The notes under the pieces: model-generated | What the model was told of the DNA's origin: nothing | The model's input: the letters and a program-made list of their open reading frames with translations, nothing else | The model's database searches: none | Made by a program: the position numbers and the translations under genes | Assembly (NCBI GenBank): GCA_025351925.1 | Contig: JANXVC010000318.1 | Location: forward strand, 1-41,948 | Direction of reading: 5' to 3' | DNA length: 41,948 nt | Origin: Rhodospirillales bacterium | GTDB lineage: Bacteria > Pseudomonadota > Alphaproteobacteria > Acetobacterales > Acetobacteraceae | Part shown: positions 1 through 41,948 of the stretch, piece after piece | How the letters are laid out: every line of letters begins with the position of its first letter | Numbering within the stretch: the first letter of the stretch is position 1

Positions 1-1
1 C

Positions 2-808
2 AAAGCGACCGATACCCTGCTGCCGGACGTGCGCTTCGTGTTGGCGGTCGCCAGCGGCAAGGGCGGCGTCGGCAAATCGACCACCGCCGTCAACCTCGCC
101 GTCAGCTTCGCGCGCATGGGCATCCGCACCGGGCTGCTGGACGCGGACATCTACGGCCCGAGCCTGCCGCGCATGCTGGGCGTGGACCGCAAGCCGGAGA
201 CGCGGGACGGCATGATGGTTCCGCTGCAGGCCTGGGGGCTGTCGGCGATGTCGATTGGCTTCCTCGTGGATCCGGACGCCGCGATGATCTGGCGCGGACC
301 GATGGTGATGGGTGCCTTGGAGCAGATGATGGGCCAGGTGCACTGGGGCGCGCTCGATATCCTGATTGTCGATATGCCGCCCGGCACCGGCGACGCGCAG
401 CTCACGATGGCGCAGAAGGTGACGCTGAGCGGCGCCGTGATCGTCTCCACGCCGCAGGACATCGCGCTGATCGACGCCCGCCGCGGGGTGCGTATGTTCG
501 AGAAGACGCTGGTACCGGTGCTGGGCCTGATCGAGAACATGAGCGTGTTCTGCTGCCCGAACTGCGGCCACCGCACCGAGCTGTTCGGCCATGGCGGCGC
601 AAAGCGCGAGGCCGAGGCGCTCGGCATCCCGTTCCTGGGCGAAATCCCCCTGCTGCTGGACATCCGCACCACGTCCGACGCCGGCACGCCGATCTGCGCC
701 GCGGCGCCCGACAGCCCAGCGGCGCAGGCCTTCGCCGTCATCGCGCGCCGGGTCTGGGAAGGGCTCGCGGTGCGTCAGCCGGCGGCGCCCCGTATCGTGG
801 TGGACTGA
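2..808 (+). CDS. apbC: Mrp/ApbC-family Fe-S cluster carrier ATPase, 5'-truncated by window edge
   Basis: P-loop ATPase of the Mrp/NBP35 family, which binds and delivers [4Fe-4S] clusters to apo-proteins in the cytosol. The frame is open to the window edge, so the true start and the usual N-terminal DUF59 domain lie outside; the GTG at 29 is probably internal. Visible are a deviant Walker A (GKGGVGKST, about residues 19-27 of the visible part), the A' motif DADIYGPSLPRMLG, the switch sequence DMPPGTGDAQLT, and the family's CPNC pair near visible residue 185 that bridges a cluster between subunits. The end is a TGA at 806-808. The next gene, starting within 30 bp, encodes a Rieske protein, which suits an Fe-S theme but does not prove a link. 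The family assignment is secure; the physiological target is unknown. Confidence 0.93.
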   Translation, partial: KATDTLLPDVRFVLAVASGKGGVGKSTTAVNLAVSFARMGIRTGLLDADIYGPSLPRMLGVDRKPETRDGMMVPLQAWGLSAMSIGFLVDPDAAMIWRGPMVMGALEQMMGQVHWGALDILIVDMPPGTGDAQLTMAQKVTLSGAVIVSTPQDIALIDARRGVRMFEKTLVPVLGLIENMSVFCCPNCGHRTELFGHGGAKREAEALGIPFLGEIPLLLDIRTTSDAGTPICAAAPDSPAAQAFAVIARRVWEGLAVRQPAAPRIVVD

Positions 809-835
809 AAGGGTCGCGGATTGTACTCTGAAACT

Positions 836-1879
836 ATGGACGGCATGTTGCGCGGCTTCTGGTATCTGGCCGCATCGGCCCGCAGCCTGAAACCCGGCAA
901 GACGCTCCCGGTCAGGCTGCTGGACGAGGACTTGCTGCTCGGACGCCGCGCCGACGGCTCGGTGTTCGCGGTCAGCGACGCCTGCCCGCACCGCGGCATG
1001 CCGATGCGGCACGGCTCGTTCGACGGGCAGACGCTGCGCTGCTGCTACCACGGCTGGGCGTTCCGCAGCACGGATGGCTGCTGCACCGAAATCCCGTCAT
1101 TGGCGCCCGACGACCGGACCGACCCCGCCAAGTTCCGGCTGCGCACCTACCCGGCGCAGGACGTGCAGGGCAACCTCTGGGTGCTTGTCGGCACGGCCGG
1201 CCCCGGACTCGACACTAAGCCCGGCCCGGTGCCGACGGTGCCAGGCTTTGAGGGTCAGGCGCCGCAGGTCACCACGACAATGCGCTTCCCGTGCAGCGTC
1301 GATCTGGCGGCATGGGGCTTCTTCGACCCCGGGCACCCGGCCTTCGTCCATACCTCGCGCTGGTGGAAAAAGAACCCGGCGTCCCGGCTTCGGCTGAAGG
1401 AGAAGGGCTTCGAGCCTGAGGGCATGGGGTTCCGCATGCTGCGGCACCATTTAAAAGAGGGCGCCAATCCCTATCGCCTGCTGGGCCGCAACGTGCGGAT
1501 CGACATCGGCATCCAGCTGCCGGGCGTGCGGATCGAGCACATCCAGGGCGACCGGCACTCCGCCTGCGTGCTGGCCGCCGCAACGCCGCTGAGCGCCACC
1601 GAAACCGACGTGCATTATTGCGTCTATTGGACCATGCCGTGGTTGGCGCCGCTGCGTCCTGTGGCGACGTGGATGGCGCGGGATTTCCTGAACCAGGACC
1701 GCGAGGTGGCGGCGCGGCTGATGGGCAACCCGGCCCTGCCGGCGCCGCTATTTGTGGGCGACCCGGATACCCAGGTGCGCTGGTACATGCGGCTGAAAAA
1801 GGAGTACCTGGCGGCGCGGGAGGAAGGGCGGCCGTTCGTCAACCCGCTTCGCGAGCAGACGCTGCATTGGCGCAGCTAG
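836..1879 (+). CDS. Rieske [2Fe-2S] aromatic-ring/O-demethylase-type oxygenase alpha subunit
   Basis: Likely the oxygenase component of a Rieske non-haem iron oxygenase (VanA/pheophorbide-oxygenase-like monomeric type, about 347 residues). The N-terminal Rieske domain carries CPH, 16 residues, then CCYH (Cys50/His52 and Cys69/His72 approximately), the ligands of the 2Fe-2S cluster. The catalytic domain shows DPGHPAFVH, the two-histidine motif for mononuclear iron, and a late Asp in NQDREVAARL that could be the third ligand. The ATG at 836 was chosen; a TTG at 821 in the same frame has a better AAAGGG spacing and would add five residues. No reductase or ferredoxin gene is adjacent, so the electron donor and the substrate are unknown. 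The 3' end overlaps the convergent ribokinase by 41 bp. Confidence 0.85.
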   Translation: MDGMLRGFWYLAASARSLKPGKTLPVRLLDEDLLLGRRADGSVFAVSDACPHRGMPMRHGSFDGQTLRCCYHGWAFRSTDGCCTEIPSLAPDDRTDPAKFRLRTYPAQDVQGNLWVLVGTAGPGLDTKPGPVPTVPGFEGQAPQVTTTMRFPCSVDLAAWGFFDPGHPAFVHTSRWWKKNPASRLRLKEKGFEPEGMGFRMLRHHLKEGANPYRLLGRNVRIDIGIQLPGVRIEHIQGDRHSACVLAAATPLSATETDVHYCVYWTMPWLAPLRPVATWMARDFLNQDREVAARLMGNPALPAPLFVGDPDTQVRWYMRLKKEYLAAREEGRPFVNPLREQTLHWRS

Positions 1880-2750
1880 CCCGGTCGGTCTCTTCTTTGG
1901 TCGGCAAGGTGTTCTGAGAGCCGGCCTGGCTGCAGCAAAGGCCCGCCGCGACGTTGGCCCGGGCCATTGCGGCCGGCATCGTCATTCCGCGGTCGAGCGC
2001 CGCCGCCAGCACGCCGGTGAAACAGTCGCCCGCCGCCGTCGTGTCCACGACCTGGATCGGGTGGGCCGCGATGGTGCCCGCGTCACGCTCGTTGGCCCAC
2101 TCGGCGCCAAGCTCGCCGAGCGTTCGCACGACGCCCACCCTCAGCGCCGCGTGCAATCCAGCCGCATCGGCGTTCGTGCCGTGCCGGGCGGCCAGCCACT
2201 CCGCCTCGGTCTCGTTGACGATCAGCAGGTCCACGGCGCCAAGCGCATCGGCGTCGAGCGGGCTGGCCGGGGCGAGATTCATGATGATCCGCGCATTCCG
2301 CGCGCGGGCCCGACGGATCAACGCGGCGGTCTGCTGCGGGTCATTTTCCATCTGCAGCACCAGCGTGGCGCCGGAGCCTAGGATCGCGTCCTCAACCTGA
2401 TCGGCGCGGGCATGGGTATTGGCGCCGGACCCGACCGCGATCTGGTTGTGGCCAGCTGGGTCCGTGCAGATCGCGGCGCAACCCGTGCTAGCCTCGACCC
2501 GGGCGACGCGTGACAGGTCCACGCCCGCGGCTTGCATACTCGCCAGCGCCGCATCGGCCAAGGTATCTCGCCCGACGCAGCCCGCCATCAGCACGATGGC
2601 GCCATCCCGTGCCGCGGCGACGGCCTGGTTGGCGCCCTTGCCGCCCGGCTCGATGCGGGTTGTGGGGCCGAGCACTGTCTCCCCGGGGCTGGGAAGGTGG
2701 TTAAGCGCGAAGATCAGATCGAGATTGATCGAGCCGAAAACGATAATCAT
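1839..2750 (-). CDS. rbsK: Ribokinase (PfkB-family sugar kinase)
   Basis: PfkB carbohydrate kinase of 303 residues, probably phosphorylating ribose (or another small sugar) at the 5-hydroxyl with ATP. The sequence shows the N-terminal GSINLD, the substrate-site GGKGANQA (residues 36-43), a LIVNETEAE segment, and the PfkB signature AAGDCFTG (239-246) with catalytic Asp242. The C-terminal SQAGSQNTLPT matches the ribokinase end, followed by a short non-conserved tail that runs into the Rieske gene. The start ATG is the last of three ATGA junctions in a tandem duplication that links it to thyX upstream, so translation is probably coupled to thyX. No ribose transporter or rbsD is nearby. Ribokinase is the best guess, but the substrate is not proven by sequence. 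Confidence 0.88.
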   Translation of the reverse strand: MIIVFGSINLDLIFALNHLPSPGETVLGPTTRIEPGGKGANQAVAAARDGAIVLMAGCVGRDTLADAALASMQAAGVDLSRVARVEASTGCAAICTDPAGHNQIAVGSGANTHARADQVEDAILGSGATLVLQMENDPQQTAALIRRARARNARIIMNLAPASPLDADALGAVDLLIVNETEAEWLAARHGTNADAAGLHAALRVGVVRTLGELGAEWANERDAGTIAAHPIQVVDTTAAGDCFTGVLAAALDRGMTMPAAMARANVAAGLCCSQAGSQNTLPTKEETDRASCANAASAREAG

Positions 2751-2795
2751 GCGTGCTTCGCCCCGACTATCATGCGTGCTTCGCCCCGACTATCA
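2746..2795 (-). repeat. 23-bp tandem duplication encoding two micro-ORFs between thyX and ribokinase
   Basis: Positions 2746-2768 and 2769-2791 are identical 23-bp units, and a partial third begins at 2792. Read on the minus strand, each unit holds a GGGGCG purine tract and an ATGA. This gives two identical ORFs, 2796-2770 and 2773-2747, each encoding MIVGAKHA. The thyX stop overlaps the first ATG, each micro-ORF stop overlaps the next ATG, and the last ATG is the ribokinase start. The 23-bp period equals 27 nt minus the 4-nt overlap, so copy number can change without breaking the chain. Confidence 0.9.
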
Positions 2796-3728
2796 TGCGC
2801 GCCCCAGGGTCTCCATCAGCTCCGTCCACTCACGCTTCGACAGGCCGCTGCCGGGCTGATCGACGGGCTCGCCGGCCAGCAGGCGGCGGACGACTGCGAG
2901 CATCTGCGCCGACAGCGTCGCGGCACCCATGCGGTAGTCCTGGAATGCCTGGAATGTCGCGGGGACCCAGGCGCGCACGGTGTCCAGCATCGCATCGGCA
3001 TAGACGCGGATTTCGAACTGCGCGTGGCTGTCGGCGCGGAGCGACAGGAATCCCAGCAGGTTGTGGAGATCGGCCTTCCAATACCACTGCGTGTAGGTGT
3101 TGAGCGTGAGGTTCATCCGGGCCAGCTCCCGCGCCAGGCCGCGGCGGCTGGGATCGGCGGGCTCGCCGTCGGCGCCCTCGTTCAGCATATGGGCGTAGTG
3201 GTCGTAGGTCAGCGTCGCGTCTTGGCGCAGCATGTCCAGCACGGCGGCGGCCTCATTGCCCTCCAGCACGGCGCCGCGGCCCTGGCGGTTGCTGCTGCTT
3301 TGCGCGGCCAGGTGCTCAGGGGCGGGAATGTAGAACTCGCGGTCGAGGATGCTGTAGCGGGCGGAGTACTCGTTCACGTTCGCCATGCGGTGCCGTATCC
3401 ACTGGCGCGCCACGAAGATCGGCAGCTTCACATGGTACTTGATCTCGCACATCTCGAACGGCGTGCTGTGGCGGTGCCGCATCAGGTAGCGGATCAGCCC
3501 GGCGTCCTCGCTGACCCGGCGGGTGCCGCGGCCATAGCTGACGCGCGCCGCCTGCACCACCGCGTCGTCGTCGCCCATGTAGTCGATCACCCGGACGAAT
3601 CCGTGGTCCAGCACTGGCAGCGCACGATAAAGCATATCCTCCAGCGCCGGTACCGTTGCGCGCCGTGTCGGAGCGGCGGCCTCGCGCTGCTGATCGATTT
3701 CGGTCTGTTGTTCGGGGGTCAATCGCAT
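2793..3728 (-). CDS. thyX: Flavin-dependent thymidylate synthase
   Basis: ThyX methylates dUMP to dTMP using FAD, NADPH and methylene-tetrahydrofolate. It replaces ThyA in many alphaproteobacteria. The 311-residue protein contains the signature [15 protein letters not shown] (RHR, seven residues, then Ser) that binds FAD and dUMP, and preceding family sequence such as [20 protein letters not shown]. The ATG at 3728 was preferred because AGGGG lies seven bases upstream of it; an in-frame ATG nine codons earlier at 3755 lacks that signal. The gene is divergent from the tmRNA gene, whose 5' end begins only about 30 bp away, so the promoters must be compact or overlapping. Downstream it feeds, through micro-ORFs, into ribokinase. 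Confidence 0.96.
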
Positions 3729-3758
3729 GGTCTTACCCCTAGCATTCCATCGCACGAA

Positions 3759-4060
3759 CGCCTATGTCTCGCATGCTGTAACAACGGCTATGGTGATAAA
3801 CGGTAGTTGGAATAAGCGTTGTGGACCCGGGGGCAGTGCCCGGCGCCTCCACCAGTTCCACCCGATGGTCTCGGGGGTTTTGGCTGCGGGGGCGACACAG
3901 GCTCGACACGCGTAGTAAAGACCTGCCTTTTGCTCGGCATGATACCGCCGTTATCGGGTCATATCACAAGTGCCAATGACAATCATGAGGCGCTCGCCGT
4001 CGCTGCGTAAGCAGAGATAGGCGCGGTTCGGGGGGGCACCGGGCAACAGAAGCCCCCTCA
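3759..4060 (+). ncRNA. ssrA: Two-piece (circularly permuted) tmRNA
   Basis: Rescues stalled ribosomes by acting first as tRNA-Ala and then as mRNA. The gene order is permuted, as in alphaproteobacteria. The acceptor piece ends in a T-arm (stem 3827-3831/3839-3843, 7-nt loop) followed by CGCCTCC and ACCA at 3844-3854. A 33-nt spacer follows, then the coding piece from 3888. GGGGGCG (3888-3894) pairs with CGCCTCC and places a G-U at pair 3, the alanine identity wobble. GGCTCGAC resembles the conserved D-loop region. The tag frame 3972-4010 reads ANDNHEALAVAA and stops with TAA. CGCCTAT at 3759-3765 pairs with ATAGGCG at 4017-4023, closing a helix across the break. Outer ends are approximate; a GGGGGC/GCCCCC hairpin at 4032-4057 may mark the 3' end. 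Confidence 0.9.
3855..3887 (+). other. Internal transcribed spacer of permuted tmRNA
   Basis: This 33-nt segment lies between the CCA end of the acceptor piece and the first G of the coding piece. It can fold as a small hairpin (CCCGA at 3861-3865 with TCGGG at 3871-3875). By analogy with known two-piece tmRNAs it is expected to be excised during processing. The boundaries follow from the inferred acceptor stem. Confidence 0.65.
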
Positions 4061-4119
4061 CTCTTCCTGCATTCGATATGATGAAGTAACCTGGTGGTCA
4101 GTCCTGCCCCGGAGTGGTC

Positions 4120-4713
4120 ATGCCTTATAACTATCTGCATGCAGCGTGCGTTGTAATAGCGCTCGGCGTATCGGCATGTTCCACAACTGACACAGGCCTC
4201 AACTATACACCGAAGTCCGGAATCGTCGCGACCAATAGGCCTGCAATTGTAGCAGTGAATGCGACCGATCAGCGCAAGGAGGCGCCCACCCGACTCGCGA
4301 CGGTGATGGGAGGCTTCGGCAATCCCATCAAATATCTAAATACCAACCGACCGGTCCGCGACGAAGTCGCTTCTGCATTCACCGATGGACTCAAGGCCCG
4401 TGGTTTGTATGGCGGGTCCGGACCTTACCGGATCGACCTGGTCATTCGGAAACTCGACGCCGATATGATCATTGGCCGAACGGCGCGGATCGACATGGAC
4501 CTGATCGTCGCCACCGCCAATGGTCAGACAGTGTATCGGGACACCGTTGTCGATCAGCAGTCCGACATGAAATTTTTTGCAACCGGAGTCTTTGCCGATG
4601 TCATGGACCTGCAAAGGATGGTGCAGTCGTTGCTGAATGCGACGGTGGACCGCTTACTGGACAAGCCCGAATTTCGGGCCGCAATCGGCGGCCGGGGGGC
4701 CCGCGTCAGCTAA
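4120..4713 (+). CDS. Lipoprotein of unknown function (YajG-like?)
   Basis: A 197-residue protein with a signal peptide and lipobox LGVSAC near residue 20, so it is probably lipid-anchored in the cell envelope. The remainder (V-A-V-N-A-T-D-Q-R near the start, alternating hydrophobic strands, a C-terminal helix) loosely recalls YajG-type lipoproteins; this is a weak resemblance, not an identification. The ATG at 4120 was chosen over a GTG two codons earlier because GGAG ends five bases before it. A TATGAT hexamer at 4077-4082 could be a -10 box, but no convincing -35 is visible. Base composition is plainly lower in GC and less biased at third positions than the neighbours, and the gene sits directly after ssrA, a common integration target, so lateral acquisition is possible. 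Its stop overlaps the convergent gene's stop. Confidence 0.75.
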   Translation: MPYNYLHAACVVIALGVSACSTTDTGLNYTPKSGIVATNRPAIVAVNATDQRKEAPTRLATVMGGFGNPIKYLNTNRPVRDEVASAFTDGLKARGLYGGSGPYRIDLVIRKLDADMIIGRTARIDMDLIVATANGQTVYRDTVVDQQSDMKFFATGVFADVMDLQRMVQSLLNATVDRLLDKPEFRAAIGGRGARVS

Positions 4714-6287
4714 CCCCGGACAACATTCCAAAACACCGGCAGTCCAGGCAAAATACCCGACAGTTCCGCCCGGTAAGCCGTCTGCTGGAACTGCTGGCCC
4801 AGCGGCACATAGGGTACGTCCCGAAAAGCCTGCGCCTGGAGCTGTTCGGCCAGGCTGAACTGCGTGGCCTCGTCGGGCGCGCGGAGCCACTCGTCGCGCA
4901 ATGTCTCAATCAGCGGACTGTCCGGCCAGCCCGGCGCCGCAGCACGGCCGTTGCCGCGCAGGAGCGGGTGGCCCGCCGGCGTCGCGTGGTCGAGGCCGGA
5001 CCAGCTCGTCTGGAACACGCTCCAGCCGCCGCGTTCGACCGGCTCCATGCTGGTGCGGCGCTGCACCGCGCTGCCCCAATCCATCGCCTGAGCGTCGAGG
5101 TTCAGGCCCAGCTTGCGGAACAGCTCTGCCGTCACCTCGGCAAGCGCATTGGTGCTCGGGATGTCGGTCGGCACCAGCAAGGCGACCTTCTCGCCCTTGT
5201 AGCCGCTGGCCGCCACGGCACGCCGGCTGCGGTCGAGGTCGCGGGGGCCGGTCAGCGCCTCCATGCCCGCCGCATTGGCCAGCGGCGTGCCCGGGCAGAA
5301 GAACCCGACGCCGTCCGCCCACTGCGCGCGGTCCGGACCGGAAACCGCCTGCATGTACTCGGACTGTTGTATGGCGCCCAGCACAGCCCGGCGCAGCGCC
5401 GGGTTGTCGAAAGGCGGCTGAAGCTGGTTGAACCGCATCGTCGCGATGATCCCGGTCGGGTCCTGCGTCTTCACGACCAAACGCCGGTCGGCGCGCAGCC
5501 GTCCCAGCAGGTCGGGGTTGGCGGCCAGCCACCAATCGACCTCGCCCCGTTGTAATGCCGCACTCGCCGTCGCCGCGTCCGGGATGATGGCCCACTCCAC
5601 CCGGTCGAATCCCGCCCGTTTCGGCCCGGCTGTGCGGGACGCGACACCGCTCTCACGCGGGACATAGCCTTCGAACCGGGCATAGGCGACGCGGGCGCCC
5701 GGCACGCGCTCATCCGGCAGGAAGCGGTATGGCCCGCTGCCGACCATCTCGAGCACCTGCTTGAACGGGTCGGTCGCCGCCAGGCGCGCCGGCATCATGA
5801 TGCAGGGGCTGGGCGCGGTCTTGCCCAGCGCGTCAGGCAGCAGCGGGAACGGGATGCGCAGGCGGAAGACGACGGTGCGGTCGTCCTCGGCAAACAGCGC
5901 GTCGGTCACCGCCAGCAAGGCCTGGCCGAAGGTGTCGCGCGCCCCCCAGCGGCGGATGCTGGCGACGCAGTCCCGCGCCAGCACCGGCTCCTTGTCATGG
6001 AAACGCAGGCCGGACCGCAGCACGAGACGCCAGCGTAGGCCGTCCGCCTCGGCCACCGCCGCCTCCAGCATCTGCGGTTGCGCGGTGTAGCCGGCGTCCT
6101 GGCCGAATAGGGTATCGAACACCAGGAATGCGTGGTCGCGGGTCTGGTAGGCCGTCGTCCAGATCGGGTCCAGGACTGCGAGGTCCGCCTGCGGCACGAA
6201 ACGCAGCACGCGCGCATCCGCCCCGCGCGCTAAGCGGGGTATCGCCAGCGCCGCCAAGCCGGCCTGCACGAAGTTGCGACGATCCAT
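4710..6287 (-). CDS. ABC transporter substrate-binding protein, peptide/nickel (SBP_bac_5) family
   Basis: Periplasmic solute receptor of the DppA/OppA family, 525 residues. The N-terminus MDRRNFVQAGLAALAIPR carries a twin-arginine-like signal followed by a hydrophobic stretch and an Ala-rich cleavage region, suggesting Tat export. Family features include the FDTLFG segment near residue 58, the WRLVLRSGLRFHD strand typical of the cluster, and an NPALRRAVLGAIQQSEYM helix. AAGGGGG lies five bases before the ATG, with a TATAAA just ahead of it. No permease or ATPase genes flank it, so it is an orphan receptor whose partners must be elsewhere. The ligand cannot be read from sequence. It is divergent from sspB across about 90 bp. 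Confidence 0.9.
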   Translation of the reverse strand: MDRRNFVQAGLAALAIPRLARGADARVLRFVPQADLAVLDPIWTTAYQTRDHAFLVFDTLFGQDAGYTAQPQMLEAAVAEADGLRWRLVLRSGLRFHDKEPVLARDCVASIRRWGARDTFGQALLAVTDALFAEDDRTVVFRLRIPFPLLPDALGKTAPSPCIMMPARLAATDPFKQVLEMVGSGPYRFLPDERVPGARVAYARFEGYVPRESGVASRTAGPKRAGFDRVEWAIIPDAATASAALQRGEVDWWLAANPDLLGRLRADRRLVVKTQDPTGIIATMRFNQLQPPFDNPALRRAVLGAIQQSEYMQAVSGPDRAQWADGVGFFCPGTPLANAAGMEALTGPRDLDRSRRAVAASGYKGEKVALLVPTDIPSTNALAEVTAELFRKLGLNLDAQAMDWGSAVQRRTSMEPVERGGWSVFQTSWSGLDHATPAGHPLLRGNGRAAAPGWPDSPLIETLRDEWLRAPDEATQFSLAEQLQAQAFRDVPYVPLGQQFQQTAYRAELSGILPGLPVFWNVVRG

Positions 6288-6379
6288 GGTGCCCCCTTTA
6301 TAGAGTGACCTCTTGCCCGTAGCTTCGCTCGCGCGCCAGCCCGTTCCAATCTCGAGCGGTCCGCGCTAAGGGTGCGCGC

Positions 6380-6934
6380 ATGGAAGACACCGAAGACGGC
6401 CGGGACGGCGGGCCACCGCAGCGACCGGAGAGCCTGCTGCCCTATGACGCGTGGACCGAGGAGGCGTTGCGGCATGTCGTCGTGCGGGCGCTCGCCTATG
6501 TCGGCGCGCAGGGCATGCCCGGCGAGCACCATTTCTACGTCAGTTTCCGCACCGACCGCCCCGGCGTCACCATCCCAGCGCGTTTGCTGGCGCAATACCC
6601 GCACGAGATGACGATCGTGCTGCAGCACCAGTTCTGGGATTTGCAGGTGGACGAGCCCGCCGGCTGGTTCAGCATCGGTCTGTCGTTCGGCGGCATCCCG
6701 ACCACGCTGCACGTGCCGTTCAACGCCGTGACGGCGTTCGCCGACCCGCATGTGCAGTTCGGCCTGCGCTTCCGCCCGCCGGGCGACGAGGCCGCCAACG
6801 ATGATCCCGAGACCGCGTCGATGAACCCGCCGCCGGAGCCGGAACCCGAGCCGCCGGCGACTGCCGAGCCGTCGGAGGCTCCGCAGGTTGTGAGCCTCGA
6901 CGCCTTCCGCCGGCGTCCCCCGACCAAGGAGTAA
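6380..6934 (+). CDS. sspB: SspB-family ClpXP adaptor (alpha type)
   Basis: Delivers SsrA-tagged proteins to the ClpXP protease. The 184-residue protein has the SspB fold core from about residue 20 to 135 (for example [20 protein letters not shown] and [19 protein letters not shown]), a Pro/Glu-rich flexible linker, and a basic C-terminal segment [10 protein letters not shown] (about 170-179) that matches the ClpX-docking tail of SspB proteins. An AAGGG lies seven bases before the ATG. It is followed after four bases by class I fumarase, with which it is probably co-transcribed. The tmRNA gene encoding the tag it should recognise lies only 2.3 kb upstream. Confidence 0.92.
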
Positions 6935-6938
6935 CGTG

Positions 6939-8597
6939 ATGAACGTCGCGCTGCCGCCGGAGCAGGTCCGGCCCGCCAACTTCCGCTACTCACCGATGTT
7001 CCCGCTGGGCGAAAGCGGCACGCCCTGGCGCAAGCTGGACATCGCCGGCGTATCGACCAGCGTTTGCGACGGCCAGACCGTGCTGCGCATCCGACCCGAG
7101 GCATTGAGCGAGCTGGCCTTCCAGGCATTTCGCGACGTATCGCATCTGCTGCGCCCGGCGCATCTGCGGCAGCTGCGGGCCATCCTCGACGATCCCGAGG
7201 CGTCGGCCAATGACCGGTTCGTGGCGCTCGACCTACTGAAGAACGCCAACACGGCGGCCGGCGGCGTGCTGCCGATGTGCCAGGACACCGGCACGGCGCT
7301 AGTATTCGGCAAAAAGGGCCAGCGCGTCTGGGTCGAGGGCGACGAGGAGGAGGCGCTGTCCTACGGCGTGCACCGCACCTTCACCGAAACCAACCTGCGC
7401 TACTCGCAGATGGCGCCGCTCAGCATGTTCGAGGAGGTCAACACCGGCAACAACCTGCCGGTGCAGTTCGACATCGCGGCGGCGTCGGGCGAGCATCACG
7501 CGAACGAGCTGCTGCTGATGTTCATCGCCAAGGGCGGCGGGTCGGCCAATAAGAGCTTCCTGTTCCAGGAAACCCGGGCGATCCTCAACCCGGCGAAGCT
7601 TTTGGAGTACATCGGCACCCGCATCCGTACGCTCGGCACCTCGGCCTGCCCGCCGTATCACCTGTCGATCGTGATCGGCGGCACCTCGGCGGAGCTGTGC
7701 CTGAAGACGGTGAAGCTCGCCTCGACGAAGTGGCTCGACGCGCTGCCGACGGCGGGCAGCCTGGCCGGGCATGCGTTCCGCGACCTGGAGATGGAGCAGA
7801 AGGTGCTGGAGCTGACCCGCACGCTCGGCATCGGCGCGCAGTTCGGCGGCAAGTATTTCTGTCACGACGTCCGCGTGGTGCGCCTGCCGCGGCACGGCGC
7901 GAGCCTGCCGGTCGGCATCGGCGTGTCCTGCAGCGCCGACCGGCAAATCCTCGCCAAGGTCACGCCCGAGGGCGTGTTCCTGGAGCAGCTGGAGACCGAT
8001 CCGTCGCACTACCTGCCCGAGGCGACCGACGGCTTCCTAGGCGGCGAGGTGGTGAAAATCGACCTGAACCAGCCGATGGAGGCGATCCGCCGGCAGCTCT
8101 CGGCCTATCCCGTCAAGACACGGCTGGCACTCACCGGCACCGTCGTGGTGGCGCGGGACATCGCGCACGCCAAGCTGAAGGAGCGGCTGGACCGCGGCGA
8201 GGGCCTGCCGGACTACATCAAGGACCACCCAGTCTATTACGCTGGCCCGGCCAAGACGCCCGTGGGCCTCGCCACTGGCAGCTTCGGCCCGACCACGGCA
8301 GGGCGAATGGACAGCTATGTCGCGGAATTCCAGCGCGCCGGCGGCAGCCTGGTGATGCTGGCAAAGGGCAACCGTTCCCGCGCGGTGCGCGACGCCTGCC
8401 GGGCTTATGGCGGGTTTTACCTCGGCAGCGTTGGCGGTGCTGCGGCGCGGCTGGCGCAGGACTGCATCCGCAAGGTCGAGGTGCTCGAATACGCGGAGCT
8501 CGGCATGGAGGCGGTGTGGCGCATTGAGGTCGAAGATTTTCCGGCCTTTATCGTGATCGACGACAAAGGCAACGACTTTTATGAGGGGCTCGAGTAG
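6939..8597 (+). CDS. fumA: Class I (iron-sulfur) fumarate hydratase
   Basis: Interconverts fumarate and malate in the TCA cycle with an oxygen-sensitive [4Fe-4S] cluster. At 552 residues it is the fused single-chain form. Likely cluster ligands are Cys114 (PMCQDTG), Cys237 (SACPPYH) and Cys331 (VSCSAD). The C-terminal beta-domain motifs [20 protein letters not shown] and [13 protein letters not shown] are typical. The ATG at 6939 is preferred (AAGGAG seven bases upstream); a GTG one codon earlier is less well spaced. Tartrate dehydratases share this architecture, so substrate range is not certain. A separate class II fumarase is encoded at 14083, making this genome dual-fumarase. Confidence 0.94.
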
Positions 8598-8999
8598 ATG
8601 CGCTTCACCGTCGATCGTCTGGATCACCTGGTGATCAACTGCGCCGACGTGGAGCTGACCGCGTCATGGTATCAGCGCGTGCTGGGTATGGAGCGGGAGG
8701 AGTTCGGCGAGGGCCAGCGCACCGCGCTGAAATTCGGCGGCCAAAAGATCAACCTGCGCCCGCATAATAGCGACTCGCGGGTGTGGTTTACCGGGCTTAA
8801 CACCCGGCCGGGGGCGGCTGATCTATGCTTCGTTACCGCGGTCGGGCCCGAGGACGTCGTGGAGCACCTGCACGGCTGCGGCATCGCCATCGAGGCCGGC
8901 CCGGTCGCCAAGGAGGGCGCGCTGGGCACACTCCAGTCGGTGTATTGCCGCGACCCCGATGGCAACCTGATCGAGATTTCGTCCTATCTTGACCGCTGA
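8598..8999 (+). CDS. VOC (glyoxalase/bleomycin-resistance) superfamily protein
   Basis: Small metal-dependent-fold protein of 133 residues with two beta-alpha-beta-beta-beta modules. The first begins RLDHLVINCADVELTASWYQ, with His11 or so at the usual metal position, and the second ends CRDPDGNLIEISSY, where the Glu is the usual second-module ligand. It is closest in layout to the glyoxalase-domain GLOD5/YaeR type. The substrate is not predictable. It starts immediately after the fumarase stop codon with no gap, so it is translated from the same mRNA, and the transporter gene downstream overlaps its last codons. Confidence 0.85.
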   Translation: MRFTVDRLDHLVINCADVELTASWYQRVLGMEREEFGEGQRTALKFGGQKINLRPHNSDSRVWFTGLNTRPGAADLCFVTAVGPEDVVEHLHGCGIAIEAGPVAKEGALGTLQSVYCRDPDGNLIEISSYLDR

Positions 9000-9540
9000 C
9001 CGCCTCACCACCCAGGTCGGTTTCGCCGCATTGCTGCTGTTTCTCGCCTCGGTGCCGTTTGCCAACTGGCTGATCCAGCATGTGGGCACCGTCTGCGTGC
9101 ATGCGGGTCCGTGCCTTATACCGGTGGCGCCGGGCCTCCTGGCACCGTCCGGTGTGCTCGCGGTCGGCGCGGCGCTGGTGCTGCGCGACGTTGTGCAACG
9201 CTGCCTGGGACCGGTCTGGGGCATCGCGGCGATCGTGCTGGGGACGGCGCTATCGACGCTGATTGCCCCGCCGTCGCTGGTGCTGGCGTCCGGCGCCGCG
9301 TTCCTGCTGAGCGAGCTCGCGGACTTCGCCGTCTATACCCCGCTGCAGCGCCGCGGGCTGCTGCTCGCAGTGCTGGCGAGTTCGGCGGCTGGGCTGGTGG
9401 TCGATAGCCTCGTGTTCCTGATGCTCGCATTCGGCAGCCTGGACTTCCTGGCGGGCCAAGTCATCGGCAAGGCATGGGCGGTGCTGGCCAGCATTCCGTT
9501 CATCCGCCTGCTGCGGCGCGTTGCGCCAACGCCGGCCTAG
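8989..9540 (+). CDS. VUT/YhhQ-family transporter, probable queuosine-precursor importer
   Basis: Integral membrane protein of 183 residues with about five or six hydrophobic segments. Features of the VUT (YhhQ, QPTR) family are the FANWLIQH segment after TM1, LVLRDVVQRCLG, and the FLLSELADFAVYTPLQRR stretch. YhhQ members import preQ0, preQ1 or related queuosine precursors. The gene lies directly upstream of queA, tgt and queF, so a role in 7-deazapurine salvage is a well-supported inference. The start is a TTG at 8989 overlapping the VOC stop; no strong ribosome site is seen, consistent with translational coupling. The exact substrate is unknown. Confidence 0.85.
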   Translation: MTADRLTTQVGFAALLLFLASVPFANWLIQHVGTVCVHAGPCLIPVAPGLLAPSGVLAVGAALVLRDVVQRCLGPVWGIAAIVLGTALSTLIAPPSLVLASGAAFLLSELADFAVYTPLQRRGLLLAVLASSAAGLVVDSLVFLMLAFGSLDFLAGQVIGKAWAVLASIPFIRLLRRVAPTPA

Positions 9541-10566
9541 TTGCAGCTTTCCGACTTCGATTTCGACCTGCCGCCCGACCGCATCGCCCATTGGCCAGCG
9601 CGGCCGCGGGACGCTTCGCGGCTATTGGTCGTGGGCGAAGGCCTGCAGGACCGCGTCATCCGCGATCTACCCTCGCTGCTGCGACCCGGCGACGTGCTGG
9701 TCGCCAACGACACCCGCGTCATTCCGGCGCAGCTCGCGGCGCGGCGCGGCGCAGCGGCGATCGGGCTGACGCTTGATCAGCCGCGGGCCGACGGGTCCTG
9801 GCACGCCTTGGCCCGCAACGCCCGGCGGCTGCGGCCCGGCGACACGCTGAATTTCGACGCCGCGCCGGATCTCACGGCCACGCTGCTGTCGCGCGACGAC
9901 GACGGCGGGGTCGTGGTGCGGTTCAACCAGGCGGACGCCGCTTTCGCCGACGCGCTGCGCCGTGCGGGCGCGCTGGCCCTGCCGCCCTACATCGACCGGC
10001 CCGGCGGCCCCACGCCCGCGGATGCCACGGACTACCAGACCGTGTTCGCCGCACGGGACGGCGCGGTAGCGGCGCCGACGGCCGGGCTGCACTTCTCCGA
10101 CACGCTGCTCGGCGCGATTGAGGCAGCCGGCGTCCCGCGCGTGCTCGTGACCCTGCACGTCGGCGCCGGCACCTTCCTGCCGGTCCGGACGGACGACGTC
10201 GCCGGGCACCGCATGCACGCGGAGTGGGGCGAGGTGACCGCCGAGGCGGCCGACGCGATCAACGCGGCGAAGCGCGTCGTTGCCGTTGGCACAACCACAC
10301 TGCGCGTGCTAGAGACCGCGGTGGACGCGGCGGGCCGGGTGCAGCCGTTCCGCGGCGACACCCGGCTGTTCATCACGCCGGGCTTCCGGTTCCGCGCGGT
10401 CGATGCGCTGGTGACCAACTTTCATCTGCCGCGCTCGACGCTGTTCATGCTGACCTGCGCCTTCGCCGGGCAGGCGCGGATGCAGGCGGCCTATGCGCAC
10501 GCGGTCGCAAGTGGTTACCGTTTCTACTCCTACGGCGACGCCTGTCTGTTGGAGCGCGCAGCGTGA
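9541..10566 (+). CDS. queA: S-adenosylmethionine:tRNA ribosyltransferase-isomerase
   Basis: Transfers and isomerises the ribosyl group of AdoMet onto preQ1 at tRNA position 34, giving epoxyqueuosine. The protein is 341 residues, the normal family length. Recognisable segments are the N-terminal [55 protein letters not shown] and [14 protein letters not shown]. It begins with TTG immediately after the transporter's TAG, giving zero spacing, and its own stop overlaps the tgt GTG start (GTGA). It works between Tgt (preQ1 insertion) and QueG (epoxide reduction), both encoded in this block. Confidence 0.97.
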
Positions 10567-11681
10567 CGTTTGGCCATCGCGTGGTGGCGTCCGACGGCGC
10601 GGCGCGGGCCGGCGTGCTGCAGACCGCGCACGGGGCCGTCGAGACACCGGTGTTCATGCCCGTCGGCACCGCCGGCACGGTGAAGGCCATGACCGCCGAC
10701 CAGGTGCGGGCCACGGGCGCTAGTTTGGTGCTCGGCAACACCTATCACCTCATGCTTCGGCCCGGCGCCGACCGGATGGAGCGCCTGGGCGGGCTGCACC
10801 GCTTCATGGACTGGCCCGGCCCCATCCTGACCGATAGCGGCGGCTTTCAGGTCATGTCACTCGCCGGCCTGCGCACCATGGACGAGGGCGGCGTCACCTT
10901 CCGCTCGCATCTGGACGGCAGCGCGCACCGCCTGACGCCCGAGACGGCGACGCAGATCCAGCACAAGCTCGACGCCACCATCACCATGGTGCTGGACGAG
11001 TGCACCCCCTTCCCCGCCACCGCCCAGCAGGCCGAGGCCAGCATGGCGCTGTCGATGCGCTGGGCCGCACGCTCCCGCGAGGCCTTCGTGGCGAGGCCGG
11101 GCTACGGCCAGTTCGGCATCGTGCAAGGCGGCGTGTTTCCTGAGCTGCGGGCAGCGTCGGTCGAGGCACTGATGGCCATTGGCTTCGAGGGCTACGCGGT
11201 CGGCGGATTGGCGGTCGGCGAGGGTCAGGCGATGATGCTGAGCGTGCTGGAGAGCACGGTGCCGCTGCTGCCGGCGGACCGGCCGCGCTATTTGATGGGC
11301 GTCGGCACACCGGACGACCTGCTGGCGGCGGTGACGCGCGGCATCGACATGTTCGACTGCGTGATGCCCACCCGCGCCGGGCGCACGGCAAGGGGATTCA
11401 CCTCCCGCGGCGTGCTGAACCTGCGGAACGCCCGGCATGCCGAGGATGCAGGGCCACTTGACAGCCAATGCGCCTGCACCGCTTGCACCCGGCACAGCCG
11501 CGCCTACCTGCATCACCTGTTTCGGGCAAACGAAATGCTCGGGCCGATGCTGCTGACCCAGCACAATCTGATGTATTATCAATCCTTGATGCGCGGCATG
11601 CGCGTGGCGATCATCGAGGGGCGGCTCGATGCGCACGCTGCCGGAATACGCGCTGTCTGGGCTGTAGGGGACCCGAAATGA
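10563..11681 (+). CDS. tgt: tRNA-guanine transglycosylase
   Basis: Exchanges guanine-34 of GUN-anticodon tRNAs for preQ1. The 372-residue TIM-barrel enzyme shows [10 protein letters not shown] (general acid Asp near residue 90), the QFGIVQGG loop, the nucleophile in [11 protein letters not shown] (Asp265) and a zinc site made of Cys303, Cys305, Cys308 and His334. The frame is open further upstream inside queA, but the GTG at 10563, overlapping the queA stop as GTGA, gives the normal N-terminus. The stop overlaps the queF start (ATGA). Confidence 0.97.
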
Positions 11682-12136
11682 CCGACTACACCGTCCTGAC
11701 CCAGCTCGGCGCCGCCACGGAGGCACCCACGTCGCCGGATGCGGCGGTCCTGGAGCGTGTCGGCAACCCACAGCCCGGCATGGACTACGTCGTCCGGTTC
11801 ACCTGCCCGGAGTTCACCTCGTTATGTCCGCTTACGGGCCAGCCGGATTTTGCGCATTTGGTATTGGACTACGTGCCGGGTGAGTGGATCGTCGAGAGCA
11901 AGTCGCTGAAGTTGTTCCTGGCCAGTTTCCGCAACCACGGAGCGTTCCATGAGGCGTGTTCGATGGAAGTCGCGCGCCGGGTCGTGGAGGCGGTGGCGCC
12001 GCGCTGGCTGCGCATCGGCGCCTATTGGTATCCGCGCGGCGGCATCCCGATCGACGTGTTCTGGCAGACCGGAGAGGCGCCCAAGGGCGTCTGGATTCCC
12101 GACCAGGGCGTGGCGCCCTATCGCGGCCGCGGCTAG
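11678..12136 (+). CDS. queF: NADPH-dependent 7-cyano-7-deazaguanine (preQ0) reductase
   Basis: Reduces the nitrile of preQ0 to the amine preQ1, the base inserted by Tgt. At 152 residues it is the short, unimodular (YkvM-type) QueF. The sequence shows [13 protein letters not shown] with the thioimide-forming Cys50 and Asp57, and the [17 protein letters not shown] segment containing the family ESKSLK motif. AGGGGA precedes the ATG by seven bases, and the start overlaps the tgt stop. Its presence means preQ0 is the entry point, either made elsewhere by QueC/D/E or imported by the upstream transporter. The stop overlaps the stop of the convergent protease gene. Confidence 0.96.
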
Positions 12137-13023
12137 GGCTGGTTGTTCGTTGTGACAAAGGCCTGGCCGGTTATCAGCGAGAGCCAGATGCGCCTCGTCG
12201 AGAGGTAGTCGCCGCCGATGATGATTTCCCCGGCATACGGGGGCAGGTCGGCTACGTGCAGCGTAGGCCCATCGATTACATCGTTGCCGATCTTGAGCGT
12301 GCGGAACCGCCGCTGACGCACGACAAGGCCGCTCGTGTTCATGGAGTATGCGCGTCCGGCTGGATCCGCCCGCAACGCCGTCGCGGTCACGCCGGCATCC
12401 CGTGCCGCCGCCAGCCCGACAGTGGTGTAGGATGCCCCGGTGTCGAGCAGGCCAAATACCGGCTGCCCGTCCAGTTCGCCCGGGACGAACAGGTGGCCAG
12501 ACCGCTGCTGCTGCACTGGCAGGCGGGTGAACGGCGCGGTCCAGGGCGGCAGGGCTGCCGGGCAGGGCCGGGCGCGATACAGCACCAGGCGGCGATGCGG
12601 CACGTCGAGATCGAGCTCGTAGCCGATCAGCACGTTGATCCCCAGCACCCCGTCCAATGGCGGCGGCGGCGCTTGGGCCAACAGGACACGGACGTTGGAC
12701 GTAATGGCGCCATTCAGCCCGAGACTCGGCACCGTCGTTGCAAAAACGTGGGCCGCCCCGCCAGCGCCGCCGATCGCCACCGGGGAGCGCTCGTCCCACG
12801 CCACACCCAGCCGCTCGGCCGCCGTCCGGTTCAGCACTGTAAGGTCCGATCCAGTATCCAGCACGAGGTTCGCCGGTCGGCCATTGATGTCGGCCGTCAC
12901 CAGGGGCACGGTGCCGAGCACCTGCAGCGGCAGCTCCGCCACACGCTGCAGCGCGCAGGACCCGGCGGGATCGGCGGCGCAGGCGGCCAGCAACAGGGCA
13001 AGCAGGAGTGACAGGGTCTTCAT
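12133..13023 (-). CDS. Retropepsin-like aspartic protease lipoprotein with two DTG motifs
   Basis: A 296-residue envelope protein. A signal peptide with lipobox LLAAC (Cys15) predicts lipid anchoring. Two similar halves each contain a retropepsin active-site loop, [11 protein letters not shown] (Asp56) and [11 protein letters not shown] (Asp194), and each is followed by a hydrophobic-Gly element (DGVLGINVL and EIIIGGDYL). One chain could therefore form a complete, pepsin-like active site, whereas many bacterial members have one DTG and dimerise. The ATG at 13023 was chosen because it gives the lipoprotein signal; an in-frame ATG 18 codons earlier lies within queG. The gene is inserted, in reverse, between queF and queG, and its start codon overlaps that of queG. 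The substrate is unknown. Confidence 0.8.
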
Positions 13024-14086
13024 GCCGGACACAATGACGCTGCCGGGTTCTGCCGTGAAGCAGCGCATTCGCGACAAGGCCCTGGCATTGGGGTTCCACG
13101 CCGTCGGTTTTGCTCCAGCCGCCCTCGGGCCCGAGGCGCGGGCACGGCTGACGGCGTTCCTCGCCGCGGGTCAGCACGGCGACATGGGTTGGCTCGCTGG
13201 CCGCACGGAACAGCGTGCGCATCCGCAGGCGCTGTGGGCCGAAGCGCGCAGTGTGATTGCGGTCGGTTTGTCCTACGCACCCGACGATGATCCTCTAGCG
13301 GCACTAGCCCGACCGGACCGCGGCAACATCTCGGTTTATGCACGCAACCGAGACTACCACGACGTGGTTAAAGGAATGCTAAAGCACCTCGGCGCCTTCA
13401 TCGCGAGCCGCTTCGGGCCACAGATAAAGGTATTTGTGGATACCGCGCCGGTGATGGAAAAGCCGCTGGCGCAGCAGGCCGGGCTCGGTTGGCAGGGCAA
13501 GCATACCAACCTGGTATCGCGGGCGCACGGCTCCTGGCTATTCCTGGGTGAGGTCATGACGACGCTCGAGCTGCCGCCGGACACAGCGCACCCCGACCGC
13601 TGCGGCACCTGCGCCCGGTGCATGGCCGCCTGTCCGACCGACGCGTTTCCGGCGCCGTACCGCCTGGATGCGACGCGGTGCATTTCATACCTGACGATCG
13701 AGCACGCCGGGCCGATCCCGCTGGCGCTGCGGCCGCTGATGGGCAACCGCATCTATGGATGCGACGACTGCCTGGCGGTGTGTCCGTGGAACCGCTTCGC
13801 CCACGCGGCGCATCCCAAGCTGCAGGCGCGCGACGACCTGCGGGCTCCGGCTTTGGCAGAGCTTGCGGCGCTGGACGACGCTGGGTTCCGCGCAATGTTC
13901 GCCGGCGGTCCGGTGAAGCGCATTGGCCGCGACCGCTTTGCGCGCAATGTGCTGACCGCAATCGGCAACTCTGGCGACCCGGCCTTGCTCCCCGCGGCTC
14001 AGCGCCTGCAGGCGGACACGAATCCCGTGGTGGCCGAGGCAGCCGATTGGGCCGTCGCGCGTTTGCAGGGCGAAGGTGCATTATGA
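13022..14086 (+). CDS. queG: Epoxyqueuosine reductase (cobalamin-dependent)
   Basis: Removes the epoxide oxygen of oQ to give queuosine, the last step of the pathway, using cobalamin and two [4Fe-4S] clusters. The protein has 354 residues. The ferredoxin-like part has [11 protein letters not shown] (Cys194, 197, 200, 204) and [11 protein letters not shown] (Cys247, 250, 254), with a HEAT-like C-terminal end ([20 protein letters not shown]). The ATG at 13022 has AGGG five bases upstream; an alternative in-frame ATG lies at 13034. The start codon overlaps, on the opposite strand, the start codon of the protease gene, so its promoter must lie inside that gene. The stop overlaps the fumC start (ATGA). 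Confidence 0.95.
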
Positions 14087-15483
14087 CGAGATCCGAAACT
14101 GACAGCCTGGGTACGATCGAGATCGACGCCGACCGCTACTGGGGTCCGCAGACCGAACGCGCGCGGCTGCTGTTCCGCATCGGCCATGAGCGCTTTCCGC
14201 CCGTGCTGATCCGTGCCGTGGGCCTGCAGAAACAGGCCAGCGCCGAGGCCAATGAGGCGCTGAAGGAACTGCCCGCCGACATCGCCCGCCCGATTGCCGC
14301 CGCCGCCGCCGAGATCGCCGCCGGGACGATGGATGCGGAGTTTCCGCTGCCGGTCTGGCAGACCGGGTCGGGCACCCAGACAAATATGAACGCAAACGAA
14401 GTGGTCGCGAACCGTGCCAACGAGTCGCTGGGCCAACCGCGCGGCAGCCGCTCCCCGGTGCATCCGAACGACCATGTGAACCGCGGGCAGAGCAGCAACG
14501 ACTCGTTCCCGACGATGATGCACGTAGCGGCGGCTGAGGCGGTCCAACACCGCCTGATGCCGGCGCTCCGCATCCTGCATGCAAGCCTGGCCCGGCGCGC
14601 TGCGGAGTGGGACGGGATCGTCAAGGTGGGCCGCACCCATATGATGGACGCAGTGCCGGTGACGCTCGGGCAGGAGTTCGCGGCATGGGCGCGGCAGGTT
14701 GAGCTGGGGCTCGACCGGCTGGCCGGCGTCATGCCCCGGCTGCTCAGCCTGCCGCAGGGCGGCACCGCCGTGGGCACCGGGCTGAACCGGCACGCACAGT
14801 TCGACGTGGTGTTTTGTGAGCGCATGGCGGCGCTGACCGGCCTCGCCTTCACGCCCAACCCCAATAAGTTCGAGGGCATGGGCGCGCACGACGTGTTCGT
14901 CGAGCTGTCGGGCGTGCTGAATGTGTTGGCGGTGTCGCTGAACAAACTCGGCAACGACGTGCGCCTGCTGGGTTCCGGCCCGCGCTCCGGCCTTTCGGAG
15001 CTGATTGTGCCGGCGGATGGGCTGTCGTCCTCGATCATGCCTGGCAAAACCAACCCGACCCAGAGCGAGGCGTTGACGATGGTCTGCGCCCAGGTCATGG
15101 GCAATCACGTCGCGGTCACCATCGGCGCGGCGCAGAGCTTCCTGGAGCTCAACGTATTCAAGCCCTTGATCATTCACAACGTGCTGGGCTCGGCGGCGCT
15201 GCTGGCGGACGCGGCCGAGAGCTTCGCGCACAACATGGTCGAGAAGCTGGAGCCGAACCGGGACCGCATCGCCGAGAACCTGGCGAAGTCGCTGATGCTC
15301 GTCACCGCGCTGAACCCGCGCATCGGCTATGACAAGGCCGTGCGGATCGGCAAGCTCGCCTTGGCTGAGAACATGACCTTGCGGGACGCGGCCGAACGGC
15401 TCGGCTTCGTGACACCGGCCGACTTCGACCGTTGGGTAGTGCCGGCCGACATGACCCGGCCCGGCGCGACGCTCGGCGACTGA
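14083..15483 (+). CDS. fumC: Class II fumarate hydratase
   Basis: Iron-independent fumarase of the aspartase/fumarase superfamily, 466 residues, converting fumarate to malate. The N-terminal [19 protein letters not shown], the [14 protein letters not shown] and [10 protein letters not shown] segments, [18 protein letters not shown] and the signature [12 protein letters not shown] (around residue 320) are all canonical. The start overlaps the queG stop by four bases and no independent ribosome site is evident, so it appears coupled to queG. Together with the class I enzyme at 6939 the cell has both an oxygen-sensitive and a stable fumarase. Confidence 0.97.
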
Positions 15484-15495
15484 GCCGGGCCACGT

Positions 15496-15702
15496 TTGGG
15501 CCTCGTTAAACGCAGCTTCAGCCTATCGGGCCATCGCACGAGCGTGGCATTGGAGGCGGAGTTCTGGGCGGTGCTGTCCGAAAGGGCCGGGCAGCAGGGC
15601 GTGTCGCTGTCCGCCCTAGTGGCTTTGATCGATACGGAACGGGACCCGAGCCAACCCCTGGCATCGGCGCTACGAATCTTTTCATTACAGCTACGAATTT
15701 AA
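15496..15702 (+). CDS. Ribbon-helix-helix domain protein
   Basis: A 68-residue protein matching the RHH_4-type small domain: VKRSFSLSGHRTSVALEAEF, then SERAGQQGVSLSALVALID, then SALRIFSLQLRI. In this family the N-terminal strand pairs in a dimer and would contact DNA. The apparent start is a TTG at 15496, 12 bases after the fumC stop, so expression from the fumC mRNA is likely. No target can be deduced. A short, AT-richer stretch with an inverted repeat follows it, ahead of the 59-residue protein. These proteins are common and mostly uncharacterised in alphaproteobacteria. Confidence 0.75.
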   Translation: MGLVKRSFSLSGHRTSVALEAEFWAVLSERAGQQGVSLSALVALIDTERDPSQPLASALRIFSLQLRI

Positions 15703-15736
15703 CTTTTCTGAAAGGGCTTGAAGTCCATTATGGTGT

Positions 15737-15756
15737 CGCGACGAATAACCGTCGCG
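15737..15756 (+). promoter_or_regulatory. Inverted repeat in leader of the 59-residue gene
   Basis: CGCGACG at 15737-15743 and CGTCGCG at 15750-15756 form a perfect 7-bp stem with a 6-base AATAAC loop. The repeat ends 17 bases before the ATG at 15774 in an otherwise AT-richer stretch. It could be an operator for a dimeric regulator, an mRNA structure, or a weak attenuator; no T-tract follows it. Confidence 0.5.
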
Positions 15757-15773
15757 GTTAAAAGAGAAAACTC

Positions 15774-15953
15774 ATGAATGCCATCGCTCCCGCCGTGCCT
15801 GCCAAGGCCATTCCATTCAGCCCGCTGATGCTGGCGGACCGGCTGCTCAGCCTGGCGCAGGACGCTGACCGCGCCGGCTACACCGGAACCGCCTCGCAGC
15901 TGGTGGCTGAGATGTATCAGGTGCTGGATGGCGGAATGCCCGTCCGGCATTGA
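15774..15953 (+). CDS. Small protein of unknown function, 59 residues
   Basis: A short ORF with good coding character: high third-position GC, an ATG after an AAAAGAGAAAA purine-rich leader, and a composition consistent with a folded helical protein. An N-terminal Ala/Pro-rich segment is followed by PLMLADRLLSLAQDADRAGY and SQLVAEMYQVLDG, two likely amphipathic helices. No transmembrane segment or known motif is seen. It sits alone between the RHH gene and the convergent AsmA gene, ten bases from the latter's stop. Function unknown. Confidence 0.7.
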   Translation: MNAIAPAVPAKAIPFSPLMLADRLLSLAQDADRAGYTGTASQLVAEMYQVLDGGMPVRH

Positions 15954-15962
15954 CGCCAACCC

Positions 15963-18905
15963 TCACGGCTGCTCGGCAAGCCATAGCGACAGGCCTGCAA
16001 GCTCCGGCGTGCGCACCAAGCCAGCCGCTGGTCCAGCGATGCGCAGCCCGAGTTCCGGTCCCGACGGTTCCGTTGCGGCGCCGGGCCGCATGGCGACGCG
16101 GAGATCGGCAGCGGCGCCGAGCATGTCGATGCTGCCGGATAGCCGCGCGATGCCGCCGGGGCTTTGCAAGGTGCCCTCTCCGGAGAGCACGCCGCGCCGG
16201 ACCTGCAATGGCAGATCGAGGCGGCTGAACGGCGTCGTGCCTGCAGTCAGCGCTTTGGAGGCCTGGGCCGGAATGCGGCCGCGGTCAGAATCGGCCAGAG
16301 CCGCCGCCACTGCGGGGAGATCAAAGCCCGTGACCACACCGTCGCGTATCGTGACCGCGGCAGAGCCCGATGTCGTGGCGAGCAGCGCCGCAGGGCTGTA
16401 GCCAGCAGCTGTCAGGTCCAGCCTGGCATCGACCAGGCCCTGGGTCAGGTCGAGCGCCGTATCCAGCGCCGGACCGTCCAGCGCAGCATCGGTGATGGCC
16501 ATCTGCACCGAGAGGCGCGGCGGTTCGCTGTTGGCCACCAATGTCGCACTGCCGGACGCCGTGCCGCCGGCCAGCCGCGCGGTGGCGCCCGGAATCGACA
16601 GCGTGCCATCGCGCAACGCTAATTTCGCCGAGAAATCCTGCAGTGCCGGCGTTTGCCCAAACAGGACCTGCGCCGCATCCAACTGCACGGCCGCCTGCCA
16701 GCCCAAAAGAAGGGCGACCGGAACCGGATTGGGCGAGCGCAGATAGGGCAGCGGCAGCGGCAGCGTCTCGGCCGCGACCTGACCCGAAACCGCCAAGCGG
16801 GGACCGCCGCGCTCACCTGGCACGTCAAAGGTCAACTGCCCGCTGGCGCGCAGCGTGCCGGCGACGAGATCGAAATGCTCCAGCGCCGCGTGTCCCTCGC
16901 TCGCGGTGACCTGGGTCAGCAGCGACAGTGATCCATCGCCGAGCCAGGCCGCCGTGCCGCCAAGCCCCGCCTGCTCCAGCAGCCGCGGCGCGCCGGGATG
17001 GCGCAACGTGACTGGACCAACCCAGTGCCGGGTCAGCAGATTGAGCGTCGGTTGCGCCTCAACTCGGAGGTCCGATGCCTCGACGCTCAGCTTGGCAGCC
17101 AGGGCGTCGGGCAGGCCAGCGAATTGCAGCAGCGCGGTGCCGGGGCCGCGGAGGAGTGCGAGCAGCACGGGCAGTTCAGGCGGCAGCACCGTGCGGAGCG
17201 ACGCGAGGTCCGGCGCAGCCAGCTCGATCCGGCCCTCGGTGACGCGCCCGCCCTCCCCCACCGTGCCGGACGCGGTCAGCCGCATGCCGACGGGATCGGC
17301 CTCCAGCCGGCGGAGCGTCAGCCGCGTCGCCTCGGTCTGCGCATCAAGGGCGATCTGCCCCATAAGCAGGCCACGCCATGTCGCGTTGCGCACCTGCAGG
17401 TGCACGTCGGCGTCCACCGTAGCGGCGGCGGCCAATGCGTCCGTCATGCCGATGGGCGTGGCGAGCGTCGCGACATCGGGCAGCCAGGGATCGAGCGTCA
17501 GCCGATCGAATGACAGCCCGGCCCCGATCGACAGACGCGGCCCCAGCTTTATCGCCAGGCCGCCGGTCAGTTGATTGCCATCCAAAGCGCCGCGCAGCTC
17601 GGCAAGCGACGCCTGGCCCGCGCCGACCGAGAGCTTCGCCGAGAGATCAGCCGTCTTCAGCACAGCGGACGGCAGACGTCCGAGGCTTACCGGAAGCAAG
17701 GGTTCCAGCCAGCGAAGCGTATTGCGCAGATCCGGCGCGGTCAGGTGCCCGGTGCCCTCGAACAGCACCGGGCGGGACGCTGCCCCCTCAGTCCGGGGCT
17801 GGCGCGGCAGGCGGCCAGACAGGCTGAGCTGCGCATCCCCGGGCAGTACGGCGGTTATGTCGCGCACCGTCACGCCGGCGGGATCGAGATCGAAGGCGCC
17901 GCGCAGCCGACGCAGCGTGCCGCCAGCGAGCGTCGCGGCCTCGGCCGAAAGGTCGATCCCGGTCGGCATGGTGGTTTCCGCGCCGCGCAGCAGCACGGGC
18001 AGCCAGGCGTCGAGGTCAAGCCGCCCAGCCGCAAGCGCCAGGTCCAGCCGCGCCTCAGGCAGTACCCGCAGCGCGACCGCGCCACGCGCTGGCGAGCCAC
18101 CGATCTCGAGCGCGAGTTCGTCTGCGACCGCGAGCCCGGCGGCGGCGCTCAGGCGGCCCTCGCCGCGCCATGGCACGGCCGGACCGGGCAGGAGCTGGGA
18201 CAGGTCTGATCCCCGGCCGGCGACCCGGCCCGTCAGCGCCCCATCGCCTGCGAGCTGACCCGAGAAGGTGCCTCCGGTATCGCGCAGCGACCCTTGCCCA
18301 TCGAGGCTTACGTCGAGGCCAGCCGCACCGTCCCGCCCGGGCCGTGTAAGCCGCGCCGTGAAGCGCCAGGGCCGGGCGCCCACCTGCCCGACGCCGGTCG
18401 CGGAGAGCATTCCGGTCTCGGAGTCGGTCGCCAGGACAGCGTCGATCGCAGTCACCGCCATCCCGCCGACCTGGATCCGGCTATCCTCCACCCGCGCCTG
18501 CAACCCGGTCAGCCACGCTGGCGGCCGCTGCGCCAATGCTCCCGGCGCGGGCGGCCAGGGCAAACGCAGGTCGGCCCCGCGCAGCGTCAGATCGCGCGCG
18601 TCCACTTTTCCCGCCAGCAGCGGGCCAAGCGCCACGCGTAGCCGGAGCTCCTGCGCGGTCAGCACCACGCCGTCCCCGGTGTCGTCAACCGCAATCCCGG
18701 AGGCTGTAAGAATTGGCTGCGGCAGCAGGTGCAGCGAGATGACGCCGCCGATCCGCACCGGCCGGCCGATGCCGGACGTCGCGAGTGACTCGACGCTGTC
18801 CCGATAGCGGTTCCAATCCAGCAAGCCCGGCACGGTCCATAGTCCGGCGACCAAGAGGGCCAGCACGACGGCGAAGCCGATCAGCGCTGCACGTCCCGCG
18901 CGCAT
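15963..18905 (-). CDS. AsmA-family inner-membrane/periplasmic protein
   Basis: A 980-residue AsmA-type protein: one N-terminal membrane helix (ALIGFAVVLALLVAGLW, about 7-23), the typical first-strand region VPGLLDWNRYRDSVESLA, then a long beta-rich periplasmic body, and the AsmA C-terminal module (VTIRDGVVTGFDLPAVAAAL and LSGSIDMLGAAADLRVAM near the end). AsmA-like proteins resemble VPS13-type lipid conduits and are implicated in phospholipid transport to the outer membrane; a role here is inferred from family only. The reading frame remains open about 170 codons further upstream, but that part is low quality and antisense to djlA, so the ATG at 18905 was taken. It is a single gene, divergent from djlA. 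Confidence 0.88.
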   Translation of the reverse strand: MRAGRAALIGFAVVLALLVAGLWTVPGLLDWNRYRDSVESLATSGIGRPVRIGGVISLHLLPQPILTASGIAVDDTGDGVVLTAQELRLRVALGPLLAGKVDARDLTLRGADLRLPWPPAPGALAQRPPAWLTGLQARVEDSRIQVGGMAVTAIDAVLATDSETGMLSATGVGQVGARPWRFTARLTRPGRDGAAGLDVSLDGQGSLRDTGGTFSGQLAGDGALTGRVAGRGSDLSQLLPGPAVPWRGEGRLSAAAGLAVADELALEIGGSPARGAVALRVLPEARLDLALAAGRLDLDAWLPVLLRGAETTMPTGIDLSAEAATLAGGTLRRLRGAFDLDPAGVTVRDITAVLPGDAQLSLSGRLPRQPRTEGAASRPVLFEGTGHLTAPDLRNTLRWLEPLLPVSLGRLPSAVLKTADLSAKLSVGAGQASLAELRGALDGNQLTGGLAIKLGPRLSIGAGLSFDRLTLDPWLPDVATLATPIGMTDALAAAATVDADVHLQVRNATWRGLLMGQIALDAQTEATRLTLRRLEADPVGMRLTASGTVGEGGRVTEGRIELAAPDLASLRTVLPPELPVLLALLRGPGTALLQFAGLPDALAAKLSVEASDLRVEAQPTLNLLTRHWVGPVTLRHPGAPRLLEQAGLGGTAAWLGDGSLSLLTQVTASEGHAALEHFDLVAGTLRASGQLTFDVPGERGGPRLAVSGQVAAETLPLPLPYLRSPNPVPVALLLGWQAAVQLDAAQVLFGQTPALQDFSAKLALRDGTLSIPGATARLAGGTASGSATLVANSEPPRLSVQMAITDAALDGPALDTALDLTQGLVDARLDLTAAGYSPAALLATTSGSAAVTIRDGVVTGFDLPAVAAALADSDRGRIPAQASKALTAGTTPFSRLDLPLQVRRGVLSGEGTLQSPGGIARLSGSIDMLGAAADLRVAMRPGAATEPSGPELGLRIAGPAAGLVRTPELAGLSLWLAEQP

Positions 18906-18990
18906 GCTAGATCTGGCTCTGCATGCCAGGCGTGTCGTCCAGTGGATCATCCCGCATGGGAGCAGATAGCGGCACCGCCGGGGCCGCACG

Positions 18991-19030
18991 CAAGCCCTGG
19001 AGTCCATAAACAAGCCTGGCTGTCCATAAA
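18991..19030. repeat. Imperfect 20-bp tandem repeat upstream of djlA
   Basis: Positions 18991-19010 and 19011-19030 match at 16 of 20 bases, and each ends in GTCCATAAA. The pair lies in the asmA/djlA divergent spacer, 23-63 bases before the djlA ATG. The spacing of about two helical turns would put both copies on one face of the DNA, as expected for an operator, but no binding protein can be named. Confidence 0.55.
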
Positions 19031-19042
19031 GATGCGGCGTGT

Positions 19043-19048
19043 TACAAT
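19043..19048 (+). promoter_or_regulatory. djlA: Candidate -10 element for djlA
   Basis: TACAAT matches five of six bases of the sigma-70 -10 consensus and lies only five bases before the ATG at 19054. Transcription starting about six or seven bases downstream would begin at or next to the ATG, giving a leaderless mRNA. The matching -35 is weak (TGTCCA, 16 bp upstream, inside the second tandem repeat). Confidence 0.4.
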
Positions 19049-19053
19049 ACTGC

Positions 19054-19836
19054 ATGGTTCCCTGGGGCAAGTTGCTTGGCGGCGTGGCTGGATTCGCGAT
19101 GGGCGGCCCGTTCGGCGCGGTAGTCGGCGCGGCGTTGGGGCATGCGGCCGACCAAAGCGGGCTGCCGCGTCTCGGCATGGGCGACAGCTCGCTGGGCGGG
19201 TCGCTATTGCACCCGGCGCGGATCGCCGCAGCACTTGGCCGGCGAGACCAGCTTTTTGCGGTCGCGGTCGTGGTGCTCAGCGCCAAGCTGGCGAAATGCG
19301 ACGGCCCCGTCGTGCGGGCGGAGATCGACGCCTTCAAGCGGCAGTTCCGCATCCCGCCCGAGTCGGTACGCGACATCGGCCGGCTGTTCGACCAGGCGCG
19401 CGACAGCAACGACGCATTTGCGCCCTACGCCGTGCAACTCGGGGAGAGCTTTGCCGACAACCGCGGCCTGCTGGAGGACGTGCTGGCCGCGCTGTTCGCC
19501 ATCGCCCGCGCCGACAAGCCGCTGACGGTCGCCGAGCAGGAGATGCTGCGCCGGGTGCACCGGGCGTTTGGGCTGGATGAACTCGCATGGGACCAGGCCC
19601 GCGGCGCATCGAGCCGGTCTGCCGTTGAAGGGGACGACGCCTATACGGTCCTCGGGATGCCCAGCAATGCGACAGACGAGGCGCTCCGCCAGGCCTGGCT
19701 GCGGCTGATGCGGGAGAACCATCCGGACAGCCTGGCCTCCCGCGGCGTGCCGCCGGAGTTCATCGCCCGCGCCGGCGAGAAGGTGGCCCGGATCAATGCG
19801 GCCTGGGACCGCATCAAGCGCGAGCGGCGGCTGTGA
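19054..19836 (+). CDS. djlA: DjlA-like TerB and J-domain co-chaperone
   Basis: A 260-residue protein with a glycine-zipper hydrophobic N-terminus (GKLLGGVAGFAMGGPFGAVV), a TerB-like helical domain (about 60-175, including AVVVLSAKLAKCDGPVVRAE), and a C-terminal J domain with the HPD tripeptide at 223-225 that stimulates DnaK ATPase. The order matches DjlA, a membrane-associated DnaK partner. The ATG at 19054 was chosen; a GTG five codons earlier is possible but would place the -10-like TACAAT inside the gene. The stop overlaps the GTG start of the amidase gene. Confidence 0.88.
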   Translation: MVPWGKLLGGVAGFAMGGPFGAVVGAALGHAADQSGLPRLGMGDSSLGGSLLHPARIAAALGRRDQLFAVAVVVLSAKLAKCDGPVVRAEIDAFKRQFRIPPESVRDIGRLFDQARDSNDAFAPYAVQLGESFADNRGLLEDVLAALFAIARADKPLTVAEQEMLRRVHRAFGLDELAWDQARGASSRSAVEGDDAYTVLGMPSNATDEALRQAWLRLMRENHPDSLASRGVPPEFIARAGEKVARINAAWDRIKRERRL

Positions 19837-20525
19837 CGGCTGCGGCCGACCTAGCGGTTAAGGAGCTGCCCAGCCCCAACTGGGATTTGCGGCCGGACGG
19901 CGTACCCATCGATACGCTGATTCTCCACTACACCGGGATGCCCACGGCGCAGGCGGCGCTCGACCGGCTGCGCGACTCGGCCGCCCGGGTGTCGTCGCAC
20001 TACTTGGTGGACGAGGACGGCGCCGTCTGGCGGTTGGTGGCGGAGCAGCACCGCGCCTGGCACGCCGGGGTGTCTTGCTGGCGCGGCCATACGTGGCTGA
20101 ACGACCGGTCCTTGGGGATTGAGATCGTCAACCCGGGCCACGAATGGGGCTACCGCCCATTCCCGGCGCTGCAGATGGCGGCGGTGTGCGACCTGTGTTT
20201 GGACATCCTGGGACGCCATCCCATCCCAGCGCGCAACGTCGTCGGACACAGTGACGTGGCACCCGACCGCAAGCAGGACCCAGGGGAGCTGTTCGACTGG
20301 CCGGGCCTCGCCGCAAACGGCGTCGGGCTGTGGCCGGCTTTGTCGTCGGACGCCGGCCTTATGGACGACCTGCCGGCGGCGCTCCGGGCCATTGGCTACG
20401 GCGACGGCGACCTCGCGACGACGCTGCGCGCTTTCCAGCGGCATTGGCTGCCGGACACGGTGAACGGGACTGCCGACTCCGCCACGCGAGCCCGATTGCG
20501 CGCTGTCGCCGCCGCGATGGCTTGA
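19833..20525 (+). CDS. N-acetylmuramoyl-L-alanine amidase, AmiD-type (Amidase_2 plus peptidoglycan-binding domain)
   Basis: Zinc amidase that cleaves the bond between muramic acid and the stem peptide, or anhydro-muropeptides during wall recycling. The 230-residue chain has an Amidase_2 domain (about 20-150) with likely zinc ligands in LILHYTG and GHSDVAPDRKQDPG, followed by a C-terminal peptidoglycan-binding-like helix bundle (LRAIGYGDGDLATTLRAFQRH). No signal peptide is evident, which favours a cytoplasmic, AmpD-like role, although the domain layout is that of AmiD. It starts with GTG overlapping the djlA stop and lies directly before rnpB. Confidence 0.9.
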   Translation: MTAAADLAVKELPSPNWDLRPDGVPIDTLILHYTGMPTAQAALDRLRDSAARVSSHYLVDEDGAVWRLVAEQHRAWHAGVSCWRGHTWLNDRSLGIEIVNPGHEWGYRPFPALQMAAVCDLCLDILGRHPIPARNVVGHSDVAPDRKQDPGELFDWPGLAANGVGLWPALSSDAGLMDDLPAALRAIGYGDGDLATTLRAFQRHWLPDTVNGTADSATRARLRAVAAAMA

Positions 20526-20556
20526 CCTGGGCGGCGTCGGCGCGCATTCCCCGAGG

Positions 20557-20997
20557 TGCCAGACGGCCGGACGGCCGCTGCTGGGTTCACGGCGCCAGCC
20601 TCGCTGGCGTTCTGGGTCTGGTGGAGGAAAGTCCGGGCTCCACGGGAACACGGTGCCGGCTAACGGCCGGCGAGGGCGACCTCAGGGAAAGTGCCACAGA
20701 AAACAAACCGCCGGCTCGTCGTAGGACCAGTCGGCACGGGTGAAACGGTGCGGTAAGAGCGCACCGCGCCCCTGGCAACAGGGGCGGCAGGGTAAACCCC
20801 ACCGGGAGCAAGACCGAATAGGGGTGGCCGGCGGCGCGGACGGGCAACCGGCCGCGTGACGCAGGGGCGTTCCCGCCCCGCAACCCGGGTTGGTCGCGGG
20901 AGGCGCGCAGCGATGCGCGTCGCAGAGGAATGGTCGTCCCGGTCTTGCGCTTTGCGGCGCAGGGTCGGACAGAACCCGGCTTACAGGCCGTCTGGCA
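20557..20997 (+). ncRNA. rnpB: RNase P RNA, bacterial class A
   Basis: Catalytic RNA that matures tRNA 5' ends. Conserved elements occur in order: GAGGAAAGTCCGGGCTCC at 20624-20641, GAAAGTGCCACAGAAA near 20687, GAGCAAGACCGAATAGG near 20805-20822, and ACAGAACCCGGCTTACAGG near 20969-20987. The ends are set by an 11-bp perfect helix P1, GCCAGACGGCC (20558-20568) with GGCCGTCTGGC (20986-20996). Length is about 440 nt. It lies 30 bases after the amidase stop and before the dcw cluster. No clear promoter was found in the short upstream gap, so it may be transcribed from inside the amidase gene. Confidence 0.97.
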
Positions 20998-21019
20998 GTT
21001 TTCCTTTGGAGCAATTTTT

Positions 21020-21047
21020 CTTTCGGGCAGTGTTACCGAAAGGTTTT
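21020..21047 (+). terminator. Probable rho-independent terminator of rnpB
   Basis: CTTTCGG (21020-21026) and CCGAAAG (21036-21042) form a perfect 7-bp stem with a 9-base loop, followed by GTTTT. It lies 23 bases after the P1 helix of RNase P RNA. The T-run is short, so efficiency is uncertain. Confidence 0.55.
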
Positions 21048-21102
21048 CCTGAGTGGTTTTACCGAACGATTTTACCTGGGGGTCACTAATTAATCCCCAA
21101 CC

Positions 21103-21111
21103 TTATCCACA
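21103..21111 (+). promoter_or_regulatory. DnaA box
   Basis: TTATCCACA is an exact match to the high-affinity DnaA binding consensus. It lies in the AT-rich region 230 bases before mraZ. One isolated 9-mer can occur by chance, but its position upstream of the division cluster makes a regulatory role plausible. No second box or origin-like array was found. Confidence 0.5.
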
Positions 21112-21240
21112 AGAACGAAACGCGAATACTACGAATTTGTAACCATGATTTGAGCGAAATGTTTTTTCGGCTCATAACTTGCTGATTGCAAAGCTCTTTT
21201 TCAGCGCATGACGCAACATTTTTTCCCAATACCTTTGACG

Positions 21241-21285
21241 CCCATATTTGCCCATGGTAGCCCATGTTATCCCATGCGCGCCCGT
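21241..21285 (+). promoter_or_regulatory. MraZ-box array (operator of the dcw cluster)
   Basis: CCCAT occurs at 21241, 21251, 21261 and 21271, with a degenerate CCCGT at 21281: a strict 10-bp period. On the other strand this is TGGG with 6-base spacers, the arrangement bound by the MraZ octamer in other bacteria. A TTGACG hexamer at 21235-21240 directly precedes the array and may be the -35 of the mraZ promoter, which MraZ binding would then block; no good -10 is evident at the expected spacing. Confidence 0.75.
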
Positions 21286-21341
21286 GTCGCGCGGCATGGG
21301 GCGGGCCCGCCGCATGACGGGCGTCTCTGAAGGCGGAAAGG

Positions 21342-21818
21342 ATGGGCCGGGCCGTAATGAGCCACTTCCTGGGCACGCATCAGAATCGCCTCGACGCCAA
21401 GGGACGCGTCTCGGTCCCGGCCGCCTTCCGCACGCATCTGCGCAACGGTTCGGAAAACGGCGTGGCCAGCCTGATCTTGCGCCCCTCGCACAAGTATCCC
21501 TGCATCGAGGCTTGGCCGGAAGCCGTGTTCGAGACGCTCGCGGCGCCGCTCGACCGCCTGGACATGTTCAGCGAAGACCAGGACGACCTCATCATGGCGC
21601 TTTACGCCGACGCCACGCGCGTCGAGGCAGATAAGGAGGGACGCATCGTGCTGCCCGAGTCGCTGGTGCAGCACGCTGGCCTTACAGAAAACGTCGTGTT
21701 CATGGGCCTTGGCCGCACCTTCCAGATCTGGGAGCCCGCGGCAGCCGAACAGCGCCGGACCGCCGCCCGCACGGCCGCCCGGTCCCGCGCGCTGACGCTG
21801 CCGGCGGGGCCCGCATGA
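21342..21818 (+). CDS. mraZ: Transcriptional regulator MraZ
   Basis: DNA-binding AbrB-fold protein, 158 residues from this start, that represses its own dcw promoter. Two tandem MraZ domains are visible: [20 protein letters not shown] near the start and [20 protein letters not shown] near residue 85. Each has the DxxGR core. The ATG at 21342 follows AAGGCGG by five bases; an in-frame ATG at 21357 (MSHFLGT) would give a more usual N-terminus. A low-complexity Ala/Arg-rich tail of about 25 residues follows the second domain. Its own probable operator array lies 57 bases upstream. A six-codon micro-ORF links it to rsmH. Confidence 0.95.
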
Positions 21819-21835
21819 TGCAGATTTTCTTATGA
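21815..21835 (+). other. Micro-ORF bridging mraZ and rsmH
   Basis: ATG at 21815 opens MMQIFL and stops at TGA 21833-21835. Its first bases overlap the mraZ stop (ATGA) and its stop overlaps the rsmH start (ATGA). The micro-ORF start region ATGATGCAGATT matches the rsmH start ATGACGCAGATT at 11 of 12 bases, suggesting a local duplication of the initiation site. Confidence 0.55.
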
Positions 21836-22797
21836 CGCAGATTCCGGGCCACATCCCCGTCATGCTGCCGGCTGTGCTGCGTCACCTCGCTCCCACGGCC
21901 GGTGAGGTGCTGCTAGATGGCACCTTCGGCGGTGGCGGCTACGCATCGGCAATCCTGGACGCGGCCCACTGCACGTTATGGGCTATCGATCGCGATCCAG
22001 CGGCCATCGCCCGCGGGGCGGCGCTTGCGGCGCGCTACCCCGGCCGGCTGCATCTGCTGCAGGGCCGCTTCGGCGACATGCTTGGGCTGCTGGCGGACCA
22101 AGGCGTCGGCAAGCTGAATGGCGTCGTGCTGGACCTGGGCGTCTCGTCGTTTCAGATCGACGACCCCGCCCGTGGCTTCAGCTTCCGCAGCGACGGCCCG
22201 CTGGATATGCGGATGGCGGCGTCCGGCCCAACCGCGGCGGACCTAGTGAACAACCTGCCAGAGGCCGAGCTCGCCGACACGCTGTATCAGTTCGGCGAGG
22301 AGCGGCTGTCGCGCCGTATCGCGCATGCCATCACCGCTGCCCGGGCCGAGGCGCCAATCGAGACGACGCTCCAACTCGCCGCCATCATCCGTAAGGTGGT
22401 GCCGCCGGACCGGTCGGGTATCGACCCCGCCACCCGCAGCTTCCAGGCACTGCGCATCCGGGTCAACGACGAGCTCGGCGAGATCGAACGTGCGCTGCAG
22501 CAGGCGGCGTCGCTGCTGGCGCTCGGCGGACGGCTGGTCGTCGTGTCTTTCCATTCTCTGGAGGACCGGCTGGTGAAACGCTTCATGCTGGAGGCGGCCG
22601 GGCGCTCGCCGGCGCCGTCGCGTCATGACCCGCGCAGCCTGATGGACCGTGGGCCGCCCGGATTTCAGCTGCTGACCAACGGCGCCGAACGGCCGGACCC
22701 GGATGAGGCCCGCGCCAACCCTCGTGCCCGCAGCGCCCGCCTCCGTGCCCTGGCCTGCCTTGCCGCAACCCATGACCGGGATACCGCCCCAGCATGA
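21832..22797 (+). CDS. rsmH: 16S rRNA (cytosine-1402-N4)-methyltransferase
   Basis: AdoMet-dependent enzyme (formerly MraW) that methylates C1402 in the decoding centre of 16S rRNA. The 321-residue protein opens with [13 protein letters not shown] and the AdoMet-binding [14 protein letters not shown], followed by [26 protein letters not shown] and the conserved [15 protein letters not shown] and [14 protein letters not shown] segments. A normal length and complete motif set indicate it is functional. The stop overlaps the ftsL start as ATGA. Confidence 0.97.
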
Positions 22798-23789
22798 TCC
22801 GTCCCCTGACCTGCGTTTGCATGCTGCTGGCCGGCGGGTCCGGCCTCTATCTCTATCAGTCCAAGCATCAGGCGCAGATGCTGGACCGCGAAATCGCGCG
22901 AACCCTGAAAGCCACCGACGTCGCCCGCGACCGCATCGGCGTGCTGCGCGGCGAATGGGCCTTGCTGAACGAGCCGGAGCGCTTGGCGGAACTCGCCCAG
23001 GCGCATCTGGCGCTGAAGACCCTGATCCCAACCCAGTTCGCGACCGCGGCCGAGCTGGGAGCCCGCCTGCCGCCGCCCGTGCTGCCCGGCACGGTGACCG
23101 TATTCACCAAGGAGCCGGATGCACTTTCGACGGCAGCGGTCTTACCGGCTCCGGCCCAACCTGTCCCAGCGACCCCGGTGGCTGCACCGGCCGTGCCCAG
23201 CCATACGAACGTCGGCGCTAGACAATCGTCGTCCACGCCAAATCAGCTCGCCGTCGCAGTCCCGCCCATGCCGCCGCATTCCGTCACACGCATTGTCGAG
23301 GCTCGTTCCACGGAAACTCGGGCGGTTGAACGTCGCGAGGACCCGGCATCCCCGCGTCCGCCGATGCAGGTCGCGTCCGCCTTGCCGATGCCCCTGGCGC
23401 CGTTGCCGGCACCCCGGCCAAGCTCGCCGCATCCAGTCCTGGCTCCGGTGGTCAATGTGAGCGCCAGCCCGATCGCCGCAGCTCCACTGTCGGCGCCGCG
23501 GCCGGCGCAGGCCCGCCCGGTCCCGCTCCACGCAGCCACTCCAGGGTCCGGCTCCGCCGCCGCGCCGCCGCGGCCGGCTCCGCAACGGCTCGAAAACCCG
23601 TCGATCGGCGAGTCCGTGACACGGATGACGCACTTCCAGGGAGCAGGGACGCCGGCGGCACCTCCAAGCCCTGTCCAACCGTCGTACAATCAAGCCTCGG
23701 CGTCCGCCCTGGGCGGCAGTCGGCCCGCCTTGCCGCCGCCGGTCCCCTTCGGATCGGCGATGGCCGCATCCAGCCTGAACGCCCGCTGA
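22794..23789 (+). CDS. ftsL: FtsL-like divisome protein with a long Pro/Ala-rich C-terminal extension
   Basis: The position between rsmH and ftsI, one N-terminal membrane segment ([18 protein letters not shown]), a following coiled-coil region to about residue 75, and the [19 protein letters not shown] stretch identify FtsL, which with FtsB/FtsQ activates FtsWI. FtsL proteins are usually about 100-150 residues; this one has 331. The extra part (about 100-331) is dominated by Pro, Ala, Ser and Arg with no recognisable fold and would lie in the periplasm. The reading frame is intact and keeps the local codon bias, so the extension looks real. A seven-codon micro-ORF follows its stop and ends on the ftsI start. 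Confidence 0.8.
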
Positions 23790-23813
23790 ATGCTGATGAG
23801 TTCGAACGCATGA
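23790..23813 (+). other. Micro-ORF bridging ftsL and ftsI
   Basis: Immediately after the ftsL TGA (23787-23789), ATG at 23790 opens MLMSSNA. Its TGA (23811-23813) overlaps the ftsI ATG at 23810 as ATGA. It closes the 20-base gap between two otherwise non-overlapping genes, so a ribosome finishing ftsL could re-initiate here and be delivered to ftsI. Confidence 0.5.
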
Positions 23814-25717
23814 CCGACGCACAGCCCCAGGCGCCTTGCACGCGGACCGCCCATGCCATCGCGCCCGACGTGGCCCGCCGTGCGGCGATGGAGAAAACGC
23901 GCGGGCGGCTGGTGATCGCCTCGCTCGGCTTCTCACTGCTGTTCGGCGCGGTCGCCCTCAAGCTCGCGGGCGCCACCGTCATGTTTCCGATGCAGTCGAA
24001 GCGCCTGGATCGCCTCGCGCAGCTTCCGAACCCAATCAGCGCCGACGCGTCCGCGCCAGCCAGCGGCGCACTCGCCATGCCGCCGCGCGACGCCGGGCCG
24101 CATACCAGGGCGATGGTGGTGGACCGCAACGGCGAGATCCTGGCGATCTCCCTGCCGACGGCCGGGCTGTATGCCAACCCGCGCGAGATGATGGATACCG
24201 ACGAGGCCGCGCGAAAGCTGAAATCCGTGCTGCCCAGCCTCGACCTGCAGGTGGTGCGGGCGCGCCTGGCGAGCGAGAAGCAATTCGTCTATCTCGCGCG
24301 CAACATCACGCCGAATGAGCACCTCGCGATCAACAACCTCGGCATCCCCGGCGTCTATTTTCAGGCGACCGAGCGCCGCCGCTATCCGCAGGGCCGGGTG
24401 GCGGCGCACGTGATGGGTGGGGTCGATGTCGATGCGCGCGGCGTCGCGGGGGTGGAGCGCGCTTTCGACCAGCGGCTGCGCGACGACCCGACGCCGCTCA
24501 AGCTCTCGCTCGACGTCCGAGTGCAGGCAGCGATGCGGGACGAGTTGTCGCAGTCCATGGCGGAGTTCCACGCCATCGGCGCCTGCGGCATCGTCATGGA
24601 CGTGCACACCGGCGAGGTGATCGCCATGGTCAGCCTGCCGGACTTCGACGCCAACAAGGCCGGCGAGGCGACGAACGAGCAGCGCTTCAACCGCGCGGTT
24701 ACCGGGATGTACGAGCCCGGCAGTACCTTTAAGCTGCAGACCGCCGCGATGGCGCTCGATAGCGGCGCAGCCCAGCTGTGGAGCTCGTTTGACGCGGCGC
24801 ACAACATCAGGATCGGCCGCTTCACCATCCAGGACTTCGAGGGCAAGCACCGGGTGCTGACCTTTCCCGAGGTCATCGCCTATTCCAGCAACCTAGGTGC
24901 TGCGCACATGGCGCAGCAGGTGGGGACGGAGCGGCAGCGGAGCTGGCTGCACGCCATGGGCATGTTTACCCGCGTTGGCATCGAGCTGCCGGAGCAGGGC
25001 CAGCCGATCGTGCAGCCCGCCGCCAACTGGAAAGAGATCGCGACCATGACCGTGGGCTTCGGCCACGGCATCGCGGTCTCCCCGCTGCATGTGGTGCGCG
25101 GCACGGCGGTGCTGGCCAACGGCGGCATGATGCTGCACCCGACGATCCTGGAGGCGGAGGCGCCGCAGTCCGACGAGCATCGGATCATGCGTCAGTCAAC
25201 GTCGGACACCGTGCGCAAGCTGATGCGGCTGGTGGTGACGGACGGCTATGGCAAGCCGGCGGACGTGCCGGGTTACTTCGTCGGCGGCAAGACCGGCACG
25301 GCGGAGAAGACGCTGGGGCACGGCTATCGGAAGCACGCGAACATCAGCGCGTTCATGAGCGTGTTCCCGATGAATGCGCCGCGCTATGCGGTGTATTTCA
25401 TGCTGGATGAGCCGAAGGGCAACGCGAGCACCGCTGGCTATTCGACCGCCGGGGCCGTGAGTGCGCCGGGTGCCGGCCGGGTAATCGCGCGAATCGCGCC
25501 GATGCTGGGTTTGATGCCGGAGACCGTGACGGCAGCAGCGACGCAGGCGACCCTCTCGATGCCGCTGCGGCCCGGCCGGCCCGCGGGATGGCGGCCGCCG
25601 GTGGACACCTCGCTCGCGCATGCACCGGCGCACCCACAAGAAGTGCCCGCGCCGCAACAGCCCGTCATTCCGCGGCAGGAAGCTGGCCCATCGATTACCT
25701 CCGTTGCGGCTCGCTGA
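23810..25717 (+). CDS. ftsI: Septal peptidoglycan transpeptidase FtsI (PBP3)
   Basis: Class B penicillin-binding protein that cross-links septal peptidoglycan with FtsW. The 635-residue chain has a cytoplasmic N-terminus, one membrane helix (about 34-52), a dimerisation/pedestal domain, and a transpeptidase domain with the three active-site motifs: STFK at Ser305, SSN at 359-361 and KTG at Lys494. The last 70 or so residues, after ARIAPMLGL, are Pro/Ala/Gln-rich and not part of the usual fold. The stop is one base from the murE ATG (TGACATG), so coupling continues. Confidence 0.96.
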   Translation: MTDAQPQAPCTRTAHAIAPDVARRAAMEKTRGRLVIASLGFSLLFGAVALKLAGATVMFPMQSKRLDRLAQLPNPISADASAPASGALAMPPRDAGPHTRAMVVDRNGEILAISLPTAGLYANPREMMDTDEAARKLKSVLPSLDLQVVRARLASEKQFVYLARNITPNEHLAINNLGIPGVYFQATERRRYPQGRVAAHVMGGVDVDARGVAGVERAFDQRLRDDPTPLKLSLDVRVQAAMRDELSQSMAEFHAIGACGIVMDVHTGEVIAMVSLPDFDANKAGEATNEQRFNRAVTGMYEPGSTFKLQTAAMALDSGAAQLWSSFDAAHNIRIGRFTIQDFEGKHRVLTFPEVIAYSSNLGAAHMAQQVGTERQRSWLHAMGMFTRVGIELPEQGQPIVQPAANWKEIATMTVGFGHGIAVSPLHVVRGTAVLANGGMMLHPTILEAEAPQSDEHRIMRQSTSDTVRKLMRLVVTDGYGKPADVPGYFVGGKTGTAEKTLGHGYRKHANISAFMSVFPMNAPRYAVYFMLDEPKGNASTAGYSTAGAVSAPGAGRVIARIAPMLGLMPETVTAAATQATLSMPLRPGRPAGWRPPVDTSLAHAPAHPQEVPAPQQPVIPRQEAGPSITSVAAR

Positions 25718-25718
25718 C

Positions 25719-27146
25719 ATGCTGACACGGCTGGACATGGCCTCACCGTCCGAATTGCCAATAAACGTGACTGGCATGACGGCCGATAGCCGCGCGGTAC
25801 TGCCGGGCATGCTGTATGCGGCGCTGCCCGGCGCCCGCGTGGACGGCCGCAGCTTTATCGGTGATGCCGTCGCGCGCGGCGCCGCGGTCGTGCTGGCGCC
25901 GGCCGGCACGATCTGGCCCGCCGGCGTTCCGGCGCGTCCATTGATTCTCGACAACGAGCCGCGCCGTGCTCTGGCCCGGCTCGCGGCGCTGCAGGCGGGT
26001 CCGCAGCCGGAGCGGATTGTCGCGATCACCGGCACCAACGGCAAGACCAGCACCGCCGAATTCCTGCGCCAGCTCCTGGCCGACGCTGGGATCGAGGCCG
26101 CGAGCCTTGGGACTCTCGGCCTGATTACCCGAACCGGCCAGGGCAATCCCGGCCTGACCACGCCCGATCCGGTTGCGCTCGCGGAGACGCTGGCGGCGCT
26201 TGCGCGTGACGGAGTCCGGGCCGTGGCGCTGGAGGCGTCGTCGCATGGGCTGGATCAGTTCCGGCTGGACGGGGTGCGGCTGGCGGCGGCCGGATTCAGC
26301 AATCTGACGCGGGACCACTTGGACTACCACGGCACGACCGAGGCCTACCGTGCCGCCAAGCTCCGGCTGTTCGACGCGCTGTTGCCGAAAGGCGCTCCGG
26401 CCGTCGCGAGCACGGCGCTGGACCCAGCCACCATGGACGCGCTGCGCGGCATCACGGCCCAGCGCGGGCTGGTGCTGCACCGGGTTGGCGACGATGGCGA
26501 CCTGCTGCGCCTATTGCGCGCCATCCCGCAGCCTGGCGGGCAAGTCATCGAGGTCATCGCGGGCTGCATCCGGCATGAGCTGATGCTGCCGCTGCCGGGG
26601 CGATTCCAGGCCGACAACGCGCTGCTGGCGGCCGGGCTTGCGATCGCGATCGGCACGGCCGACGCGCTGGACCACCTTTCAAGGTTGCACGGCGTCCGCG
26701 GCCGGATGGAGCTGGCGGCAACGCTGCCCAACGGCGCCGCGGTGTATGTTGATTATGCCCACACGCCCGATGCGCTGGACCGGCTGCTGGCCGCCCTGCG
26801 CCCGCATACGGCCGGGCGGCTGCATGTGGTGTTCGGCGCCGGCGGCGACCGCGACCCCGGCAAGCGTCCGCTGATGGGCGCCGCCGCCCGTCTCGCCGAC
26901 CGCGCCATCGTCACCGACGACAACCCGCGCAGCGAGGACCCGGCCGCGATCCGCCGCGCCGTCCTGGCCGCCATCCCCGGCGCCATCGAGATCGGTGACC
27001 GCGCTGCCGCCATCGCCGCCGCGATGAGCGACCTCGCACCCGGCGACGTGCTGGTCGTCGCGGGCAAGGGGCACGAGCAGGGCCAGACCGTGGGCGCGGC
27101 CGTGCTGCCGTTCGACGACGCCGCCACTGTGCGCGGCCTGCTATGA
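25719..27146 (+). CDS. murE: UDP-MurNAc-L-Ala-D-Glu:meso-diaminopimelate ligase
   Basis: Adds the third residue of the stem peptide. The 475-residue protein shows the ATP-binding GTNGKTSTAEF (about residues 105-115), the VALEASSHGLDQFRLDG segment and DNPRSEDP near 401, the motif that selects meso-DAP over lysine. The frame extends upstream inside ftsI, but the ATG at 25719 gives the normal N-terminus with the TGMTADSRAVLPGMLYAAL sequence. The stop overlaps the murF start (ATGA). Confidence 0.97.
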   Translation: MLTRLDMASPSELPINVTGMTADSRAVLPGMLYAALPGARVDGRSFIGDAVARGAAVVLAPAGTIWPAGVPARPLILDNEPRRALARLAALQAGPQPERIVAITGTNGKTSTAEFLRQLLADAGIEAASLGTLGLITRTGQGNPGLTTPDPVALAETLAALARDGVRAVALEASSHGLDQFRLDGVRLAAAGFSNLTRDHLDYHGTTEAYRAAKLRLFDALLPKGAPAVASTALDPATMDALRGITAQRGLVLHRVGDDGDLLRLLRAIPQPGGQVIEVIAGCIRHELMLPLPGRFQADNALLAAGLAIAIGTADALDHLSRLHGVRGRMELAATLPNGAAVYVDYAHTPDALDRLLAALRPHTAGRLHVVFGAGGDRDPGKRPLMGAAARLADRAIVTDDNPRSEDPAAIRRAVLAAIPGAIEIGDRAAAIAAAMSDLAPGDVLVVAGKGHEQGQTVGAAVLPFDDAATVRGLL

Positions 27147-28477
27147 CGGAGCTATGGACCGCGGCCGGGCTGCAGGCCGCGACGGGCGGCACGTTCCGCC
27201 GGCCGTTCGCCGCCAAGGGCGTGTCGATCGACAGCCGAACCCTGCAGCCGGGTGACCTGTTCATCGCTCTGCAAGGCGACACCGACGGCCACGCGTTCGT
27301 GGCGGACGCGCTGGCCCGCGGCGCTGCTGGCGCCATGGTGCATGGCATGAACGGTTTGCCGGACGACGCGCCCCTGCTGGTGGTTGACGATACCCTGGCC
27401 GCACTGCACGCCCTGGGCCAGGCGGGCCGGGCACGCTTCACCGGAAAGATGCTCGCGGTCACCGGCAGCGTCGGCAAGACCACGACGAAGGAGATGCTGC
27501 GGGCGGCGCTGTCCGCCTTCGGCCCGACCCATGCGGCCGAGGCGTCCTACAACAACCATTGGGGCGTGCCGCTAACCCTTGCGCGCCTGCCCGCCAATGC
27601 CGCGTTCTGCGTCGCCGAGATCGGCATGAACCACGCCGGCGAGATCGCACCGCTCGCCCGGCTCGTCGCGCCGCACGTTGCGATCGTGACCGCGGTCGCC
27701 AGCGCGCATATTGGCCACTTGGGCAGCATCGAGGCGATCGCGGACGAGAAGGCCTCGGTCCTGCAGGGCCTGGAACCCGGCGGCATCGCCGTCCTGCCCG
27801 GCGACAGCCCGTTCCTCGCGCGCATGGCAGAGGCAGCGCCTGGCCGGGTTATCACGTTCGGCGGAATCGACGGCGCGGATGCGCTTCTGCTGCGGGTCGC
27901 TCCGGTGCAGGCCAGCATCATCGGCCAGCGTGTCGAGTTTCCGCTGGCGGCACCGGGTCGGCATATGGCGCTTAATGCGGTCGCCGTCCTCGCTGCCTGC
28001 GCAGTGCTGGGGCTTGATGTCGCCATCGCAGGCGCGGCGCTCACGACGTTCCGGCCCATCGCCGGCCGCGGCATGCAGCGCCCAATCCGCGGCGGCGACA
28101 TCATCTTGCTCGACGAGAGCTATAACGCCTCCTCGGCCTCGGTCCGGGCGGCGCTGGGCGTGTTGGCCGCGCTGCCGGGCCGGCGCGTCGCGGTGCTCGG
28201 CGACATGCTGGAGCTCGGCCAGTTCGGCCCGGCGGAGCACGCGGGGCTGGCCCCCGACGTCACCGCCAGCGCTGACCTGCTCTATGCCTGCGGCCCGCTG
28301 ATGCGGCATTTGTATGACAGCGTGCCTGACCGGCAGCGCGGCGCGCATGCCCGGGACAGCACGGCCCTGGCGCCGCTGGTCGCCGCCGCCGTCCGGCCAG
28401 GCGACGCGGTCCTGGTCAAAGGCAGCCTTGGCAGCCGCATGCGGTTGGTCGTGACGACGCTTGAGGGCGCCGGCTGA
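27143..28477 (+). CDS. murF: UDP-MurNAc-tripeptide:D-Ala-D-Ala ligase
   Basis: Completes the cytoplasmic UDP-MurNAc-pentapeptide by adding the dipeptide made by Ddl. The 444-residue Mur ligase has [18 protein letters not shown] near the start, the P-loop [12 protein letters not shown] (about 108), the [14 protein letters not shown] and [12 protein letters not shown] segments and a C-terminal VLGDMLELG. The start and stop overlap murE and mraY respectively (ATGA and TGATG). Confidence 0.97.
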
Positions 28478-29565
28478 TGCTGGTCTATCTCTCCCGCCTG
28501 TCCGCCGACCAGTTCGTCCTAGCGAACCTGTTCCGCTACATCACGTTCCGCGCCGGGGCGGCATGCCTCACCGCGCTGTTCATCAGCTTTCTGCTGGGAC
28601 CAATGGTCATCCGCTGGCTAGGCTCCGTGCAGCGCGGCGGCCAGCCGATCCGCGAGGACGGCCCGGCCCGGCACCTGATCGAGAAGAAGGGCACGCCCAC
28701 CATGGGCGGCGTGCTGATCCTCGCGTCGCTCGCCGCATCGACGCTGCTATGGGCCGATCTGCGCAATGGCTACGTGTGGGCGGTGCTGCTGCTGACGCTC
28801 GGCTACGGCATGATCGGCTTCATGGACGACTTCCTGAAGCTGTCCCGCCGCAACACCAAGGGCGTCTCGGCGCGCGGTAAGCTGATCGCGCAACTGCTGC
28901 TCGGGCTTGGCTGCGCCATCTGGATCGTGTCGCTGACCCGCGAACCGCTGAGCACCGCTCTGACCGTCCCGGTGTTCAAGGAGGTGCTGATCCCGCTCGG
29001 CTTCCTGTTTCCACTCGTCGGCATGGTCGTCATGGTCGGCAGCTCGAACGCGGTCAACCTAACGGACGGGCTGGACGGCCTGGCGATCGTGCCGACGATC
29101 ATTGCCGCCGCGGTGTTCGCGCTGATCTCCTACCTCGTCGGCAACCGGGTATTCGCGGATTATCTACAGCTGCATCCGGTGCCGGGCGTGGGCGAGCTGG
29201 GCGTGTTCCTTGCGGCCCTGGTGGGCTCGGGGCTCGGCTTCCTGTGGTTCAACGCCCCGCCCGCCGCGGTGTTCATGGGCGACACCGGCAGCCTCGCTTT
29301 GGGCGGCGCGCTGGGTGCCGTGGCGGTCGCGACCAAGCATGAGATCGTGCTGGGCATCGTCGGCGGCCTGTTCGTCGTCGAGACGGTCAGCGTCATCATC
29401 CAGGTATTTTGGTTCAAGCGCACCGGCCGCCGCGTATTCCTGATGGCGCCTTTGCACCACCACTACGAGAAGAAGGGCTGGTCGGAGCCGACGATCGTGA
29501 TCCGTTTTTGGATCGTCTCGATGATCCTGGCGCTGGTGGGCCTGGCCACCTTGAAGATCCGATGA
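28477..29565 (+). CDS. mraY: Phospho-MurNAc-pentapeptide transferase (lipid I synthase)
   Basis: Inner-membrane enzyme that moves phospho-MurNAc-pentapeptide onto undecaprenyl phosphate. It has 362 residues and about ten hydrophobic segments. Signature motifs are [22 protein letters not shown] (catalytic Asp pair, about 117), [11 protein letters not shown], and the [12 protein letters not shown] loop followed by IRFWI. Start and stop overlap murF (TGATG) and murD (ATGA). Confidence 0.97.
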
Positions 29566-30926
29566 ACGCCTTCCCCCCCGCCCTGTTCGCCGGCCGTCGC
29601 TTTGCCGTGGTGGGCCTGGGCCGCAACGGATTGCCGGTTGCGCGAGCACTGCTGGCGATGGGCGCCGAAATTGCCGTGTGGGACGACCGGCCCGAGGCTC
29701 GCGCCGCCGTGGAGTTGCCGCTGCAGGACCCGGCGCTCGGCCTGGACGGGTTCGAGGCCCTGGTTCTCAGCCCCGGCATTCCGCATTGCCTGCCCGCGCC
29801 GCATCCGGCAGCCCTGGCCGCGCGTCAGGCCGGCATTCCGATACTTTCGGATGCCGAGCTGCTGTTTCAGGCGGTGCGCACGGCCGGGTCGCGGGCGCGG
29901 TTCGTCGGCATCACCGGCACGAACGGCAAGAGCACGACGACGGCTCTTCTTGCACATATTCTATCCAGGGTTGGCATCGAATCGATTGCAGGCGGTAACC
30001 TGGGCACCCCGGCGCTGGCCCTTCCGATGCTTGCCGATGCCGGCATCTATGTCCTGGAGATGTCGTCCTACATGCTGGAGCGCCTGGACACGCTGCGCTT
30101 CAACGCGGCTGCCCTGCTGAACCTAAGCCCGGACCACTTGGACCGGCACGGCGACATGGCCGGCTACATCGCGGCAAAGCGCGCCATCTTCGACCATCAG
30201 CACGCGGGCGACCTCGCGGTGGTCGGCATCGACGACGAAGACAGCGCCGCTCTGGCGCGGAGACTGCGCGGCCCTCGAATTGTCACAGTGTCCGGACAGC
30301 ATCCTGCCGATGTCTGGTGCGACAATGGCATTTTGCGCGATGGCGACGGACCCATTCTGACGATGGCCCAGGCTGCCGCGCTGCCTGGTTCGCATAATGC
30401 GCAAAACGCCGCCGCGGCGGCTGCGCTTGCCCTGGCGCTGGGCGTGCCGCGCAACGCGGTCGGCATGGGGATCGCTGGGTTCGGCGGCCTGCCGCACCGG
30501 CAGCAGCGCGTGGCCGTGATGGACGGCGTGACGTGGGTGAACGACAGCAAAGCCACGAATGCGGACGCCGCCGCCCGCGCGCTCGCCTGCTACGACCGGC
30601 TGGTGTGGATCGCGGGCGGCATTGCCAAGGCCGGCGGTATCGAGTCGCTGCGTCCCCTGCTGCCCCACGTGGCGCATGCCGTGCTGATCGGCCGGGACGC
30701 GCCGCTGCTGGCTCGCACCCTGGCCGACGCCGGCGTACCCTATACTATGGCGGGCACCCTGGACGCCGCCGTCCCAGCCGCCCGCGCCGCCGCAGCACGC
30801 ACCGGCTCCGCGGTGGTCCTGCTGTCCCCGGCCTGCGCCAGCTTCGACCAGTTCGCCAGCTTCGAGGCCCGCGGCGACCGCTTCCGCGAGCTGGCCCTCG
30901 CCCGCGACCTGTGCAGGAGCGCCTGA
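29562..30926 (+). CDS. murD: UDP-MurNAc-L-alanine:D-glutamate ligase
   Basis: Adds D-glutamate, the second stem residue. The 454-residue protein starts with the Rossmann-like [18 protein letters not shown], has the LSPGIPH segment, the P-loop [18 protein letters not shown] (about 119-), [13 protein letters not shown] and [16 protein letters not shown]. The open frame runs upstream inside mraY, but the ATG at 29562 gives the expected N-terminus. Coupled at both ends by overlaps with mraY and ftsW. Confidence 0.97.
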
Positions 30927-32059
30927 TGGCCCTGTCCCGCTCCGACAACTCCGTGCTCGGCCGCTGGTGGTGGACCGTTGACCGCTGGACCCTGCTCGCG
31001 GTCGGCACGCTGATCGGCTTCGGTTACGTGATGATGCTGGCGGCCTCGCCCGCGGTGGCGGAGCGCATCCATCAGTCCCGCGATGTGTTCATCCTGAAAC
31101 AGGTCGTGTTCCTGGCGCTCGCTGGGCTGACCGTGGTGGGGGTGTCGCTATTGTCCCCACGAGGCGTGCGGCGCCTAGCGCTGCTCGGCTGCCTCGCCGC
31201 GCTGGCGCTCACCGCCGCAACCCTCGTTATGGGCGTCGAGATCAAGGGCGCCCGCCGCTGGATCTCCGTTCCCGGCATGACCGTCCAGCCCAGCGAATTC
31301 CTGAAACCCTGCTTCGCCGTCGTCGCCGCTTGGCTGCTCAGCCAAGGCCAGCGCAGGCGTCACTTCCCCGGCATGCTGCTCGCCGGCGCGATATTCATCG
31401 TGATCGCCATGCTGCTGAAATCGCAGCCGGACATGGGGATGCTGGCCGTCATTGCCGCGGTGTTCTTCGTTCAGCTGTTCGTCGGCGGGCTGAACCTGCC
31501 GCTGGTCGGCGTCGGAGCCGGCGGGCTCGTGGCCGCCGCAGGGGCCGCATACGCCTTCTTCCCGCACGTCCGCAGCCGCGTCACCCGCTTCCTGGACCCG
31601 GCCTCCGGCGACAGCTACCAGGTCAACACCGCGCTTGAGGCCTTCGGCAATGGCGGCCTGCTGGGCCGTGGCCCCGGCGAGGGCCGGGTCAAGGACGTAC
31701 TGCCCGACGCCCACGCGGACTTCGTGTTTGCCGTGGTTGGCGAGGAGTTCGGCATGGTCGTCTGCCTGGTCGTGCTCGGACTGTTCGGCTTCATCGTGCT
31801 GCGCGGCCTGCTGCGGCTGTTGGCGGAACAGGACCTGTTCATCGTGCTGGCCTCGTGCGGCCTGGTGACCAGCTTCGGCCTGCAGGCTTTCGTCAACATG
31901 GGCAGCTCGCTGCATCTGATCCCGACCAAGGGCATGACCCTGCCCTTCGTGTCCTATGGCGGCTCGTCCGTGCTGGCGGTCGCCCTTGGGATCGGCATGC
32001 TGCTGGCGCTCACCCGTCGCCGCGCCCGGTCCGAGCCGGTGTGGAGCACCGCGTCATGA
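30926..32059 (+). CDS. ftsW: Septal peptidoglycan glycosyltransferase FtsW (SEDS family)
   Basis: Polymerises lipid II at the division site together with FtsI. The 377-residue, ten-helix SEDS protein shows the [20 protein letters not shown] segment, [11 protein letters not shown] with the catalytic-region Asp, the [20 protein letters not shown] loop and the C-terminal [18 protein letters not shown] signature. The ATG at 30926 overlaps the murD stop (TGATG); the frame is open further upstream but antisense-like in composition there. Stop overlaps murG. Confidence 0.97.
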
Positions 32060-33180
32060 GGGGCCAGGCCGTGCGTCCCATCGTGATCGCCGCCGGCGGC
32101 ACCGGCGGACACTTCTTCCCGGCCGAAGCGCTGGCGTCCGAACTGCTGTCCCGCGGTCACCGCGTGGCACTGATGACGGATGCGCGGAGCAGCGGCCTCA
32201 AATCCGAGATCTTTGCCGGGCACGAGACCTTCGTGCTGCGCGGCGCCGGGATCGCCGGGCGGGGTATATTGCGCGCCGGCCAGGCTGCATTGGCGCTGGC
32301 GGCGGGGACGGCCCAGGCGCGCGGCATCCTCTCGACGCTGGGCGCGGCTGCTATCGTGGGTTTCGGCGGCTACCCTTGCGTGGCGCCTGTGCTGGCGTCC
32401 CGCCTGCTTCGCCGCCGTCCGGTGGTCGTGCTGCACGAGCAGAACGGCGTGCTGGGCCGGGCCAATCGGGCGCTGGCGCGGTTCGCGGACCGGCTGGCGC
32501 TTGGTACGGCGGCGACCACGCGCCTGCCGCGTTCGGCTGCAACGATCGTGACCGGCAACCCGGTGCGGCCAGCAATCCGCGCCTTGGCCGGGCTGGGCTA
32601 CACGCCGCCCACGCCGGATGGTCCGGTCAACCTGCTGGTCGTCGGCGGCAGCCAGGGCGCACGGGTGTTCAGCGACGCGCTGCCCCAAGCCATCGTCTTG
32701 CTGCCCAAGGCCCTGCATGCCCGGCTCCGCATCGTGCAGCAATGCCGGCCCGAGGACCTGCAGCGCGTACGCGCCGCCTATGCCGCACAGGGCGTCGAGG
32801 CCGAGCTGGCCGCGTTCTTCCCCGACATGGCGGCGCGGCTGACGGCGGCGCATTTCGTGGTGGCACGCGCCGGCGCCAGCACGGTGGCCGAGCTGTGCGT
32901 CGTCGGTCGCCCAGCGCTGCTGGTGCCGCTGCCGGCCTCGATCGACCAGCACCAACGCTTCAACGCCCTGGCCTCCGGCGCCGACGTGTTGGAACAGTCC
33001 GCGTTCGAGGCGGCGCCCCAGGTGCTCGCCGACGCGCTCACCGCCTGCCTGCCCTTCCCCGATCTGCTCACCGCCAAGGCGCGCGCCGTCGCCCAGGCCG
33101 GCATTCCCGACGCTGCCGCCCGCCTCGCCGACCTCGTCGAGCAGATGGCGCGTGCGAACCTAAAAGGAGCCCGCGCATGA
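32056..33180 (+). CDS. murG: UDP-GlcNAc:undecaprenyl-PP-MurNAc-pentapeptide transferase (lipid II synthase)
   Basis: Peripheral GT-B glycosyltransferase (374 residues) that makes lipid II on the cytoplasmic face. The sequence shows the glycine-rich [16 protein letters not shown], a [15 protein letters not shown] loop, [13 protein letters not shown] and the C-terminal UDP-GlcNAc site ([16 protein letters not shown] and [20 protein letters not shown]). The start overlaps ftsW and the stop overlaps murC (both ATGA). Confidence 0.97.
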
Positions 33181-34607
33181 GGGCGCTGCCACTCGGCATC
33201 GGCACCATCCACTTCGTCGGCATCGGCGGCATCGGCATGTCGGGCATCGCCGAGGTGCTGCACACGCTGGGCTACGCCGTGCAGGGCAGCGATCTCAGCG
33301 ATAATGCCAATGTGCGCCGGTTGCGCGACGCCGGCATCCCGGTGGCGATCGGCCACGACGCGGCGAACGTCGCCAACGCGCAGGTCGTGGTAGTCAGCAC
33401 CGCGATCAGCCGCGACAACGCCGAGGTCGCCGCCGCCCGCGCCCGCCTGGTGCCCGTGGTGCGCCGGGCGGAGATGCTGGCCGAACTCATGCGGCTGCGA
33501 TGGGCTATCGCCGTCGGCGGCACCCACGGCAAGACCACGACCACAAGCCTCGTCGCCTGCCTGCTGGAGGCGGCCGGCATGGACCCGACCGTCATCAACG
33601 GCGGCATCATCAACGCCTACAACTCGAACACCCGGCTCGGTGAGGGCGAGTGGATGGTGGTCGAGGCCGACGAGAGCGACGGAAGCTTTCTACGCCTACC
33701 GGCCGTCATCGCCGTCGTCACCAACATGGACCCCGAGCACCTGGATCACTGGGGCACCGCGGAGGCCATGGTCGCGGGCTATGACCAGTTCGTCGCCAAC
33801 GTGCCGTTCTACGGTTTCGCCGTGCTGTGCATTGACCATCCCGGCGTGCAGCAGATGATCCCGCGCCTGTCCGATCGCCGGGTGATCACCTACGGGTTCT
33901 CGCCCCAGGCGGACATCCGCGCCGAGCGGCTGGTGATGGACAAGCTGGGCGCCACCTTCGAGGTCGTCGTCACCGGACGCGGGCGCAGCGTGTCCCGCCG
34001 CATGGGCCCGTTCCGGCTGCCGATGCTGGGCCAGCACAACGTGCAGAACGCGCTGGCCGCCGTCGCCATCGCGGTCGAGATGGACGTGGACGAGACGACG
34101 ATCCGCAGCGCCTTCGCGGCCTTCCGCGGCGTCAAGCGCCGCTTTACCAAAACCGGCGAGAGTGGCGGCATCACGGTCATCGACGACTATGGCCACCATC
34201 CGGTCGAGATCGCCGCCGTGCTGAAGGCCGCCCGCCAGGCCGGCGCGCGCGACGTGCTCGCCGTCGTGCAGCCGCACCGCTACTCGCGGCTGAAGTCGCT
34301 GTTCCCAGAGTTCTGCACCTGCATGAACGACGCCGGGACCGTGATCATCGCCGACGTCTATGCCGCCGGTGAGACGCCGATTCCCGGCATCTCCCGCGAC
34401 TCGCTTGTGGACGGCCTGCGCGCCCGCGGGCATCGCAGCGTGGTGCCGCTGCCGGGGCCGGAGCACCTGAGCGAGATGGTGCACGCCATCGCCAAGCCCG
34501 GCGACTTCGTGATCTGCCTCGGTGCCGGGACCATCACCCAATGGGCAGCGACCCTGCCCGCCGAGTTGGCCGCGCTGCAATCCACCAGCACGCGGCGCGC
34601 CGGATGA
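33177..34607 (+). CDS. murC: UDP-MurNAc:L-alanine ligase
   Basis: First amino-acid ligase of the pathway. The 476-residue protein has the UDP-binding [18 protein letters not shown], the P-loop [13 protein letters not shown] (about 114-), [25 protein letters not shown], and [18 protein letters not shown] in the C-terminal domain. All are canonical for MurC rather than the related Mpl. The frame remains open far upstream through murG, but the ATG at 33177 gives the true N-terminus. The stop overlaps murB. Confidence 0.97.
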
Positions 34608-35566
34608 TCCCCGCCATGCACGCCCTGACGCTCGCCGACCGGCTGCCGCCGATCCACGGCAGGGTCCAGGCCAACGCGCAGTTGGCGCCGTTCACCTGGT
34701 TCCGCGTGGGCGGTCCGGCGGAGGCGCTGGTGCGGCCTTCGAGCGCTACGGACCTCGCGGCCTTTCTGGCGGCGCTGTCGCTCGACGTGCCAGTCCAGGT
34801 ATTGGGCGCCGCCAGCAACGTGATCGTGCGCGACGGCGGCATCCACGGCGTAGTGCTGCGCCTGGGCCGCGGTTTCGGCGAGGTGCGGATCGAGGCGGAC
34901 GGCGTGATTGCCGGCGCCGCGTGCCTGGATGCCGCAGTCGCCGAACACGCGGCGGCAGCGGAGCTGACCGGGCTCGAGTTCCTGTCGGGCATCCCGGGCA
35001 CCATCGGCGGCGCGGTCGCCATGAACGCCGGCGCCTATGGCGGCGACGTCGCGGGCTGCCTGGATTGGGCGGAGTTCGTCACCCGCTCCGGCGAGCAGGT
35101 CCGCATGGCGGCCGACGGGCTCGCCTTGGCCTACCGGCACGCGAGATTGCCGCCCGGCGCCGTCGTGGTCCGCGCCCGCTTCCGTGCCCGCCCCGGCGAT
35201 CCCGCCACCATTGCCGCACGCATGGCCGAGATCCGCGCCAAGCGCGAGGCGACGCAACCGGTCCGCGCCCGCACCGGCGGCTCGACCTTCCGCAATCCGC
35301 CGGGCATGCGCGCCTGGGAGCTGATCGACGCCGCCGGTGGTCGTGGCCTGGTGCGCGGCGCCGCCGCCTGCAGCGACAAGCACTGCAACTTCCTGCTGAA
35401 CACCGGCGGCGCCACGGCGGCCGACCTGGAGGGGCTGGGCGAAGAATTGCGCCGCCGAGTGCACGCAGTGTCCGGCGTCACGCTGGATTGGGAGATCAAG
35501 CGCCTGGGCATTCCGGCCGGTCCCGCTCCATGGAATGTCTCGGCAGGCTTGGGGAGCGCCGCATGA
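34604..35566 (+). CDS. murB: UDP-N-acetylenolpyruvoylglucosamine reductase
   Basis: FAD enzyme that reduces the enolpyruvyl group to give UDP-MurNAc. The 320-residue protein contains [47 protein letters not shown], the catalytic Ser region [10 protein letters not shown] and a terminal LDWEIKRLG with the catalytic Glu. It lacks the inserted loop of E. coli-type MurB, so it belongs to the shorter type II. A second in-frame ATG four codons in is also possible. Overlaps murC and ddl by ATGA. Confidence 0.96.
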
Positions 35567-36492
35567 GGCACGTCGCAGTCCTGTATGGCGGCATCTCCGC
35601 CGAGCGCGAGGTCAGCCTGTCCTCGGGCCGCCAGGTGATCGCGGCGTTGGCTGGCGCCGGCTTTGACGTCACGCCTATCCTGGTCGGGCCGGACCTGGGC
35701 GCCATGATCGCAGCCCTCGACCCCAAGCCGGACGTGGTGTTTAACGCGCTGCACGGGCGGTTCGGCGAGGACGGGGTGGTCCAGGGCGTGCTGGACTGGC
35801 TCGACATCCCCTACACCCACTCCGGCGTCCGCGCCTCGGCGCTGGCGATGGACAAGCAGGCTGCAAAAGCGGTGTTCGCCGCCGCTGGGCTGCCGGTGGC
35901 GCGCGGGCGGGTTGTTGATATCGATGAGCTTGCGGCGTCGGATCCGGTGCCGCTGCCCTACGTGGTGAAGCCGCTGAACGAGGGATCGTCGGTCGGCGTC
36001 GAGATCCTGCGCGGCGGTGACAACCGCCGGGCAGAGTTGGCGCGCGGCTGGCGCTTCGGCCGGACCGCTATGGTCGAGGAATATGTGCCTGGCCGCGAGC
36101 TGACGGTCGGCGTGATGGGCGACCGTGCGCTCGCCGTCACCGAGATCGCGGCAGCTGCTGGCTTCTACGACTACGAGAGCAAATATGCGGCCGGCGGGTC
36201 CCGCCACATGGTTCCAGCGCCGGTGCATCCCGAAACCTACGCCCGCGCAATGGACGTGGCGCTGGCGGCGCACCGGGCGCTGGGCTGCCGCGGCGCCACC
36301 CGGGCCGACCTGCGCTACGACGACACGCATTGTAAGGAGGGCGACGAGCCGGGCCGCCTGGTGCTGCTGGAGGTGAACACGCAGCCGGGTCTGACGCCGA
36401 CGAGCCTGCTGCCGGAGCAGGCGGCGCATCTCGGCATCGACTTTCCCGCGCTGTGCGCCTGGATGGTGGAGCACGCCGCATGTCACGCCTAG
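35563..36492 (+). CDS. ddl: D-alanine:D-alanine ligase
   Basis: ATP-grasp enzyme (309 residues) that makes the D-Ala-D-Ala dipeptide used by MurF. The N-terminal LYGGISAEREVSLSSGRQV, NALHGRFGEDGVVQG, LPYVVKPLNEGSSVGVE and the C-terminal VLLEVNTQPGLTPTSLLPEQ are diagnostic. It is the DdlB-type copy found in dcw clusters. The ATG at 35563 overlaps the murB stop, and its own 3' end overlaps the ftsQ start by 13 bases in another frame. Confidence 0.97.
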   Translation: MRHVAVLYGGISAEREVSLSSGRQVIAALAGAGFDVTPILVGPDLGAMIAALDPKPDVVFNALHGRFGEDGVVQGVLDWLDIPYTHSGVRASALAMDKQAAKAVFAAAGLPVARGRVVDIDELAASDPVPLPYVVKPLNEGSSVGVEILRGGDNRRAELARGWRFGRTAMVEEYVPGRELTVGVMGDRALAVTEIAAAAGFYDYESKYAAGGSRHMVPAPVHPETYARAMDVALAAHRALGCRGATRADLRYDDTHCKEGDEPGRLVLLEVNTQPGLTPTSLLPEQAAHLGIDFPALCAWMVEHAACHA

Positions 36493-37394
36493 CAAGGTCG
36501 GATCGCGCCCCAATCAGCAACACGCCGCTACGCTCCCAGCGCACGCCGGCCAAGCCGCCGCGTCCGCTGAACGACCGTCCGTCCCGCTGGCGGCTGCTGT
36601 TTCGCCGGCAGCGCCACCTGCTGCGCCCGCTCGCCTGGACATTGATGGCGCTCGTGCTGCTGGGCAGCGCTGCCGCCCTGGTGCGGACGCTGCAGCCCGC
36701 CAGCTCCCTGGCGTCGCTGCGGGAGCGGGTCACTGCCGGCACCAGCCTAGTCGTGCGGGACATCGTGATCGAGGGCCGGTTGCTGACGCCCGAGGGCATG
36801 CTGCGCGCGGCACTTGGCGTGTCCAAGGGCGACAAGCTGCTGGGCTTCTCGCTCGAGGCCGCCCGCGCGAGGATCGAGCGGCTGACCTGGGTGCAGCACG
36901 CCACCGTGGAGCGCCGGCTGCCTGGCACCATCGTCGTGCAAATCACCGAGCGTCGCCCTTTCGCGGTCTGGCAGACCGGGAGCCGGTTCGTGCTGATCGA
37001 CCGGTCGGGTCAGATCGTCGCCGACCAGGACCCGGTGAAGGACGCCGCCGCCTTTACCGTGCTGCCTTTGGTCGTCGGACCCGGCGCGCCGGGATACGCC
37101 GCCGCCCTGCTGGATCAGCTCGCCGCCCGGCCCGAGCTGCGCGCCCGCGTGGTAGCTGCGATCCGGGTTGGCGAGCGCCGCTGGAACCTGCGGCTCAGCA
37201 ACGGCGCCGACGTGCTACTGCCCGAGGGCGCTGAAGCGCCGGCGATGACCCGGCTGATGGAGCTGCACACCGCGCAGGCGCTGCTGGACCGCCCGCTGCA
37301 GAGCCTCGACCTGCGCCTGCCCGACCGGCTGGTGGTCCGCCCGTTGCCGGAGCCGCCCTTGCCGCTGCCGCCCAACCCGCGCCGGCCAACCTAG
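36480..37394 (+). CDS. ftsQ: Cell division protein FtsQ
   Basis: Single-pass divisome protein (304 residues) that links early and late division proteins with FtsL/FtsB. It has a basic, Pro/Arg-rich cytoplasmic tail of about 45 residues, one membrane helix (LAWTLMALVLLGSAAALV), a POTRA domain beginning VVRDIVIEGRLLTPEGMLRA, and the beta domain containing WVQHATVERRLPGTIVVQ and ERRPFAVWQ. It ends in a Pro-rich tail. The ATG at 36480 lies inside the last codons of ddl; a GTG nine codons earlier is possible but less likely. A 10-base gap with AGGAAAG separates it from ftsA. Confidence 0.94.
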   Translation: MSRLARSDRAPISNTPLRSQRTPAKPPRPLNDRPSRWRLLFRRQRHLLRPLAWTLMALVLLGSAAALVRTLQPASSLASLRERVTAGTSLVVRDIVIEGRLLTPEGMLRAALGVSKGDKLLGFSLEAARARIERLTWVQHATVERRLPGTIVVQITERRPFAVWQTGSRFVLIDRSGQIVADQDPVKDAAAFTVLPLVVGPGAPGYAAALLDQLAARPELRARVVAAIRVGERRWNLRLSNGADVLLPEGAEAPAMTRLMELHTAQALLDRPLQSLDLRLPDRLVVRPLPEPPLPLPPNPRRPT

Positions 37395-37404
37395 GAAAGC
37401 GGGG

Positions 37405-38829
37405 ATGAACGACATGACCCGCAATGCCGCGCCGCTCGCCGCCGACAGCTTGCTTACTGCCCACAAATCGTCCGTCGGCAAGCCGGACGCCGGTAGGTTG
37501 GATGCTGGCAAGCTGGCTGCGGGCAAGCTGGATATGGGCAAGTCGTTGGGCGCCTTCTTGCCGCCGGCGATGCCTCCGGATCCGCCAGCGCGCCGTCCCC
37601 TGCGGGCCGGGTTGTTCGGCGTATTGGACGTTGGCAGCACGAAGGTCACCTGCCTGATCGGCCGCATGGACGCCGACGGCCAGGTGCGCGTGCTCGGCTT
37701 CGGCGTGCGGCAGTCCCGCGGCGTGCGAGCGGGCGGGATCACTGACCTGGACTCGGCGGAGCAGGCAGTCCGCGGCGCGGTCGGCGACGCGGAGACCCAG
37801 GCGGACCACCGGCTGCGTTCGGTCACCGTGAACCTTACCTGCGGCGCCCCAGAAAGCCGCCTGTTCAGCGTGCAGTGGCCGGTTGGCGGGCGCGCCGTGA
37901 CCGAGGCGGACGTACGGCGTGTCGTACAGGAGGCCCGTGCCCGCGCGTTCTTCGAAGGGCGCGAGACGATCCACGCGCTGCCGCTCGGCTTCGCGGCGGA
38001 CGCCACGTTGGGCGTCGCCGACCCGCGCGGCCTGCATTGCGACACGCTGTCCGCCCGGCTGCACGTGGTTGACGCGTCTGCGACCGCGCTGCGCAATCTC
38101 GAAACGACGGTGCTGCGCTGCGAGCTGTATATTTCGGAGCTGGTCAGCGCCCCTATGGCGGCCGGGCTGTCGGCGCTGGTGGAGGACGAACGGCTGCTGG
38201 GCGCCACCGTGATCGACATGGGCGGCGGCACGACCGGGATCGGCGTGTTCAGCGAGGGCAACCTGCTGCACACGGCGCAGCTTACGGTCGGCGGCGCCCA
38301 CGTGACCAACGACCTGGCCCGGGTGCTCTCGACCTCGGTGGCCGACGCCGAACGGTTGAAGACCGTCTATGGCAATGCCGACGGCAGCCCGGATGACGAA
38401 CGAGAGATCCTGTCCGTGCCGCTGGTGGGCGAGGAGGGGCACCACTTTGCGAAAATTCCACGCAGCCAATTGGTGGACGTGATCCGTCCACGCCTGGAGG
38501 AGACGTTCGAGATGGTCCGCGAACGGCTGGACCACGCGGGCCTGGCGCGGGAGGCCGGAACCCGCGTCGTGCTGACCGGCGGCGCCAGCCAGCTGGTTGG
38601 CGCACGGGAGATGGCGGGCCGGATCCTCGACCGTCAGGTGCGCCTGGGCCGTCCGTCGCCGCTTCGGGGGCTGCCGGATGAGGTGTCGGGCCCCGGCCTG
38701 GCGACGGCGACGGGCCTATTGAGATGGGCCGGCGGGGTAGGGCGCTCGCTGGCCGATATCGATACGTCCGACGACCCGCCGGCCGGGTTCATCGGCCGCA
38801 TCGTTAATTTTGTCCGCAACCGGCTGTGA
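37405..38829 (+). CDS. ftsA: Cell division protein FtsA with repeat-bearing N-terminal extension
   Basis: Actin-like protein that tethers FtsZ to the membrane. The core starts at about residue 67 (LFGVLDVGSTKVTCLIGRM, phosphate-1 loop), with the 1C region, VIDMGGGTTGIGVF (phosphate-2) and VVLTGGASQLVG (adenosine motif). The C-terminal helix GFIGRIVNFVRNRL is the membrane-targeting amphipathic helix. The 66-residue N-terminal extension includes four or five copies of a pentapeptide G-(K/R)-(L/P)-(D/A)-(A/M) at residues 25-47. The ATG follows AGGAAAGCGGGG. A 69-base gap follows before ftsZ. Confidence 0.94.
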   Translation: MNDMTRNAAPLAADSLLTAHKSSVGKPDAGRLDAGKLAAGKLDMGKSLGAFLPPAMPPDPPARRPLRAGLFGVLDVGSTKVTCLIGRMDADGQVRVLGFGVRQSRGVRAGGITDLDSAEQAVRGAVGDAETQADHRLRSVTVNLTCGAPESRLFSVQWPVGGRAVTEADVRRVVQEARARAFFEGRETIHALPLGFAADATLGVADPRGLHCDTLSARLHVVDASATALRNLETTVLRCELYISELVSAPMAAGLSALVEDERLLGATVIDMGGGTTGIGVFSEGNLLHTAQLTVGGAHVTNDLARVLSTSVADAERLKTVYGNADGSPDDEREILSVPLVGEEGHHFAKIPRSQLVDVIRPRLEETFEMVRERLDHAGLAREAGTRVVLTGGASQLVGAREMAGRILDRQVRLGRPSPLRGLPDEVSGPGLATATGLLRWAGGVGRSLADIDTSDDPPAGFIGRIVNFVRNRL

Positions 38830-38843
38830 GATGTAACGACTCG

Positions 38844-38872
38844 TTGAAACCGTGCCAATCCGTAACTAATCG
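38844..38872 (+). promoter_or_regulatory. ftsZ: Candidate ftsZ promoter
   Basis: TTGAAA at 38844-38849 and TAATCG at 38867-38872 are separated by 17 bp in the ftsA-ftsZ gap, an AT-richer spacer of 69 bases. The -35 matches five of six consensus bases and the -10 is poor. An extra internal promoter for ftsZ is common in dcw clusters, but this one is only a sequence match. Confidence 0.35.
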
Positions 38873-38898
38873 ATAGAACCCGTCCTGGGAGACCTTGC

Positions 38899-40434
38899 AT
38901 GACCTTGAACCTGACTGTTCCGCAGCAAAGCCACACCGACTTCACGCCGCGCATCACTGTGATCGGGGTGGGCGGCGGCGGCACCAACGCCGTTGACAAT
39001 ATGATTGCGCTCAATCTGCAGGGCGTGGACTTCGTGGTCGCCAATACGGATGCGCAGCAATTGCAGCATAGTAGGGCCGACCGCCGGGTGCAGCTGGGCC
39101 CGCACTTGACGCAAGGCCTCGGTGCCGGCGCCAAGCCGGAGATCGGACGCGCCGCCGCGGAGGAGGCCGCCGACGAGCTGATGCGGCACTTGGACGGTAC
39201 CCACATGGTGTTCATCACCGCCGGCATGGGCGGCGGCACGGGTACCGGCGCAGCACCGGTGATCGCCCGCATGGCGCGCGAGCGCGGCGTGCTGACGGTC
39301 GGCGTGGTGACGAAGCCCTTCACCTTCGAGGGCGCCCGGCGGGGCAAGGCGGCCGAGGCCGGGATTACTGAGCTGCAGCAGTTCGTCGATACGCTGATCG
39401 TCATCCCGAACCAGAATCTGTTCCGTTTAGCCAACGAGCGGACCGGCTGGAAGGAGGCGTTCAAGATGGCCGACCACGTGTTGTACATGGGCGTCCGCGG
39501 CGTCACCGACCTCATGGTGGCGCCGGGCCTCGTGAACCTCGACTTTGCCGACATCCGCACCGTGATGGCGGAGATGGGCAAGGCCATGATGGGCACCGGC
39601 GAGGCCGACGGCGAGAACCGCGCCATCCGCGCTGCCGAGGCCGCGATCAGCAACCCGCTGCTGGAGGACACCAGCATGGCCGGCGCGCGCGGCTTGCTGA
39701 TCAACATCACCGGCGGCGACGACATGACGCTGTTCGAGGTCGATCAGGCGGCGAACCGCATCCGGGAGGAGGTGGCCGAGGACGCGAACATCATCTTCGG
39801 CTCGGCGATCGACGAAAACCTGGCCGGGCGGGTGCGGGTCTCGGTCGTGGCGACCGGCATCGACATCGGTCAGACTGAGGCGCAGAAGCCGCGGCTGGTC
39901 GCGGTTGGCGGCGGCGGCATGACCCACGCTGTTTCGTCAGCGCCTGCGGCGCTGTCGAGCCCGCCGCCTTCCGTCATGCCGCCGTCGTTCAGCATGATGA
40001 GCCAGCCAGCCGCGCCGCTGGTGCCCGCGCAGCTGCTCACGCCGCGTGCGTCCGAGCCGCCTGGCGAGGCGTCCGGGTACTACAACGCGCAACATGGCGC
40101 TGACGTCCAGCAAAGCGGCTCGCAGCGCTATACGCCCCCGGCACCCGCGCAGCGTCCGGCAGCGGCGCCGCGGACCAGCGGCACGTTCACCGAACCCAAC
40201 CGCACCAAGCCGGCGCAGCCCGTTCCAGCGCCCAACGCCACGCCGAGCGCGGCGCGTAGCCTGTTCGACATCATGACCGGCATGGGGCGGAGCCGTCGGG
40301 TGGCGGTGTCCGACGCCGAGCCGCATCGGGCGGAGCCGTCCTTCCCCGGGCATGCCACTCCTGCTGCACTGCGGCAGGAACCGGCGGATGAGGGATTGGA
40401 CATCCCAACTTTTCTGCGCCGCCAGAAGTCATAA
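38899..40434 (+). CDS. ftsZ: Cell division protein FtsZ
   Basis: Tubulin-like GTPase that forms the Z-ring. The 511-residue chain contains [18 protein letters not shown], the G-box [18 protein letters not shown] (about 108-125), and the T7-loop region [11 protein letters not shown]. From about residue 330 a linker of roughly 160 residues, rich in Pro, Ala and Ser, leads to the C-terminal peptide [12 protein letters not shown] that binds FtsA. A long linker is usual in alphaproteobacteria. The ribosome site is GGGAGA before the ATG. Followed by 144 bases with inverted repeats, then lpxC. Confidence 0.97.
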
Positions 40435-40443
40435 CCGTAGCAA

Positions 40444-40478
40444 TTACAGTATATTACGCAGTAATGTTCAGAAACATT
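40444..40478. promoter_or_regulatory. Inverted repeats in the ftsZ-lpxC gap
   Basis: ATTAC (40453-40457), GCA and GTAAT (40461-40465) form a perfect palindrome, preceded by another ATTAC at 40444. AATGTT (40463-40468) and AACATT (40473-40478) form a second, overlapping 6-bp hairpin with a CAGA loop. The stretch is AT-rich and lies 10-44 bases after the ftsZ stop. It could be an operator for lpxC or a weak ftsZ terminator; no T-run follows. Confidence 0.45.
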
Positions 40479-40578
40479 CATTGATTTGGCGTTCCCCTGG
40501 CAGCCGCTTAGGTTGCATCAGGGGCGCGGCCTGTGCGTCCAGAAAACCATTCCAACCCACGGGTTGGTCGAGGATATC

Positions 40579-41538
40579 ATGGACGGATTGCCCGACTTCG
40601 CACCGACTGCACACGACCTGCCGCTGTCCCATGCGGCTGGCCCGACGCAACGCACCCTGAAGTCGGCCATCTGCTGCGTCGGTGTCGGCTTGCACTCCGG
40701 CAAGCGGGTCAACGTCACCCTTCGTCCTGCCGCAATCAACTCTGGCGTCGTATTCCGGCGGAGTGACCTTGGTGTGGATATTGTGGCGCGCTTCGATCAG
40801 GTCGCCGACACGCGGCTCTGCACCGTATTAGCCTTGCCGGATCATCCGGAGGTCCGGGTTGGCACGGTCGAGCACCTGATGGCTGCGCTGTCGGCTTGCG
40901 GGATCAGCAACGTCCTGGTGGAGCTCGACGGTTCCGAGGTGCCGGTGCTGGATGGATCGGCCGCACAGTGGGTGTTCCTGCTGGACTGCGCCGGCTCCGT
41001 TGAGCAGGACGCGCCGGCCCGGATCATCGAGGTGCTGCAGACGGTGCGTGTGCAGGACGGAGAGGCCTTCGCCGAACTGCGGCCGGGTGCGTCTTCGTCG
41101 CTGGAGATGTCGGTATCGATCGCCTTCGACGCCCGGGCCATCGGACGGCAGGCGTTTTCGCTCGCGGTCAGCGGGCCGGCGGTACGGCATGAACTCGCAG
41201 AGGCACGCACCTTCGCGCTGGCCCACGAGGTCGCTGGATTGCAGGCGGCGGGTCTGGCGCAGGGCGGCAGCCTTGACAACGCGATCGTCGTTGATGGTGC
41301 ACGCGTGCTGAACCCGGGGGGCCTGCGCATGGAGGATGAGTTCGTGCGCCACAAGATGCTTGACGCCGTCGGTGACCTGGCGATGGCAGGCGCCATGCTG
41401 CAAGGCCGCTTTATCGGGCACCGCTCCGGCCACACTCTTAACAACCGCGTGCTGCACGCGCTGTTTGCCGATGCGGCGAACTGGCGTGAGGTCACCCAGC
41501 CAGAATGGGCGAAGGCGTCGGTCTTGGAAGCTGCATAA
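40579..41538 (+). CDS. lpxC: UDP-3-O-acyl-N-acetylglucosamine deacetylase
   Basis: Zinc amidase catalysing the committed step of lipid A synthesis. The 319-residue protein has the N-terminal TLKSAICCVGVGLHSGKRV, zinc ligands His99 (EHLMAALSACGI), His258 and Asp262 (RHKMLDAVGDL), and catalytic His285 in GHRSGHTLNN. The frame is open about 31 codons upstream, but the ATG at 40579 has GAGG five bases before it and gives the usual N-terminus. Followed by a 43-base gap to bamD. Confidence 0.97.
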   Translation: MDGLPDFAPTAHDLPLSHAAGPTQRTLKSAICCVGVGLHSGKRVNVTLRPAAINSGVVFRRSDLGVDIVARFDQVADTRLCTVLALPDHPEVRVGTVEHLMAALSACGISNVLVELDGSEVPVLDGSAAQWVFLLDCAGSVEQDAPARIIEVLQTVRVQDGEAFAELRPGASSSLEMSVSIAFDARAIGRQAFSLAVSGPAVRHELAEARTFALAHEVAGLQAAGLAQGGSLDNAIVVDGARVLNPGGLRMEDEFVRHKMLDAVGDLAMAGAMLQGRFIGHRSGHTLNNRVLHALFADAANWREVTQPEWAKASVLEAA

Positions 41539-41581
41539 CGCATTCCTAACGACGGCAACGCCGTGCTATAGGGCCGCTGTC

Positions 41582-41948
41582 ATGAAGCATCGCACTCGCC
41601 TCCTCCGCGCGTTGGCCGCCCGTCTCACGCCCGGACTGGTGGTCCTGGGGCTGTTGCAGGGCTGCGAGACGATACACTCGATCGCACCTTGGACCGGGAA
41701 ATCCGAAGACCTGCGGGTGAAGGTCGATCCAGCGTCAAGAACCGTCGAGGAGCTCTATAACAACGGGATCGATGCGCTCAACCAGAAGCGCTACGCCACG
41801 GCGGTCACACAGTTTGACGCGGTGGAGCAGAACTACCCCTACTCGTCCTGGGCAATAAACGCTCAACTGATGCATGGCTACGCGGAATATTTGCAGAACC
41901 ATTATACGGAGGCGATCGGCTCGCTGGACCGCTACATTCAGCTTCATC
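41582..41948 (+). CDS. bamD: Outer-membrane assembly lipoprotein BamD, 3'-truncated by window edge
   Basis: N-terminal 122 residues of BamD, the essential TPR lipoprotein of the BAM complex. A signal peptide with lipobox LLQGC places the mature Cys near residue 28. The TPR region begins VEELYNNGIDALNQKRYATA, followed by VEQNYPYSSWAINAQLMHGY and YTEAIGSLDRYIQLH, all typical. The frame runs off the end of the window. TATAGG at 41567-41572 is a possible -10 with a poor -35. BamD directly after lpxC is a known alphaproteobacterial arrangement. Confidence 0.93.
   Translation, partial: MKHRTRLLRALAARLTPGLVVLGLLQGCETIHSIAPWTGKSEDLRVKVDPASRTVEELYNNGIDALNQKRYATAVTQFDAVEQNYPYSSWAINAQLMHGYAEYLQNHYTEAIGSLDRYIQLH

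Follow-up and report, generated by a model that had tools for sequence, protein, structure and literature searches.

Coupled translation of neighbouring genes is held to depend on an overlap or a very short gap, which makes the survival of coupled junctions through insertions a puzzle.

Termination-reinitiation coupling at -4 nt (NTGA) overlaps is described in the passages cited here (PMC6728339; PMC10666635; PMC12548453). In six gene pairs from two species, ~20-nt spacing nearly abolished coupling, and reinitiation in two E. coli pairs required no more of the upstream gene than its last 15 nt (PMC10666635); a review cites, in the part used here, E. coli studies with wider spacing tolerance (PMC12548453). 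The same review describes MIRUs, short and apparently mobile repeats of many mycobacteria, as inserting at start codons, so that their internal ORF couples at -4 nt, and describes short uORFs that deliver the ribosome to the next gene (PMC12548453). A further case is the two-codon minigene of axe-txe, a tiny operon ORF whose frame and distance are reported to affect the next gene (PMC8708949).

A tandem micro-ORF array between thyX and a ribokinase-like gene

The window analysed here is a whole contig (C528, 41,948 bp), one of the 547 that make up a 5.9-Mb genome assembly. Read along the minus strand, its thyX-kinase junction consists of CTGGGGCGCGC, ATGATAGTCGGGGCGAAGCACGC, ATGATAGTCGGGGCGAAGCACGC and ATGATTATCG in succession: the thyX end, two identical 23-bp units that separate the genes, and the kinase start (Table 1). 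Each unit is read in codons from its ATG to a final GC, and the ATGA that follows closes its frame. As read directly from the sequence, three ATGA stop/start overlaps and two MIVGAKHA micro-ORFs link thyX to the kinase, the third ATGA being the kinase start. The unit length fits 3n+2. The best NCBIfam match of the kinase was ribokinase TIGR02152, at 239 bits under the curated cut-off of 299.65, and its closest solved structures were ribokinases. Sequence similar to the tmRNA that lies divergent from thyX was found upstream of thyX in several relatives.

Table 1. Features of the window discussed in the text.
Feature	Coordinates	Strand	Basis
thyX, FAD-dependent thymidylate synthase, 311 aa, ends ...LGRA-stop in GC-ATGA	2793..3728	-	NCBIfam TIGR02170, above cut-off
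23-bp unit 1; ATGA 2796-2793 holds thyX stop and micro-ORF 1 start	2774..2796	-	
Micro-ORF 1, MIVGAKHA-stop, 8 codons + stop	2770..2796	-	Direct reading; chain script
23-bp unit 2, same sequence as unit 1	2751..2773	-	
Micro-ORF 2, MIVGAKHA-stop; stop overlaps kinase start via ATGA 2750-2747	2747..2773	-	Direct reading; chain script
Ribokinase-like PfkB-family kinase, 303 aa, starts MIIVFGSINLDL	1839..2750	-	NCBIfam; structures
Permuted tmRNA, alphaproteobacterial	3736..4060	+	Rfam RF01849; ARAGORN
RNase P RNA class A	20559..20999	+	
mraZ and rsmH	21342..22797	+	NCBIfam
Micro-ORF ATGATGCAGATTTTCTTATGA, MMQIFL-stop, between mraZ and rsmH	21815..21835	+	
Direct ATGA overlap of rsmH and FtsL gene	22794..22797	+	

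The tandem 23-bp repeat with its two identical micro-ORFs, as proposed in an initial annotation of this DNA, was confirmed by the sequence itself, by Tandem Repeats Finder (2746-2799, period 23, 2.3 copies, 100% matches, top score of 41 rows) and by a unit search that returned two sites only in the window at ≤3 mismatches (0 expected, 100 shuffles). No further copy was found at ≤2 mismatches elsewhere in the 5.9-Mb genome; a dispersed repeat was ruled out, the unit standing at one genomic place. The three consecutive 4-nt overlaps and the arithmetic of the unit (23 = 3 x 8 - 1) also agreed with the annotation. Its placing of the array at 2746-2796 was right as to position, with the whole arrangement on the minus strand, which it had left unstated. 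The GGGGCG tract that it had reported before each start is present at uneven spacing, ending 3 nt before the first ATG and 8 nt before the others, and is not conserved, the units of a second species (G002) being without a GGGG run.

The genus set comprised four genomes including the window's own, and the locus was present in three of them; G003 (67% complete) gave no thyX match and no kinase match at 1e-40. G002 carries two units at the same position, with 3 of 23 bases different between them and both micro-ORFs intact (MIVVAERA and MIVVAKHA, each with its stop), so the units there are not in fast turnover; G001 carries none, its thyX and kinase being joined by a direct ATGA overlap. The count of ATGA joints is three in the window, three in G002 and one in G001. 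Comparison across these relatives for copy number returned 2, 2 and 0 units, a species-level difference among the three genomes with the locus, with no one- or three-unit genome; the chain was closed each time, as expected from the earlier claim that unit number can vary with the chain kept.

Trees paired G001 with G002 and left the window genome outside, for the kinase (DNA 100/98, protein 100/94) and for thyX (DNA 85/89, protein 94/80), from which the array was likely present in the genus ancestor and older than the split of G001 and G002. The simplest history is probably an ancestral array with both units cleanly lost in G001; independent gain, or exchange between lineages, may account for the pattern instead. 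Because the kinase gene begins with part of a unit (ATGATCGTCGT in G002), its start would stay intact if copies recombined with one another. Assembly collapse is an unlikely cause of the unit-free state of G001: one unit would be expected to remain after collapse of a tandem repeat.

Bridged thyX-kinase junctions across the family

The family survey covered 397 genomes drawn from the larger family, 135 of which had a kinase match at 1e-60, and one further genus (that of G334; 33 genomes, 31 with a match) was added. The junction set leaves out 13 match rows of the 397-genome survey. A junction was counted where thyX lay on the same strand inside the flank (mostly 900-1500 nt), and loci sharing an identical last 100 nt of thyX were treated as duplicates and removed. 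This gave 75 distinct same-strand junctions: 22 direct -4 overlaps, 21 gaps of <70 nt and 32 longer. The direct class holds the 21 junctions scored as such plus L129 (G123), where the script had set the start one codon late. In L270, L277 and L279 the kinase start was placed one or two codons early; thyX ends there in TAA, and the junctions are unchained regardless.

In nine of the 21 short-gap junctions, micro-ORFs with NTGA joints spanned the whole gap; the other 12 were unbridged. Two-micro-ORF bridges occurred in the window and G002 only. The one-step bridges were VSPAR (G222, gap 10), VRGAVPQR (G244, gap 19), four peptides across gaps of 22 (VIVMRSRMP in G010, LIVMRRRAP in G081, MSLSARPHP in G084 and MIERGACVA in G103) and a 23-codon frame with a TTG start (G421, gap 64); first letters follow the codon table, and as starts all would be Met. 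Contig C252 of G017 (L019/L037) has, ~1.1 kb beyond its full thyX match, another thyX-like match that is partial (query 233-310) and possibly a remnant duplication.

Background frequencies were taken with a simple codon-bias gene caller from ~990 kb of sequence, which came from the window together with five related genomes. Besides the finding itself, this background held 372 close co-directional pairs, 120 of them direct -4 overlaps; a one-micro-ORF bridge occurred in 20/252 non-direct pairs, and a two-step chain in 0/372 pairs, the window array itself aside. The thyX-kinase junctions of G084 and G103 were taken out of the background (20/252 becoming 18/250), the limit of the test was set at 60 nt, which leaves the G421 bridge outside and uncounted, and counting L129 as direct made the non-direct total 20 instead of 21. 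In a test picked after the data had been seen, with a crude gene caller, related genomes treated as independent, and starts set by homology at the thyX-kinase junction but accepted at any in-frame start codon for background pairs, 8/20 thyX-kinase non-direct pairs were bridged versus 18/250 background pairs (Fisher p 0.00014). The p value was 0.0025 with the window's genus removed (6/18 versus 18/250), 0.009 with G081 removed as well (5/17) and 0.033 with G244, of the same genus as G084, also removed (4/16); with G071 alone as background it was 0.006 (8/20 versus 11/92). One-step bridges are over-represented at the thyX-kinase junction in other genera.

Elsewhere in the window, mraZ and rsmH are joined by a one-step chain whose micro-ORF shares one ATGA with the stop of mraZ and another with the start of rsmH; rsmH meets the FtsL gene by direct overlap, and the RNase P RNA gene lies slightly upstream of this mraZ-rsmH-ftsL cluster (Table 1).

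Origin of the unit and readings of the array

The unit would have arisen at a direct ATGA junction of thyX and kinase by a 23-bp tandem duplication spanning that junction. Since 23 is a multiple of three minus 1, the copied ATG would run into the copied thyX tail in the thyX frame, reading from it would end at the copied TGA, and each unit would become a closed start-to-stop module that shares a -4 nt overlap with each neighbour. We infer from base matches that the micro-ORF is best seen as a kinase head plus a thyX tail, both in their home frames, an arrangement that requires a unit length of 3n+2, as 23 is. Against a model join of the opening 11-14 nt of the kinase gene to the closing 9-12 nt of thyX, 19/23 bases matched in G002 unit 1 (7/20000 shuffles as good), 17/23 in G002 unit 2 (53/20000) and 16/23 in the window unit (232/20000). 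A single origin for all bridges was unsupported, the inserts of G084 and G103 showing no more likeness than shuffled sequence to the junctions in which they lie (6010/20000 and 12693/20000 shuffles as good). The 26-bp inserts of G010 and G081 are alike at 22/26 bases and match their own junctions at 16/26 (180 and 425 of 20000 shuffles as good). These two inserts (L024 and L076) both carry GCGGAG mid-insert, and their genera stand apart in the thyX tree; the likeness may reflect shared origin, transfer or selection.

The best explanation, and on balance a probable one, is a tolerated tandem duplication of a coupled junction together with a ribosome relay by reinitiation. A ribosome ending thyX would reinitiate at the overlapping ATG and make a throw-away 8-residue peptide, and reinitiation would recur at each micro-ORF until the kinase start. 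Gain or loss of a whole unit would open no gap in the chain. The array would be tolerated with selection on stop/start continuity alone, which is likelier than a role as regulator. The excess of bridges at this junction in other genera favours this reading, and the 12 short-gap junctions left unbridged weigh against it. By the stricter ~20-nt rule, a 42-nt spacer of the kind found here would forfeit most of the coupling if no ribosome were carried across it by the micro-ORFs. The peptide itself is unlikely to be functional: most micro-peptides of other genera are unrelated, and MIVVAKHA and its partner in G002 differ from MIVGAKHA without third-position bias. Changes between the window and G002 units fell 1, 3 and 4 of 8 at codon positions 1, 2 and 3, compared with 11, 6 and 76 of 93 in thyX; purifying selection on the micro-peptide was not detected in these 8 changes, which give low power.

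A neutral relic is possible, though clearly less probable: a harmless slippage duplication, with the kinase initiated independently and the micro-ORFs as by-products of the repeated ATGA. One-step chains in general are not rare, as the 18/250 background pairs illustrate, and the chain survived 8 random substitutions in 43% of simulated trials, which makes the intact chain in G002 weak evidence of selection. Independent initiation would also suit the SD-like pairing before the window kinase start (-7.0 kcal/mol, near the best tenth of the background, with 10% point -7.2 and median -3.5), and folding of the window junction was no stronger than in shuffles (z 0.61), on which ground conserved RNA structure was rejected. 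A predicted hairpin of the last unit and the kinase start (-12.3 kcal/mol, mononucleotide z -2.8) is less marked in G002 (z -1.3), G010 (-1.2) and G081 (-0.8) and was for that reason not built upon. Against a relic, however, the G002 kinase start is almost without SD-like pairing (-0.7), the window and G002 units differ at 8/46 bases with zero indels, and the junction is bridged more often than background in other genera.

Copy-number tuning, in which kinase output would follow the number of units as set by slippage, appears improbable, and the initial annotation's suggestion of a tuning device is unsupported: only 0 and 2 units were seen, with no tie of unit number to kinase output. Both states do occur within one genus, and the copies, identical in the window but diverged in G002, would point to one or more additional events of homogenisation or duplication. 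Opening of the kinase start region in silico cost 7.3 kcal/mol with 0 units and 14.9-15.9 kcal/mol with 1-3 units. Against tuning, native direct junctions had a mean of 13.7 kcal/mol (sd 3.3, n=21), chained ones 12.2-24.2 (n=9) and unchained ones 6.8-17.4 (n=12); costs are high in all three classes, so structure does not mark the array out, and intermediate or higher unit numbers were absent from the genus genomes with the locus. Under the favoured relay, imperfect reinitiation at each step would make more units simply lower output.

That the inserts mainly provide a ribosome-binding site for the kinase, their open frames being incidental, is highly improbable: GGAG-type motifs precede the kinase start in G081 (-9.5 kcal/mol) and G103 (-8.3), but pairing is little or none in G002, G084 (-2.7), G421 (-2.5) and G222 (-3.7), all of them chained, and a strong SD as the common factor of the bridges was rejected because pairing is not uniform across them.

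As a rather doubtful generalisation of the relay, inserts at coupled junctions might be accepted mainly as closed micro-ORF modules (3n+2, with stop/start ends). The thyX-kinase junction would then be a natural relay series of one or two modules over gaps of 10 to 64 nt, in which coupling is kept over spacers otherwise too long. With 0, 1 or 2 serial micro-ORFs occurring naturally in related genera, the junction forms a ready panel, which could measure reinitiation efficiency multiplied over steps and the handing on of ribosomes by micro-ORFs of 5 to 9 codons.

Comparison with known coupling systems

In the open-access literature, neither a tandem micro-ORF array of this kind nor a thyX-ribokinase junction was found among the matches listed, and a search for thyX with ribokinase and coupling gave no match.

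Every joint of the array is the ATGA motif of -4 nt coupling, and the unit-free junction, in G001 and 21 others, is exactly such a junction; an ATGA, GTGA or TTGA at every joint, as in a -4 nt coupled gene series, was found in the window, G002 and G001. The array differs in having two serial micro-ORFs between the genes, with three joints in succession. The 15-nt case cited above concerns, as described there, the end of an upstream gene, not a micro-ORF itself entered by reinitiation (PMC10666635). The axe-txe minigene differs in having two codons only, and its authors suggest, in the part cited, mRNA protection (PMC8708949).

Like a MIRU as described in the cited passages, the window unit carries within it an ORF that meets the next gene at a -4 nt overlap, but it is 23 bp long and resembles its own flanks; MIRUs are dispersed over several places, whereas the unit was found at one place in 5.9 Mb (≤2 mismatches), and for both reasons the array was rejected as a MIRU. 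It shares with the uORFs a short ORF whose sole job would be bringing the ribosome to the coupled gene; the uORFs of the cited passages stand singly before a gene, whereas the micro-ORFs of the array are repeated and would receive their ribosomes from a complete gene upstream. Should the array function, it would do so in the manner of these ribosome-delivering uORFs and the ORFs of MIRUs, and it is a modest extension of known coupling systems.
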